Positions 1 to 41,244 of a DNA stretch of 41,244 bases are shown one piece after another. Source of the stretch: a virus; the IMG/VR virus record IMGVR_UViG_3300023444_000003, positions 1 to 41,244 of that record. The stretch is one strand, 5' to 3'. Position numbers and translations under genes: made by a program. The notes beneath the pieces are model-generated. The model made no database searches. It was not told the origin of the DNA and saw only the letters and a program-made list of their open reading frames with translations. Each line of letters begins with the position of its first letter. Within the stretch, counting starts at the first letter, position 1.

Positions 1-48
1 CAAAATCATGTGATATTAGCGGGATTATATGAAAGTTTTTACAACTAA
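1..48 (+). CDS. 3' fragment of the 80-aa gene seen whole at 40923-41165
   Basis: The reading frame enters from the window edge and stops with TAA at 46-48. It is identical to the end of the complete gene at the right edge of the window. It is not a separate or broken gene; it is cut only because the circle was opened here. Confidence 0.9.
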   Translation, partial: QNHVILAGLYESFYN

Positions 49-127
49 TTGAGGTAAACAAAATGGAAATATTAGAAGAAATTGCATACAATCGTATAGA
101 ATGGGATTTTGATAATAATATTGAAAC
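1..127. repeat. Terminal direct repeat, left copy (assembly overlap)
   Basis: Bases 1-127 match 41118-41244 base for base. The repeat holds the last 16 codons (15 residues plus stop) of the 80-aa protein encoded at 40923-41165 and the first codons of the gene at 63. A real packaging repeat of exactly 127 nt cannot be excluded, but 127 is a common largest k-mer in short-read assemblers, so a circularised contig is more likely. The non-redundant length is 41,117 bp. Confidence 0.95.
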
Positions 128-197
128 CGTAGTAATTGCTCACTTAAAAGATGGATTAGAATTTGTTGTTATGTCGGGTTATGATTTAATTAACTAA
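63..197 (+). CDS. Small acidic hypothetical protein (44 aa)
   Basis: ATG at 63 follows a GAGGTAAACAAA ribosome-binding site and the frame stops at 197. The 44-aa product is acidic (begins MEILEEIAYNRIEWDF) and has no cysteine cluster or membrane segment. It lies 14 nt after the gene that ends at 48, inside the rightward small-gene operon. A second partial copy of its start lies at 41180-41244 because of the terminal overlap. I do not recognise the family. The real-gene call rests on the ribosome-binding site, spacing and co-orientation. Confidence 0.6.
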   Translation: MEILEEIAYNRIEWDFDNNIETVVIAHLKDGLEFVVMSGYDLIN

Positions 198-213
198 GGT
201 GATATCATAATGA
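196..213 (+). repeat. 18-nt duplicated translation leader, copy 1
   Basis: AAGGTGATATCATAATGA occurs here and again exactly at 1628-1645. In both places it supplies the ribosome-binding site and start codon of a small gene, and it contains the perfect palindrome TGATATCA. Confidence 0.8.
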
Positions 214-362
214 CTAAATTAAAAGTTGTATACATTAGATGCTGGACTTGTGTTGGTAATGGCTTGGTTAGTGTTGTGATTCACAATAAATGTTGGGGTA
301 CTGCTAAATGTACAGATTGTAACGGAACTGGCAAAATAAAAGCAGGTGCTAAAAATGATTAA
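210..362 (+). CDS. DnaJ-like zinc-finger small protein (50 aa)
   Basis: The 50-aa product has two CxxCxGxG-type knuckles: CWTCVGNG at residues 11-18 and CTDCNGTG at 34-41, with a further Cys at 28. This is the zinc-knuckle signature of the DnaJ cysteine-rich region, also found in many small phage proteins. It probably binds one zinc ion; its partner is unknown. The start uses the duplicated AAGGTGATATCATA leader. The stop overlaps the next start (ATG at 355), showing translational coupling. A full DnaJ is excluded because there is no J domain. Confidence 0.7.
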   Translation: MTKLKVVYIRCWTCVGNGLVSVVIHNKCWGTAKCTDCNGTGKIKAGAKND

Positions 363-468
363 ACCACATCTTATATCTAAAAAAGAATTCTATAAACGCG
401 GTGGATTTAGTAACCCGAAATGTTTTCGTAAACATAAAAATGATTGTTGGTATTATTATTCTTATTAA
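355..468 (+). CDS. Small basic hypothetical protein (37 aa)
   Basis: ATG at 355 lies inside the end of the zinc-knuckle gene and the frame stops at 468. The 37-aa product reads KKEFYKRGGFSNPKCFRK in its middle and ends in an aromatic run (CWYYYSY). It is basic, and the GGFSNPKCFR core looks like a conserved short phage motif, though I cannot name the family. The coupled start and tight packing support it as a real gene. Confidence 0.55.
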   Translation: MIKPHLISKKEFYKRGGFSNPKCFRKHKNDCWYYYSY

Positions 469-481
469 AGGGGATTATAAA

Positions 482-811
482 ATGATTGCACACTATAAAG
501 TTATTATTAATGGTACTGATTCAGGCATAATTGAAACAAATTTACCTTATGCACGCGAATACTGGGAAAAACAGTCGCTTAAAACGAACAAAAGAATACA
601 TTTATCTGCTGTTTATTACGAACCTAGCGAAATAGAAAGATTACATTTTGACAGCGTAATATCATTATTATGGAAACCACAAAACGAAGACCATGACAAA
701 TTGGAAACAGCCTTGATATCTATGAAAATGGCAGTGGCACATAGTTCTGATAATATGGAATTATTGGACGAGCTAGAATTTCTAATCGAAAACTGGAGTT
801 TACAAAAATGA
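482..811 (+). CDS. Hypothetical protein (109 aa)
   Basis: The start at 482 is preferred over an upstream in-frame alternative because AAAGGGG lies 9 nt before it and the upstream extension would run through the previous gene. The product (MIAHYKVIINGTDSG...) is soluble, with a beta-rich first half and a helical acidic second half (residues about 75-109). No catalytic motif is evident. Its TGA overlaps the ATG of a 25-codon frame at 808. It belongs to the rightward early operon; function unknown. Confidence 0.65.
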   Translation: MIAHYKVIINGTDSGIIETNLPYAREYWEKQSLKTNKRIHLSAVYYEPSEIERLHFDSVISLLWKPQNEDHDKLETALISMKMAVAHSSDNMELLDELEFLIENWSLQK

Positions 812-885
812 GTTATTACATAATTAAACTAAAATCTATTAATTGTGGCTTTGAAGATTATCCATTACATTTAATAACCAACTAA
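808..885 (+). CDS. Possible 25-aa micropeptide
   Basis: ATG at 808 overlaps the preceding stop as ATGA, and the frame ends at 885, just before the ribosome-binding site of the gene at 901. The peptide is MSYYIIKLKSINCGFEDYPL followed by five residues. Only the coupling and the otherwise empty 90-nt gap support it. Confidence 0.35.
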   Translation: MSYYIIKLKSINCGFEDYPLHLITN

Positions 886-900
886 CTGGAGTACATTAAA

Positions 901-1326
901 ATGAGAGAACAAAATTTTACGCCAATACTAATATTTTCTGTTACTAATAAAGAAAACAAAGGAACACTAGCCGAAGAAATAGCATATAGTGCCGTCATAT
1001 CGCGTCTTAATTCAGCTGGTATTCCATTTAAGAAAACATTAGGTGTTTATAATAACGAAGAACCAGAAAAGGGATTTGTAGTTACTAATATTAATGCAGA
1101 ACATTATGATTTAGTTTTATCAATAGCTAAAGAATATAAACAAGAAAGCGTTTTCATATCTGATAGATTTAGGAACGCTTATTTAATGTTTCTTGAGATT
1201 GAATCTACTGAAAAAATCGGTGTGTTACATAATAATGGCAAAGTTAAGCCTAATAAAGATTATACATTAGATGTTAAAACAGGAAATTATTTTACTGTTA
1301 TTGATGTTGCGGCGTTAACCACATAA
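901..1326 (+). CDS. Hypothetical protein (141 aa)
   Basis: ATG at 901 is preceded by ACTGGAG at a good distance. The 141-aa protein starts with a hydrophobic strand (TPILIFSVTN), then NKGTLAEEIAYSAVISRLNSAGI, an alternating alpha/beta pattern, and ends in a beta-rich segment. There is no membrane segment, signal peptide or recognisable active site. It is the largest product of the left operon. Early phage proteins of this size often modify host functions, but nothing here shows which. Confidence 0.7.
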   Translation: MREQNFTPILIFSVTNKENKGTLAEEIAYSAVISRLNSAGIPFKKTLGVYNNEEPEKGFVVTNINAEHYDLVLSIAKEYKQESVFISDRFRNAYLMFLEIESTEKIGVLHNNGKVKPNKDYTLDVKTGNYFTVIDVAALTT

Positions 1327-1408
1327 AAAATGTAGCTTCATATTGTCCTATCCATTACGCAAAAGGATTCGCGTATACTTGGGCAAAAACATTACAGGAG
1401 ATAATACT

Positions 1409-1642
1409 ATGTGTGTACAAGTTAAAAACACAGCCACTAGTCAACTGACTGACACTAATAAACATGTAATCTTATATTTAGAATATTGGATAAACTGGCT
1501 TACTATCAATTCTTTTTGTGAATATCACGAAATGAGTTCTAAACGTGCGTCTATTGAAATTAATAAGGGTCGTATGATTCGAGAATCAGATTTTGGTATT
1601 TTGGCTTCCACACTGGCGGTTAAATATAAGGTGATATCATAA
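1409..1642 (+). CDS. Small protein with a possible helix-turn-helix (77 aa)
   Basis: The start at 1409 is chosen because ACAGGAG ends 8 nt upstream; a longer frame to 1343 has no ribosome-binding site. Residues about 33-58 read INSFCEYHEMSSKRASIEIN then KGRMI, which fits the spacing of small helix-turn-helix proteins of the excisionase/AlpA kind (first helix, turn at MSS, recognition helix, then KGR-hydrophobic). This is pattern reading only. If correct it is a candidate regulator or excisionase for a phage that carries an integrase. The TAA at 1640-1642 overlaps the next ATG. Confidence 0.6.
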   Translation: MCVQVKNTATSQLTDTNKHVILYLEYWINWLTINSFCEYHEMSSKRASIEINKGRMIRESDFGILASTLAVKYKVIS

Positions 1643-1645
1643 TGA
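1628..1645 (+). repeat. 18-nt duplicated translation leader, copy 2
   Basis: Exact second copy of AAGGTGATATCATAATGA (first at 196-213). Here it forms the end of the 77-aa gene and the start region of the gene at 1642. Confidence 0.8.
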
Positions 1646-1881
1646 AATATCACATTCAATTTCTTCATGAGTCTATCATATCGGGTGAACTAATTCCGGC
1701 GTGTGGTTCAGACAGTGTTCACCCTTTAGACGGTAGACTTAAATTATCTAATATGATTAGAACTGCAAAACTACAAATTGAAAGTCTAAAAAGTGTACAA
1801 CAATATAAACATTTTGAAATTCATCAAGGCAATTTACGGCATAGTAGAATAATATACACTAATTATAAGGAATTAACATAA
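1642..1881 (+). CDS. Hypothetical protein (79 aa)
   Basis: The start at 1642 uses the duplicated AAGGTGATATCATA leader and overlaps the previous stop. The product begins MKYHIQFLHESIISGELIP and is mildly basic towards its end, with no motif I can name. Its stop (TAA) shares a base with the next ATG at 1881. It is part of the coupled rightward operon. Confidence 0.6.
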   Translation: MKYHIQFLHESIISGELIPACGSDSVHPLDGRLKLSNMIRTAKLQIESLKSVQQYKHFEIHQGNLRHSRIIYTNYKELT

Positions 1882-2021
1882 TGTTAACTAAACCACAAAT
1901 ACGTAAAAAGACTATTAAATGTAAAAGACAGTTCGTTATGTTTCATCATGCTAAAAATGATATGGGTTTACTACCCACAACTTTAGCATGTAGTAGTTTA
2001 ACACGGGAACAAAAATTATGA
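1881..2021 (+). CDS. Small basic hypothetical protein (46 aa)
   Basis: ATG at 1881 follows AAGGAATTAACATA, and the frame runs to TGA at 2019-2021. The 46-aa product has a strongly basic first third (KPQIRKKTIKCKRQF), two cysteines and two adjacent histidines, so a small nucleic-acid- or metal-binding role is possible but unproven. It overlaps the following gene by ATGA. Confidence 0.55.
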   Translation: MLTKPQIRKKTIKCKRQFVMFHHAKNDMGLLPTTLACSSLTREQKL

Positions 2022-2197
2022 ATTGTCCACACTGTGATAATCATTTCCGTTCGACTGATGTTAAGATTACAGAATCAAGAGCAATTAAAAATGAAAACTT
2101 AGGTTTTGTATTTTGCCCAAATTGTCAAAAACAAATTGTAGTAAAAATTACACAAACTTTAACTCCAATCGGATACCACAGACGTGACACTGACTAA
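2018..2197 (+). CDS. Zinc-ribbon small protein (59 aa)
   Basis: Two CPxC knuckles, CPHC at residues 3-6 and CPNC at 33-36, are spaced as in a classical zinc ribbon (C-x2-C-x26-C-x2-C) with beta-rich flanks. Zinc ribbons of this kind bind nucleic acid or polymerase subunits. This is the last gene of the rightward operon, started by ATGA overlap and followed 17 nt later by an intrinsic terminator. The target is unknown. Confidence 0.7.
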   Translation: MNCPHCDNHFRSTDVKITESRAIKNENLGFVFCPNCQKQIVVKITQTLTPIGYHRRDTD

Positions 2198-2213
2198 AAA
2201 CTATACCCTCCTT

Positions 2214-2239
2214 AGCGGTCGTTTAGGCCGCTCTTTTTT
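2214..2239 (+). terminator. Intrinsic terminator of the rightward small-gene operon
   Basis: AGCGGTC (2214-2220) pairs with GGCCGCT (2226-2232; one G-U pair) around a 5-nt GTTTA loop and is followed by C and six Ts. It sits 17 nt past the last stop codon, in the sense of transcription. Confidence 0.85.
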
Positions 2240-2455
2240 GTTTCCCTGTCTAAGCCATTAATATTCTACAATACCTCACAGCCTATCAGCTCCCTAAGCC
2301 TGACCCGTTTATTTGAATTCAGTTTTACCCGTCGGATACAAAAAACTCACAATAAGCTTAAAATCTCCCTGTTTTTTTAAAATCGAATTACCGAACTAAG
2401 TTCAAGTAGCAGTTAACGCAGTGCTGTTTACTTTACTTTAGTAAAGGAAGTAGCT

Positions 2456-2532
2456 TAATGTCTATTAAATTCAATGCATTAGCATACGATTCACTAAGCA
2501 TACGTGCAACCGTATGAATTTAATAGACATTA
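2456..2532. repeat. 18-bp perfect inverted repeat with 41-nt loop carrying AGCATACG iterons
   Basis: The left arm 2456-2473 (TAATGTCTATTAAATTCA) is the exact reverse complement of 2515-2532. The 41-nt loop contains AGCATACG twice and a smaller CATACG/CGTATG dyad (2499-2504 with 2511-2516). It could form a cruciform or a long RNA stem, or be a paired protein-binding site. Confidence 0.85.
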
Positions 2533-2766
2533 TACCCCTTTATCGTGCTAAACCGCTTCTGGGGTTTTATCGATTAAATAGCCATATATAGACCTTTATC
2601 ACCTATAATCCCTGTCCCTAAATCCCCGCCAATAATACCTAGATATAGCCACATTTAAGACAAAATCTACAGGCTACCAGCCCCAATATTGAGCTGAAAA
2701 CAATTTGATTTTAGATTATAAAGTATGCTAACATTCAATTTATATAATCAATTCTACAGGTGGAGC

Positions 2767-3261
2767 ATGACTGGAACTGAACAACAATTATTAGAAGTGG
2801 TACTGAATATACAAAAACAATTAACTGAACTGATAAATTACAACTCTAAAGCAGAGAAAAAACGCCGGGCAAATAGAAAACCCAAAGCAAAAAATACAAT
2901 GTTAATGACTAATATGGACGTCATTTTACCTGAAATGGTTAAGGTATTATCTGAGTTTAGTGGTGAATGTTCACTTAATAGGATGGCCGTTAGAATAGCC
3001 GAACACATAAAACAGCCTAAGAAAAAAGTCCAAACAATACGAAACTTAATGAAAGTGTGGCTTAAAAACCCCGTCATCTACAGCGGTGTGAGAATAAGTC
3101 TTATCAATAAGGCCAAGCCAACGTTTAAAGGTGCTGGTACGTGCTTATATTGGATTACAGGCACTAAAATGAGTACATCGAGTAAGAACGACGCGGGATA
3201 TCTGATACAGGACGGCTATTCTGACGACTCTACAGCACCAGAAATTGATATATTTTCATGA
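2767..3261 (+). CDS. Free-standing paralogue of the helicase C-terminal domain (164 aa)
   Basis: The start at 2767 is chosen for the AGGTGGAGC just upstream; a longer frame from 2725 adds 14 residues but has no ribosome-binding site. Residues about 25-45 are very basic (KAEKKRRANRKPKAK). Residues 65-132 align without gaps to residues 450-517 of the phage helicase at 4476-6071, with 23 of 68 identities by hand count (SGEC.LN.M...AE, QT.RN..K, G.G and WI.G). Both proteins end in DIFS. The domain looks helical with a beta wing, so a winged-helix-like DNA- or partner-binding role is inferred. It may regulate replication from the adjacent repeat region. It has no ATPase motifs. Confidence 0.7.
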   Translation: MTGTEQQLLEVVLNIQKQLTELINYNSKAEKKRRANRKPKAKNTMLMTNMDVILPEMVKVLSEFSGECSLNRMAVRIAEHIKQPKKKVQTIRNLMKVWLKNPVIYSGVRISLINKAKPTFKGAGTCLYWITGTKMSTSSKNDAGYLIQDGYSDDSTAPEIDIFS

Positions 3262-3425
3262 TTATTCGTGAGCCTAAATATGGGATGACAAATAAGGACG
3301 TTTTTCGTTTAGCAAAATACGCCATCAGGCAAAGAGACTGCGGCCACTATGAATTGTACGCTAAAATAATGCAATCCGCCGAAGCAGCAGCCCGGCGAAT
3401 AAGGGTTCTTAAGAAAAGGATTTAG
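3258..3425 (+). CDS. Small basic hypothetical protein (55 aa)
   Basis: ATG at 3258 overlaps the previous TGA as ATGA and the frame ends at 3425. The 55-aa product is basic and probably all helical (VFRLAKYAIRQRDCGHYELY, then AAARRIRVLKKRI at its end). Its stop overlaps the stop of the leftward gene at 3422 by a few bases, so two operons converge here without a visible terminator. Function unknown; coupling to the helicase-domain paralogue suggests a joint role. Confidence 0.55.
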   Translation: MIIREPKYGMTNKDVFRLAKYAIRQRDCGHYELYAKIMQSAEAAARRIRVLKKRI

Positions 3426-3622
3426 ACAGGAAGGTTTTCAGGTAGGTCAATATGAACGTGTACCACGTCGTCGTAACATGGTCGAATCGCCCAACAGACA
3501 CTTAAAACTACATAAGTTATGTTATTATAGTTTACGTAATCATGTTTCCTCGGCACGTTGTTTCGTGTCACCTCGAATAGAACCTCGTTAATATCGGGGT
3601 TTATAAAATATTTAATTTCCAT
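3422..3622 (-). CDS. Hypothetical protein (66 aa)
   Basis: The start at 3622 is preferred because AAAGGAAACCAA precedes it; a longer frame adds seven residues. The product (MEIKYFINPDINEVLFEVTR...) looks like a small all-beta protein ending HIDLPENLPV. It is the last gene of the leftward replication operon and overlaps the upstream gene by 11 nt. I do not recognise the family. Confidence 0.6.
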   Translation of the reverse strand: MEIKYFINPDINEVLFEVTRNNVPRKHDYVNYNNITYVVLSVCWAIRPCYDDVVHVHIDLPENLPV

Positions 3623-3869
3623 TTGGTTTCCTTTTGCAATCACATTGTTTGTGAAAAATTAGTCTTGTTAAATGATGTTCAAACTTTTCAACGCCCATTT
3701 GTTCTATTAGGGATGTTATGTCAGTAACGTTGTAGATTTGTGACACCGCGTTCAAGACTGTCACCATTTTATCGATAGTATTTTCAACACAGTCCATACT
3801 ATGGCCGACAGATTCACAAAATGCTTCCCTGTATTTTAATTCGTTGTATTCATTTACGATATCACTCAT
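3612..3869 (-). CDS. Helical hypothetical protein (85 aa)
   Basis: A predominantly helical product, with a basic cysteine-containing tail (FHKQCDCKRKPNGN). It overlaps both neighbours by a few bases in the leftward operon. No catalytic motif is seen. It lies three genes beyond the helicase, so a replication accessory or host-takeover role is possible but not shown. Confidence 0.6.
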   Translation of the reverse strand: MSDIVNEYNELKYREAFCESVGHSMDCVENTIDKMVTVLNAVSQIYNVTDITSLIEQMGVEKFEHHLTRLIFHKQCDCKRKPNGN

Positions 3870-4132
3870 GATTTAACACCATAATTACAATGACCCGGCG
3901 TTCCGACATTAACTATTTTTCTAGCCTTCGTTATTTTTTCAGCAGATATCAATTCGCGCCTAGACTGATTTGGGTCTACTATTGTGTCATTGAAGTAATC
4001 AACAATCATTTGAGCATATTCTACGGCTGTATGCCCTGTTTTCGATGTTATGCACTTTGAAGTACGGGTATCAAAATGTTCAGTCATTATTTTTCCCGAA
4101 TTAATAATTTTAATTTGTGTTTTAATTTTCAT
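3866..4132 (-). CDS. Hypothetical protein (88 aa)
   Basis: The product begins with a basic strand (MKIKTQIKIINSGK) and has a central helix (HTAVEYAQMIVDYFND). An internal ATG at 4087 with CGGGAA upstream gives a 73-aa alternative start. Stop and start overlaps with both neighbours support translation. There is no recognisable family. Confidence 0.55.
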   Translation of the reverse strand: MKIKTQIKIINSGKIMTEHFDTRTSKCITSKTGHTAVEYAQMIVDYFNDTIVDPNQSRRELISAEKITKARKIVNVGTPGHCNYGVKS

Positions 4133-4461
4133 AATTCATTATCCAATACATCAAATATTTGGCGTAAAGCTACCAACTCGTGACACGCATGAGACCGAGC
4201 TGATATTGTTCCGCCGTCAATATATCGGTCAGTTAACAACTCGTTATGTAAAATAGAAATTAAAATTTTAGCGTCATCCACTTCTAATTCAGCAAATTCA
4301 CGACTAATTTCAGTTTTAAGTCTCACTAAATCATTTTCATATCGTGTAAAGTACTCATGGGTGAAATGTTTTGAAAGCTTTAATTTATATAAAGACAATA
4401 AAATATTTTTAACTTTAATATCTATGTTGCCTTCAGTATCTACCTGTTCGAATGTTTTCAT
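4129..4461 (-). CDS. Helical hypothetical protein (110 aa)
   Basis: ATG at 4461 follows GGGGAAAAAATT. The 110-aa product is almost entirely predicted helix with heptad-like spacing (KVKNILLSLYKLKLSKHF; RLKTEISREFAELEVDDAK), suggesting a small coiled-coil protein. It sits directly after the helicase gene with only 14 nt between them. Function unknown. Confidence 0.6.
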   Translation of the reverse strand: MKTFEQVDTEGNIDIKVKNILLSLYKLKLSKHFTHEYFTRYENDLVRLKTEISREFAELEVDDAKILISILHNELLTDRYIDGGTISARSHACHELVALRQIFDVLDNEL

Positions 4462-4475
4462 AATTTTTTCCCCAG

Positions 4476-6071
4476 TTAACTAAAAATATCGTAGTCTGTG
4501 TTTAATTCAGCATCGATGTGGCCATAAATCCAATGCTTTACTTTACCTGAACCATTTGGGTTCGGCCTGTTATCTTCTGCATACCAAATTATCCAATCAT
4601 CAACAACTAATTTTTCCTTGAAAATTCTTTTTATTTTATTTCTATACGTTTGTGCCTTTGATTCATCATCGGCCAACGATTCAGCAACGAACTTTGACAT
4701 GTCATTCAAAGTACACTCGCCACTATTGGCCATCAATTTAATACGAACCGCGTCTAGTATCGCTTTGTTTTCAGAAATTTCAACTTCGGCTACTGATTCA
4801 TCTAATTTAAGCACGCCCACTTCATCCCCATTACTAATTTCTACCGATTCTTTTTTAAACCAAATTGGTTTGCCGGTTTGAATACTCAAGTTTGATTTAG
4901 CTCCGTCCAATCTTACATGTTTATAGCGGTCACTAAGTGCTACGCCGGTGTCTTCCGCGTCTTTCTCACTCATGCCGTACAATGTAACAGTAACCCGAGC
5001 AATCGCATTAAGGGATGACGCGCCCCGTCCTGAATCCATGTTACCGGCTTGTCCTTCACTATTGCCCGACACTTTTCGTGTGTGGTGAACAATAAGGACG
5101 GCGCATTCGGTCATAACTGCAATTTCCCGATACATTCTACCAATTTGTGCTATTTCTTCATTACTATTTTCATTCACCATGTGAGTTTCAATGAATGGGT
5201 CAATAATAAGTAAACAAATATCATTTTCTTTTATGTAATCTATAATAAATTGTTTATAAACCGGTATCACGTTACCATTTTTATTGCGCTTTCCGATAAT
5301 AAAAGGCTTTTCTACCCCTGAATAAACATATAAATTATCTTTTAAGTCATTTTTATCAACGTTAAAATAAGTTTTTATGGCTTGCAAACGCCGCATTTGT
5401 TCTGTTTTGTCGTCTTCATTATTAAGTATTAACACCTTACCTTTTTCATGTGGGAACAAGCCAAGGATATCCTCACGTTTTGATGCTAATGATATTGCCA
5501 ACTGTAAAGAAAAAGTAGATTTACCGGCACTTGGTGGCGCGATAATGACTGTGACTTTTTCACGAATTAATAAATGACCAAGAAGAAAACGACGCTTTGG
5601 TAGTTTGGTGTCAAGACCTTCTAATTTTCTAATGTCTAAACTTTTAGTTTTTGTTTTTGGTATTATAAGTTCAGCATCTAATAGTTCTGCGAAATCCGCT
5701 TCGGCACTGTCGCAGCCTATTTCATTTTGAGAATATGAATAAGCGTTCAGTACTTTGGCCGTTAACTCGTCTAATGACCACGGTGGTTGGCATTCTTCAT
5801 TCCATTTACTACTAATTAATAAACTTATTGCGTCATCTTCACTTAAACCAAAGTCATGCAGCCTAGCGCATACGGTGTAAGTTGTTTGGTCCCCGCCGAA
5901 GCCTTCCACAGCCACAGGCGTTGTTTCTGCTTGCAAGTATTCGGTAGCCCGTTTAATTGCTTCAGTGGAATTCACAGCTTGAGCTTTATTCTTACGAATT
6001 TTAGCCGTCGGTGTTTTACTTAATATAAAATTAAGTAACGCTTCAGGTGCTTGTTGTATTTTATTTTTCAT
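4476..6071 (-). CDS. RepA/DnaB-type replicative helicase with primase C-terminal-like domain (531 aa)
   Basis: Residues about 35-115 resemble the helical domain that follows Prim-Pol primases (PriCT type). The central domain is a RecA-like ATPase of the AAA_25/RepA kind: Walker A APPSAGKST at 178-186, LNNED at 216-220, Walker B LLIIDPF at 287-293, and VHHTRK at 328-333. Residues 450-517 form a C-terminal domain duplicated in the 164-aa protein at 2767-3261. The tail is NTDYDIFS. It probably unwinds the replication fork as a hexamer and works with the Prim-Pol at 8406-8903, which carries the catalytic half usually fused to such a helicase. Translation is coupled to the upstream gene (ATGA). 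Confidence 0.85.
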   Translation of the reverse strand: MKNKIQQAPEALLNFILSKTPTAKIRKNKAQAVNSTEAIKRATEYLQAETTPVAVEGFGGDQTTYTVCARLHDFGLSEDDAISLLISSKWNEECQPPWSLDELTAKVLNAYSYSQNEIGCDSAEADFAELLDAELIIPKTKTKSLDIRKLEGLDTKLPKRRFLLGHLLIREKVTVIIAPPSAGKSTFSLQLAISLASKREDILGLFPHEKGKVLILNNEDDKTEQMRRLQAIKTYFNVDKNDLKDNLYVYSGVEKPFIIGKRNKNGNVIPVYKQFIIDYIKENDICLLIIDPFIETHMVNENSNEEIAQIGRMYREIAVMTECAVLIVHHTRKVSGNSEGQAGNMDSGRGASSLNAIARVTVTLYGMSEKDAEDTGVALSDRYKHVRLDGAKSNLSIQTGKPIWFKKESVEISNGDEVGVLKLDESVAEVEISENKAILDAVRIKLMANSGECTLNDMSKFVAESLADDESKAQTYRNKIKRIFKEKLVVDDWIIWYAEDNRPNPNGSGKVKHWIYGHIDAELNTDYDIFS

Positions 6072-6289
6072 AATAATTTTTTAGGGGACCATTTATAACA
6101 AGTCATTAATTTTGATGGATAATGTGACGCTTCTATTATGTATTTGGGGTCAAACTTTGGATTAAACAAACCAATAACAGGCAATCCTTTTAGTAAAAAG
6201 AATGTCATGCTACCCATTTTGTTATTACGCGCGACTGACACAAGTTCTGAATCTTTTATGAAAGCCACACATTTTATTTGATAAGTCAT
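6068..6289 (-). CDS. Hypothetical protein (73 aa)
   Basis: The product starts MTYQIKCVAFIKDSELVSVA, has a central hydrophobic stretch (MTFFLLKGLPVIGLF) and a basic end. The hydrophobic stretch is too short and broken for a confident membrane call. It overlaps upstream and downstream genes by ATGA in the leftward operon. No family recognised. Confidence 0.55.
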   Translation of the reverse strand: MTYQIKCVAFIKDSELVSVARNNKMGSMTFFLLKGLPVIGLFNPKFDPKYIIEASHYPSKLMTCYKWSPKKLL

Positions 6290-6588
6290 TTTAAATTACT
6301 CAGAAATAAATGTGCAGATAAAATTAAGCCTAATGAACCCACCATAATTGCCAAAACAATAGGTATCGCAAAAGACGTTTCTTTTTTAGGTTTTGTTATT
6401 TTTTCTTCAAAATATTTGCAATGCATTCTCTTGAGTCTTAAGTTTTCACAACTTTCAGACCCGGGAATACCTGTAACCTGAGAACAATTGTTATGTCTTA
6501 TATGCATATTTTCACATCTGTCAGGCATATTAAGCATTAAATCTGTGAAATGAAATTTACAATTAATACAAATAGTTTGAGCATCCAT
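6286..6588 (-). CDS. Cysteine-cluster protein with C-terminal membrane anchor (100 aa)
   Basis: ATG at 6588 follows GAGGTCGTTAAA. Six cysteines lie at residues 7, 10, 25, 35, 47 and 57 (CINCKFHF, then RCEN, NCSQVTGIPGSESC and CKYFE). This matches a common small phage family with a CxxC and VTG...C pattern that is probably zinc-binding. Unusually, residues about 72-97 (FAIPIVLAIMVGSLGLILSA) are a clear transmembrane helix, leaving the metal-binding part in the cytoplasm if the tail is the anchor. Function unknown. Confidence 0.65.
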   Translation of the reverse strand: MDAQTICINCKFHFTDLMLNMPDRCENMHIRHNNCSQVTGIPGSESCENLRLKRMHCKYFEEKITKPKKETSFAIPIVLAIMVGSLGLILSAHLFLSNLK

Positions 6589-6589
6589 T

Positions 6590-6916
6590 TTAACGACCTC
6601 GACTGTAATTATTAAAAATTCTTTTTATAACATTGAAAACAGGCTTAGTTCTAGCAACAATTGGGTTGGTGTTTTTGTTTTTTCTAAATGGTACGCCGTC
6701 TTTCATAGCTTTAATATAAAGGGCTACATGCTTACGACGCACTTTATAAGCCTTGAATGATTCGACATTTAAACGCTCATTTTTAAAACTACTGGGTCTT
6801 TGTATTTTAGTTTTAACTACACGATTAACGTTACCTATAGAACCATCTTTCAGTTTAATTGGGACCGTTACTATATGGTGTATAAATCTATTTTTGTAAA
6901 TCATTTTTTCTAACAT
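6590..6916 (-). CDS. Very basic hypothetical protein (108 aa)
   Basis: ATG at 6916 follows TAGGAAAT; a second Met four codons on is an alternative. The product is rich in Lys and Arg throughout (KTKIQRPSSFKNERLNVESF; YKVRRKHVALYIKAMKDG; ending NNYSRGR), pointing to nucleic-acid binding by charge alone. No domain recognised. It lies between the cysteine-cluster gene and two membrane micropeptides. Confidence 0.6.
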   Translation of the reverse strand: MLEKMIYKNRFIHHIVTVPIKLKDGSIGNVNRVVKTKIQRPSSFKNERLNVESFKAYKVRRKHVALYIKAMKDGVPFRKNKNTNPIVARTKPVFNVIKRIFNNYSRGR

Positions 6917-6927
6917 AATTTAATTTC

Positions 6928-6990
6928 CTAATTGTTTAAAAAGAAGTATAAAAATACTAATGCCATAGCTATTACGTGTTCCCAGTTCAT
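6928..6990 (-). CDS. Membrane micropeptide (20 aa)
   Basis: The frame MNWEHVIAMALVFLYFFLNN is almost one transmembrane helix. Its ATG overlaps the stop of the preceding 20-aa frame as ATGA. Together the two fill a gap between larger genes. Support is the hydrophobicity and the chain of overlaps. Confidence 0.4.
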   Translation of the reverse strand: MNWEHVIAMALVFLYFFLNN

Positions 6991-7049
6991 AGCAACATTA
7001 GCCCTGCAACTATAGCAAAACCAAGACAAAACCACAATAAATTTTTCAT
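6987..7049 (-). CDS. Membrane micropeptide (20 aa)
   Basis: The frame MKNLLWFCLGFAIVAGLMLL is a short transmembrane helix. It has an AGGTGATTTAAT leader and its ATG overlaps the HNH gene's stop as ATGA. Its own stop overlaps the next micropeptide in the same way. Confidence 0.45.
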   Translation of the reverse strand: MKNLLWFCLGFAIVAGLMLL

Positions 7050-7537
7050 ATTAAATCACCTATTTTGTTGTCAAACGATTTTCTAGCACAACAAGCAAGA
7101 AAAAAATCCTTGCCTGAATATAAATTAAATTTTTCTCTATTAACAATAGCTAGGGCTTTGAAATTTGAACCCCTAATTGTCACGCCGCATATACCTGTTT
7201 TACTACATTTAAACACCGTTCTATTAAAGTTTTGTAACATAGGAGTTGTGTCTCGTAAATTGTTAAACGGATTATTAAGGCCATCATTATCTTTATGGTC
7301 TATGGTTCCCTTCGGCCAATTACCTGTCTCTATCAGCCAAATTAATCGATGAACGTAATAGCTTTTACCTTCAAAGTTTAATCGTCGGTATGTTGTTTTC
7401 TTATCTTTGTCCCTGTGTAAATGTCCCGCTTCTTTTCCCGCGAGCCATTTATTTTTATAGGATTCAGGCCAATATAATTTACCACAGGGTGAATCATATT
7501 CAAAACAATCTAATAACCTGTATATAAAAGCTTTCAT
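7046..7537 (-). CDS. HNH homing-type endonuclease (163 aa)
   Basis: The core VHRLIWLIETGNWPKGTIDH followed by KDNDGLNNPFNNLRD is the HNH signature of phage free-standing endonucleases (His at VHR, the IDH pair, then NxxxNLR at about residues 63-95). The C-terminal part (TGICGVTIRGSNFKALA...) resembles the AP2/NUMOD-like DNA-binding module often fused to this HNH type. It would make a site-specific break in DNA and may move into related phages; its target is not visible. It is coupled to both neighbours by ATGA, so if it arrived by homing it has merged into the operon. Confidence 0.85.
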   Translation of the reverse strand: MKAFIYRLLDCFEYDSPCGKLYWPESYKNKWLAGKEAGHLHRDKDKKTTYRRLNFEGKSYYVHRLIWLIETGNWPKGTIDHKDNDGLNNPFNNLRDTTPMLQNFNRTVFKCSKTGICGVTIRGSNFKALAIVNREKFNLYSGKDFFLACCARKSFDNKIGDLI

Positions 7538-7878
7538 TTTTTAACTTCAGAATAAAATTCGTTTGCATATTCAATGAATTCGTGAAAACTCTCATGAATG
7601 TGAACTGTTCTGCCCGCATTCAATGCCGAGGAAACACAACCCTGTAAGCTCCAATTATAAAATTTAAAATTGTTCTTATATGTTTTCGATAAAACTAAAT
7701 GTGAAAAATACCTGAATCCCCATTTATTGTTACCAATAGCTTTAGTTAATATAGCTATCCCATTTTTAGACTGTGTTTCGTAAGATATTATAGTCCCGTC
7801 AATCATACTAAAATCTCTTATTGATTCATACAAGTCAATAGTATCGGTTTTAGGTTCAACCGTATAAATTCGTTTCAT
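7534..7878 (-). CDS. Hypothetical protein (114 aa)
   Basis: ATG at 7878 follows AGGAGAACACAAC, a strong site. The product (MKRIYTVEPKTDTIDLYESI...) seems alpha/beta with several aromatic residues (KWGFRYFSHLVL; NNFKFYNWSLQG). It ends in a helix with a basic tail. No motif recognised. The stop overlaps the HNH endonuclease start. Confidence 0.6.
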   Translation of the reverse strand: MKRIYTVEPKTDTIDLYESIRDFSMIDGTIISYETQSKNGIAILTKAIGNNKWGFRYFSHLVLSKTYKNNFKFYNWSLQGCVSSALNAGRTVHIHESFHEFIEYANEFYSEVKK

Positions 7879-7893
7879 GTTGTGTTCTCCTGT

Positions 7894-8202
7894 TTATGGT
7901 GTATATTTCAAAACGTTTTCATCAGCTTTTAAGGCCATTCGTTTTGCTGTGTTCAAACCTTTTCTTAATTCCTGAAATTCAGCGAACATCATATTATATA
8001 TTCGACCTGCGCTATCTATTGGTCTTTTATACTTACGACGTTCTGTATTTATTTTGGCCTGTAATGCCGTAGCTTTAAATACTCGTTTTTCGTCACTAGA
8101 AATTTCTTGTATGTAATTTGATATTAAAAAAGAACGCTCTGTTTCGAAACGTTCTGGATTTTCTTCTTGTAAATTTTTCCAATAGTCAAAATCAAATTCC
8201 AT
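7894..8202 (-). CDS. DUF3135-like protein (102 aa)
   Basis: The order FDFDYWKNLQEENPERFETE, then a helix, then LQAKINTERRKYKRPIDSAG and MMFAEFQELRKGLN matches my recollection of DUF3135, small cytoplasmic proteins found mostly in gammaproteobacteria. If right, it hints at a gammaproteobacterial host or donor. Function of the family is unknown. Its ATG lies inside the end of a 42-codon frame upstream. Confidence 0.65.
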   Translation of the reverse strand: MEFDFDYWKNLQEENPERFETERSFLISNYIQEISSDEKRVFKATALQAKINTERRKYKRPIDSAGRIYNMMFAEFQELRKGLNTAKRMALKADENVLKYTP

Positions 8203-8320
8203 AATAAGAGCCTAAAATTATTAATCCAAAAATGTTAACTAAATCAATATTTATTTCTAATTTATTTTCTCTGTAAATTAGAAATAATTTTTCGAACAAA
8301 AAGGCATATGTATCAAACAT
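8192..8320 (-). CDS. Small hypothetical protein (42 aa)
   Basis: The frame starts at the TAATG overlap with the preceding gene and ends 11 nt inside the DUF3135-like gene. The product is MFDTYAFLFEKLFLIYREN, then a charged middle and a hydrophobic end (IFGLIILGSYYGI). It fills a gap that would otherwise be empty. Evidence is the coupling only. Confidence 0.4.
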   Translation of the reverse strand: MFDTYAFLFEKLFLIYRENKLEINIDLVNIFGLIILGSYYGI

Positions 8321-8433
8321 TATTCAATTGCGTGTATTATTAGGGCGAAAAAATAAGCGGCGAATAAAACTACCATTATTAAACTTGTACCTTTGCAAAG
8401 TTCAATTATAAATTTTCTTGTCCATTTAGCCAT
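8320..8433 (-). CDS. Small single-pass membrane protein (37 aa)
   Basis: The product has a basic amphipathic start (MAKWTRKFIIELCKGTS) and one transmembrane helix (LIMVVLFAAYFFALIIHAI), with positive charge on the side predicted to stay in the cytoplasm. It overlaps the 3' end of the primase gene by 28 nt and shares TAATG with the next frame. Role unknown. Confidence 0.5.
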   Translation of the reverse strand: MAKWTRKFIIELCKGTSLIMVVLFAAYFFALIIHAIE

Positions 8434-8903
8434 TCGTATTTACCTATGTCTAATTCACTACCCGGTGCGACAATATAACCGCCTTTACTGCGTGTGTCAA
8501 CCCCGTCACCTAAAATATTTACACCTTGTGTTATTGCTTCATCGACGACGTACATAAGATGGAAGCCACCCGTTGGCGTCATAGATGCTAACGTGGTGTC
8601 AAGTTCTCCGTTTTCCTTTTCGAATTTTGTTAGTGATGCACTTCCGTTTTTACCATTTTTGTTATCTATGTCAATAACAAGTAAGGCTTTCCCGTCGCCA
8701 AAATCAGAGGTAGAAATACCTATATTATAATTTAGTTCATCACCTGTTATATTACAAGTCCAGAAATCAATTATTTTATTTTTATTTCTTGTTGCTCTAA
8801 CGGGAAACTTTTTTATAGCGGGTAATTTACTATTTTCTTTTAGTGGAAAAACGTAAAAGCCCATTTCAGCTAAATTCAAAGCATGTTGTAACTTAGTAGT
8901 CAT
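8406..8903 (-). CDS. Prim-Pol primase catalytic domain (165 aa)
   Basis: This is the bifunctional primase-polymerase N-terminal fold (archaeo-eukaryotic primase superfamily). The first helix-strand unit (ALNLAEMGFYVFPLKENSK) is typical. The metal-binding DxD is VIDIDNKNG (D78, D80), the conserved TPTGGFH gives His115, and GVDTRSKGGYIVAPGS (Asp136) closes the active site. It should make primers for the family A polymerase. The usual C-terminal helicase is not fused but lies 2.3 kb downstream in a separate gene (4476-6071). ATG at 8903 has AGGA upstream. Confidence 0.88.
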   Translation of the reverse strand: MTTKLQHALNLAEMGFYVFPLKENSKLPAIKKFPVRATRNKNKIIDFWTCNITGDELNYNIGISTSDFGDGKALLVIDIDNKNGKNGSASLTKFEKENGELDTTLASMTPTGGFHLMYVVDEAITQGVNILGDGVDTRSKGGYIVAPGSELDIGKYEWLNGQENL

Positions 8904-8905
8904 GC

Positions 8906-9112
8906 TTATTTTTTCCTATATAATTTTTTATCTTCCCGTTTTTGCCAATCATCCCTGCACCAGCTATCACAAAATCTAATTCCATGAGCTAAGGGTTCAT
9001 CACAATTGTGGCAACTGCCTTTTGCTTTTGGGCCTTCTTTCTTTTTATTACTTAATGCTGATTTTAAATAAATCTCATTTAATTTTTCAGCGTCATCTAT
9101 TATATCAGCCAT
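8906..9112 (-). CDS. Zinc-finger protein (68 aa)
   Basis: Residues about 34-52 read CHNCDEPLAHGIRFCDSWC, a CxxC-x10-CxxxC zinc finger followed by a helix of acidic and basic residues (RDDWQKREDKKLYRKK). This pattern is common in small phage proteins next to replication genes. Metal binding is near certain; the role is unknown. It has a clear AAAGGAAATGAA leader and lies 2 nt before the primase. Confidence 0.75.
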   Translation of the reverse strand: MADIIDDAEKLNEIYLKSALSNKKKEGPKAKGSCHNCDEPLAHGIRFCDSWCRDDWQKREDKKLYRKK

Positions 9113-9138
9113 TTCATTTCCTTTATATTATAGAATGT

Positions 9139-9432
9139 TTAAGTACACTCAGCTAAATGAACTTCTACTAAGTTAGCAGAAGGCACTAATGATTTCAAGT
9201 TAATAATATAATTATCATCCCTGTCGTCTAACGGGATTATGTATACGTCATAGGGTGATGTAACCACTACTGCATATAAATAAATGGAACAAGATTTAAA
9301 TAAAACTACAACAGAAGCCATTGTATTTTTTTGAGGTTCAATTTCAGGCACAGTTCGTGCAGGTTCCACATCTACCGTTGCACAACTCACTATTAAGATA
9401 GTCATCAATACTAATATTAATTTCTTCATCAT
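9139..9432 (-). CDS. Putative lipoprotein (97 aa)
   Basis: The signal peptide MMKKLILVLMTILIVSCATV carries a lipobox (LIVSC, Cys17), so the mature protein would be lipid-anchored in the envelope. The remainder has short beta-like segments (VVVLFKSCSIYLYAVVV). CAGGAGAGCGTAA precedes the start. It overlaps the preceding 72-aa gene by 89 nt in another frame. Lipoproteins expressed with replication genes may act in superinfection exclusion, but that is conjecture here. Confidence 0.7.
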   Translation of the reverse strand: MMKKLILVLMTILIVSCATVDVEPARTVPEIEPQKNTMASVVVLFKSCSIYLYAVVVTSPYDVYIIPLDDRDDNYIINLKSLVPSANLVEVHLAECT

Positions 9433-9562
9433 TTACGCTCTCCTGTATTTTATGTGCTATTTTTTCACTTATTTGTTTTGATAAATAATATAAATAATCT
9501 AACGGGTGGTCTTCTTCTATTGCTAAATTAAGAATCCTAATCGTGTTTTTAATATTCTGCAT
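9344..9562 (-). CDS. Hypothetical protein with Cys-rich tail (72 aa)
   Basis: Its ATG shares TAATG with the polymerase stop and follows ACAGGAAATA. The body is helical and acidic (KQISEKIAHKIQESVNDEEI) and the end is cysteine-rich (LCNGRCGTCTNCA), with four cysteines in the last twelve residues. The last 89 nt overlap the lipoprotein gene. Either frame could be spurious, but both have good ribosome-binding sites. Confidence 0.5.
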   Translation of the reverse strand: MQNIKNTIRILNLAIEEDHPLDYLYYLSKQISEKIAHKIQESVNDEEINISIDDYLNSELCNGRCGTCTNCA

Positions 9563-11532
9563 TATTTCCTGTACCTTTTACCTTCCCATCCGTCGGCTTT
9601 TAATGGTAAATCTTTAGCCCAAGCAGGTTTTTTCAAAAATATTTTTTCTATTATATCATAACAATCTAATTTTGCATCAACTTCACAAACTATTTCATCA
9701 TGTACGTGCATTACCATTTCATACCCGGCGGCGTCAACGTTAAGCATGGAGTGTGCTAGTAAATCTCTTGATATAGCCTGTACTACGTTTTCCGTTAACT
9801 TCCCGCCGTAAGTGTCGGTGTACTGCCATTTATAATTTGCTACCGTTTTATAAAATAAAGCGGGTTTAGATTCACCCCAAGGTGTTTTTTTATTTTCAAC
9901 TTTGGGGTAAGGGTAAGACATTAATCTACCTGAAGGTAATTTGCAATATAAAAATGAACCTTTTTTAATAAATCGTATGTATTTACCTGCGCCAATTACA
10001 TTTCCAGGATTTAATACCGCTCTAATAGCAGCATTTTCTATTATATTCCAGAATCTTTTTGTCTTTGGCCGATTAGCCCGCCATGCGTTTTTTATTTCAT
10101 CGGCTTTTTTATCTGTTATTTTAACGTTGTAGCCTTTAGCCATTTGTTGGAACGCACCAATTCCGCCTTGATAACCGAGTGCTAATTCTGAAACTTTACC
10201 TACTTGACGTTCTGACGAGCTTTTACCTATGTTATCGTAAGTTGTGCCATAAATACCCGCTGCTGCTATCCTGTACAGACATAAGCCACTTTCAAAAGCA
10301 TCTAATATCTTTTGTTCACCCGCAACCCAAGCCAATACAACAGCTTCAATTGATTTAAAATCTAAGCATACTAATTTCATGCCATCAGCAGCAGTTAGCA
10401 AACCCCGTATACAATACGAAATTAAATCTAAGGGCTTGTCATGTATCAAAGATAACGCATCGGGATTATTAATAATATTATCTAAAATAGATTCTATCAT
10501 TTTTTGAGACACACCGGGACGTGGTAAATTATGGGGTTGAATTTTTCTACCTGCCCATCTTCCAGTCGCCGCACCGTGGTATTGAAATAAATTTCTTATT
10601 CTGTTGTCAGCACTAAGACTCGTCTGAATTGTTTTTAATTTGCTATTACTCGATTTAGATGCTTCGCATCTAGTTTCTAAAACATCACGTAGATGGTCAT
10701 TTATATCAGTATCTAGTAAATTTTTTATGTCGGCTTTTGCTACACCTTTAGTTTCAACGCCATTGAACCGTAAATACTCTCGTATACTTTGAACATTAGT
10801 ACAGGCTGAAACATAATTTTCAGTTATATTAGCCATATGTTCATTGTATTTTAATTTTATTATGTCAACAGCTTTATCGGCATAATTAACGGACTTAATA
10901 TCGACATGAATACCTTTAGCATTTATTTTTTGGTCTAACACCCACAGTTTTTGTTCTTCTTCTGATAAAAATCGTAAACGGTTATCTAATTCACGTTCAC
11001 CCACAACATCTTGTACACAATAATTAAACAATCTTTTCTTTCTATCGTCGTCATCCCACCACAAAAAAGTTCCGTCGTCGTTAATTTTTCTAGGTTTGGC
11101 CATCTGTTTCATGAGCCTTGAACCTTTCATGTCTTTAGCATCTGCGATACCACAAGCTGCGGTGGCTTTTTCTAACGAGCCAGGCAGACTCATTGCATAA
11201 GCCATAGCCATTGTGCATCGAAGTTGTTCTAAATCCATGTATGGAAATTTATATTTAGGGACTAAAATACAATTCCAAATTGTCCACTCGAACTGTGCGT
11301 TATGGGCAACAATTATGTTGTTATGTTTTACGTTATATACTAGTTCTTCTAACGGGGTAGCTTTTTTAACCTTAAAAGATTCAGTCAATGATACCTCGTC
11401 ATCGCCTTTAGCAAATGCCGCACACCAGACGTGTGTTGATTCCGCTTTAGCATAAACTTCAGTAGTTGTTTTTAATAAGTCTACCGCGCTACGGGTTTCA
11501 AAATCTAAATGGGTTTCGTTTTTTCTTTTCAT
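9562..11532 (-). CDS. Family A DNA polymerase with 3'-5' exonuclease domain (656 aa)
   Basis: The exonuclease domain has HLDFET (D10, E12), HNAQFEW at 77-83 and YCVQD (D175). The polymerase domain shows AATGRWAGRKIQPHNLPR (321-338), motif A LDFKSIEA with D391 (Lys where Ser is usual), motif B ERQVGK...ALGYQGG (R442, K446, Y454) and motif C HVHDE (D612, E613). This full-length T7-type replicase core would copy the phage genome using primers from the Prim-Pol. No thioredoxin-binding insertion is evident. No good Shine-Dalgarno precedes the ATG; instead a stable hairpin ends 9 nt before it. Confidence 0.92.
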   Translation of the reverse strand: MKRKNETHLDFETRSAVDLLKTTTEVYAKAESTHVWCAAFAKGDDEVSLTESFKVKKATPLEELVYNVKHNNIIVAHNAQFEWTIWNCILVPKYKFPYMDLEQLRCTMAMAYAMSLPGSLEKATAACGIADAKDMKGSRLMKQMAKPRKINDDGTFLWWDDDDRKKRLFNYCVQDVVGERELDNRLRFLSEEEQKLWVLDQKINAKGIHVDIKSVNYADKAVDIIKLKYNEHMANITENYVSACTNVQSIREYLRFNGVETKGVAKADIKNLLDTDINDHLRDVLETRCEASKSSNSKLKTIQTSLSADNRIRNLFQYHGAATGRWAGRKIQPHNLPRPGVSQKMIESILDNIINNPDALSLIHDKPLDLISYCIRGLLTAADGMKLVCLDFKSIEAVVLAWVAGEQKILDAFESGLCLYRIAAAGIYGTTYDNIGKSSSERQVGKVSELALGYQGGIGAFQQMAKGYNVKITDKKADEIKNAWRANRPKTKRFWNIIENAAIRAVLNPGNVIGAGKYIRFIKKGSFLYCKLPSGRLMSYPYPKVENKKTPWGESKPALFYKTVANYKWQYTDTYGGKLTENVVQAISRDLLAHSMLNVDAAGYEMVMHVHDEIVCEVDAKLDCYDIIEKIFLKKPAWAKDLPLKADGWEGKRYRK

Positions 11533-11540
11533 ATTTTAAT

Positions 11541-11572
11541 AAAATGGGTCTGCGAAAACACAAACCCATTTT
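11541..11572 (-). terminator. Hairpin between the ssDNA-binding and polymerase genes
   Basis: AAAATGGGT and ACCCATTTT form a perfect 9-bp stem around a 14-nt loop. Read leftward the second arm ends in TTTT and is followed by ATT, so it can act as a partial terminator. It may reduce polymerase expression relative to the upstream genes. Confidence 0.6.
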
Positions 11573-11602
11573 TAGCCTACCTATAATTTTAAATGTTAAA
11601 AA

Positions 11603-12205
11603 TTAAGCGAAAGGGTCTTCTTCTGGTTCGTCGCCTTCTTCATCTGTAGTTTTACTGTTGAAGTCTTCGTCTTCTAGTAAATCTTCAAAATCAGATTCGG
11701 CACTTGAGCCACCCGCTAAGGGTTCACCATCAGCTACTTTGATAATGTTGTTTAGATAAAAGGTAACGCCCGGGGCCATGCTTTCGCCTTCATACGCTGC
11801 CGGAACTACAGTTGCTTTGCAATAACAACCAGAATACAGTTCTGAAGTGTCTAAGATAGGTACAAAAGCACCGTTAACAATTTCAGTAACTTGTGGTTTG
11901 CGTGTGCTTGTGCAGTTCATTAACGTATTGCCGTCGATGTAACCTTCATATTCATAATCACCTTGGTCTTTAAATGGTGATTTTAGACGTTTGGGTTTCT
12001 TTTTACCCCATTGATTTTTTACGCAATCTTGAGCGGCGGCTTTTAATTTTGATAAATCTGCATCTTCATCAAATAGCATAGCTGCACTAAATTTTGGTTT
12101 ACCGGTGGAATTCTGATGTACTTTAGCTTCGAACACACCATTTGCAAACGCTAATCGGAATACGGGTGTTAATAATTTCTCACCCACGTAGTTTTTCTTG
12201 GCCAT
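11603..12205 (-). CDS. DUF2815-type single-stranded DNA-binding protein (200 aa)
   Basis: The start at 12205 (MAKKNYVGEKLLTPVFRLAF) has CAGGAGACAAATAAC upstream; a longer frame adds 15 residues. The body fits DUF2815, phage proteins thought to be OB-fold ssDNA-binding proteins comparable to T7 gp2.5. The last 45 residues are very acidic and end EEDPFA, like the acidic tips of SSB proteins that recruit partners. It lies 1 nt after a DUF2800 nuclease, the usual gene pairing. Expected to coat ssDNA during replication and recombination. Confidence 0.8.
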   Translation of the reverse strand: MAKKNYVGEKLLTPVFRLAFANGVFEAKVHQNSTGKPKFSAAMLFDEDADLSKLKAAAQDCVKNQWGKKKPKRLKSPFKDQGDYEYEGYIDGNTLMNCTSTRKPQVTEIVNGAFVPILDTSELYSGCYCKATVVPAAYEGESMAPGVTFYLNNIIKVADGEPLAGGSSAESDFEDLLEDEDFNSKTTDEEGDEPEEDPFA

Positions 12206-12206
12206 G

Positions 12207-13382
12207 TTATTTGTCTCCTGTTTTTTGGTTAAGTAATTCTTTGAAATCAACTTCAGCAGAACTAGCCACTTCTGGTGATTTATGGTCTTGTGGTACTAGG
12301 TTAGTTCCCGAAGATTTGCTTAAAATAAATTTAGATAAAAATTTAACATGCTCTTTACCTAATACTTTTTCAACTTGTGCGGGTGTTTTTATGTCTTCCT
12401 TAAAACATTTTGCAATTTCATCCTTGCTTAATTTTTTAAGCATTTTACGCATGTGTGTAGCGTCACCATTCCAACTACGTGATGCACGTTTAGCAACCAA
12501 TTTAAAACCGGGTGTTTTAACGCCGACATTCGCTTGATTCCATGCAAAATTTTGAACCGACTTAATCCAAGTTTTAAGTAATTCAGCCATGGTTAAAGCT
12601 TTACTTAGTTCATCGGTGTCATAAGGTAATTCTTCAGCGAATTCAATTTTCATAGCTTCATTTGCTGTACGAATTAATTCAGGACATTTAATTGCACCGG
12701 GACAGAATTGGCAATGGTCACCTGAAACTAATGGTGCATTTTCTTCTTCTGTTGCTAAAGCAGCATTATATAAATCGACTGCAAAGTCCATTAATTCACC
12801 CGGTGTTACATCTTGATACCGGATTATGCCTTCTTCACATGGAATCCGTGGCTGAATTATTTTAATACGAACTTTTTTTACTTCATAACCGATACTCTGT
12901 AAAGCTAACAATGCACCCAAGCCATAATATTTAAGCTGTGGATTATCTTCAACTTCTACAAAAAGACCAGCCCCGTATTTTAAATCAGTGACTTCGAGTA
13001 CTTGGCTTTCCATGTCGTATATGAAATCATCATTAGTACCAAAAAAAAGTTCATGAACAGAAGACATTTCAAAACTGAATTCCGTTTCGTGTATTGACCC
13101 GTTTTTGCATTCTTTTTCTACGCGACGTATTTCATCAACGTATTCTTGAATGTATTCTGCCATTTCAAGAGTGAATTCTACACCATTTTCAGCAATCAAA
13201 CCTACATACCTGCGGGTTTTTTCCTGACCACCTTTTAGTGTACATTCTGCTAGTTCATGTGCCGCCGTTCCTTCTTCAGCAGCAGCAGAACTATGATTAG
13301 GCATACCTTCGGCCATAGTCACGGAGCCAGCACACGTCATCCAACGTTTAGCTGAACTGGCCCCTAATTTAGAATGAATCAT
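12207..13382 (-). CDS. DUF2800 PD-(D/E)XK nuclease (391 aa)
   Basis: The DUF2800 pattern is clear: an N-terminal HSKLGASSAKRWMTCAGS, EGTAAHELAEC (candidate catalytic Glu), GTNDDFIYD, and VTDLKYG, the D-x-K of a RecB/Cas4-like PD-(D/E)XK fold. Later cysteines (CQFCPGAIKCPEL, about residues 218-230) may with the N-terminal Cys bind an iron-sulphur cluster or zinc as in Cas4/AddB-like nucleases. It probably resects DNA ends for recombination with the DUF2815 protein that follows. It starts 3 nt after the acidic/basic linker protein. Confidence 0.8.
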   Translation of the reverse strand: MIHSKLGASSAKRWMTCAGSVTMAEGMPNHSSAAAEEGTAAHELAECTLKGGQEKTRRYVGLIAENGVEFTLEMAEYIQEYVDEIRRVEKECKNGSIHETEFSFEMSSVHELFFGTNDDFIYDMESQVLEVTDLKYGAGLFVEVEDNPQLKYYGLGALLALQSIGYEVKKVRIKIIQPRIPCEEGIIRYQDVTPGELMDFAVDLYNAALATEEENAPLVSGDHCQFCPGAIKCPELIRTANEAMKIEFAEELPYDTDELSKALTMAELLKTWIKSVQNFAWNQANVGVKTPGFKLVAKRASRSWNGDATHMRKMLKKLSKDEIAKCFKEDIKTPAQVEKVLGKEHVKFLSKFILSKSSGTNLVPQDHKSPEVASSAEVDFKELLNQKTGDK

Positions 13383-13385
13383 AAT

Positions 13386-13817
13386 TTAAAGCTCGGCTTC
13401 TAAAGCTTCTACTACTGCGGGATAATCATCGGAATCTAATTCACTTTGTTTATTAGCCCCGAATTTTTTCATGATACCAATTACAGTTTTTAAACCACTT
13501 TTGTTTGTGACTTTATGCATTAGCATCAAAACATCGTCTGATGTTACATCTTCTAAATCAGCATTTTCTTCCACTTCAGGTTCTTCAATCTTTTTAGGTT
13601 TTTTTGGAGCTGATTTTCCTTTGGCCTTTTTATCACGCTTCTTATTGCCTAATTTTTTACTAGATTTTTCGGGTTCTGGCTTATCTTCAATTTCGGGTGA
13701 TTCTTCAAAATCAGCATTAAAATCTGGTTCACCTTCTATTTTTGATTTAACAGAACGTACTATGGCATCACTAATAGCTTCCACAAAATTATTTACAGCA
13801 TTTTTTAAATCTGACAT
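13386..13817 (-). CDS. Low-complexity charged protein (143 aa)
   Basis: After a short helix (LKNAVNNFVEAISDAIVRSV) comes an acidic segment, then a Lys-rich run (KKLGNKKRDKKAKGKSAPKK) and another acidic block. Residues about 98-143 form a compact helical domain (KVTNKSGLKTVIGIMKKFGA...) like those ending several phage recombination and accessory proteins. The middle is likely disordered. It is the first gene after the promoter at 13859-13886 and heads the DUF2800-DUF2815-polymerase run, so it may help assemble the recombination or replication complex. Confidence 0.6.
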   Translation of the reverse strand: MSDLKNAVNNFVEAISDAIVRSVKSKIEGEPDFNADFEESPEIEDKPEPEKSSKKLGNKKRDKKAKGKSAPKKPKKIEEPEVEENADLEDVTSDDVLMLMHKVTNKSGLKTVIGIMKKFGANKQSELDSDDYPAVVEALEAEL

Positions 13818-13858
13818 TCTTCATTCTCCACTTAGTTAATAAAAACTGATATTAAGCA

Positions 13859-13886
13859 ATTTTACACTATTGACAAATACAGTCAA
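13859..13886 (-). promoter_or_regulatory. Leftward sigma70-type promoter with overlapping operator dyad
   Basis: Read leftward: -35 TTGACT (13886-13881), 16-nt spacer, -10 TAAAAT (13864-13859), 42 nt before the ATG at 13817. A perfect dyad TTGAC-N7-GTCAA (13870-13886) covers the -35 box and part of the spacer. The same GAC-N7-GTC architecture recurs at 40770-40826. Confidence 0.65.
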
Positions 13887-15235
13887 GATAATATTTCGTT
13901 AATAGTTATTATTTTTCTTTCTAATATGTCTATAATATCAGAGTCTAAAGAATCAGGTATTGTTGCTATTTTAACATCAATGATATGCTTCTGATTTATA
14001 CCTTTGAACCGGGCCATAACCTGAGCATTTGTCCCCGGTACATAATCTAACTCAACCATTATTACGTTACTAGTGCAACTTAAATCTATTGCTATGCCCG
14101 CTGCCATTAGGTTGCCAATGAAAACTCTAGTTCGTCCGGCCCTGAATGCTTCTAAACGTTTTTGTCGTTTCTTTGCGTCAGTACCACCCCAAATGATAAC
14201 AGGTTTAAGAAATTTTAACCTATCTCGTATGCCCACAATAACATCCCGATGGTGAGCAAATATAGCTATATTAGGCACACCTGACATTAGCATTTCCTCC
14301 ACCAACTTACAAACAGGTTCTATTTTAGAAAGTGCTGTGTATCTTCTTACCGTTGCAGTAGCCCGGCCTTTTGATTTAGCTAAAGCATTTAATTTTTCAT
14401 CATCAGATAAATCAGAATCTAATATTCTTTTTATTTTATTATTCTCTGACATTAATATTTTCTTTTTTTCAGGACGTTTAGCCCATTCCATAAAATATAA
14501 TTCTTCGTCTACTATGGCGGGTTCCATGTAATATTTTGTAATGTTTATTGGTTTTAATTCAGGCATAACTTCATCCAGTTTTCGTCTTAACATTATAGGT
14601 TCTAAAATTGATTTTAATTTTTTAACATTTTTAACACCGGTTATCTGAAATTCACCACTATTATCGTAGTATCCTTTTGCAAAAGCACATCTGAAATCGT
14701 AATGGTTATATTTACAAACACCTAACACTTTTAACGTTGTCCAAATTTCCGTAACTTTATTTGGTACAGGTGTGCCACTTAACAAATACAGATTTTCTAC
14801 GTGGTGAGTTAACGAATCTTTCCGATTAAATTTCTTACCATATATAGCTCTAGTTCTAGCGGCTTTTTTACTCTTAAGATAATGCGATTCATCTATTATA
14901 ATTACCTTTGGCATTATAAATTTAAGCTTAGGTAATAATTTTTTAGAAACAGCTTGATTAAATGAGCATATATTTATACCGTCACGTAGGGGTTCGTCAG
15001 TAGTTTTATACAGTACTCTAACTTTCCAATTGAAAACACTAAAATTTCTTATTTCTATTTTCCAATTAGTAATAGCACATGCCGGACATATTACTATGAC
15101 AGGAAATTTAGACAGCATATCGATGCATCTAATAACCTGTGGAGTTTTACCTACACGCATTTCATCTGCCAATAATGCACTTTTTCTTTCGAACAGGAAA
15201 TCCGCGCCTACTTCTTGAAAATGTTTGAGCTGCAT
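13883..15235 (-). CDS. SNF2-family superfamily 2 helicase/translocase (450 aa)
   Basis: Motifs in order: LLADEMRVGKT (Walker A, G29 K30 T31), VICPACAITNWKIE (motif Ia), IIIDESHYLK (DESH at 115-118) and LLSGTPVPN (153-156); in the second RecA lobe FAHHRDV and VFIGNLMAAGIAIDL, and a degenerate motif VI (NAQVMARFKGINQK). This is a compact single-chain SNF2 ATPase of the sort common in phage replication modules. It probably moves on duplex DNA to aid replication or recombination. Its last bases overlap the promoter of the next gene. Confidence 0.85.
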   Translation of the reverse strand: MQLKHFQEVGADFLFERKSALLADEMRVGKTPQVIRCIDMLSKFPVIVICPACAITNWKIEIRNFSVFNWKVRVLYKTTDEPLRDGINICSFNQAVSKKLLPKLKFIMPKVIIIDESHYLKSKKAARTRAIYGKKFNRKDSLTHHVENLYLLSGTPVPNKVTEIWTTLKVLGVCKYNHYDFRCAFAKGYYDNSGEFQITGVKNVKKLKSILEPIMLRRKLDEVMPELKPINITKYYMEPAIVDEELYFMEWAKRPEKKKILMSENNKIKRILDSDLSDDEKLNALAKSKGRATATVRRYTALSKIEPVCKLVEEMLMSGVPNIAIFAHHRDVIVGIRDRLKFLKPVIIWGGTDAKKRQKRLEAFRAGRTRVFIGNLMAAGIAIDLSCTSNVIMVELDYVPGTNAQVMARFKGINQKHIIDVKIATIPDSLDSDIIDILERKIITINEILS

Positions 15236-15477
15236 TTTAATATGAATTTTTTAATTTTACGATTGTATCCAGCATTAAAGAAACGTCGCCATAAGTAGCC
15301 AAAAACTATAGAACGCACTGTGAATATCATTGTTATAGAAACACTACCTTTCCAAAAGTCCACGTTAAAACCGTACAATGGATTAACCACTAACGTCCAT
15401 AACAATAGGGCAGTAAAAAACCCGAAGGCTGTTTTAGAACAGACTTCGAATAATGATTCTAATCTACTTTGCTTCAT
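15208..15477 (-). CDS. DUF7220-like two-helix membrane protein (89 aa)
   Basis: MKQSRLESLFEVCSKTAFGF starts the pattern seen in small phage membrane proteins of the DUF7220 type. There are two transmembrane segments, about residues 14-33 (SKTAFGFFTALLLWTLVV) and 45-63, then VRSIVFGYLWRRFFN and a basic tail. An upstream Met three codons earlier (15486) is an alternative. It overlaps neighbours at both ends. Its job is unknown; one possibility is tethering replication proteins to the membrane. Confidence 0.65.
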   Translation of the reverse strand: MKQSRLESLFEVCSKTAFGFFTALLLWTLVVNPLYGFNVDFWKGSVSITMIFTVRSIVFGYLWRRFFNAGYNRKIKKFILKCSSNIFKK

Positions 15478-15901
15478 TTTCAACATCGCTCATTGAACGT
15501 TTAGGGTATTCCATTCTTTTACATGCAAATTCAAGTTCGGCTAGTGCATTCCAAGCTTTTTGTGCTAAATGAAAAACCGGTAAATCAGAATCGATTTCCC
15601 CGTCTATGAATCTATATAACATGTGGCGACTACCCGCATCGGCGTATCTTGATTCACCCTTATCTACTTCTAAAAATCCTAATTCAGAATATTTAATTGC
15701 GCCATGGGTTGTAACTTCAGCAACAGCAAGCAAGGCTCTAGGGAAGCCTTTAAACATTAAATCTACTCGGGGTTTTCCGGCGTCTAATTTTGCGCCGGGG
15801 TCACTAGCTGATTTTCCACTAGGGTCAGACTCATAGAATGGATTTAATAGTCTATCATCCTCGTTAACTATCACATACTCACCTATTTCTGAATCACTCA
15901 T
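15464..15901 (-). CDS. dATP/dGTP diphosphohydrolase-like (DUF5664-type) protein (145 aa)
   Basis: The stretch GAKLDAGKPRVDLMFKGFPR, ALLAVAEVTTHGAIKY, SRHMLYRFIDGEIDSD and HLAQKAWNALAELEF reproduces the phage family annotated as dATP/dGTP diphosphohydrolase N-terminal (DUF5664), a helical all-alpha-NTP-pyrophosphatase-like fold. Conserved acidic and His residues sit at HGAIKY, SRHM and HLAQKAWNAL. The first 35 residues are a divergent acidic extension. It may adjust dNTP pools. In phages with 2-aminoadenine DNA a related enzyme accompanies PurZ, but no PurZ is present here. Confidence 0.72.
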   Translation of the reverse strand: MSDSEIGEYVIVNEDDRLLNPFYESDPSGKSASDPGAKLDAGKPRVDLMFKGFPRALLAVAEVTTHGAIKYSELGFLEVDKGESRYADAGSRHMLYRFIDGEIDSDLPVFHLAQKAWNALAELEFACKRMEYPKRSMSDVENEAK

Positions 15902-15902
15902 G

Positions 15903-16361
15903 TTATTTTTTACCTTTCAAGTTATTATAGCCTAATAACGCTATATGTATAGCGTCGGCTTCGTTATCATCAGTTATGTAGTCATTGACTATATCATTAG
16001 CTGCTTCAATCATCAAGTCTTTATCGGCATTACCCGTACCAGTAGCATATTTTTTAATTGTACCGACACCCAAGCCAATTAAATTTACTTGTTTTTCATA
16101 GCAGACCATTTCTAAAATACCCTGAAAACAGCCGTAAACATGGGCCGCTAAGGTTCCCCTGTGGCGTTTAACATCTTCATAAAATATGGTGTCACCCACG
16201 GCTATTTTAGTGCCAAGCCAATTTAAATAATCTCTGTACCGTTGGCCCGGATTTCTTTTGTCTTTTTTAAATTGAATCATTTCGCTATGTATAATAGTGC
16301 CCTCTCTATTACAAACCGCGTACCCTGTTTTAGTACCTAAGTCAATTCCTATTATATCCAT
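15903..16361 (-). CDS. RuvC-like Holliday-junction resolvase (152 aa)
   Basis: The start at 16361 (MDIIGIDLGTKTGYAVCN) is chosen because an upstream extension would cross the divergent promoters and encode a non-homologous hydrophobic leader. The RNase H-like fold is marked by IGIDLGTKTG (first Asp), FYEDVKRHRG (Glu), and DDNEADAIHIALLG (final acidic pair). Length matches phage RuvC-like resolvases. It should cut four-way junctions before packaging. It is the first gene of the leftward replication operon. Confidence 0.82.
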   Translation of the reverse strand: MDIIGIDLGTKTGYAVCNREGTIIHSEMIQFKKDKRNPGQRYRDYLNWLGTKIAVGDTIFYEDVKRHRGTLAAHVYGCFQGILEMVCYEKQVNLIGLGVGTIKKYATGTGNADKDLMIEAANDIVNDYITDDNEADAIHIALLGYNNLKGKK

Positions 16362-16377
16362 TTTATTCTCGTATTCA

Positions 16378-16422
16378 TTTGCATTAAAGTGTAGTATATT
16401 ATAATATCTATCGAATTCACAA
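16378..16422. promoter_or_regulatory. Divergent promoters with overlapping -10 regions
   Basis: Rightward: TTTGCA (16378-16383), 16-nt spacer, TATAAT (16400-16405), leading to the A1-like/integrase operon. Leftward: TTGTGA (16422-16417), 18-nt spacer, TATACT (16398-16393), leading to the replication operon. The two -10 elements lie 2 nt apart, so both promoters cannot be occupied at once. Boxes were matched by eye. Confidence 0.55.
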
Positions 16423-16440
16423 GTAAATAAGGAAAATAAA

Positions 16441-17973
16441 ATGATAAGACCTACATGCTGTGGTAAAAATATGCATAAAATATGTAAAACCCGACACGGC
16501 AAACAAAGATACCGGTGCAGTTCTTGCGAACGTACAACTACAGGTTTAAAAGTAACTGCCGATGATGCTGTGATTAAAACTCAAAAGAAAAACGCAACTA
16601 ATGTTCGTAGTGACGTAAAAGAAGGATTCAAAAAATTCGTTGTTACCTGCGCCCAGAACAATACCGAAGTTGATTTACATTTTTTAGCAACACTTAAAAA
16701 ATATTGTGAAGTTAATCACGCCACTTTAATCGTAATTGCGACACATTACAAAAATATAAGTGCTTTCACGACAAATCAAGAATATAAAAAGTGGTGGCCT
16801 TCTGAAATACTCCCTTATTTAACTGAATCAAGACTTGACTTAGGTGGCAACATAGTAGTTCGTGGGGATGTTCGAATAGCCTGTACCACACTTAATCCTC
16901 TGACGGGTAAAGAACCAATAGAAGGTGATAAGTGGACTATTTATGGTCACCCTCAATTTGCATTAGAACCCGTATCATGTCCTAAAAATAGAATACCTAA
17001 ACATATGTATACTACCGGCTGTATTACTAAAAAGAATTATAGTAAAACAAACTTAGGTGTTCGGGCCGGATTTCATCATGTCACAGGTGCTTTAATAGTA
17101 GAAGTGAAAGGTAGTAAAAGTTTTGTTCGCCAATTAAATGCGGGTAAAGATGGTGATTTTTATGATTTAGAACATCATTATTTTCCGTACAAACGCCGTA
17201 AGAAAGAAAACATATTAGCTTTAATTCCGGGTGATGAACACGTTAAATTTAATCATCCAAAAGTTAGAGAAATAACTTATGATGCACCCCACAGCATGGT
17301 CAATGTGTTAAAACCTAAATACATTGTTCGTCACGATGTTTTAGACGGTTATGCAGGTTCACACCATCATTTAAAAGACAACGTAATCCGATATGTTAAA
17401 TTCATAACCGGGGATAACGATTACAGAAAAGAACTTGACGAAGCCGTAAACTTTATAAATGATACTACACCTGATTTTTCGACAACATTAATTGTAGACT
17501 CCAATCATCACGACCACATAGATAAATGGCTTAATAAAGTTGATTATAAAGAAGACCACATAAATGCAGTTTTGATACTTGAACTAGTTAAAAAACAATA
17601 TGAAAACGCTGAATCAGGAAAAACTACTAAAGCGTTCTTAATTTATTTAGAAGAACATCTAAAATGTAACTATAAATTTCTGGATGTTAATGAACCTTTT
17701 CTAATAGGCGGTATTGGTGTCGAACAGCATGGACATATAGGCACTAATGGTTCACGCGGTAGTGCCCGTGGATTAGCAAAAACAACGGCTAAATTAATAA
17801 TTGGCCACGGTCATGGTGAACGCATAGTCCGTGGTGTGTATCAAGTTGGTGTTAGTACTGGTGTTATGAACTATGAAAAAGGTATGGGTGACCACGGACA
17901 CGCTCACGGTATTATATACGCAAATGGTAAACGTGCAATAATAACTTTAATGGGTAACGAATACAGGAGTTAA
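16441..17973 (+). CDS. T5 A1-like metallophosphoesterase with N-terminal zinc ribbon (510 aa)
   Basis: All calcineurin/Mre11-type metallophosphoesterase motifs appear in order: PGDEH (D265, H267), RHDVLDG (D299, D302), DSNHHD (N355, H356), EQHGH (H430, H432) and GHGH (455-458). The layout recalls the T5 pre-early A1 protein, linked to host DNA breakdown. Residues 1-36 form an extra Cys-rich unit (TCCGKNMHKICKTRHGKQRY then RCSSCER) like the zinc ribbon of IS1/InsA-type transposases. A DNA nuclease role is inferred. It is the first gene of a rightward cassette with a lipoprotein and integrase, with GGAAAATAAA upstream of ATG. A phosphatase of another substrate is the alternative. Confidence 0.72.
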   Translation: MIRPTCCGKNMHKICKTRHGKQRYRCSSCERTTTGLKVTADDAVIKTQKKNATNVRSDVKEGFKKFVVTCAQNNTEVDLHFLATLKKYCEVNHATLIVIATHYKNISAFTTNQEYKKWWPSEILPYLTESRLDLGGNIVVRGDVRIACTTLNPLTGKEPIEGDKWTIYGHPQFALEPVSCPKNRIPKHMYTTGCITKKNYSKTNLGVRAGFHHVTGALIVEVKGSKSFVRQLNAGKDGDFYDLEHHYFPYKRRKKENILALIPGDEHVKFNHPKVREITYDAPHSMVNVLKPKYIVRHDVLDGYAGSHHHLKDNVIRYVKFITGDNDYRKELDEAVNFINDTTPDFSTTLIVDSNHHDHIDKWLNKVDYKEDHINAVLILELVKKQYENAESGKTTKAFLIYLEEHLKCNYKFLDVNEPFLIGGIGVEQHGHIGTNGSRGSARGLAKTTAKLIIGHGHGERIVRGVYQVGVSTGVMNYEKGMGDHGHAHGIIYANGKRAIITLMGNEYRS

Positions 17974-17977
17974 CACA

Positions 17978-18124
17978 ATGAAGGCTACATTTATTTTATT
18001 AATTATTTTACTAACAGGTTGTGCAGGTTCATCTATAGATTTAATAGAAACGGCTTTTGATAATGGCTGCAATATTAAATCATTCACTGAACGTGGTTCG
18101 ATGACAAAAATAGAGTGTAAATAG
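17978..18124 (+). CDS. Small lipoprotein (48 aa)
   Basis: ATG at 17978 follows CAGGAGTTAACACA. MKATFILLIILLTGCAGSSI has a clean lipobox (LTGC, Cys15), so the mature 34-residue peptide would be lipidated. The mature part holds two more cysteines (NGCNIKSFTERGSMTKIECK) that could form a disulphide in the periplasm. The stop shares a base with the integrase GTG start. An o-spanin is unlikely because it is far from the lysis genes; a surface-exclusion lipoprotein is possible. Confidence 0.7.
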   Translation: MKATFILLIILLTGCAGSSIDLIETAFDNGCNIKSFTERGSMTKIECK

Positions 18125-18969
18125 TGGCTAGACCCTGTACAAGTTTAAGTGCTTTATGTACTAAATACGAAGAAACCTGTTCAGTAAAAAAGAAGACAGG
18201 CAAACAAGATGTGTACCGAATTAACAAGTACATTATTCCGTATTTTGGTAAAAGAACTCGGGTGTCAGATATTGATTATGAAAAAGTTTATAACTTTCAT
18301 GAATCATTATCTAGCACCCCGTACTTAGCTAACAGATTATTAGCCTTGCTTAAAAATATTCTTAACATGTCCATATTATGGAAGTTTGTAGAAAAAGATT
18401 TCGAACCCTGTAAATATGTTAAGTATTTCAGGGAGTATAAACGCCGAAGAATACCTTCGGCTAATGAATTAGAAGAAATTCTAAAACATTTAAAATCGGA
18501 GCCTCATACGGGCTCCGTTTTATTTATAAATTTGCTGCTTTTCACGGGTGCTAGACCTTCTGAAATAGAACACGGGCTAAGGGCCAATATAAAAAATAAC
18601 ATATTAACCTTGAAGGAACACAAAACTGATAACACAGGTGAACCAAAAGAAATTTATATTCCCGATTTTTGTTTATCCATGATACGCGAATTGAGAACAC
18701 CGAATGATGGTTCTATAACTGGAATTAAAAGTCCCCGTAAGTTATGGGATAAAATACGTGTTAAAGTTGGTTGTGTTGATTTAAGACTTAGGGATTTAAG
18801 AAGACATTTTGCTAGTATAGCTCTCAACAATGGCGCATCACTAGACCAAATAGGGGAGATTCTGGGCCATAATTCAACCCAGACTACTAAATCATACGCG
18901 TGGATGTTGGAAAGTGTCGCTAAGGTTATAGTAGAGAATGTTAGTCAGTCAATAGCCGAATCGATTTAG
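18124..18969 (+). CDS. int: Tyrosine site-specific integrase (281 aa)
   Basis: It starts with GTG at 18124, sharing one base with the previous stop. Residues 1-100 are a SAM-like core-binding domain. The catalytic domain has GARPSE (R144), LRDLRRHF (R226; the usual His of HxxR is Arg223), LGHNS (H249) and SYAW (nucleophile Y258). It would integrate or excise the phage chromosome. No attachment site or tRNA fragment was found beside it, and its 3' end overlaps the convergent SPFH gene by 29 nt. A terminator-like hairpin lies inside the gene at 18497-18525. Confidence 0.9.
   Translation: MARPCTSLSALCTKYEETCSVKKKTGKQDVYRINKYIIPYFGKRTRVSDIDYEKVYNFHESLSSTPYLANRLLALLKNILNMSILWKFVEKDFEPCKYVKYFREYKRRRIPSANELEEILKHLKSEPHTGSVLFINLLLFTGARPSEIEHGLRANIKNNILTLKEHKTDNTGEPKEIYIPDFCLSMIRELRTPNDGSITGIKSPRKLWDKIRVKVGCVDLRLRDLRRHFASIALNNGASLDQIGEILGHNSTQTTKSYAWMLESVAKVIVENVSQSIAESI
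18497..18525 (+). terminator. Intrinsic-terminator-like hairpin inside the integrase gene
   Basis: CGGAGCC (18497-18503) and GGCTCCG (18511-18517) form a perfect 7-bp GC-rich stem with a 7-nt loop, followed immediately by TTTTATTT, in the sense of integrase transcription. It encodes the residues around SEPHTGSV. In this AT-rich genome the stem stands out. Confidence 0.65.
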
Positions 18970-19450
18970 CTTTAGTATTGTCAGCAAAGTTGATGCTGAT
19001 AACTATAAATCCGTATTCACCGCATTGTTTATTAACTTCTTTTTTTATTTTTAATTTTATGCTTGGATTTTTAATTTGAGAAACAATGTGTCTAGTTATT
19101 AATTCTTCAGTTATGCCTTGCGCCATGTCACCTAACACATTGTCTTCATCTTTTATATTAAGTGTGTATGCCCTAACATCAAGTATTCGGTATCTAACTA
19201 TCAAAGATATTGACAATGAAACGTCATCTTTAGTAGTTATAGATTGAGTAGGCAAATTCAAAACATCGGTTCTGGTATCTTCCACAAATAATTCATCGAT
19301 AAATGGTAATTTCCAACTTCGTCCGGGGTATATCTCGCATTTATATCGCCCCCAACGAAGTTTTATTCCCCTTTCGTATTCGTCGGTTATTTGGAATAAT
19401 TTAATACTGTCCCAAAAGCCTATTATTAAATCAAACAGTTTTTCCCACAT
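18941..19450 (-). CDS. Band 7/SPFH-domain protein (169 aa)
   Basis: AAGGGGGTAATTTA precedes the ATG. The N-terminal 20 residues (MWEKLFDLIIGFWDSIKLFQ) form a hydrophobic or amphipathic membrane-associating helix. The body GIKLRWGRYKCEIYPGRSWK, LPFIDELFVEDTRTDVLNLP, and the KDDVSLSISLIVRYRILD strand repeat are typical of the stomatin/prohibitin SPFH fold. The long C-terminal coiled coil of cellular members is absent. It is the last gene of the late operon, after the lysis genes, and overlaps integrase tail-to-tail. It may interact with host SPFH-protease complexes (HflKC-FtsH), which is inference. Confidence 0.75.
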   Translation of the reverse strand: MWEKLFDLIIGFWDSIKLFQITDEYERGIKLRWGRYKCEIYPGRSWKLPFIDELFVEDTRTDVLNLPTQSITTKDDVSLSISLIVRYRILDVRAYTLNIKDEDNVLGDMAQGITEELITRHIVSQIKNPSIKLKIKKEVNKQCGEYGFIVISINFADNTKAKSIRLLTD

Positions 19451-19468
19451 TAAATTACCCCCTTGTTT

Positions 19469-19678
19469 TTAGTTACCTCTGATTTGCCGCATTATATCAG
19501 ATAAACGTTTTCCCTTACGCTTTTTATCTTTATTTATTAATTCAGCTGCGCGTTTAGCCAAACCATCACCCGGAAAATCATCAGGTTCGATTTCAGGCTT
19601 ACCAGCTTCTTTTTCACGTTGACGTCTTTCGCGTGCTCTTTGCCTTTTCTTCAGTACTTCTTCAGTTATTCTAGCCAT
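19469..19678 (-). CDS. Highly charged helical protein (69 aa)
   Basis: GGAGTAAATTAA precedes the ATG. The product is extremely rich in Arg, Lys and Glu (EEVLKKRQRARERRQREKEA), has a GDGLAKRAAELINKDKK helix and ends SDIMRQIRGN. It is probably a small helical or coiled-coil protein. Its position between holin and SPFH genes suggests a late role, but no family is recognised. Confidence 0.6.
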   Translation of the reverse strand: MARITEEVLKKRQRARERRQREKEAGKPEIEPDDFPGDGLAKRAAELINKDKKRKGKRLSDIMRQIRGN

Positions 19679-19689
19679 TTAATTTACTC

Positions 19690-20100
19690 CTATTTAGTTA
19701 TGCCATTGTATTTTTCAACTGACCTTAATGTTCCAATACCTAACAATCCAAATAATGTGGTGGTTAATGTTGCTGTATCCAAAACAGGTGGTGTCGGTAT
19801 ATCTATCACCACACACAGCCAAGTTAGAAATGGATATATAATAGTTGCGTACGCTAACCCGAACACACACACCCAACCAACAGCGGGACGCCATCTTGAT
19901 TTAAATTTATCATCACTGCCAGCTTCTACTTTATTTATAGCTAGTTGACCTAAAATTACTTTTAGTTCAGCATCGACGCTTTTGAATTGGCCGTCTTGAT
20001 GTAATTTAATAAGTGCTATTTTAGCTTCTGCTTGTTTTTCTTTGTCCGGAAATATGCTATCTATGACATTTCCTAATAGGGGTAAAAATGCTTCTATCAT
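19690..20100 (-). CDS. Holin, 3TM family (136 aa)
   Basis: The product starts with a hydrophobic amphipathic helix (MIEAFLPLLGNVIDSIFPDK), then an acidic/basic helix, then SRWRPAVGWVCVFGLAYATI leading into two membrane helices (residues about 73-98 and 105-125). RWRPAVGW is typical of the 3TM holin family also found in gene-transfer agents. It would permeabilise the inner membrane at lysis. GGAGTAATAAATT precedes the ATG and the endolysin gene lies 6 nt upstream. Confidence 0.82.
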   Translation of the reverse strand: MIEAFLPLLGNVIDSIFPDKEKQAEAKIALIKLHQDGQFKSVDAELKVILGQLAINKVEAGSDDKFKSRWRPAVGWVCVFGLAYATIIYPFLTWLCVVIDIPTPPVLDTATLTTTLFGLLGIGTLRSVEKYNGITK

Positions 20101-20106
20101 AATTTA

Positions 20107-20508
20107 TTACTCCAATATTTCAAAATGAAATAAATCGTTAAATGTTTGGTCATTAGTGTCGCCGTCGCCGTCCCAATCCCCACCCCATCGTATTTCAATA
20201 TCTTTATCTTCAGCTATTAAAAGAAATAAATCTGACATTTCCTTAAATCTTTCTACATTCTTCGGTTCATACGGGTAAGGTGCTATGTCAATGGCATGAG
20301 AAAAACCATCTTCACCCGGTATGTGTTTTGAATTCAGGGTTTCAGATTTACCTGATTTTATTAAAACTATTTGGTCCGCGCGGGTTCTCACACCCCCCAT
20401 TGGCATAACGAATATATCAAAGAATTTCAATACTTCATTAGCTATTAAAATTAAATCTGGATGTACTTTTTCAAGTCTTGATAAAGATTGTTTACCGAAT
20501 TTAAACAT
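20107..20508 (-). CDS. M15-type peptidase endolysin (133 aa)
   Basis: The start at 20508 (MFKFGKQSLSRLEKVHPDLI) has ACAGGAGAAAAATA upstream; a 12-residue extension has no ribosome-binding site. Zinc ligands typical of the VanX/L-Ala-D-Glu peptidase group are visible: SKH (H62), SHAIDIAPY (D74) and FHFEI (H128), with VRTRADQ ahead of them. It should cut peptide cross-links in peptidoglycan. The absence of a signal peptide fits release through the adjacent holin. No muramidase is seen elsewhere in the genome. Confidence 0.82.
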   Translation of the reverse strand: MFKFGKQSLSRLEKVHPDLILIANEVLKFFDIFVMPMGGVRTRADQIVLIKSGKSETLNSKHIPGEDGFSHAIDIAPYPYEPKNVERFKEMSDLFLLIAEDKDIEIRWGGDWDGDGDTNDQTFNDLFHFEILE

Positions 20509-20740
20509 TATTTTTCTCCTGTAATAAATGCTTATGAATATCATCTACTTTATTTCTTACGTAATCAAAATCTTTTTGCTTTACATAATTTTCTTCAATT
20601 AAAGTTATACGCTCTATTTGTCTTTTCCAAACGTAACGGGTTAAGGCCAATAATCCCAATGATAGCACTGTTAAAGCCCATCTAAGAATAGTTGGTATAC
20701 TATCGTACAAGTCAGTCCAGTTATCGGGAGAAGTATTCAT
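20501..20740 (-). CDS. Single-pass membrane protein with coiled coil, lysis cassette (79 aa)
   Basis: One transmembrane helix (residues about 18-37, ILRWALTVLSLGLLALTRYV) is followed by KRQIERITLIEEN and a helical tail (FDYVRNKVDDIHKHLLQEKN). It overlaps the endolysin start by 8 nt. The layout suits an i-spanin or an accessory holin-like protein; no partner o-spanin is obvious nearby. Family not firmly recognised. Confidence 0.6.
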   Translation of the reverse strand: MNTSPDNWTDLYDSIPTILRWALTVLSLGLLALTRYVWKRQIERITLIEENYVKQKDFDYVRNKVDDIHKHLLQEKNNV

Positions 20741-20742
20741 AA

Positions 20743-21675
20743 TTAGGCTACCAAAAAAGAAGTTTCAAAATTGAATCTGAAGACTGAACCATTCATTTCT
20801 ACAGCCGTGAGTGGGTCACCTCCAAGAGTTGCGTTAGATATATCACGTAAACTAATGTAATCAGAAGAATCAAGCATACCGCCAACATCTTGTTGGTTGA
20901 GAAACACAAGCCCCTGCGCTGCGCCTACACTTACTGTATATTCCTGACCTGTTCTAAACACTGGAGTGTAAGGTAAATCACCGACGCCTAATTGTGCTGA
21001 ATTCGGCATCGTACCTTTACTACTTAAGCTTATTGTACCCCACACTTTTACAAAATTTCCAATCTTAACACTGTTAGCTACTTGTGTTGTGTATGTAATC
21101 CCGTATAAATTCGGTAAATCCCCTAGGTCAACAAGTCGTGGCGTCCAGTCTAAATACACTGGGTTAGTACCACTTCCGCCCGTGGGTAAAGCTATATTTT
21201 GTAGTTCCGTGCCTAAAGCGTTCCATTGCATTATCTTAAGTGCTTCGGGAGTTGGCATAGTGAACGTAACCAATGAAGGGTCGCCATCAGAAAGACCTAA
21301 CAGCCTGTTAGTTCTGTCTGATAATCTTTGCACTATCATAGTAAGTTTATCAACAGTGGCTTCTAACGTGTCTGCGGGTAATTTATCGCCTTGAACTAAA
21401 TCAGTTAACTGTGTCATGGGTGGGTCACGATAAATTATAACTGATTCCGTGGCTAATGGTGCGGTTCCAAAAGTAACTGTGCCCCCTGCGGGATTTCCGG
21501 CTCCTGTAACAGTGTAATCCGTAACGATAACTTGCAGAGTTTCGACACCGGTTAATGTTATGGTTTTTATTACTTTTAAATCAGCATCAACATTAAATAA
21601 ATAAGGGAATGAAAACCCTGTTGCTGCTCCATTCCCTACGGCAGATGTTCGATTTAATGTGGTATTTATAGTCAT
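20743..21675 (-). CDS. Tail fibre/spike protein with T7-like N-terminal domain (310 aa)
   Basis: MTINTTLNRTSAVGNGAATG, FSFPYLFNVDADLKVIKT, and YRDPPMTQLTDLVQGDKLPA, then TLEATVDKLTMIVQRLSDRT are the hallmarks of the podovirus fibre/spike N-terminal domain that docks on the tail tube (residues 1-125). Residues about 160-310 form a different beta-rich C-terminal domain (VKIGNFVKVWGTISLSSKG...) probably binding the host surface. At 310 aa it is short for a fibre, and no second receptor-binding gene was seen. Confidence 0.8.
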   Translation of the reverse strand: MTINTTLNRTSAVGNGAATGFSFPYLFNVDADLKVIKTITLTGVETLQVIVTDYTVTGAGNPAGGTVTFGTAPLATESVIIYRDPPMTQLTDLVQGDKLPADTLEATVDKLTMIVQRLSDRTNRLLGLSDGDPSLVTFTMPTPEALKIMQWNALGTELQNIALPTGGSGTNPVYLDWTPRLVDLGDLPNLYGITYTTQVANSVKIGNFVKVWGTISLSSKGTMPNSAQLGVGDLPYTPVFRTGQEYTVSVGAAQGLVFLNQQDVGGMLDSSDYISLRDISNATLGGDPLTAVEMNGSVFRFNFETSFLVA

Positions 21676-21726
21676 AATTAATCCCAGTAATTCATTGTAT
21701 CAGATAAGTTAGTGTAAATATATCCG

Positions 21727-24700
21727 TTAATTAAGTATTAACATCGAGTTAATGGCCCCAGATTTGAGTGATTCATGTTCAACTTCACCCCTCAATTTAG
21801 GAAATTCTTTTAGCAATTGACCCTTTGCTAAACCCCGATATTCATTTATGTATTTTTCTATAAAATTTGCTCTGCTTCCGTCAGGGCCGTCGGTGTAAAA
21901 CGAACTGTTATAAATTCCAGACATGACGTTTTTATCTTGTATAACATCATTTAGAAAATCTTTTAATCCTAATCCGAATGTGGGGTGTTTAATTTCATTA
22001 CCTGCTAATTCAACGTATCGTTCATAAGCATGTGGGTGTTTTCTTAAATTAATAGTCACGTTTCCGAACACAGTTTCATGTTTTGGATTGGTTGGAAAAA
22101 ACCCTAACCGTTCTAATTCAGTATCGATTGGTTCTGGGTTTTCAACTCTGGAATAAAATGGTGATATAAAATCATAAGCTTTACCTAATCCGGATTCGAA
22201 TGAAACTTTTCGGCCCCATATATCTCTATGATGTGGTAATTCATCAGACCACCATGGACTACGTTTTTTAATTGAATCGGCCATGCCTTGAGCAGACCTT
22301 AAAAACGGGTCAATGGACCTTGTTATTGCCGCAACACCACTGGGTACGAGTGATGAAGCTAAACTATCAAAATAACTTTGGCCGTATCTATCCGGACTGG
22401 ATACCGCGTCAAATAATTTACTGATGCCTTGCATATAAGTTTTAGAGGTTAAATTTTTAGCAACCGCTAAAGTTGCGGTCACTATTAAATCTTCGATTTC
22501 TTTATCAGCAGCTTGTGAATTAGTTATTATTTCAACAATATCCGCAGATAATCCTACCGTCATGCCTAATGGGTCGGCTCTATTATATGCAAAATTTCTA
22601 CCGTCAATATTAACACTGTATTTTTGTTTACCCATTCTGTTATACAAACCGCGTTCGCCGGAACGTGTTGGGCCTTGACCTGTTATCTGTCCGTTTAACC
22701 TTAAGTCCATAGCCGCTAACATTATGAAACTACCAGTTGAAATTTTAGCGAGTGCTACATCACGTCTAGCCCCGCCCGCCCTAACGTCTTCGCGAAAAGC
22801 TTTAACCACGGGAGCTAGCGGCGTACGTTCTAATGAAAACGCCAATATATTCACAGGTGTTCTTTTAAAGGGTAAAACCAATCTGCCTAATACTGGAAAT
22901 TGTTGTATTTTATCTGCGAGTTGTTTAGGTAACCAGTCAGTTGTATTAGTAAATGTTTGATAAGTCGCAGCATCAATAGAAGCTAATTTTATATTCTCGG
23001 GTGGATTTTGAACTATTTCGGCAGCACGTTTTTTTATATCACCTTGAGTTATCACACCCTCTTTAAATTCTGTTGTAGCTTTTCGTAAAGCCTGAGCGTT
23101 AAGCTCCATTCTATATCCAATTGATTTGAAAAATTCATCACCCGTATTTAACATTCGACCCGGTAATTGTGTGAAATTATCTAAGCCGTCTAAACCTTTC
23201 CCTACCCAAGTATCACTGGATACTTTCCAAGTTTCACTTGAAAATGCGCCTACTCTTGGTAAATCAATTTTATTGGTTTTACCAAATTGGCTTTCACCTG
23301 ACGCGGCGGTTTTAAAAGTTCCGCCGAATTCATCGGCATTAGCTTTTAATATTTCTTTTGCATTTTTCATTTTCCCTTTTACTACGGACACAACTGAATC
23401 TTTAATGGCTGTTCTACCTTTAGCAGATATAGCTAATGTTTCTTTTATGCCCTGTACTAAACCGTGGACTTGAGTTATAGCTTCTCCGAATACAACGCCG
23501 TCTTCTGTACCCAGTACTTTTGATATATGTGATGCTGTTGCACGTTCGTAAACTTGCATACCTGCTACACTCCAATTGCTCATAGCATTTACAATATGTG
23601 TTGTAGGTGCTGATAAAAGTCCATTAATCCAAGCTTGAGCAACACCATCCATTGTTTTAGATAGTGTACTCTGTTCAATAAATTTAGACATTTGAACTTC
23701 CATGCCATTATCAGCAAAAGCTTTTATTCTTTTAGCCATATTAATTGCTACTTTACTACCTCCAGATTGTTCTAAAATTTGTTCTAATCCTTTTGCTATT
23801 TCGGCATTACCTCCGGATGGTATTTGCCAAGAATTTAATGCGCGACCTGCTTCGGCTCGGGCAGATAAAGCATGTTTTTGTATGGCATCATGGACGGTTA
23901 CCATTTTTCTGAACGCAAATAAATTAGCCGCACTTGGATTTTTGACAACTTCTTCCGCCACTTCTTTTAATTTAGTACCAGATTGTACCCAAGCGTTTCG
24001 GACGGCTAGTGATTGTTCTGCATTTAATGCGTCACCTGTTCTTCTTTCAGATAATATTTTCCACGCGTTTTGTTGTTCTGCATTTAATTTAGTTTGTTTA
24101 TGAGATATTTTTCCGCGTTTGCTTTTATTAATGTCTGAAGCATTTGCTGATTCCATATTTTTTAAAACTGTTTTAATGTCTTCATCACTATCTATTCTAG
24201 CAAAATTAATATTAGATTCGGTATCAGTTTTTTTAAGCACGTCTTTAGCTTTAATGCCACCGGTTTCTTTCAACGAGGATTTAACATTTTTTAATATTAA
24301 AGAATCTGCATTTGAATCACCTATTATACTAAAATTTTCTTTAGTTAAAGATTCCGAACTATCTTTCATTGCGGGTTTGTTTAATAATTCCTTAACAATT
24401 CTTGTTTGTTTTAATGCTCTTAATGCCATTACTAAGGGTTCAATTGCTAACCCAAAGCCCACACCTTCAAGCGTGCGTTTTAGCCTTCTATCCATAGAAG
24501 TGTCACCGGGTTGTGTTTTCATAAATTCCGGAATTATTTTCTCTAGTGCTGGCACGTCAGATAACAAGTCACCCAATAATGCTTCTTTGGCGTCCGCCGT
24601 TTCCATAAATGAAAAATCAGTAACCGCGCTTTGCGCCGTAGCTTTTGCAATTTTACCTGATGTTTTTGCTGGCTGAAAAGCTTTAAAGGGTTTTAGTTTA

Positions 24701-25275
24701 CTCGTTGCAATAAATCCGCCGATAAATGTAACAGCCTTTTGTACTAGTTTTCCAGTTGTGGAATCTTTATCTTTTGATTCAAACGGATTTGGGACTTGTA
24801 TTAATTTACCTTGTGCTTCTTCACTGGTGTCAATTCCTACAGCTTCATCAAGTGAGTTTCCTAAATCATCTATAGTTGCTATTAAACCATTAGCGGCATC
24901 TATTAAACCACCAGCTAAGGCCGAAGGTATTTCAGTTATGCCGCGCATAACATCCTTGGCTATGTCTGCCGTTAATGAATTTTCTGACTCCGCTGAAATT
25001 TCTAAAGAGTTTACACCTTTATGAAATTCGGGTTCTATTTTATTTTTGTCAATCTTAGGTGGTTTTTCTTTTTCATCCACTACTTGTTTTTTAATTTCAG
25101 GCTCTGGTTCTGATGAACCAAATTCAGATTCTAATTCTGATTCCATTACATTAACTTCGTTTTGTTCCCGATTGGCTATGTAATTAGGTTCTGAATCGTC
25201 TTTAAATTCATCGACACTAAAACCTAATTTTTCCTGCAATTGAGTTTCTAATATATTTTGTTCTTCCGGAGTCAT
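21727..25275 (-). CDS. Large internal virion/ejection protein (1182 aa)
   Basis: By size, order and composition this is the large internal core protein that T7-like phages eject with the genome (position of T7 gp16). The first 90 residues are acidic and probably disordered, followed by amphipathic and hydrophobic helices (KDVMRGITEIPSALAGGLID; GKLVQKAVTFIGGFIATSK) that could insert into the host membrane. The C-terminal third has long helices. No lytic transglycosylase motif, as in T7 gp16, is visible. Its start shares TAATG with the stop of the next internal protein. Confidence 0.72.
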   Translation of the reverse strand: MTPEEQNILETQLQEKLGFSVDEFKDDSEPNYIANREQNEVNVMESELESEFGSSEPEPEIKKQVVDEKEKPPKIDKNKIEPEFHKGVNSLEISAESENSLTADIAKDVMRGITEIPSALAGGLIDAANGLIATIDDLGNSLDEAVGIDTSEEAQGKLIQVPNPFESKDKDSTTGKLVQKAVTFIGGFIATSKLKPFKAFQPAKTSGKIAKATAQSAVTDFSFMETADAKEALLGDLLSDVPALEKIIPEFMKTQPGDTSMDRRLKRTLEGVGFGLAIEPLVMALRALKQTRIVKELLNKPAMKDSSESLTKENFSIIGDSNADSLILKNVKSSLKETGGIKAKDVLKKTDTESNINFARIDSDEDIKTVLKNMESANASDINKSKRGKISHKQTKLNAEQQNAWKILSERRTGDALNAEQSLAVRNAWVQSGTKLKEVAEEVVKNPSAANLFAFRKMVTVHDAIQKHALSARAEAGRALNSWQIPSGGNAEIAKGLEQILEQSGGSKVAINMAKRIKAFADNGMEVQMSKFIEQSTLSKTMDGVAQAWINGLLSAPTTHIVNAMSNWSVAGMQVYERATASHISKVLGTEDGVVFGEAITQVHGLVQGIKETLAISAKGRTAIKDSVVSVVKGKMKNAKEILKANADEFGGTFKTAASGESQFGKTNKIDLPRVGAFSSETWKVSSDTWVGKGLDGLDNFTQLPGRMLNTGDEFFKSIGYRMELNAQALRKATTEFKEGVITQGDIKKRAAEIVQNPPENIKLASIDAATYQTFTNTTDWLPKQLADKIQQFPVLGRLVLPFKRTPVNILAFSLERTPLAPVVKAFREDVRAGGARRDVALAKISTGSFIMLAAMDLRLNGQITGQGPTRSGERGLYNRMGKQKYSVNIDGRNFAYNRADPLGMTVGLSADIVEIITNSQAADKEIEDLIVTATLAVAKNLTSKTYMQGISKLFDAVSSPDRYGQSYFDSLASSLVPSGVAAITRSIDPFLRSAQGMADSIKKRSPWWSDELPHHRDIWGRKVSFESGLGKAYDFISPFYSRVENPEPIDTELERLGFFPTNPKHETVFGNVTINLRKHPHAYERYVELAGNEIKHPTFGLGLKDFLNDVIQDKNVMSGIYNSSFYTDGPDGSRANFIEKYINEYRGLAKGQLLKEFPKLRGEVEHESLKSGAINSMLILN

Positions 25276-26828
25276 TATTTAGAAGCCTTATCTGATTTTA
25301 ATTTTCTTTGTGCTTTGTCGTCTACGTGTTGCTTCCACAAAGTTATAATACGTATTTGCCTGTTCTTTTCATGTACATCTATATCGCCCTTTTTAAAAGC
25401 TTTAATCATAGCTTTATATGTAGCCCCGATATCGGGTTCGTTTCTAGTGCCAACTAAATGTCTGGGCTTCGCACCTAGCGTGGCCGTTGCTGTGGCTGGT
25501 ACTATTTTAGTATCTTCCACGATAGCTTTAAATTCTTTTGTGGCTTCTTCGCGAGTGGCATTTTTATGTTTAGCAGTCCAGTCTATCCAATCGTCTAATG
25601 CATTGGCTCTTGATTCAGCTAACGCTAAATTTGGATTTGTTTCACTGACTTTCAAAGCTTCTTTTATGAATTCATCACCTCGGTCATACCAATTCGGTAA
25701 TGAACCACTTATGGATTTAGCAGCAGAAATATCCAATAGTCTGTTAAAATGTGAAATTTCTAATTTACCTGCATTTAAAGCTGTGTTTGCTGCTTGTTCC
25801 ACAGGTAGACCTTTATCTGCAATGGCCCTTAATTCACCATATAATTCGGGATTGGTTTTAACATCTATTGTACCTTCGGCACGTTTGATAAAGTATTTAT
25901 ATTTATCAACACTAAGTCTGTCTTTTTGTGACTGAACCCAATCTAAATCTAAATCACCGGCCTGTGCTAAGTCTAAACCTTCTTTCGCTGTTGAGTCTTC
26001 TAATTCTTTTTGTGCAGCTCTGTTTTTAGTATTTTCTTGTCTAACAGAAGCATTATTGTGCTGCAATATACTAGTGGTAGTACTTATCATGTAATTGATT
26101 AGGGGATTAAGTTTGTCGTGTGGAATTTCTTCGCCCGCATTTCCTGATTTAATAGCCAATAATAATGTAGCCGCTTTATTGAAATCATTTTCCAAAACAG
26201 CGGATTGGTAGGCCCCTTGTATTGCTGCCATTTTTAAATCAACTATAGTAGATTTTATTAGTTCAGTTTTCATTTTTTCAGGGAGCTTAATATTAGCTAT
26301 TGTTTCCAACTGTCTAGTTACGGTGTCATCTAATTGTGAAGGGTCCAACAAAACTATATTTTTATTGTTACTAAATATTTCTTGTACTTGTTTAACTTGG
26401 AATTTTGCTTTTTCGGCAACTTCAAATTTCATCGCTCTAGCTATAGAAGTATTTTTTACATCGTTAAGTTTGGTTCTAAAACCTTCTATGTCTGTTCCGG
26501 GTACTGCATCTTGTTCCATTTTCCCAATGGTGGTGTTAATTCTATCACGTACTATGTCAACATGACCTTCGGCATCTTCACTGGCTTCGGCTTCGTCTTG
26601 TTGGTCTTGCTTTGACATTTCCAGCATAGTGTCGGATACGTTTCTTTCATTAGCCAAAAACGCATCACGTTGTTGTTTGGCAGCTAGTACTTTACCCCCT
26701 TGTGAAATACTTTGACCCAATACACTGTTAGCTACTGATATTTGTGCGCCGAAAGCACCTGCTGTGTTACCTATGTTTACATTAGCAGTTGGTAAAGTGT
26801 TCGCGTTACTTTGTATTAGTTTAGGCAT
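25275..26828 (-). CDS. Internal virion protein (517 aa)
   Basis: The N-terminus is Ala/Gly/Asn-rich (LPTANVNIGNTAGAFGAQIS) and the remainder is long charged helices (QDEAEASEDAEGHVDIVRDR; helical repeats to the end). This fits the T7 gp15 position between the small and large core proteins. No enzyme motif. It probably forms part of the DNA-ejection channel. Confidence 0.68.
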   Translation of the reverse strand: MPKLIQSNANTLPTANVNIGNTAGAFGAQISVANSVLGQSISQGGKVLAAKQQRDAFLANERNVSDTMLEMSKQDQQDEAEASEDAEGHVDIVRDRINTTIGKMEQDAVPGTDIEGFRTKLNDVKNTSIARAMKFEVAEKAKFQVKQVQEIFSNNKNIVLLDPSQLDDTVTRQLETIANIKLPEKMKTELIKSTIVDLKMAAIQGAYQSAVLENDFNKAATLLLAIKSGNAGEEIPHDKLNPLINYMISTTTSILQHNNASVRQENTKNRAAQKELEDSTAKEGLDLAQAGDLDLDWVQSQKDRLSVDKYKYFIKRAEGTIDVKTNPELYGELRAIADKGLPVEQAANTALNAGKLEISHFNRLLDISAAKSISGSLPNWYDRGDEFIKEALKVSETNPNLALAESRANALDDWIDWTAKHKNATREEATKEFKAIVEDTKIVPATATATLGAKPRHLVGTRNEPDIGATYKAMIKAFKKGDIDVHEKNRQIRIITLWKQHVDDKAQRKLKSDKASK

Positions 26829-26843
26829 AATAATTATTTTATA

Positions 26844-27290
26844 TTAATTTGAACTCGAAGCCGCTGAACCAGCAGCACTAATCACACCTGCAACAGCCCT
26901 TCTGTCACCTGCCTGTCTAGCATTTATTCCGGCCCGTCTGTCTAAAATCGCACCTTCTCTTAAACCTTTAGCTCTTTGTTCACCATTGAATCTTATAGTT
27001 TGTGCTTCCAATTCATCCTCTATAGCATTGTCATACATTACATCCAACGCAGAACCGCTTAGTGTTATACCGTTAGACCCAACTGATGATACTAAAGCCC
27101 CAACTTTTTTTCTTGCTGACCTTCTAAATCTATCTTCGTGTTCTTTAGCAGAGGCTAAAGCTAATGTGGCATTACGTTCTTTTATTTTTGCTTCATAACC
27201 TTTCCTTTTGTTAATAGCTCGGCCTTCATCGGCTGCTGATTTAGCTTTAGCCAGACCCCCAATTAAAACTATAGCGGCGGCAACACCCAT
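26844..27290 (-). CDS. Small internal virion protein, T7 gp14-like position (148 aa)
   Basis: GAGGCTTAAATAA precedes the ATG. MGVAAAIVLIGGLAKAKSAA is a hydrophobic helix; then a long charged helix leads to VGALVSSVGSNGITLSGSAL and RINARQAGDRR-like repeats of Arg and Ala, ending in Ala/Ser. The SNGITLSGSALDV turn is frequent in podovirus internal core proteins. It probably forms the membrane pore portion during ejection. Confidence 0.68.
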   Translation of the reverse strand: MGVAAAIVLIGGLAKAKSAADEGRAINKRKGYEAKIKERNATLALASAKEHEDRFRRSARKKVGALVSSVGSNGITLSGSALDVMYDNAIEDELEAQTIRFNGEQRAKGLREGAILDRRAGINARQAGDRRAVAGVISAAGSAASSSN

Positions 27291-27716
27291 TTATTTAAGC
27301 CTCGCATAAAGGGCAACATCTTGTCCCGTAGGATAAAAACTTTTCATTTTTTCAGCTTCTAAATTAAAACCTAACATTTTAGCCCAACGATGGGCCTGTT
27401 TAAAATCACAATCGACATACATTTCTATTCTTTTTTGAGCCGAACATTTTAATAAATTTATTAATATTTTCGTTATACCTAATAAATGTCTGTTTGAATT
27501 TTTGTCCATTAAACTCCAAACCATAGCCCTGTTTTCCCATAAATCAATTATGCCAACACAGCACATTATGTTACCTAAATTATCTCGTATGGCATAAGAT
27601 TCTAAAGCTACTAAGTCATCATCAGATGCACAGAATGAACTTTCGGTAATTTTTCTTTGCCATTCTTGAATCTCAATGTCTTGTAAATCACCTAGACTTA
27701 ATTTTTTTAGAATCAC
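27291..27716 (-). CDS. GNAT-like protein resembling T7 gp13 (141 aa)
   Basis: The GTG start at 27716 shares one base with the previous stop (TAGTG). The chain follows the GNAT acetyltransferase fold: ALESYAIRDNLGNIMCCVGI, RAMVWSLMDKNS, then MYVDCDFKQAHRWAKMLGFN (residues about 99-118), as in T7 gp13, which is needed for virion assembly. A canonical acetyl-CoA loop (Q/RxxGxG/A) is not evident, so an assembly role rather than catalysis is likely. Confidence 0.72.
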   Translation of the reverse strand: MILKKLSLGDLQDIEIQEWQRKITESSFCASDDDLVALESYAIRDNLGNIMCCVGIIDLWENRAMVWSLMDKNSNRHLLGITKILINLLKCSAQKRIEMYVDCDFKQAHRWAKMLGFNLEAEKMKSFYPTGQDVALYARLK

Positions 27717-30016
27717 TATCTATCCTGAGTTATTAGTTGTGGCATAACTGCCAATATAGTACCGGGTAACGGGTCACTTTGCCTAACGTAAATATACCCG
27801 TTAGTATCATAATCACCATCCCATCCTATCTCTATATCACCTGTAAATAGAGGGACTGCCGTATCCATTAAATCATTTGAAGTTCTAAACACCTGAGTCG
27901 TTAAATTATCTTCATCATCACCTGTTTCTAATCCAAGTAAATCTAAAACTCTTAATATAACACGATGAATTCTTTTTATTTTTCCTTGTGCTGTGCCGTC
28001 TGCTGCTCCGGCTTCTATTGGTAACGTTTTCATATTACTAATGTATCCTAAACCTACGTGAACATCGGAAGCGGGGTCAGCTAAAGTTATGGCCCCTAAA
28101 TTAACTAACCTGTCTGGGTGCGCGGCTCCGTCAACTAAAACTTTTACCGTCTCACCTTCTAAATGTTCCAATCCGCTTATGGTTGTCGTGGCGGCTCCTG
28201 AATATGAAAGCCCCGCATCAACAAAGAAAGCATCTTTTTGTAAATCCGTTTGTTCCCAATCTTTAGTTAAATATTCGACAAATTGTTTTGTACCACCGTT
28301 AATGTGACGTTCTACAACAAGCCATAAATCATCCCGGTCTTCTGCTTGGGACGGTATTGATGATATCGATTTTACTTTAGCGGTTATGGTTTTTCCCGCG
28401 TCACTATAACCACCTAAAATATGTTTGTGCCAACCGAAAGATTCTAATTCTTTTTCGTAAGTGAAACCAATTAAAGCACCATCACCCCGAACGGCCCATA
28501 TCACGCTATGCGGTTCTTCCTGATATGTTATTTCTTGCAATCCTGTTGCTGTTATGTGTTCGGCAATTTTAGTTAAATTATTAGCTTTGAAACCTTCAGC
28601 ATCAAAACTATATGAAAGTTCCATAAGCTTACGTTTTGCACGTTGTATGTAAATTATATCAGACCCGGCTTTAATTGGTGCAGTAGCAGAACAACCATTC
28701 CCTGATGAACGTGATGCATTTACATTAGATGGTGTTAAGGCTTCACCATTGACACTCGCTCTTATCAGCCATTGCCCACCAGCAGTACCAGCTATTAAAC
28801 CCTTCGGGTCATCCAATAAATATTCAACAAGATTAACACTATTTGAGCTTAAGGTCAATGACACGCTATTACTATCAAGTACTGTAGAATCTGCTTCAGT
28901 TGGTGCAAAAAAAGTATAGTCTCCTGTATTACTGGTATCTATTCGCTGTGGAAAAAAAGTGGAACCCCCTAATACTAATCTGTTTTCGAAAAATGCAACA
29001 ACGCTAGGCCAGCCATCGGTATCTGAATATAAACCCATTCTAAAATTAACTGTGGCAACTGTTGGGGCCGGACCGTAAATGATATCCGCTGTTACAACAG
29101 TATCACTTGTGAAAGCATCTATAATTAGCATAGCCCAATTATTAGCACCATCTTTGAGTCTTATAATTCTACCAACATCAGTGGATAAGAATCCCAAGCC
29201 CCCATTTATGCCAGCAGTTGCACTGGCTGTTATAGTGGCTCCGACTCCTGTAGCTACACTCGATACCAAAGTGGTTGTGGTTTGATTTATGTCCAGATAG
29301 GGACCATCAGGGCCATTACCTAATATCGACGACAACAAATCTGCATCTAATATCCAATTCGTGTGGCCAGTTCTTGTTAATGCTGCTAATTTATGTTTTT
29401 CATGCGCTAGATATAAAGTATCAGCCGACTGTGTGAAACTTATACCTTTAAGTTCACTTTGGGTGTATGTGTGACTGATTTCGTAAACTTTTGAACTTAA
29501 TCCGTCTGACACGTAAGCAGTAAATGCTGTGCTATTTATACCGACTAATTCATAAGTGGTAGTGGTTAGTACATTAACTTTGAAACGTTGACCATTTAAT
29601 TCTGTCATGCCAACGATACCGTCTAATTTAGTGTGCTGGTCATTAACTAAGTTATGCACAGCAAGGGTGGTAACAACTGCGGGATTAGCCTGTGTTACGT
29701 TTGATATTATTACTCCAGCTTCTAAAATTGCAGCTTTATTTCTATAAAATCTAAAATAATTTTCACCGGCTTCTATCATGTAAGCCTGTGTTGTTGAAAA
29801 TTCAAACTGAATTAATCGAGTTATTTTAGAACTGTATTTAACTTCAGCCGTGAATTTCGTTCCACTTCGGCGCAACAATGGGCCTTGAATTAATGGTATG
29901 TAGTTTTCCAATAACTGAACTGCGCTTTGGTACTTATCAAAGTCACTTCTTGAACGAAGCAAGGGTGATATTTCGCCAGCACTAAAACTTTGTTGCATGG
30001 GTGACGCTTTAGGCAT
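27716..30016 (-). CDS. Tail tubular protein B (T7 gp12-like nozzle) (766 aa)
   Basis: The start at 30016 (MPKASPMQQSFSAGEISPLL) has AAGGAATTAAAA upstream; an 8-residue extension lies in the intergenic sequence. The N-terminal FSAGEISPLLRSRSDFDKYQ followed by LENYIPLIQGPLLRRSGTKF is the standard gp12-family opening, and the rest is beta-rich with the domain order of a podovirus tail nozzle. It forms the distal tail tube and binds the fibres. Confidence 0.88.
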   Translation of the reverse strand: MPKASPMQQSFSAGEISPLLRSRSDFDKYQSAVQLLENYIPLIQGPLLRRSGTKFTAEVKYSSKITRLIQFEFSTTQAYMIEAGENYFRFYRNKAAILEAGVIISNVTQANPAVVTTLAVHNLVNDQHTKLDGIVGMTELNGQRFKVNVLTTTTYELVGINSTAFTAYVSDGLSSKVYEISHTYTQSELKGISFTQSADTLYLAHEKHKLAALTRTGHTNWILDADLLSSILGNGPDGPYLDINQTTTTLVSSVATGVGATITASATAGINGGLGFLSTDVGRIIRLKDGANNWAMLIIDAFTSDTVVTADIIYGPAPTVATVNFRMGLYSDTDGWPSVVAFFENRLVLGGSTFFPQRIDTSNTGDYTFFAPTEADSTVLDSNSVSLTLSSNSVNLVEYLLDDPKGLIAGTAGGQWLIRASVNGEALTPSNVNASRSSGNGCSATAPIKAGSDIIYIQRAKRKLMELSYSFDAEGFKANNLTKIAEHITATGLQEITYQEEPHSVIWAVRGDGALIGFTYEKELESFGWHKHILGGYSDAGKTITAKVKSISSIPSQAEDRDDLWLVVERHINGGTKQFVEYLTKDWEQTDLQKDAFFVDAGLSYSGAATTTISGLEHLEGETVKVLVDGAAHPDRLVNLGAITLADPASDVHVGLGYISNMKTLPIEAGAADGTAQGKIKRIHRVILRVLDLLGLETGDDEDNLTTQVFRTSNDLMDTAVPLFTGDIEIGWDGDYDTNGYIYVRQSDPLPGTILAVMPQLITQDR

Positions 30017-30018
30017 TT

Positions 30019-30576
30019 TTAATTCCTTGCTGTAATCCAAGAATCATCAGGTGGTGATTCAGCTATATTAGAAAAGGCATTAACTTTTCGAGCCATGGCA
30101 ATGGCTTCTCTATAATCATCTTTAGTGATTTGTTTTTTCGTGTTGGACTGAGTGAGACGTTCATTAATCTGTAATGCCAAAGCTATGGCGAGTACATCTA
30201 TAAACGCATCATCAAATAAATTTGGGTCAATTACTTGTTTGATATATTTAAGTTCTATTATGGCAGCTGAACTGGATAGCAGTTTTCGACCTTCTATTTC
30301 CCAATCTGTATCCTGATTAGTTGGTAATGGACGTATACAATCGGAAGGTAATGAAAATTGATAATCCTGACCAAAAATTGGCGTAGTGGTATCGGGGGCT
30401 AATAATGTTCTTGCTTTCGCAAAGTTCCATTTGTATTTTCTTATTTCTCTATCTCGAACTAATGCATATGCAAAATTACATTCTTTTGCTTCTTTTGAAT
30501 TTTCAGTTAGAGAAGAAATTCTGCTGGCTCCTACTTTTTGTAAAGCTAAATTACAAATTTCTACTTCAGAAGCCAT
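30019..30576 (-). CDS. Tail tubular protein A (T7 gp11-like gatekeeper) (185 aa)
   Basis: The start at 30576 (MASEVEICNLALQKVGASRI) follows AGTAGGTTTAAAA; a 13-residue extension is rejected. The CNLALQKVGASRISSLTENS motif, the KYKWNFAKARTLLAPD segment and length match the gp11 family that seals the portal and joins it to the nozzle. It is separated from the capsid-side genes by a strong hairpin at 30599-30628. Confidence 0.88.
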   Translation of the reverse strand: MASEVEICNLALQKVGASRISSLTENSKEAKECNFAYALVRDREIRKYKWNFAKARTLLAPDTTTPIFGQDYQFSLPSDCIRPLPTNQDTDWEIEGRKLLSSSAAIIELKYIKQVIDPNLFDDAFIDVLAIALALQINERLTQSNTKKQITKDDYREAIAMARKVNAFSNIAESPPDDSWITARN

Positions 30577-30598
30577 TTTTAAACCTACTTTATTATAA

Positions 30599-30628
30599 AT
30601 ACCAACTAAGAACATTCTTAGTTGGTAT
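30599..30628 (-). terminator. 14-bp perfect hairpin between capsid-side and tail genes
   Basis: ATACCAACTAAGAA (30599-30612) is the exact reverse complement of 30615-30628. The trailing T-run is better on the + strand (GTGTTTTT); leftward it is only UUAUAAU. It may be a weak bidirectional terminator or an RNA-processing stem. T7 has its T-phi terminator at the equivalent place, between genes 10 and 11. Confidence 0.6.
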
Positions 30629-30647
30629 GTGTTTTTACATTATTGAA

Positions 30648-31151
30648 CTAACCTTCGTGGACGATTAATTCTAATGATATTGTACCTGCTGTATCAATAG
30701 CCGCAGTGATTACATTTACCACCACATCAAATTCACCACCGGGGTCTTCCGTTAAAGCTGGTACGATATATTGCCAAGCTTCTTTACCGTAGTTTGAACG
30801 GTCGCCACCTATGGCTTTTTCACCTGCTGTAGCACCAACGATACCTGCTGCTAAAGCGTCTGGGTCAGCGGTTATTTGGCCTCCAACACCTTCAAAGCCC
30901 AGTGTTAAAATTGGTGCTGTTGCTGCGCCTAAACCGTCGTGTGACAATATAGAACGATGTGAAATAACCGAGTTAGAGGCAATACGTCCCATATAATACT
31001 TAGAACCTACACTATCTGCCGCGCCGGTTTCTACCGTTTCAGTAGACACCCGCACCCGCGCATTTTTTAAACTTCGTTTGGCTTTAACTGTGGGAACGAC
31101 GTTTTTAATTCCGTTCATAAATTGAGAGCCACTTAGTGCTACTACTGCCAT
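30648..31151 (-). CDS. Virion structural protein, possible capsid decoration (167 aa)
   Basis: TCAGGAGTAAATAAA precedes the ATG. The product has a short basic N-terminus (KNVVPTVKAKRSLKNARVRV) and a Gly/Ala/Thr-rich, beta-rich body without charge clusters, typical of virion proteins. It follows the major capsid gene directly, where decoration or head-stabilising proteins often lie. Family not recognised. Confidence 0.6.
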   Translation of the reverse strand: MAVVALSGSQFMNGIKNVVPTVKAKRSLKNARVRVSTETVETGAADSVGSKYYMGRIASNSVISHRSILSHDGLGAATAPILTLGFEGVGGQITADPDALAAGIVGATAGEKAIGGDRSNYGKEAWQYIVPALTEDPGGEFDVVVNVITAAIDTAGTISLELIVHEG

Positions 31152-31182
31152 TTTATTTACTCCTGATTAGGTTTATGAAAAT

Positions 31183-32052
31183 TTATGTTTCTACACAAAG
31201 AACTTCAATTACTTTCTTTTCTTGTGTGCGCGTAGCACCGATAGTGGCTTTCATAAATACTTGTGTCAAATAGTTCTTGTCTTCACGAACATCAATATGT
31301 GTTTCTAAACCATTCCATTGGCCCAAAACGATACCTGACTTAGCCCAAGCGATACAACGTCTGTCACCATTGGAATCGACGCCTAGTTTTTCATTTCGAA
31401 TGAACTTGAACCCCATGAATGAATCGACTTGACCCTGCACCAATGCTTTAACTGTATTGAAATCCGCACTTGTGACTTCAGTTGTAGCTAACAGATTAGT
31501 TAATTGTTTGCTACCTACTGCAAAATACAATTCATCATCTTCGTCAACTTCGTTTAAGCCAAATTTTTCTTTAGCTGTTCGGAGTTTACCGAGTGTTAAC
31601 CCGGTTGCCGCAGGTGCAATTTGTTGGTTAGTGGTATCAAAGGCAGTAACGGTCACACCATTTTTTCCAGTTTGCGAACTACCTAACAGTGCATCACGAA
31701 TTACGACGTTAACTTTACGTGCGTACGCTGCTCGCATTGCTGCGGCATATGGAGAAATTGGACTATTAAGAGAACGGATTTCGTCTTCTTTGTCAACTGG
31801 TAAAGCTTTGTTATAATCTGTTGGAAAAACCCAACGTTGTTTGTGTTGAATGTCACCGAATAATGTATCACCATGACGAGTTGTAACTTCGTCGAATTCT
31901 ACTTCGCCGAATTGTTTAATTACTTGTGCGCTTTCGCCACTATAAGATTTAGTCTGGACACCACGAAGCATCATAGGCATTTTTTGCTGAAGCAATAATT
32001 CTACGTTAGTGGTAAACGAACTGTGGAAATGGTCTGGAATTTCAAAAGGCAT
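31183..32052 (-). CDS. Major capsid protein (289 aa)
   Basis: GAGGACAAGACC precedes the ATG. The sequence order (N-terminal arm; KQFGEVEFDEVTTRHGDTLF; RWVFPTDYNKALPVDKEDEI; ARKVNVVIRDALLGSSQTGK; FMGFKFIRNEKLG; AKSGIVLGQWNGLETHIDV) matches podovirus capsid proteins with the HK97 fold, and 289 aa is a usual length. It lies between scaffold and decoration genes as expected. A 165-nt untranslated stretch precedes it. Confidence 0.85.
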   Translation of the reverse strand: MPFEIPDHFHSSFTTNVELLLQQKMPMMLRGVQTKSYSGESAQVIKQFGEVEFDEVTTRHGDTLFGDIQHKQRWVFPTDYNKALPVDKEDEIRSLNSPISPYAAAMRAAYARKVNVVIRDALLGSSQTGKNGVTVTAFDTTNQQIAPAATGLTLGKLRTAKEKFGLNEVDEDDELYFAVGSKQLTNLLATTEVTSADFNTVKALVQGQVDSFMGFKFIRNEKLGVDSNGDRRCIAWAKSGIVLGQWNGLETHIDVREDKNYLTQVFMKATIGATRTQEKKVIEVLCVET

Positions 32053-32217
32053 GGTCTTGTCCTCGTAAGTTGTTGAAAAATTTATGTGTTATCTTTCAAG
32101 CTTATCCTTACGGGGCTTTTCATCGTATCACAATTGGCCGGTTAAGGTTATCAATCCAGATACGGGGAGAAGATTACCCCCCATATACCGAAAAGTTACC
32201 AAATTACATACTATATG
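32053..32217. other. 165-nt intergenic region upstream of the capsid gene
   Basis: No frame with a ribosome-binding site was found. Read leftward it contains a G-run and C-run pair (GGGGGG then CCCC, around 32166-32182) that could fold, a CCTTAACCGGCC segment near 32130-32145 and a CCCCG block at 32108-32113, before the capsid ribosome-binding site. It may be a structured 5' leader or hold a late promoter; no clear -35/-10 pair was seen. Confidence 0.4.
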
Positions 32218-33054
32218 TCAACCTTTTCCTATAGATAATTTATGCAGTCTATCCATTTCCGCCAAGGCAAGGGTATCACCTTCAATATAACGTTTTGTGA
32301 ACGCCGGGTCAGCTTTCTTTTCCTGAATTTTTATTCGAGCTTCAGCGGGTGATAGCACATTAAAACCTTGTCGGTCTTGGGTATCACTTTCAAAAGTGTC
32401 TTCTAATAATGATGCACCGATATTTTGTAGCAAACTCATTGTTCGATGAAAACCCAGTGATTCTTCCAAGCCGTTTAAATCTTCATCTGTAATTCCAAAT
32501 TCATTTGCAGCGCGTCCAGCAATATTAATATTTTGGTCATACTTAGCTCCCCATTCTTTCTTAAGGTCATTATTGTCTTCTTCAGCAATTAAATTATACT
32601 GTTCATCGTTATTTTCACCAACGCCGTTCTGATACTCATTCCATTTATCTGAAATAATAGCTGCCTGTGATTTACTTAGACCAGCTTCGAAAAATATGAC
32701 TTTCATTGCTTCGGCCAAATCTTTATCACCTCCCACTTCAGGTACTTCAATCTCATATCCATTTGAGGCTTCGGGACGACCTAATTTGGTATAATAACTC
32801 GACAAGTCTTCAGGCGTCGCATCTTCACCCGGAATAGAAACCAAATTATCCGGATTACCTGACATTTTTTCTAAATTACGATAGCTGTTAATCACGGATG
32901 ATGGATTTTCCCATCCTTTAACACCAACGATGCCTTTATCTTCATCAGATAGACCTTCAAGCCAAGTTTGCGTATCATCTCCTGTGCCATCGCCACCTGT
33001 ACCACCTGTACCATCACCAGCTTGTTCACTGAAAATATATTTTAAAATAAACAT
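32218..33054 (-). CDS. Capsid scaffolding protein (278 aa)
   Basis: CAGGAGAATCATAACA precedes the ATG. Residues about 11-30 are a Gly/Thr/Asp linker (GDGTGGTGGDGTGDD), followed by an acidic helix-rich chain (WLEGLSDEDKGIVGVKGWEN; SSYYTKLGRPEASNGYEIEV). This composition and the place just before the capsid gene are typical of podovirus scaffolding proteins, which guide procapsid assembly and then leave. The C-terminal basic helix (RIKIQEKKADPAFTKRYIEG) is the likely capsid-binding part. Confidence 0.82.
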   Translation of the reverse strand: MFILKYIFSEQAGDGTGGTGGDGTGDDTQTWLEGLSDEDKGIVGVKGWENPSSVINSYRNLEKMSGNPDNLVSIPGEDATPEDLSSYYTKLGRPEASNGYEIEVPEVGGDKDLAEAMKVIFFEAGLSKSQAAIISDKWNEYQNGVGENNDEQYNLIAEEDNNDLKKEWGAKYDQNINIAGRAANEFGITDEDLNGLEESLGFHRTMSLLQNIGASLLEDTFESDTQDRQGFNVLSPAEARIKIQEKKADPAFTKRYIEGDTLALAEMDRLHKLSIGKG

Positions 33055-33113
33055 TGTTATGATTCTCCTGTTTGTGTTAGATTAATAATGTTCATGTTGT
33101 GTTCTCCATATTA

Positions 33114-33136
33114 AATCCCTATTTACTTTAGGGATT
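33114..33136 (-). terminator. 8-bp hairpin upstream of the scaffold gene
   Basis: AATCCCTA (33114-33121) and TAGGGATT (33129-33136) pair perfectly around a 7-nt loop. A CTTTTT follows on the + strand; leftward only UUAAUAU follows. It is a candidate processing or attenuation site before scaffold and capsid. Confidence 0.5.
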
Positions 33137-33140
33137 CTTT

Positions 33141-33401
33141 TTATGTTTTGCTATATTCAGATATCAATTCATCATCGGACATTTCAAGATGGTGTTGAAT
33201 TCGTAAAAAAGTTTCTCTACGACCATTTAGCATATCAGAAATTTTTTGATTCGAATGAAAGGTTGTTGTGTTTGCTCTGCAAAATCGCATTAAATCTTCT
33301 AATACTTCTTCACCTTCTTCAGTACTAAAAACTCGTTTGTACATTTCCGCACGGTTTAATAAAAATTGTTTTAGTTTTATGTTTTCTTGGTCTTCCGACA
33401 T
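33141..33401 (-). CDS. Bbp19-like structural protein (86 aa)
   Basis: NRAEMYKRVFSTEEGEEVLE, then DLMRFCRANTTTF and MLNGRRETFLRIQHHLEMSD reproduce the Bbp19-like domain: a helix, GE(E)VLEDLMRFC, a loop, and the GRRE...L helix. The family is found with head genes of short-tailed phages. Its start shares TAATG with the stop of the repeat protein. Function in the particle is unknown. Confidence 0.75.
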   Translation of the reverse strand: MSEDQENIKLKQFLLNRAEMYKRVFSTEEGEEVLEDLMRFCRANTTTFHSNQKISDMLNGRRETFLRIQHHLEMSDDELISEYSKT

Positions 33402-35056
33402 TACCGTCTACCTATCATATTGTAAAATGTGTTTCTAACTATTGTTACTATTGGACCGGCTGGAACGATAAACATTGAACTTACAATACCGGCCGTAATT
33501 ATAATGCCTGATATGAAATGACCTGCTATATACGCAGTCAGCAACAATCCAGACATTGTAACATTACCGGTCAACGATTTAAAAGTCTTTTTATTAATAA
33601 TTCCAGTTGTTAATATATTACCCGAAAGTACTTTTAATATTAATTTAGAAATCCCTCCGGAATTAGTTATAGAACCTGCTAAACTTTTTAATGTTCTTTT
33701 AATTAAACTACCAGAAGCTGATATAATCCCAATGACTATTTTAACAAACACAATTGAATTTGTTAAAATACCTGAGGGAGTCATGTTCCCAGTGAATAAT
33801 TTTAAGGTACTTTTTACTAAAGAACCTGCAACCATTATTGAACCTGAAAGCAATTTTAAGAAAGCTTGGGTTGTGTCAAGTATTCCTGAAATTGTTATTG
33901 ACCCTGTCAAGTTTTTAACGAATACAATGGCTGATGATAACACGCCCGACATTGTGAAAGAACCGGCGAAAGATTTAAGCGTTCTCTTAATTACATTTCC
34001 AGACATAGTGTAACTGCCTAACACCACTTTTGATATTAGTTTGGCTAATGAACCTGCTAGAGTTATTGAACCCGAAACTATCAAAGCAAAAAGTACTGAA
34101 AAGCTTAATGACCCTGATAGTGTTATTGAACCAATTATTAATTTAGTAAAGGCTTTTAAGCTAGATAAAATACTTGTCATGGTTATAAAACCATTTAATA
34201 TTTTAATAGTTAACTTAGTTATTAATCCACTTAACGTAATTATTCCTGTTAATGCTTTTAATGTGTTCTTTAATACTGAACCTGTGATTGTTATTGAACC
34301 AGTTATTGTTTTTAATATGACACCCGGTATTAAAAGCCCCCCTAAAGAACTTACCATAGTAATAGAACCGGCCAATGTAATACTTGTTAATTTATTAACT
34401 ATACCGGAAATACTAACATTGCCTACGACATTTTTTAGTGTTCGTTTAATTAATGAACCCGTTGTTGTAACACTACCCGCTAAACTTTTTAAGGCTTTCT
34501 TTATTATAGAACCAGTTAGCGTAGTTGAACCAGTGACTGTTTGATTAAAAGTCGTGCCTGTAGATTTCGTTATGGTAGCATTTGCGGTATTGGCGTAAAC
34601 GGTTGGGTCAGATACACGAAAATTTATGCTATCATTATCTGCTGAATCTGCTGATATAAATGTTACAGTGTATTCGTGTTCTGTTCCAGAATTATTAAGC
34701 TCTGCAATACCACCAGCACCCGTTTCAATTACACCTTCGTTGGTAGTTGCGAAAGTGGTTGCGTTTATTTGTTGGGTGCAATCATTACCGTCTGTTAAAT
34801 TTGTGCTATTGTAATATTGGCATCCAGTACTTGTGTTCGTTAAATTATTATATGCACCACCATTGATACTGAACTGTAATTGGCCGGAAGAAATCGTAGA
34901 TTCCCCGGTGTCGAATATCGCGAAACGTACTCGTAAATTTACATTACCCGCAGATACATCAACGTCCGTTGTTGTATTTACTACTTCTAACCATGTGGCC
35001 ACAGATTCAGAACCGTCATCGTTTCGCCACCGATAATCGGTCTGAGTAATAGCCAT
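33401..35056 (-). CDS. Repeat-built virion-associated protein (551 aa)
   Basis: Residues 1-170 form a beta-rich domain with Asn/Thr-rich stretches and a Cys pair (CQYYNSTNLTDGNDC). From about 174 to 530 the chain is about nineteen repeats of 18-23 residues with consensus x-G-S-I-T-x-S-G-x-L-x-K-x-x-L-K-x-L (for example TGSITITGSVLKNTLKAL). The repeats are hydrophobic with regular Gly and Lys, suggesting a beta-solenoid or fibrous array; membrane insertion is an alternative. The position between portal-associated and Bbp19-like genes implies a head- or neck-attached fibre. Family name unknown to me. Confidence 0.65.
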   Translation of the reverse strand: MAITQTDYRWRNDDGSESVATWLEVVNTTTDVDVSAGNVNLRVRFAIFDTGESTISSGQLQFSINGGAYNNLTNTSTGCQYYNSTNLTDGNDCTQQINATTFATTNEGVIETGAGGIAELNNSGTEHEYTVTFISADSADNDSINFRVSDPTVYANTANATITKSTGTTFNQTVTGSTTLTGSIIKKALKSLAGSVTTTGSLIKRTLKNVVGNVSISGIVNKLTSITLAGSITMVSSLGGLLIPGVILKTITGSITITGSVLKNTLKALTGIITLSGLITKLTIKILNGFITMTSILSSLKAFTKLIIGSITLSGSLSFSVLFALIVSGSITLAGSLAKLISKVVLGSYTMSGNVIKRTLKSFAGSFTMSGVLSSAIVFVKNLTGSITISGILDTTQAFLKLLSGSIMVAGSLVKSTLKLFTGNMTPSGILTNSIVFVKIVIGIISASGSLIKRTLKSLAGSITNSGGISKLILKVLSGNILTTGIINKKTFKSLTGNVTMSGLLLTAYIAGHFISGIIITAGIVSSMFIVPAGPIVTIVRNTFYNMIGRR

Positions 35057-35059
35057 GGT

Positions 35060-35371
35060 TTATATCATTCTGCGTAATGAAGCTATTCTATCTGCCGCCA
35101 CAACATTAACATTAGTTAAACATTGATACAATTGATGGACTGCTATCATGGCGTTTTTAGCGTCCGTAACCATAGATACTTGTGCAGTCGTCGCCGTTCC
35201 CCCGAATAAAGAATTGGCGAACAACTGGTCTGTACCCCCGTTGGCTGTTCTGGCTTCTAATAAATCTTGATACGATTCCTCTGCTAAAATTAAATTTTGT
35301 GACACAGATTTAGAATGTTGTTCAATGATTCGTTCGACCAAGGCCCAAGTTAAATTATTTGAATGTGGCAT
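35060..35371 (-). CDS. Hypothetical head-region protein (103 aa)
   Basis: The product is predominantly helical (LTWALVERIIEQHSKSVSQN; LILAEESYQDLLEARTANGG; TDAKNAMIAVHQLYQCL). No motif is recognised. It sits 3 nt downstream of a beta-rich structural protein and 3 nt upstream of the repeat protein, so it is probably a virion or assembly component. Confidence 0.6.
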   Translation of the reverse strand: MPHSNNLTWALVERIIEQHSKSVSQNLILAEESYQDLLEARTANGGTDQLFANSLFGGTATTAQVSMVTDAKNAMIAVHQLYQCLTNVNVVAADRIASLRRMI

Positions 35372-35374
35372 TTT

Positions 35375-35953
35375 CTAACTACCCGATGGTACAGTTAATT
35401 CATATGTAAATTGAATACTGTCTCCGCTAACAACATTAATAGATGTGAATACTGAACGGTCTAATAAAGTTCCAGCAGTAAGTGCGGAAAATATACCATG
35501 TTCTGTAATAGCTAATGTTGCCGTGTAAGCTAATGTCGCTACAGTTTGATAAATATTCGTACTTGCGCCTTCACCTTGAGTGCCACTTACTCTTGAACCA
35601 ATTTGTGTACCTAAAGCAGTATCCGCAATTGCTTCAGCTATTGCGCCTGTACCAGATGCATGGAATCTAAATAACGCCACATCGGTAGTATTCGCTTGTA
35701 AGCCGTCAACAATATAATTAACACCGACAGTCGTTATGACTTTAGTACTGACAATACCATAATCAATTATTTCGCCAGTAGCTTTTATTAATTTAATTTT
35801 CAATATGGCTTCAGGTGATATCGCACCGAAACTAATACCGGGAACTAAATTAGCTAATGCTTTTGCTGCTACTCTTAAATCAAGCAGACCGCGCATGTAT
35901 TCATTTTTTATTAGTACCCAAATCTTTCTTAGTTCTATTTGAAATTTTTTCAT
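35375..35953 (-). CDS. Hypothetical structural protein (192 aa)
   Basis: ATG at 35953 has GAGG 8 nt upstream; an internal Met at 35896 (MRGLLDLRVAAKALANLVPG) directly after the stop of the overlapping 48-aa frame gives a 173-aa alternative. The body is beta-rich with small residues (VALFRFHASGTGAIAEAIAD; GTQIGSRVSGTQGEGASTNI) and ends SIQFTYELTVPSGS. It resembles beta-sandwich virion surface proteins in composition. Family not recognised. Confidence 0.62.
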   Translation of the reverse strand: MKKFQIELRKIWVLIKNEYMRGLLDLRVAAKALANLVPGISFGAISPEAILKIKLIKATGEIIDYGIVSTKVITTVGVNYIVDGLQANTTDVALFRFHASGTGAIAEAIADTALGTQIGSRVSGTQGEGASTNIYQTVATLAYTATLAITEHGIFSALTAGTLLDRSVFTSINVVSGDSIQFTYELTVPSGS

Positions 35954-36047
35954 CGGTTCGACCTCGTTTTCGTTTTCCTGTTAATTGTAAATACTGTTGT
36001 TTTTTGATGTGGAAAAAAATTCTAACCCATCTTAATACACTATTCAT
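35901..36047 (-). CDS. Small basic protein overlapping the next gene (48 aa)
   Basis: ATG at 36047 follows GGGGGATTAAA, a strong site, right after the upstream gene. The product is basic (FHIKKQQYLQLTGKRKRGRT) with an N-terminal amphipathic helix. The last 53 nt overlap the annotated start of the 192-aa gene; if that gene starts at 35896 the two would be separated by 4 nt. Good ribosome-binding site, but no homology known. Confidence 0.45.
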   Translation of the reverse strand: MNSVLRWVRIFFHIKKQQYLQLTGKRKRGRTDEKISNRTKKDLGTNKK

Positions 36048-36048
36048 T

Positions 36049-36393
36049 TTAATCCCCCATTTGTGTCACCGTCCCGAAGCCGTCCAATACACCTGCTGCT
36101 TTAACCATAGAAACATGCGTTGCACCTTCGGGTACTGCAAAAACTTCTACGCCCTGTGGATGATAAGTGTTACCAGTTGTATTCGCTACAGCTGCTACAC
36201 CTGAATTACCAAACTGAAGAAACACATCCACACTGGTGGATATTCGTACTATATTGGCCCCATTTAAAGTGACTCTTACTTGACTAACAACAAGTGATAC
36301 AAAAAAATCGTTAGTATGATTTAAAGGTAATACTTGTATGGTATCACCATTTAGACTATGCACACCGCCCGTTACATATTTCTTATCCGTCAT
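36049..36393 (-). CDS. Hypothetical beta-rich structural protein (114 aa)
   Basis: The product (VTGGVHSLNGDTIQVLPLNH; VSQVRVTLNGANIVRISTSV; FLQFGNSGVAAVANTTGNTY) reads as alternating short beta strands, like small virion decoration or adaptor proteins. It overlaps the 3' end of the portal gene by 11 nt. No recognised family. Confidence 0.6.
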   Translation of the reverse strand: MTDKKYVTGGVHSLNGDTIQVLPLNHTNDFFVSLVVSQVRVTLNGANIVRISTSVDVFLQFGNSGVAAVANTTGNTYHPQGVEVFAVPEGATHVSMVKAAGVLDGFGTVTQMGD

Positions 36394-38005
36394 CTAATAC
36401 ACCACCTTTAGCTAGCCCAGCTACTGCGGGTAAAGCTTCTACAGTTTTGTCCATTTCGGCTTGTTGTTGCCTCCCGTCTCTTTTTTCCTGAACTTGTTCA
36501 GCCGTCGAACGCCATCTAGCGGGTACTGCATTAATTTCCATAAGGTCAGGCATAGCAGCGTCCATATTAATATGGTCAAAAGCACTAATGTCTTGTGTTG
36601 TATTAGCATGTGTTGTAGCGATTTCAATAGTTCGGAATAAACCGGCTGCTTCTTCAGCTTTTTGTGCCCTTGATAATGGGGAATCATATTCAACTTCATA
36701 TTCACCTTCCGCTTCAATTAATTCATTTGGCATTGGGGGTAAAACGTTTTGTCTTAACAGTATGTCCAACTCACGTTGTATGGTTGGACCTAATGATTCT
36801 GATTGCTGTCTACCCATAGTGGGTGAAAGTAATGCACCTTTTTCTTGAGCGCGTTCTAAAACTTCAGTGGCAGTCATCGTTGGGTTATCTGTTAATATTT
36901 GAAACAGAGTTACCAAAAATACATCATTAATAATTTGTCTTTCTAATTCCATCATCTGATGGCCAACGGCTAAATTACCTGTTGGTAAAGTGTGAACAAG
37001 TGCGCGACCATCCGCTGACACGCCCCCGGGTACAACTGTTCCGGGTTTTAAACTTATGCTATCCACAACACCATCATCATGTGTTAGTAAGATAGGAGCT
37101 ACTACTCTGTGACCTTGAATTAAAACTGTTTTCTTTTGTTCATTTAAAGTTTTAATGGCTGGCAAAGCCAACATTGCAGGTGAACGTCCATAAACTTCGC
37201 CGGGTGTTTGTGTATATCTTGAAATGGAATATGGAAAAGTATTGTAACCGCCTTCCGATAAAATAATTTTTTCTTTTTTAGCTATATACAAAGAACGAAA
37301 AGGCATACCTTTGAAACCTTTACGTGTTGGGTCGATATCGTCTCGTGGTTCGACGCAATGTACAAACCAAAACTTAACACTCGGGTCATGTCCTAACGCT
37401 TTTCGAATGTCGGGCGTTAAATTATCTTCACCCCATTTTTGTTTTGCTTGTAACGCTGTGTATTCAAATAATCGGTAAACGGTATCCACAACGCCTTGAT
37501 GATTTTCAGAAAAATATATCTGACCCAAGTGACATGCTTTATATCGCATACCCCGTCCGGACTTAGCCTCGTCAATAAACATTGACCCGGTTCCAAACGC
37601 ACCTAAAAATAAATATATGCTGTGTTGTTGTGATGCAAAATTTGCCTGTGGGCTGTATCTGGCTCTAAACAAAATATCATTAACATCGTCAAACCACATT
37701 TGGACGTTGTGACTTTTATTTAATTCGTTATCAGAAGCTCGGAGTCTGTGCCATTTGCTGTTACGTGGTGTCAACATACTTTCCATGGCGGCAGAAAAAC
37801 GAGTCAATGCTACAGGTGCGGTACTATCGTATAACTTTCGGGTTCTTTTTTCGCCGGGTTCGTTACCTAAACCGTGATTATTAAACAAACCACTGTATGA
37901 AGGCCAAACTCTATCAGCAATTTCTTCCCAATGATTTTCCCAAGTCCCACGTTCGTTTTGAAGTTTCTCAACAATGGCGACTTTCTGTTCGGCTACGTTT
38001 GGCAT
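36383..38005 (-). CDS. Portal (head-to-tail connector) protein (540 aa)
   Basis: AAGAGGTTAGTTA precedes the ATG. NERGTWENHWEEIADRVWPS, KLYDSTAPVALTRFSAAMES, MLTPRNSKWHRLRASDNELN and FLGAFGTGSMFIDE are the characteristic segments of the podovirus head-tail connector family (T7 gp8 type). PGEVYGRSPAMLALPAIKTL marks the conserved clip/stem part. It forms the dodecameric portal through which TerL packages DNA. Confidence 0.9.
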   Translation of the reverse strand: MPNVAEQKVAIVEKLQNERGTWENHWEEIADRVWPSYSGLFNNHGLGNEPGEKRTRKLYDSTAPVALTRFSAAMESMLTPRNSKWHRLRASDNELNKSHNVQMWFDDVNDILFRARYSPQANFASQQHSIYLFLGAFGTGSMFIDEAKSGRGMRYKACHLGQIYFSENHQGVVDTVYRLFEYTALQAKQKWGEDNLTPDIRKALGHDPSVKFWFVHCVEPRDDIDPTRKGFKGMPFRSLYIAKKEKIILSEGGYNTFPYSISRYTQTPGEVYGRSPAMLALPAIKTLNEQKKTVLIQGHRVVAPILLTHDDGVVDSISLKPGTVVPGGVSADGRALVHTLPTGNLAVGHQMMELERQIINDVFLVTLFQILTDNPTMTATEVLERAQEKGALLSPTMGRQQSESLGPTIQRELDILLRQNVLPPMPNELIEAEGEYEVEYDSPLSRAQKAEEAAGLFRTIEIATTHANTTQDISAFDHINMDAAMPDLMEINAVPARWRSTAEQVQEKRDGRQQQAEMDKTVEALPAVAGLAKGGVLDDG

Positions 38006-38008
38006 TAA

Positions 38009-38266
38009 CTAACCTCTTAGTACCCGGGCAGCATTTGAAAAATTTGTATTGTTTCCACGTTTGGCCGCAGCGAGTGCGACTTTCGCCGGGTTACGTTTTC
38101 GTGTTCGGGTAAAGGTATCCACAATTGGTGGTGGAGCTAGAGCAGCTTTGGGACCAGTAGTTGATGTGCCCTGTGCCCTTTTTGGTAAACCACCACCTTT
38201 CTTATCATTAATTTGGTCTACAAGACCCCCAATAGTGCCTGTTATCTTTTTAACTACGCCACCCAT
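38009..38266 (-). CDS. Small portal-associated protein (85 aa)
   Basis: GGGGTTAACTTAATC precedes the ATG. The chain is Gly/Lys-rich (MGGVVKKITGTIGGLVDQIN) and the last 35 residues are basic and probably disordered (RTRKRNPAKVALAAAKRGNN). Such proteins are often found just upstream of podovirus portals; function unknown, perhaps assembly. Confidence 0.55.
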   Translation of the reverse strand: MGGVVKKITGTIGGLVDQINDKKGGGLPKRAQGTSTTGPKAALAPPPIVDTFTRTRKRNPAKVALAAAKRGNNTNFSNAARVLRG

Positions 38267-38268
38267 GA

Positions 38269-38466
38269 TTAAGTTAACCCCGCAATTAAACCACGACCGC
38301 TAGTGAGAATAGTGCTTGCCCTACCTTGGCGCACTCGGTTACGCGAACCCCGTAATTTTTTTACTGCCTCCGTGGAAGCATCAGCTCGGGTGGGTATTTT
38401 TTTTTCTACTTTCGGTTTAGCTCTTGGTGGTAAAGATGGTGTAGGTGATTTAAATAAATTACCCAT
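38269..38466 (-). CDS. Small basic protein with GRASTILTSGRG motif (65 aa)
   Basis: CTGGAGAAAATAATT precedes the ATG. The N-terminus is Pro/Lys-rich and the end reads RNRVRQGRASTILTSGRGLI. This GRA(S/A)TILT motif recurs in small proteins next to portals and terminases of many podoviruses. It is likely a packaging or head-completion peptide, unproven. Confidence 0.62.
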   Translation of the reverse strand: MGNLFKSPTPSLPPRAKPKVEKKIPTRADASTEAVKKLRGSRNRVRQGRASTILTSGRGLIAGLT

Positions 38467-38503
38467 AATTATTTTCTCCAGATACGCTTATTTAAATTGT
38501 TTG

Positions 38504-40045
38504 TCAATAGTTAAAAACATCATAATCAACATCGCGGGCTTTTGCAAGTCTTTTTCTTGACCTTAATGATGTTGGGGTATTACGTCTACTAACTTTAACT
38601 GCGAATGTCAATGCCAAAGCATCCCCATGGTCTGGTGAAGCTAACCCTCTTGCCTTCATGCTGTCTTTGGCTTCTAAAATTATTTTATCGCCACCACCTT
38701 GGAACCCATACTGTGGCGCGGTTAAGTCATTGAATAATTCTTTGCTGTCGTCAACACAACCACCAAGTAACCAGTTTCGGGTCTCGCCCCACATGTAAGT
38801 GCGTAAATTATAATACTCACTGTCGGACGGAATCTTTCTACTATTAAACCATATCTCATTCACTTTATATTTCAGTTCTCGTAATCTGTCGATTACACCT
38901 GAACCATTCCCCGCATCGATATTAACTGCATCAGGATTATATTTGTCAATAGCTTCTGCACAAAAATAGGCAACTTGCATATTATCCATTGACCGAATGA
39001 TAATAGGTGCTATCGATTTAGCATCACGGCCCTGTCTAAACCGAATGACCGTACTGTCATCTCCAAATCGCGCAACATCAACACCCATTACTAAGGGTGC
39101 GCCATTATCTTTCATAATATCCCTATCAGTTGCATGTTCCACAACACCATTGCTAATAAACTGATTAGCACCTTGATGCGGGAATAAGCCCTTCACTTCA
39201 ATTCGTGCTACGTCGCTGTCTTCTCCGTGGGTATCAATAATTTTTTCATAGACTGCATGGTCAGTACCTTCGACTTCGCGACTATCAATATGCAAATTTC
39301 TCCAGTATTTTCTATGGGCATTGAAACATTTAAAAAACGAGCCACTATTTTGTCGGGGGTTACTAAATGCAATCCAGTACCGGTGTAACACTGGCTCTGT
39401 GAAAAAACCTTCGGACACTTTCCAAATACTGTCATCAATTCCGCTTGCTTCATCAAACAACAACATCATGCCTAATGGATTGTGTGCCCCGGCAAACGCA
39501 TCTGGATTCTCTGCCGACCAACTTTGGGCCTCAGAATAATAATAACCGGGGTCAATCCCTAAATCTTCCTTAACTAATTTTGAATACCACGGCGCAGGTT
39601 TAATACTAAGAGCGTGTGGTTCAAACCAATGAGCATTAATTGACATGGTTTGCCATTTTCTGAATTCAGCCCATGTTCTGGATTTCAATTGTGATTCAGT
39701 ATTGGCCGTGGTGATATTTGTACTGCCAACGATACAGGTTCGAAACCAATCTGATAACCATGCGAACAAAGCGGATTTGCCGGGTCCCCGTCCTGAAGCA
39801 ATTGCAAGTTGGTACACTTCGGGACTTTTCCCGTTATTAATTAATCTTTTATTTTTTTGAATGTGGTCAGCAATTAATAACAGTTCTCGTTTCTGCCACT
39901 TGCGGGGACCCTTGATATGTTCTAAAACTGTGTCTTTTTTCCCCCAAGGGTATGAAAACATTACATAATTATATGGGTTCTCTGTAAACCGAGGACTCCA
40001 TAACTCTCTCATAAGTTGTTCTTCTTGCTTGGCTGTGTATTTCAT
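38504..40045 (-). CDS. terL: Terminase large subunit (513 aa)
   Basis: ATPase domain: Walker A variant ASGRGPGKSA (83-92), Walker B MMLLFDEAS (D198, E199) and FSNPRQNSG as the coupling segment. Nuclease domain (RNase H-like): MGVDVARFGDD (D323), NIDAGNGSG (D377) and SPDHGDALAL (D472, D475). It pumps DNA into the prohead and cuts it. The C-terminus reads VDYDVFNY, reminiscent of the DIFS tails on other proteins here. The ribosome-binding site is weak. Confidence 0.92.
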   Translation of the reverse strand: MKYTAKQEEQLMRELWSPRFTENPYNYVMFSYPWGKKDTVLEHIKGPRKWQKRELLLIADHIQKNKRLINNGKSPEVYQLAIASGRGPGKSALFAWLSDWFRTCIVGSTNITTANTESQLKSRTWAEFRKWQTMSINAHWFEPHALSIKPAPWYSKLVKEDLGIDPGYYYSEAQSWSAENPDAFAGAHNPLGMMLLFDEASGIDDSIWKVSEGFFTEPVLHRYWIAFSNPRQNSGSFFKCFNAHRKYWRNLHIDSREVEGTDHAVYEKIIDTHGEDSDVARIEVKGLFPHQGANQFISNGVVEHATDRDIMKDNGAPLVMGVDVARFGDDSTVIRFRQGRDAKSIAPIIIRSMDNMQVAYFCAEAIDKYNPDAVNIDAGNGSGVIDRLRELKYKVNEIWFNSRKIPSDSEYYNLRTYMWGETRNWLLGGCVDDSKELFNDLTAPQYGFQGGGDKIILEAKDSMKARGLASPDHGDALALTFAVKVSRRNTPTSLRSRKRLAKARDVDYDVFNY

Positions 40046-40228
40046 GTTGTCTTAATGTCTTTGATTAATAAGGATTTGTCGTACTGTTGTGATTAATTAC
40101 CTTGTATTGTACGGGGTAATTCATGTAAAAATTTATATGTGATGTGTCCACTATGCAACGTATATCTCCCGCTCCGCGCAAAATCCGGGGTACGCCCCCA
40201 CACACCCCCCACCCTAAGTTATTGATTT
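40046..40228. other. 183-nt gap between terminase genes with G/C-rich tract; candidate cos/pac site
   Basis: In an AT-rich genome, 40187-40214 is strikingly biased: GGGG-TACG-CCCC forms a short hairpin (40187-40198), then a run of five and a run of six Cs (40195-40210) and CCC. The reverse strand has G-runs of 3, 6 and 5, which could form a G-quadruplex. An AATTACC/GGTAATT inverted repeat lies at 40095-40121. No frame with a ribosome-binding site was found. Location between terS and terL suits a packaging site. Confidence 0.5.
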
Positions 40229-40732
40229 TCAACTGAATATGTCATTGTCATGTGGGTCAAGTGATTTATAATCACCTGTACTACGCTCAATAACATCAAC
40301 AGTATCAATGACTTGATTGTCTTCGACTTCTTCATATTGTGCATTAACTATCAATAGCCTATTATTCGCATCGGCTAACGCCTTCTTGATATCGGGCTTA
40401 TCATTGATGTTTACATCCAGCTTAGTACCATACACTTTAGGATTCAGTACACCGCTGCGCCACTTACGAGCGTCTATCATGTTACGGGCTTTCTGTGGGT
40501 CTAATGTGTTATCAGCTATATTGATGATATCATCGGCTATAGAGTCAGCATGGTCTACCCGTGCGCGTTGATACAGCTTGTCAAACTCTCCATATGTCAT
40601 GCGCCACCTACGAACCGTTGATGCTTCAGGCATTCCTTCAGACTCTAAAACGGATTTAAGCGTTTCACCATTGGCTATGCGGCTGGTTATCACTTCAGCT
40701 ATAAATTGGGAATATGTGGAGGGAATCGACAT
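40229..40732 (-). CDS. terS: Terminase small subunit (167 aa)
   Basis: The N-terminal 55 residues include a helix-turn-helix (SRIANGETLKSVLESEGMPE, then ASTVRRWRMTYGEFDKLY), as in small terminases that recognise the packaging site. RARVDHADSIADDIINIADN and ARKWRSGVLNPKVYGTKLDV match the family core. The acidic tail ends DPHDNDIFS. It is the first gene of the leftward late operon, divergent from the small-gene operon. Confidence 0.85.
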   Translation of the reverse strand: MSIPSTYSQFIAEVITSRIANGETLKSVLESEGMPEASTVRRWRMTYGEFDKLYQRARVDHADSIADDIINIADNTLDPQKARNMIDARKWRSGVLNPKVYGTKLDVNINDKPDIKKALADANNRLLIVNAQYEEVEDNQVIDTVDVIERSTGDYKSLDPHDNDIFS

Positions 40733-40769
40733 TGATTCATTCTATATCTATTTGATTTATTAATCAATA

Positions 40770-40826
40770 GTGACAAAATGTGTCATGTATTGACAAAATT
40801 AGGCCCAAAGCGACAAAAATAGTCAC
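40770..40826. promoter_or_regulatory. Three phased operator-like sites (GAC-N7-GTC)
   Basis: Sites start at 40770 (GTGAC-AAAATGT-GTCAT), 40790 (TTGAC-AAAATTA-GGCCC, right half degenerate) and 40810 (GCGAC-AAAAATA-GTCAC), exactly 20 bp apart, so on one face of the helix. They lie between divergent terS and the rightward operon. A fourth, perfect copy of this dyad covers the promoter at 13859-13886. Confidence 0.65.
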
Positions 40827-40860
40827 GCACATAGTTTTTAAGTCTTTGATTGTTATATAT

Positions 40861-40892
40861 TTGAAGTTGGCACGTGGTATGCATTGTATAAT
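40861..40892 (+). promoter_or_regulatory. Candidate rightward promoter of the small-gene operon
   Basis: A perfect -10 TATAAT lies at 40887-40892, 30 nt before the ATG at 40923. The -35 is weak: TTGAAG (20-nt spacing) or TTGGCA (14-nt spacing), suggesting an activator or an atypical promoter. The operator triplet is just upstream. Confidence 0.5.
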
Positions 40893-40922
40893 CTAACTAA
40901 CATCAAAACAGGTAAATATAAA

Positions 40923-41165
40923 ATGTTTAAATTCACTTATAACGGTCACGATTACAACTATGATTTTGAAAATAATACCTTAATCAATATTGAAGGTGTG
41001 AAAGTGGCTCGAGTTGAATTAGCGGCAGATTCTAATTTTGATGAATATAACTATTTCATTCATATAGAATCAAATGAAGTTATGCAATCTATACATGAGA
41101 ACGAAATTTTGTTTTCACAAAATCATGTGATATTAGCGGGATTATATGAAAGTTTTTACAACTAA
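40923..41165 (+). CDS. Hypothetical protein (80 aa), first gene of the rightward operon
   Basis: The start at 40923 (MFKFTYNGHDYNYDFENNTL) has AACAGGTAAATATAAA upstream; a longer frame would need a TTG start at 40884 inside the -10 box. The product is a small, acidic, probably beta-rich protein ending in AGLYESFYN. The gene continues across the circle junction to the same sequence at 1-48. Function unknown. Confidence 0.6.
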   Translation: MFKFTYNGHDYNYDFENNTLINIEGVKVARVELAADSNFDEYNYFIHIESNEVMQSIHENEILFSQNHVILAGLYESFYN

Positions 41166-41244
41166 TTGAGGTAAACAAAATGGAAATATTAGAAGAAATT
41201 GCATACAATCGTATAGAATGGGATTTTGATAATAATATTGAAAC
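41118..41244. repeat. Terminal direct repeat, right copy
   Basis: Identical to bases 1-127; marks closure of the circle. Confidence 0.95.
41180..41244 (+). CDS. 5' fragment of the 44-aa gene seen whole at 63-197
   Basis: ATG at 41180 corresponds to ATG at 63; the frame is cut by the window edge after 21 codons. It is the same gene, duplicated by the terminal overlap. Confidence 0.9.
   Translation, partial: MEILEEIAYNRIEWDFDNNIE

Follow-up and report, generated by a model that had tools for sequence, protein, structure and literature searches.

The window, an IMG/VR record of 41,244 bases analysed at its full length, carries the same 127 bases at both ends (1-127 are identical to 41118-41244), so the genome is circular as assembled, or terminally redundant, and its small-gene operon crosses the contig junction. 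Podovirus-type terminase, portal-like and internal-virion genes are present along with a tyrosine integrase (Table 1), and we describe the window as a circular, podovirus-like genome. The leftward structural genes begin with the terminase small subunit (TerS) at 40732. On the opposite side of the same intergenic region, a rightward operon starts with an 80-residue protein, for which no relative was found in our search, and runs across the junction (41118-41244 joins 1-127) into a series of small genes that probably belong to the same operon. One of these, labelled as a methyltransferase in PHROG, encodes a member of the S-adenosylmethionine (SAM) lyase family. SAM lyases are the kind of protein that phages use against restriction, and such a gene would fit an operon of early host takeover.

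The intergenic region contains three regularly spaced dyads. Exact GAC-N7-GTC dyads are located at 40772-40784 (GACAAAATGTGTC) and 40812-40824 (GACAAAAATAGTC), and the middle one at 40792-40804 (GACAAAATTAGGC) has one mismatch. The preliminary description had located these dyads and their 20-bp phasing correctly, with two exact copies and a half-degenerate one between them, although the matrix written there, GACAAAW-N4-GTC, contains one N too many. The consensus of the array is TGACAAnnnTTGTCA, and the pitch between box starts is exactly 20 bp. As had been noted, this box differs from the consensus boxes of the LexA, CRP and FNR families.

Downstream of the array and ahead of the first rightward gene, the DNA reads TTGGCACGTGGTATGCA and includes TGGCACG-N4-ATGCA at 40868-40883. 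When compared with the sigma-54 consensus YTGGCACG-N4-TTGC, this was the best match in the genome at 11/12, the next best being 9/12, and sites of at least 11/12 are expected 0.27 times per shuffled genome. The site qualifies by sequence as a sigma-54 (RpoN) promoter, for which RpoN-dependence is predicted, and transcription would start at approximately 40894. A TATAAT at 40887-40892, without a -35, could serve sigma-70. Counted from the predicted start, the dyads are repeated within about 70-150 bp upstream and on one face of the DNA, as in a bEBP enhancer (upstream activating sequence, UAS). An exact IHF consensus is positioned between the UAS and the promoter, where such a site is common, but not universal, in bEBP enhancers. 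Since the IHF pattern occurs at chance frequency (5 in the genome versus 5.3 expected), only its position is telling. The preliminary description had proposed an operator array; the sigma-54 promoter and the IHF site just downstream make it the enhancer of an activator and not an operator overlapping a promoter. The array itself is genuine and does not constitute a set of repressor operators.

Table 1. Features of the window. Centres are relative to the predicted start at ~40894; bit scores and genome ranks are from the pilin-trained matrix.
Feature	Coordinates	Strand	Details
PilR-type box 1, TGACAAAATGTGTCA	40771..40785	.	18.6 bits, rank 1 in genome; centre ~ -116
PilR-type box 2, TGACAAAATTAGGCC	40791..40805	.	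half-degenerate; 10.5 bits, rank 6; 20 bp from box 1; centre ~ -96
PilR-type box 3, CGACAAAAATAGTCA	40811..40825	.	13.3 bits, rank 3; 20 bp from box 2; centre ~ -76
Exact IHF consensus, WATCAANNNNTTR (AATCAAAGACTTA)	40839..40851	-	between array and sigma-54 promoter; centre ~ -49
Predicted sigma-54 (-24/-12) promoter, TGGCACGTGGTATGCA	40868..40883	+	GG-N10-GC exact; 11/12 consensus bases
First gene of driven operon	40923..41165	+	80 aa, no known family
Remaining rightward small genes	210..3425	+	~9 ORFs, from ORF list
SAM lyase family protein	901..1326	+	PF23780, 39.8 bits, cut-off 28
Terminase small subunit	40229..40732	-	phrog_1482, E 5.9e-32; divergent from array promoter
Isolated PilR-type box, TGACAAATACAGTCA	13871..13885	.	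14.5 bits, rank 2
Operon behind isolated box	11603..13817	-	143-aa protein, DUF2800/PD-(D/E)XK exonuclease, Enc34-type ssDNA-binding protein
Tyrosine integrase	18124-18969		

The bare GAC-N7-GTC dyad is not rarer than chance in this genome (4 found, 2.96 expected), and the significance of the array therefore rests on a motif learned independently from pilin promoters. One genome hit fell in a Rugamonas chromosome. We searched 246 genomes of the Rugamonas family for GACA-N5-TGTC, 30-60 bp and TGGCAC-N6-TGC, using the reversed pattern as a control. There were 18 matches against 2 for the control, and 10 of the 18 were immediately upstream of type IV pilin-type genes (GFTLIELMIVVAIIGILAA...). Across the class, the exact pattern was so strict that it found few matches, and a protein-anchored search took its place: to remove the bias of pattern searching, pilin genes were picked by protein alone in 104 genomes of the class, 30 upstream regions were retrieved and the 27 with a recognisable sigma-54 element were used. 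Palindromic EM from random starts on these 27 regions converged on TGACAAnnnTTGTCA. When the resulting matrix was run over the window, the three array boxes and the isolated box ranked 1, 6, 3 and 2, respectively, bearing out the earlier proposal of a two-turn-phased array for one regulator with all four sites sharing one motif; equal density of the motif inside genes was not observed. Among 300 dinucleotide-shuffled versions of the genome, the highest score was 18.07, below that of box 1, and 0 of 300 shuffles had three boxes at 20-bp pitch. One of 400 shuffled windows had a sigma-54 element of at least 10/12 preceded at a distance of 40-140 bp by a box of at least 13 bits. In the opposite direction, a matrix built from the boxes of other phages alone gave matches scoring 14 bits or higher in 10 of the 27 pilin regions versus 0.05 in shuffles. 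The correlation between the two matrices was 0.98, and three of the pilin promoters carry two boxes at a spacing of exactly 20 bp.

The box of the window matches the pilin-promoter box, and PilR binding is predicted. Pilin promoters are activated by PilR (PMC6058289, PMC3224663). In commensal Neisseria, where the PilR homologue Npa takes this role, the pilE promoter has a UAS, an RpoN site and, between them, an IHF site needed for full expression (PMC6528607). Given that PilR or a homologue activates pilin promoters and that the box is shared, PilR is identified by target-gene association, and the regulator of the array is most likely the PilR of the host. The 77-aa phage protein (1409-1642) that had been suggested as a candidate has no Pfam or PHROG match, and host PilR most likely takes its place. 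Separately, two bacterial genomes carry the same box and a sigma-54 element before a gene for a non-pilin exported protein (KVWFLGKVDGQGVYMNFAVNGIPGGNA), a possible further PilR target.

The same architecture recurs in other viral contigs. A first scan (GACA, 20 bp, GACA, 30-60 bp, sigma-54) gave a number of hits near chance and the full array in only some of them. L018 and L044 showed the full anatomy of dyads at 20-bp pitch, a gap of 40-45 bp and a sigma-54 element, with an exact IHF match in the spacer of L044, as also in L055, L059, L060 and ten of the single-box hits described below. The double-dyad pattern was present in 11 viral contigs, L018 and L044 included; a mirrored control gave 4 hits, and three of these belonged to a single sequence family. 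A single full box with a sigma-54 element gave 52 viral hits against 9 for the reversed box; almost all of the 52 were outside long ORFs, often with further boxes ~20 bp away, whereas 7 of the 9 control hits were inside long ORFs. No pilin gene lies behind any of the 52, which contain some near-duplicates and maybe a few host flanks of prophages and correspond by inspection to roughly forty distinct phages. Among the products encoded behind the viral promoters are the SAM lyase of the window, a reverse transcriptase, an anti-restriction protein of the ArdC type and small proteins without a known family. The ArdC-type gene is directly behind the box/sigma-54 promoter in L144 and about eight near-identical contigs, as is the reverse transcriptase gene (RVT_1) at 7434-8789 of L168. 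In the contig of L018, three consecutive sigma-54 elements of 11/12 each are downstream of three boxes (L203:17222-17402).

The densest case is G633 (IMGVR_UViG_3300038627_000004; L211/L212), which has six joint box/sigma-54 promoters dispersed over 30 kb versus 0.0025 expected. One more box pair, the seventh, lies at 7313-7349 in front of a sigma-54 element that is weaker. Its genes include a phage-type primase, a polymerase, an ssDNA-binding protein (SSB), an exonuclease and a terminase small subunit, and by its promoter sequences it looks like a phage-wide sigma-54 regulon. Several of its promoters share the near-identical element TGGCACGGTATCTGCA. In G001, the promoter points away from a terminase-like gene (188-aa protein, weak PHROG match, E 6e-4), and in G004 it is divergent from an unassigned 198-aa gene adjoining the large terminase, whose terminase likeness is by position only.

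The fourth dyad of the window, 13872-13884, is inside TTGACAAATACAGTCAA. As the preliminary description had it, this copy lies over the -35 of a leftward promoter: the box overlaps TTGACT-16-TAAAAT, which is sigma-70-like, and half of the site is the -35 hexamer. A score as high as that of this site would turn up about 0.22 times in each shuffled genome (roughly once per five) and is not significant alone, and no sigma-54 element was found near the box. In G633, a full box-pair/sigma-54 promoter precedes a homologous Enc34-type ssDNA-binding protein gene, which makes shared control of the replication operon plausible. The idea that one regulator serves both operons thus holds as far as the site matches the box, and is weakened by the missing sigma-54 element and the score; joint control with the small-gene operon is plausible on sequence grounds. 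If PilR binds here, the geometry suggests that it would block sigma-70 RNA polymerase.

Relatives of the window by large terminase (TerL) are MW202898, DSL-LC05 and the Pseudomonas phages AF and UFJF_PfDIW6, the nearest found having TerL identity of at most 57% and TerS identity of at most 40% (36-57% overall for TerL/TerS). The nearest TerL relatives do not have the promoter arrangement, and no such promoter was present in the five cultured phages AF, UFJF_PfDIW6, DLP1, DMS3 and LUZ19, where DLP1 and DMS3 are pilus phages and LUZ19 was covered at its left end (first 8 kb). L004 carries a sigma-54-like site of 10/12 that is oriented away from its TerS gene and lacks a full box, which is only suggestive. 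Searches of phage records with the arrays by BLASTN gave chance matches only, and early-gene proteins of the array phages, used as queries, reached no array-bearing record.

Based on these features, the array is very probably the UAS of a sigma-54 phage promoter that copies a host pilin enhancer and would place early transcription under the PilS-PilR/RpoN system of the host. The degenerate middle box, the TATAAT at 40887-40892 and the lack of the array in the five cultured phages and the nearest TerL relatives weigh against this reading. The sigma-54, IHF and UAS elements do not by themselves name the activator, and in the Rugamonas family two matches stand before a gene for a surface protein other than a pilin. 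Both points would fit an enhancer that serves a different NtrC-family activator of the host, or a paralogue of PilR recognising the same box. We consider this unlikely, since outside phages the box with a sigma-54 element is found mainly before pilins, which in the cases studied are activated by PilR or a homologue (PMC6058289, PMC6528607, PMC3224663).

The boxes could instead be operators, as originally proposed, through which a phage repressor or activator controls sigma-70 promoters; this would agree with the divergent intergenic location, with the overlap of the isolated box and a -35, and with the TATAAT at 40887. The array also resembles CI, Cro or Arc-type operator arrays in having several phased dyads in a divergent intergenic region, but its boxes are upstream of the core promoter and match a host activator motif, and no adjoining repressor was identified. 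Considering that the same box was found independently before host pilin genes, that other phages keep a similar 40-45 bp gap to the sigma-54 element and that weak sigma-70 matches are no commoner than in shuffles, such operators seem very improbable. A chance arrangement in an AT-rich genome, to which the frequency of the GAC-N7-GTC dyad alone and the commonness of the IHF consensus would lend some colour, is scarcely credible, because the joint occurrence of box and sigma-54 element was seen in 1 of 400 shuffles at relaxed thresholds, with the 20-bp pitch not yet counted, and because the architecture recurs across phages in excess of control patterns.

In the preferred PilR/sigma-54 model, the array would copy the enhancer of a host type IV pilin gene, with PilR as the proposed activator. 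IHF would bend the spacer between the array and the promoter, the AAA+ hexamer of PilR would remodel RNA polymerase-sigma-54 at the promoter element, and transcription would open on the rightward small-gene operon of host takeover and anti-restriction, from 40923 to ~3425. The boxes, their spacing, the sigma-54 element, the IHF consensus, the identity with the pilin box and the recurrence in many phages can be read from the DNA itself; we infer that PilR is the protein acting here, that it activates, that the operon is early, and that the host is piliated and its pili serve as the phage receptor.

The closest known systems are the PilS-PilR/RpoN pilin promoters, namely pilA of Pseudomonas, pilA1 of Xylella and, with Npa, pilE of commensal Neisseria. 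Like the pilin promoters sampled, the window has UAS boxes of TGACAAnnnTTGTCA, which are sometimes 20 bp apart in those promoters, and a GG-N10-GC sigma-54 element, and like pilE it has an IHF site between the UAS and the sigma-54 element. Unlike them, it drives phage genes, those of the SAM lyase operon, and not pilin. The usual view is that phages rely on the housekeeping sigma factor for their early promoters, which can then fire at once. As with the early promoters annotated at the left end of LUZ19, which use host sigma-70, the host RNA polymerase would transcribe the incoming phage operon, but because sigma-54 promoters stay off until an ATP-dependent activator works on them, expression here would require a particular, named signalling state of the host. 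We found no description of phage PilR/RpoN promoters in open-access papers.

With a promoter that cannot fire in the absence of RpoN and an activated two-component regulator, the phage would couple its programme to the state of its probable receptor. Resistance mutations in pilR or pilS are usually explained by receptor loss, and the finding offers a second reading of them. In phage PO4, locked-active PilS, and not pilin overexpression, restored susceptibility, and its authors noted that replication may require PilR activation (PMC13170266). PO4 belongs to the phiKMV-like phages, and in LUZ19, another of these, the early promoters are annotated as sigma-70 promoters, so the PO4 case may have another cause. 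Taken more broadly, we lean, with moderate confidence, towards a widespread group of tailed phages having moved early transcription (of anti-restriction, SSB and other genes) onto host PilR and sigma-54, in one phage apparently for most early promoters, such that these genes would fire only in pilus-making cells, those that such phages could enter by the pilus. PilS raises PilR activity upon pilin depletion, and thus, if this is true, the phage promoter would be stimulated further if pilus assembly were blocked once the phage is inside.
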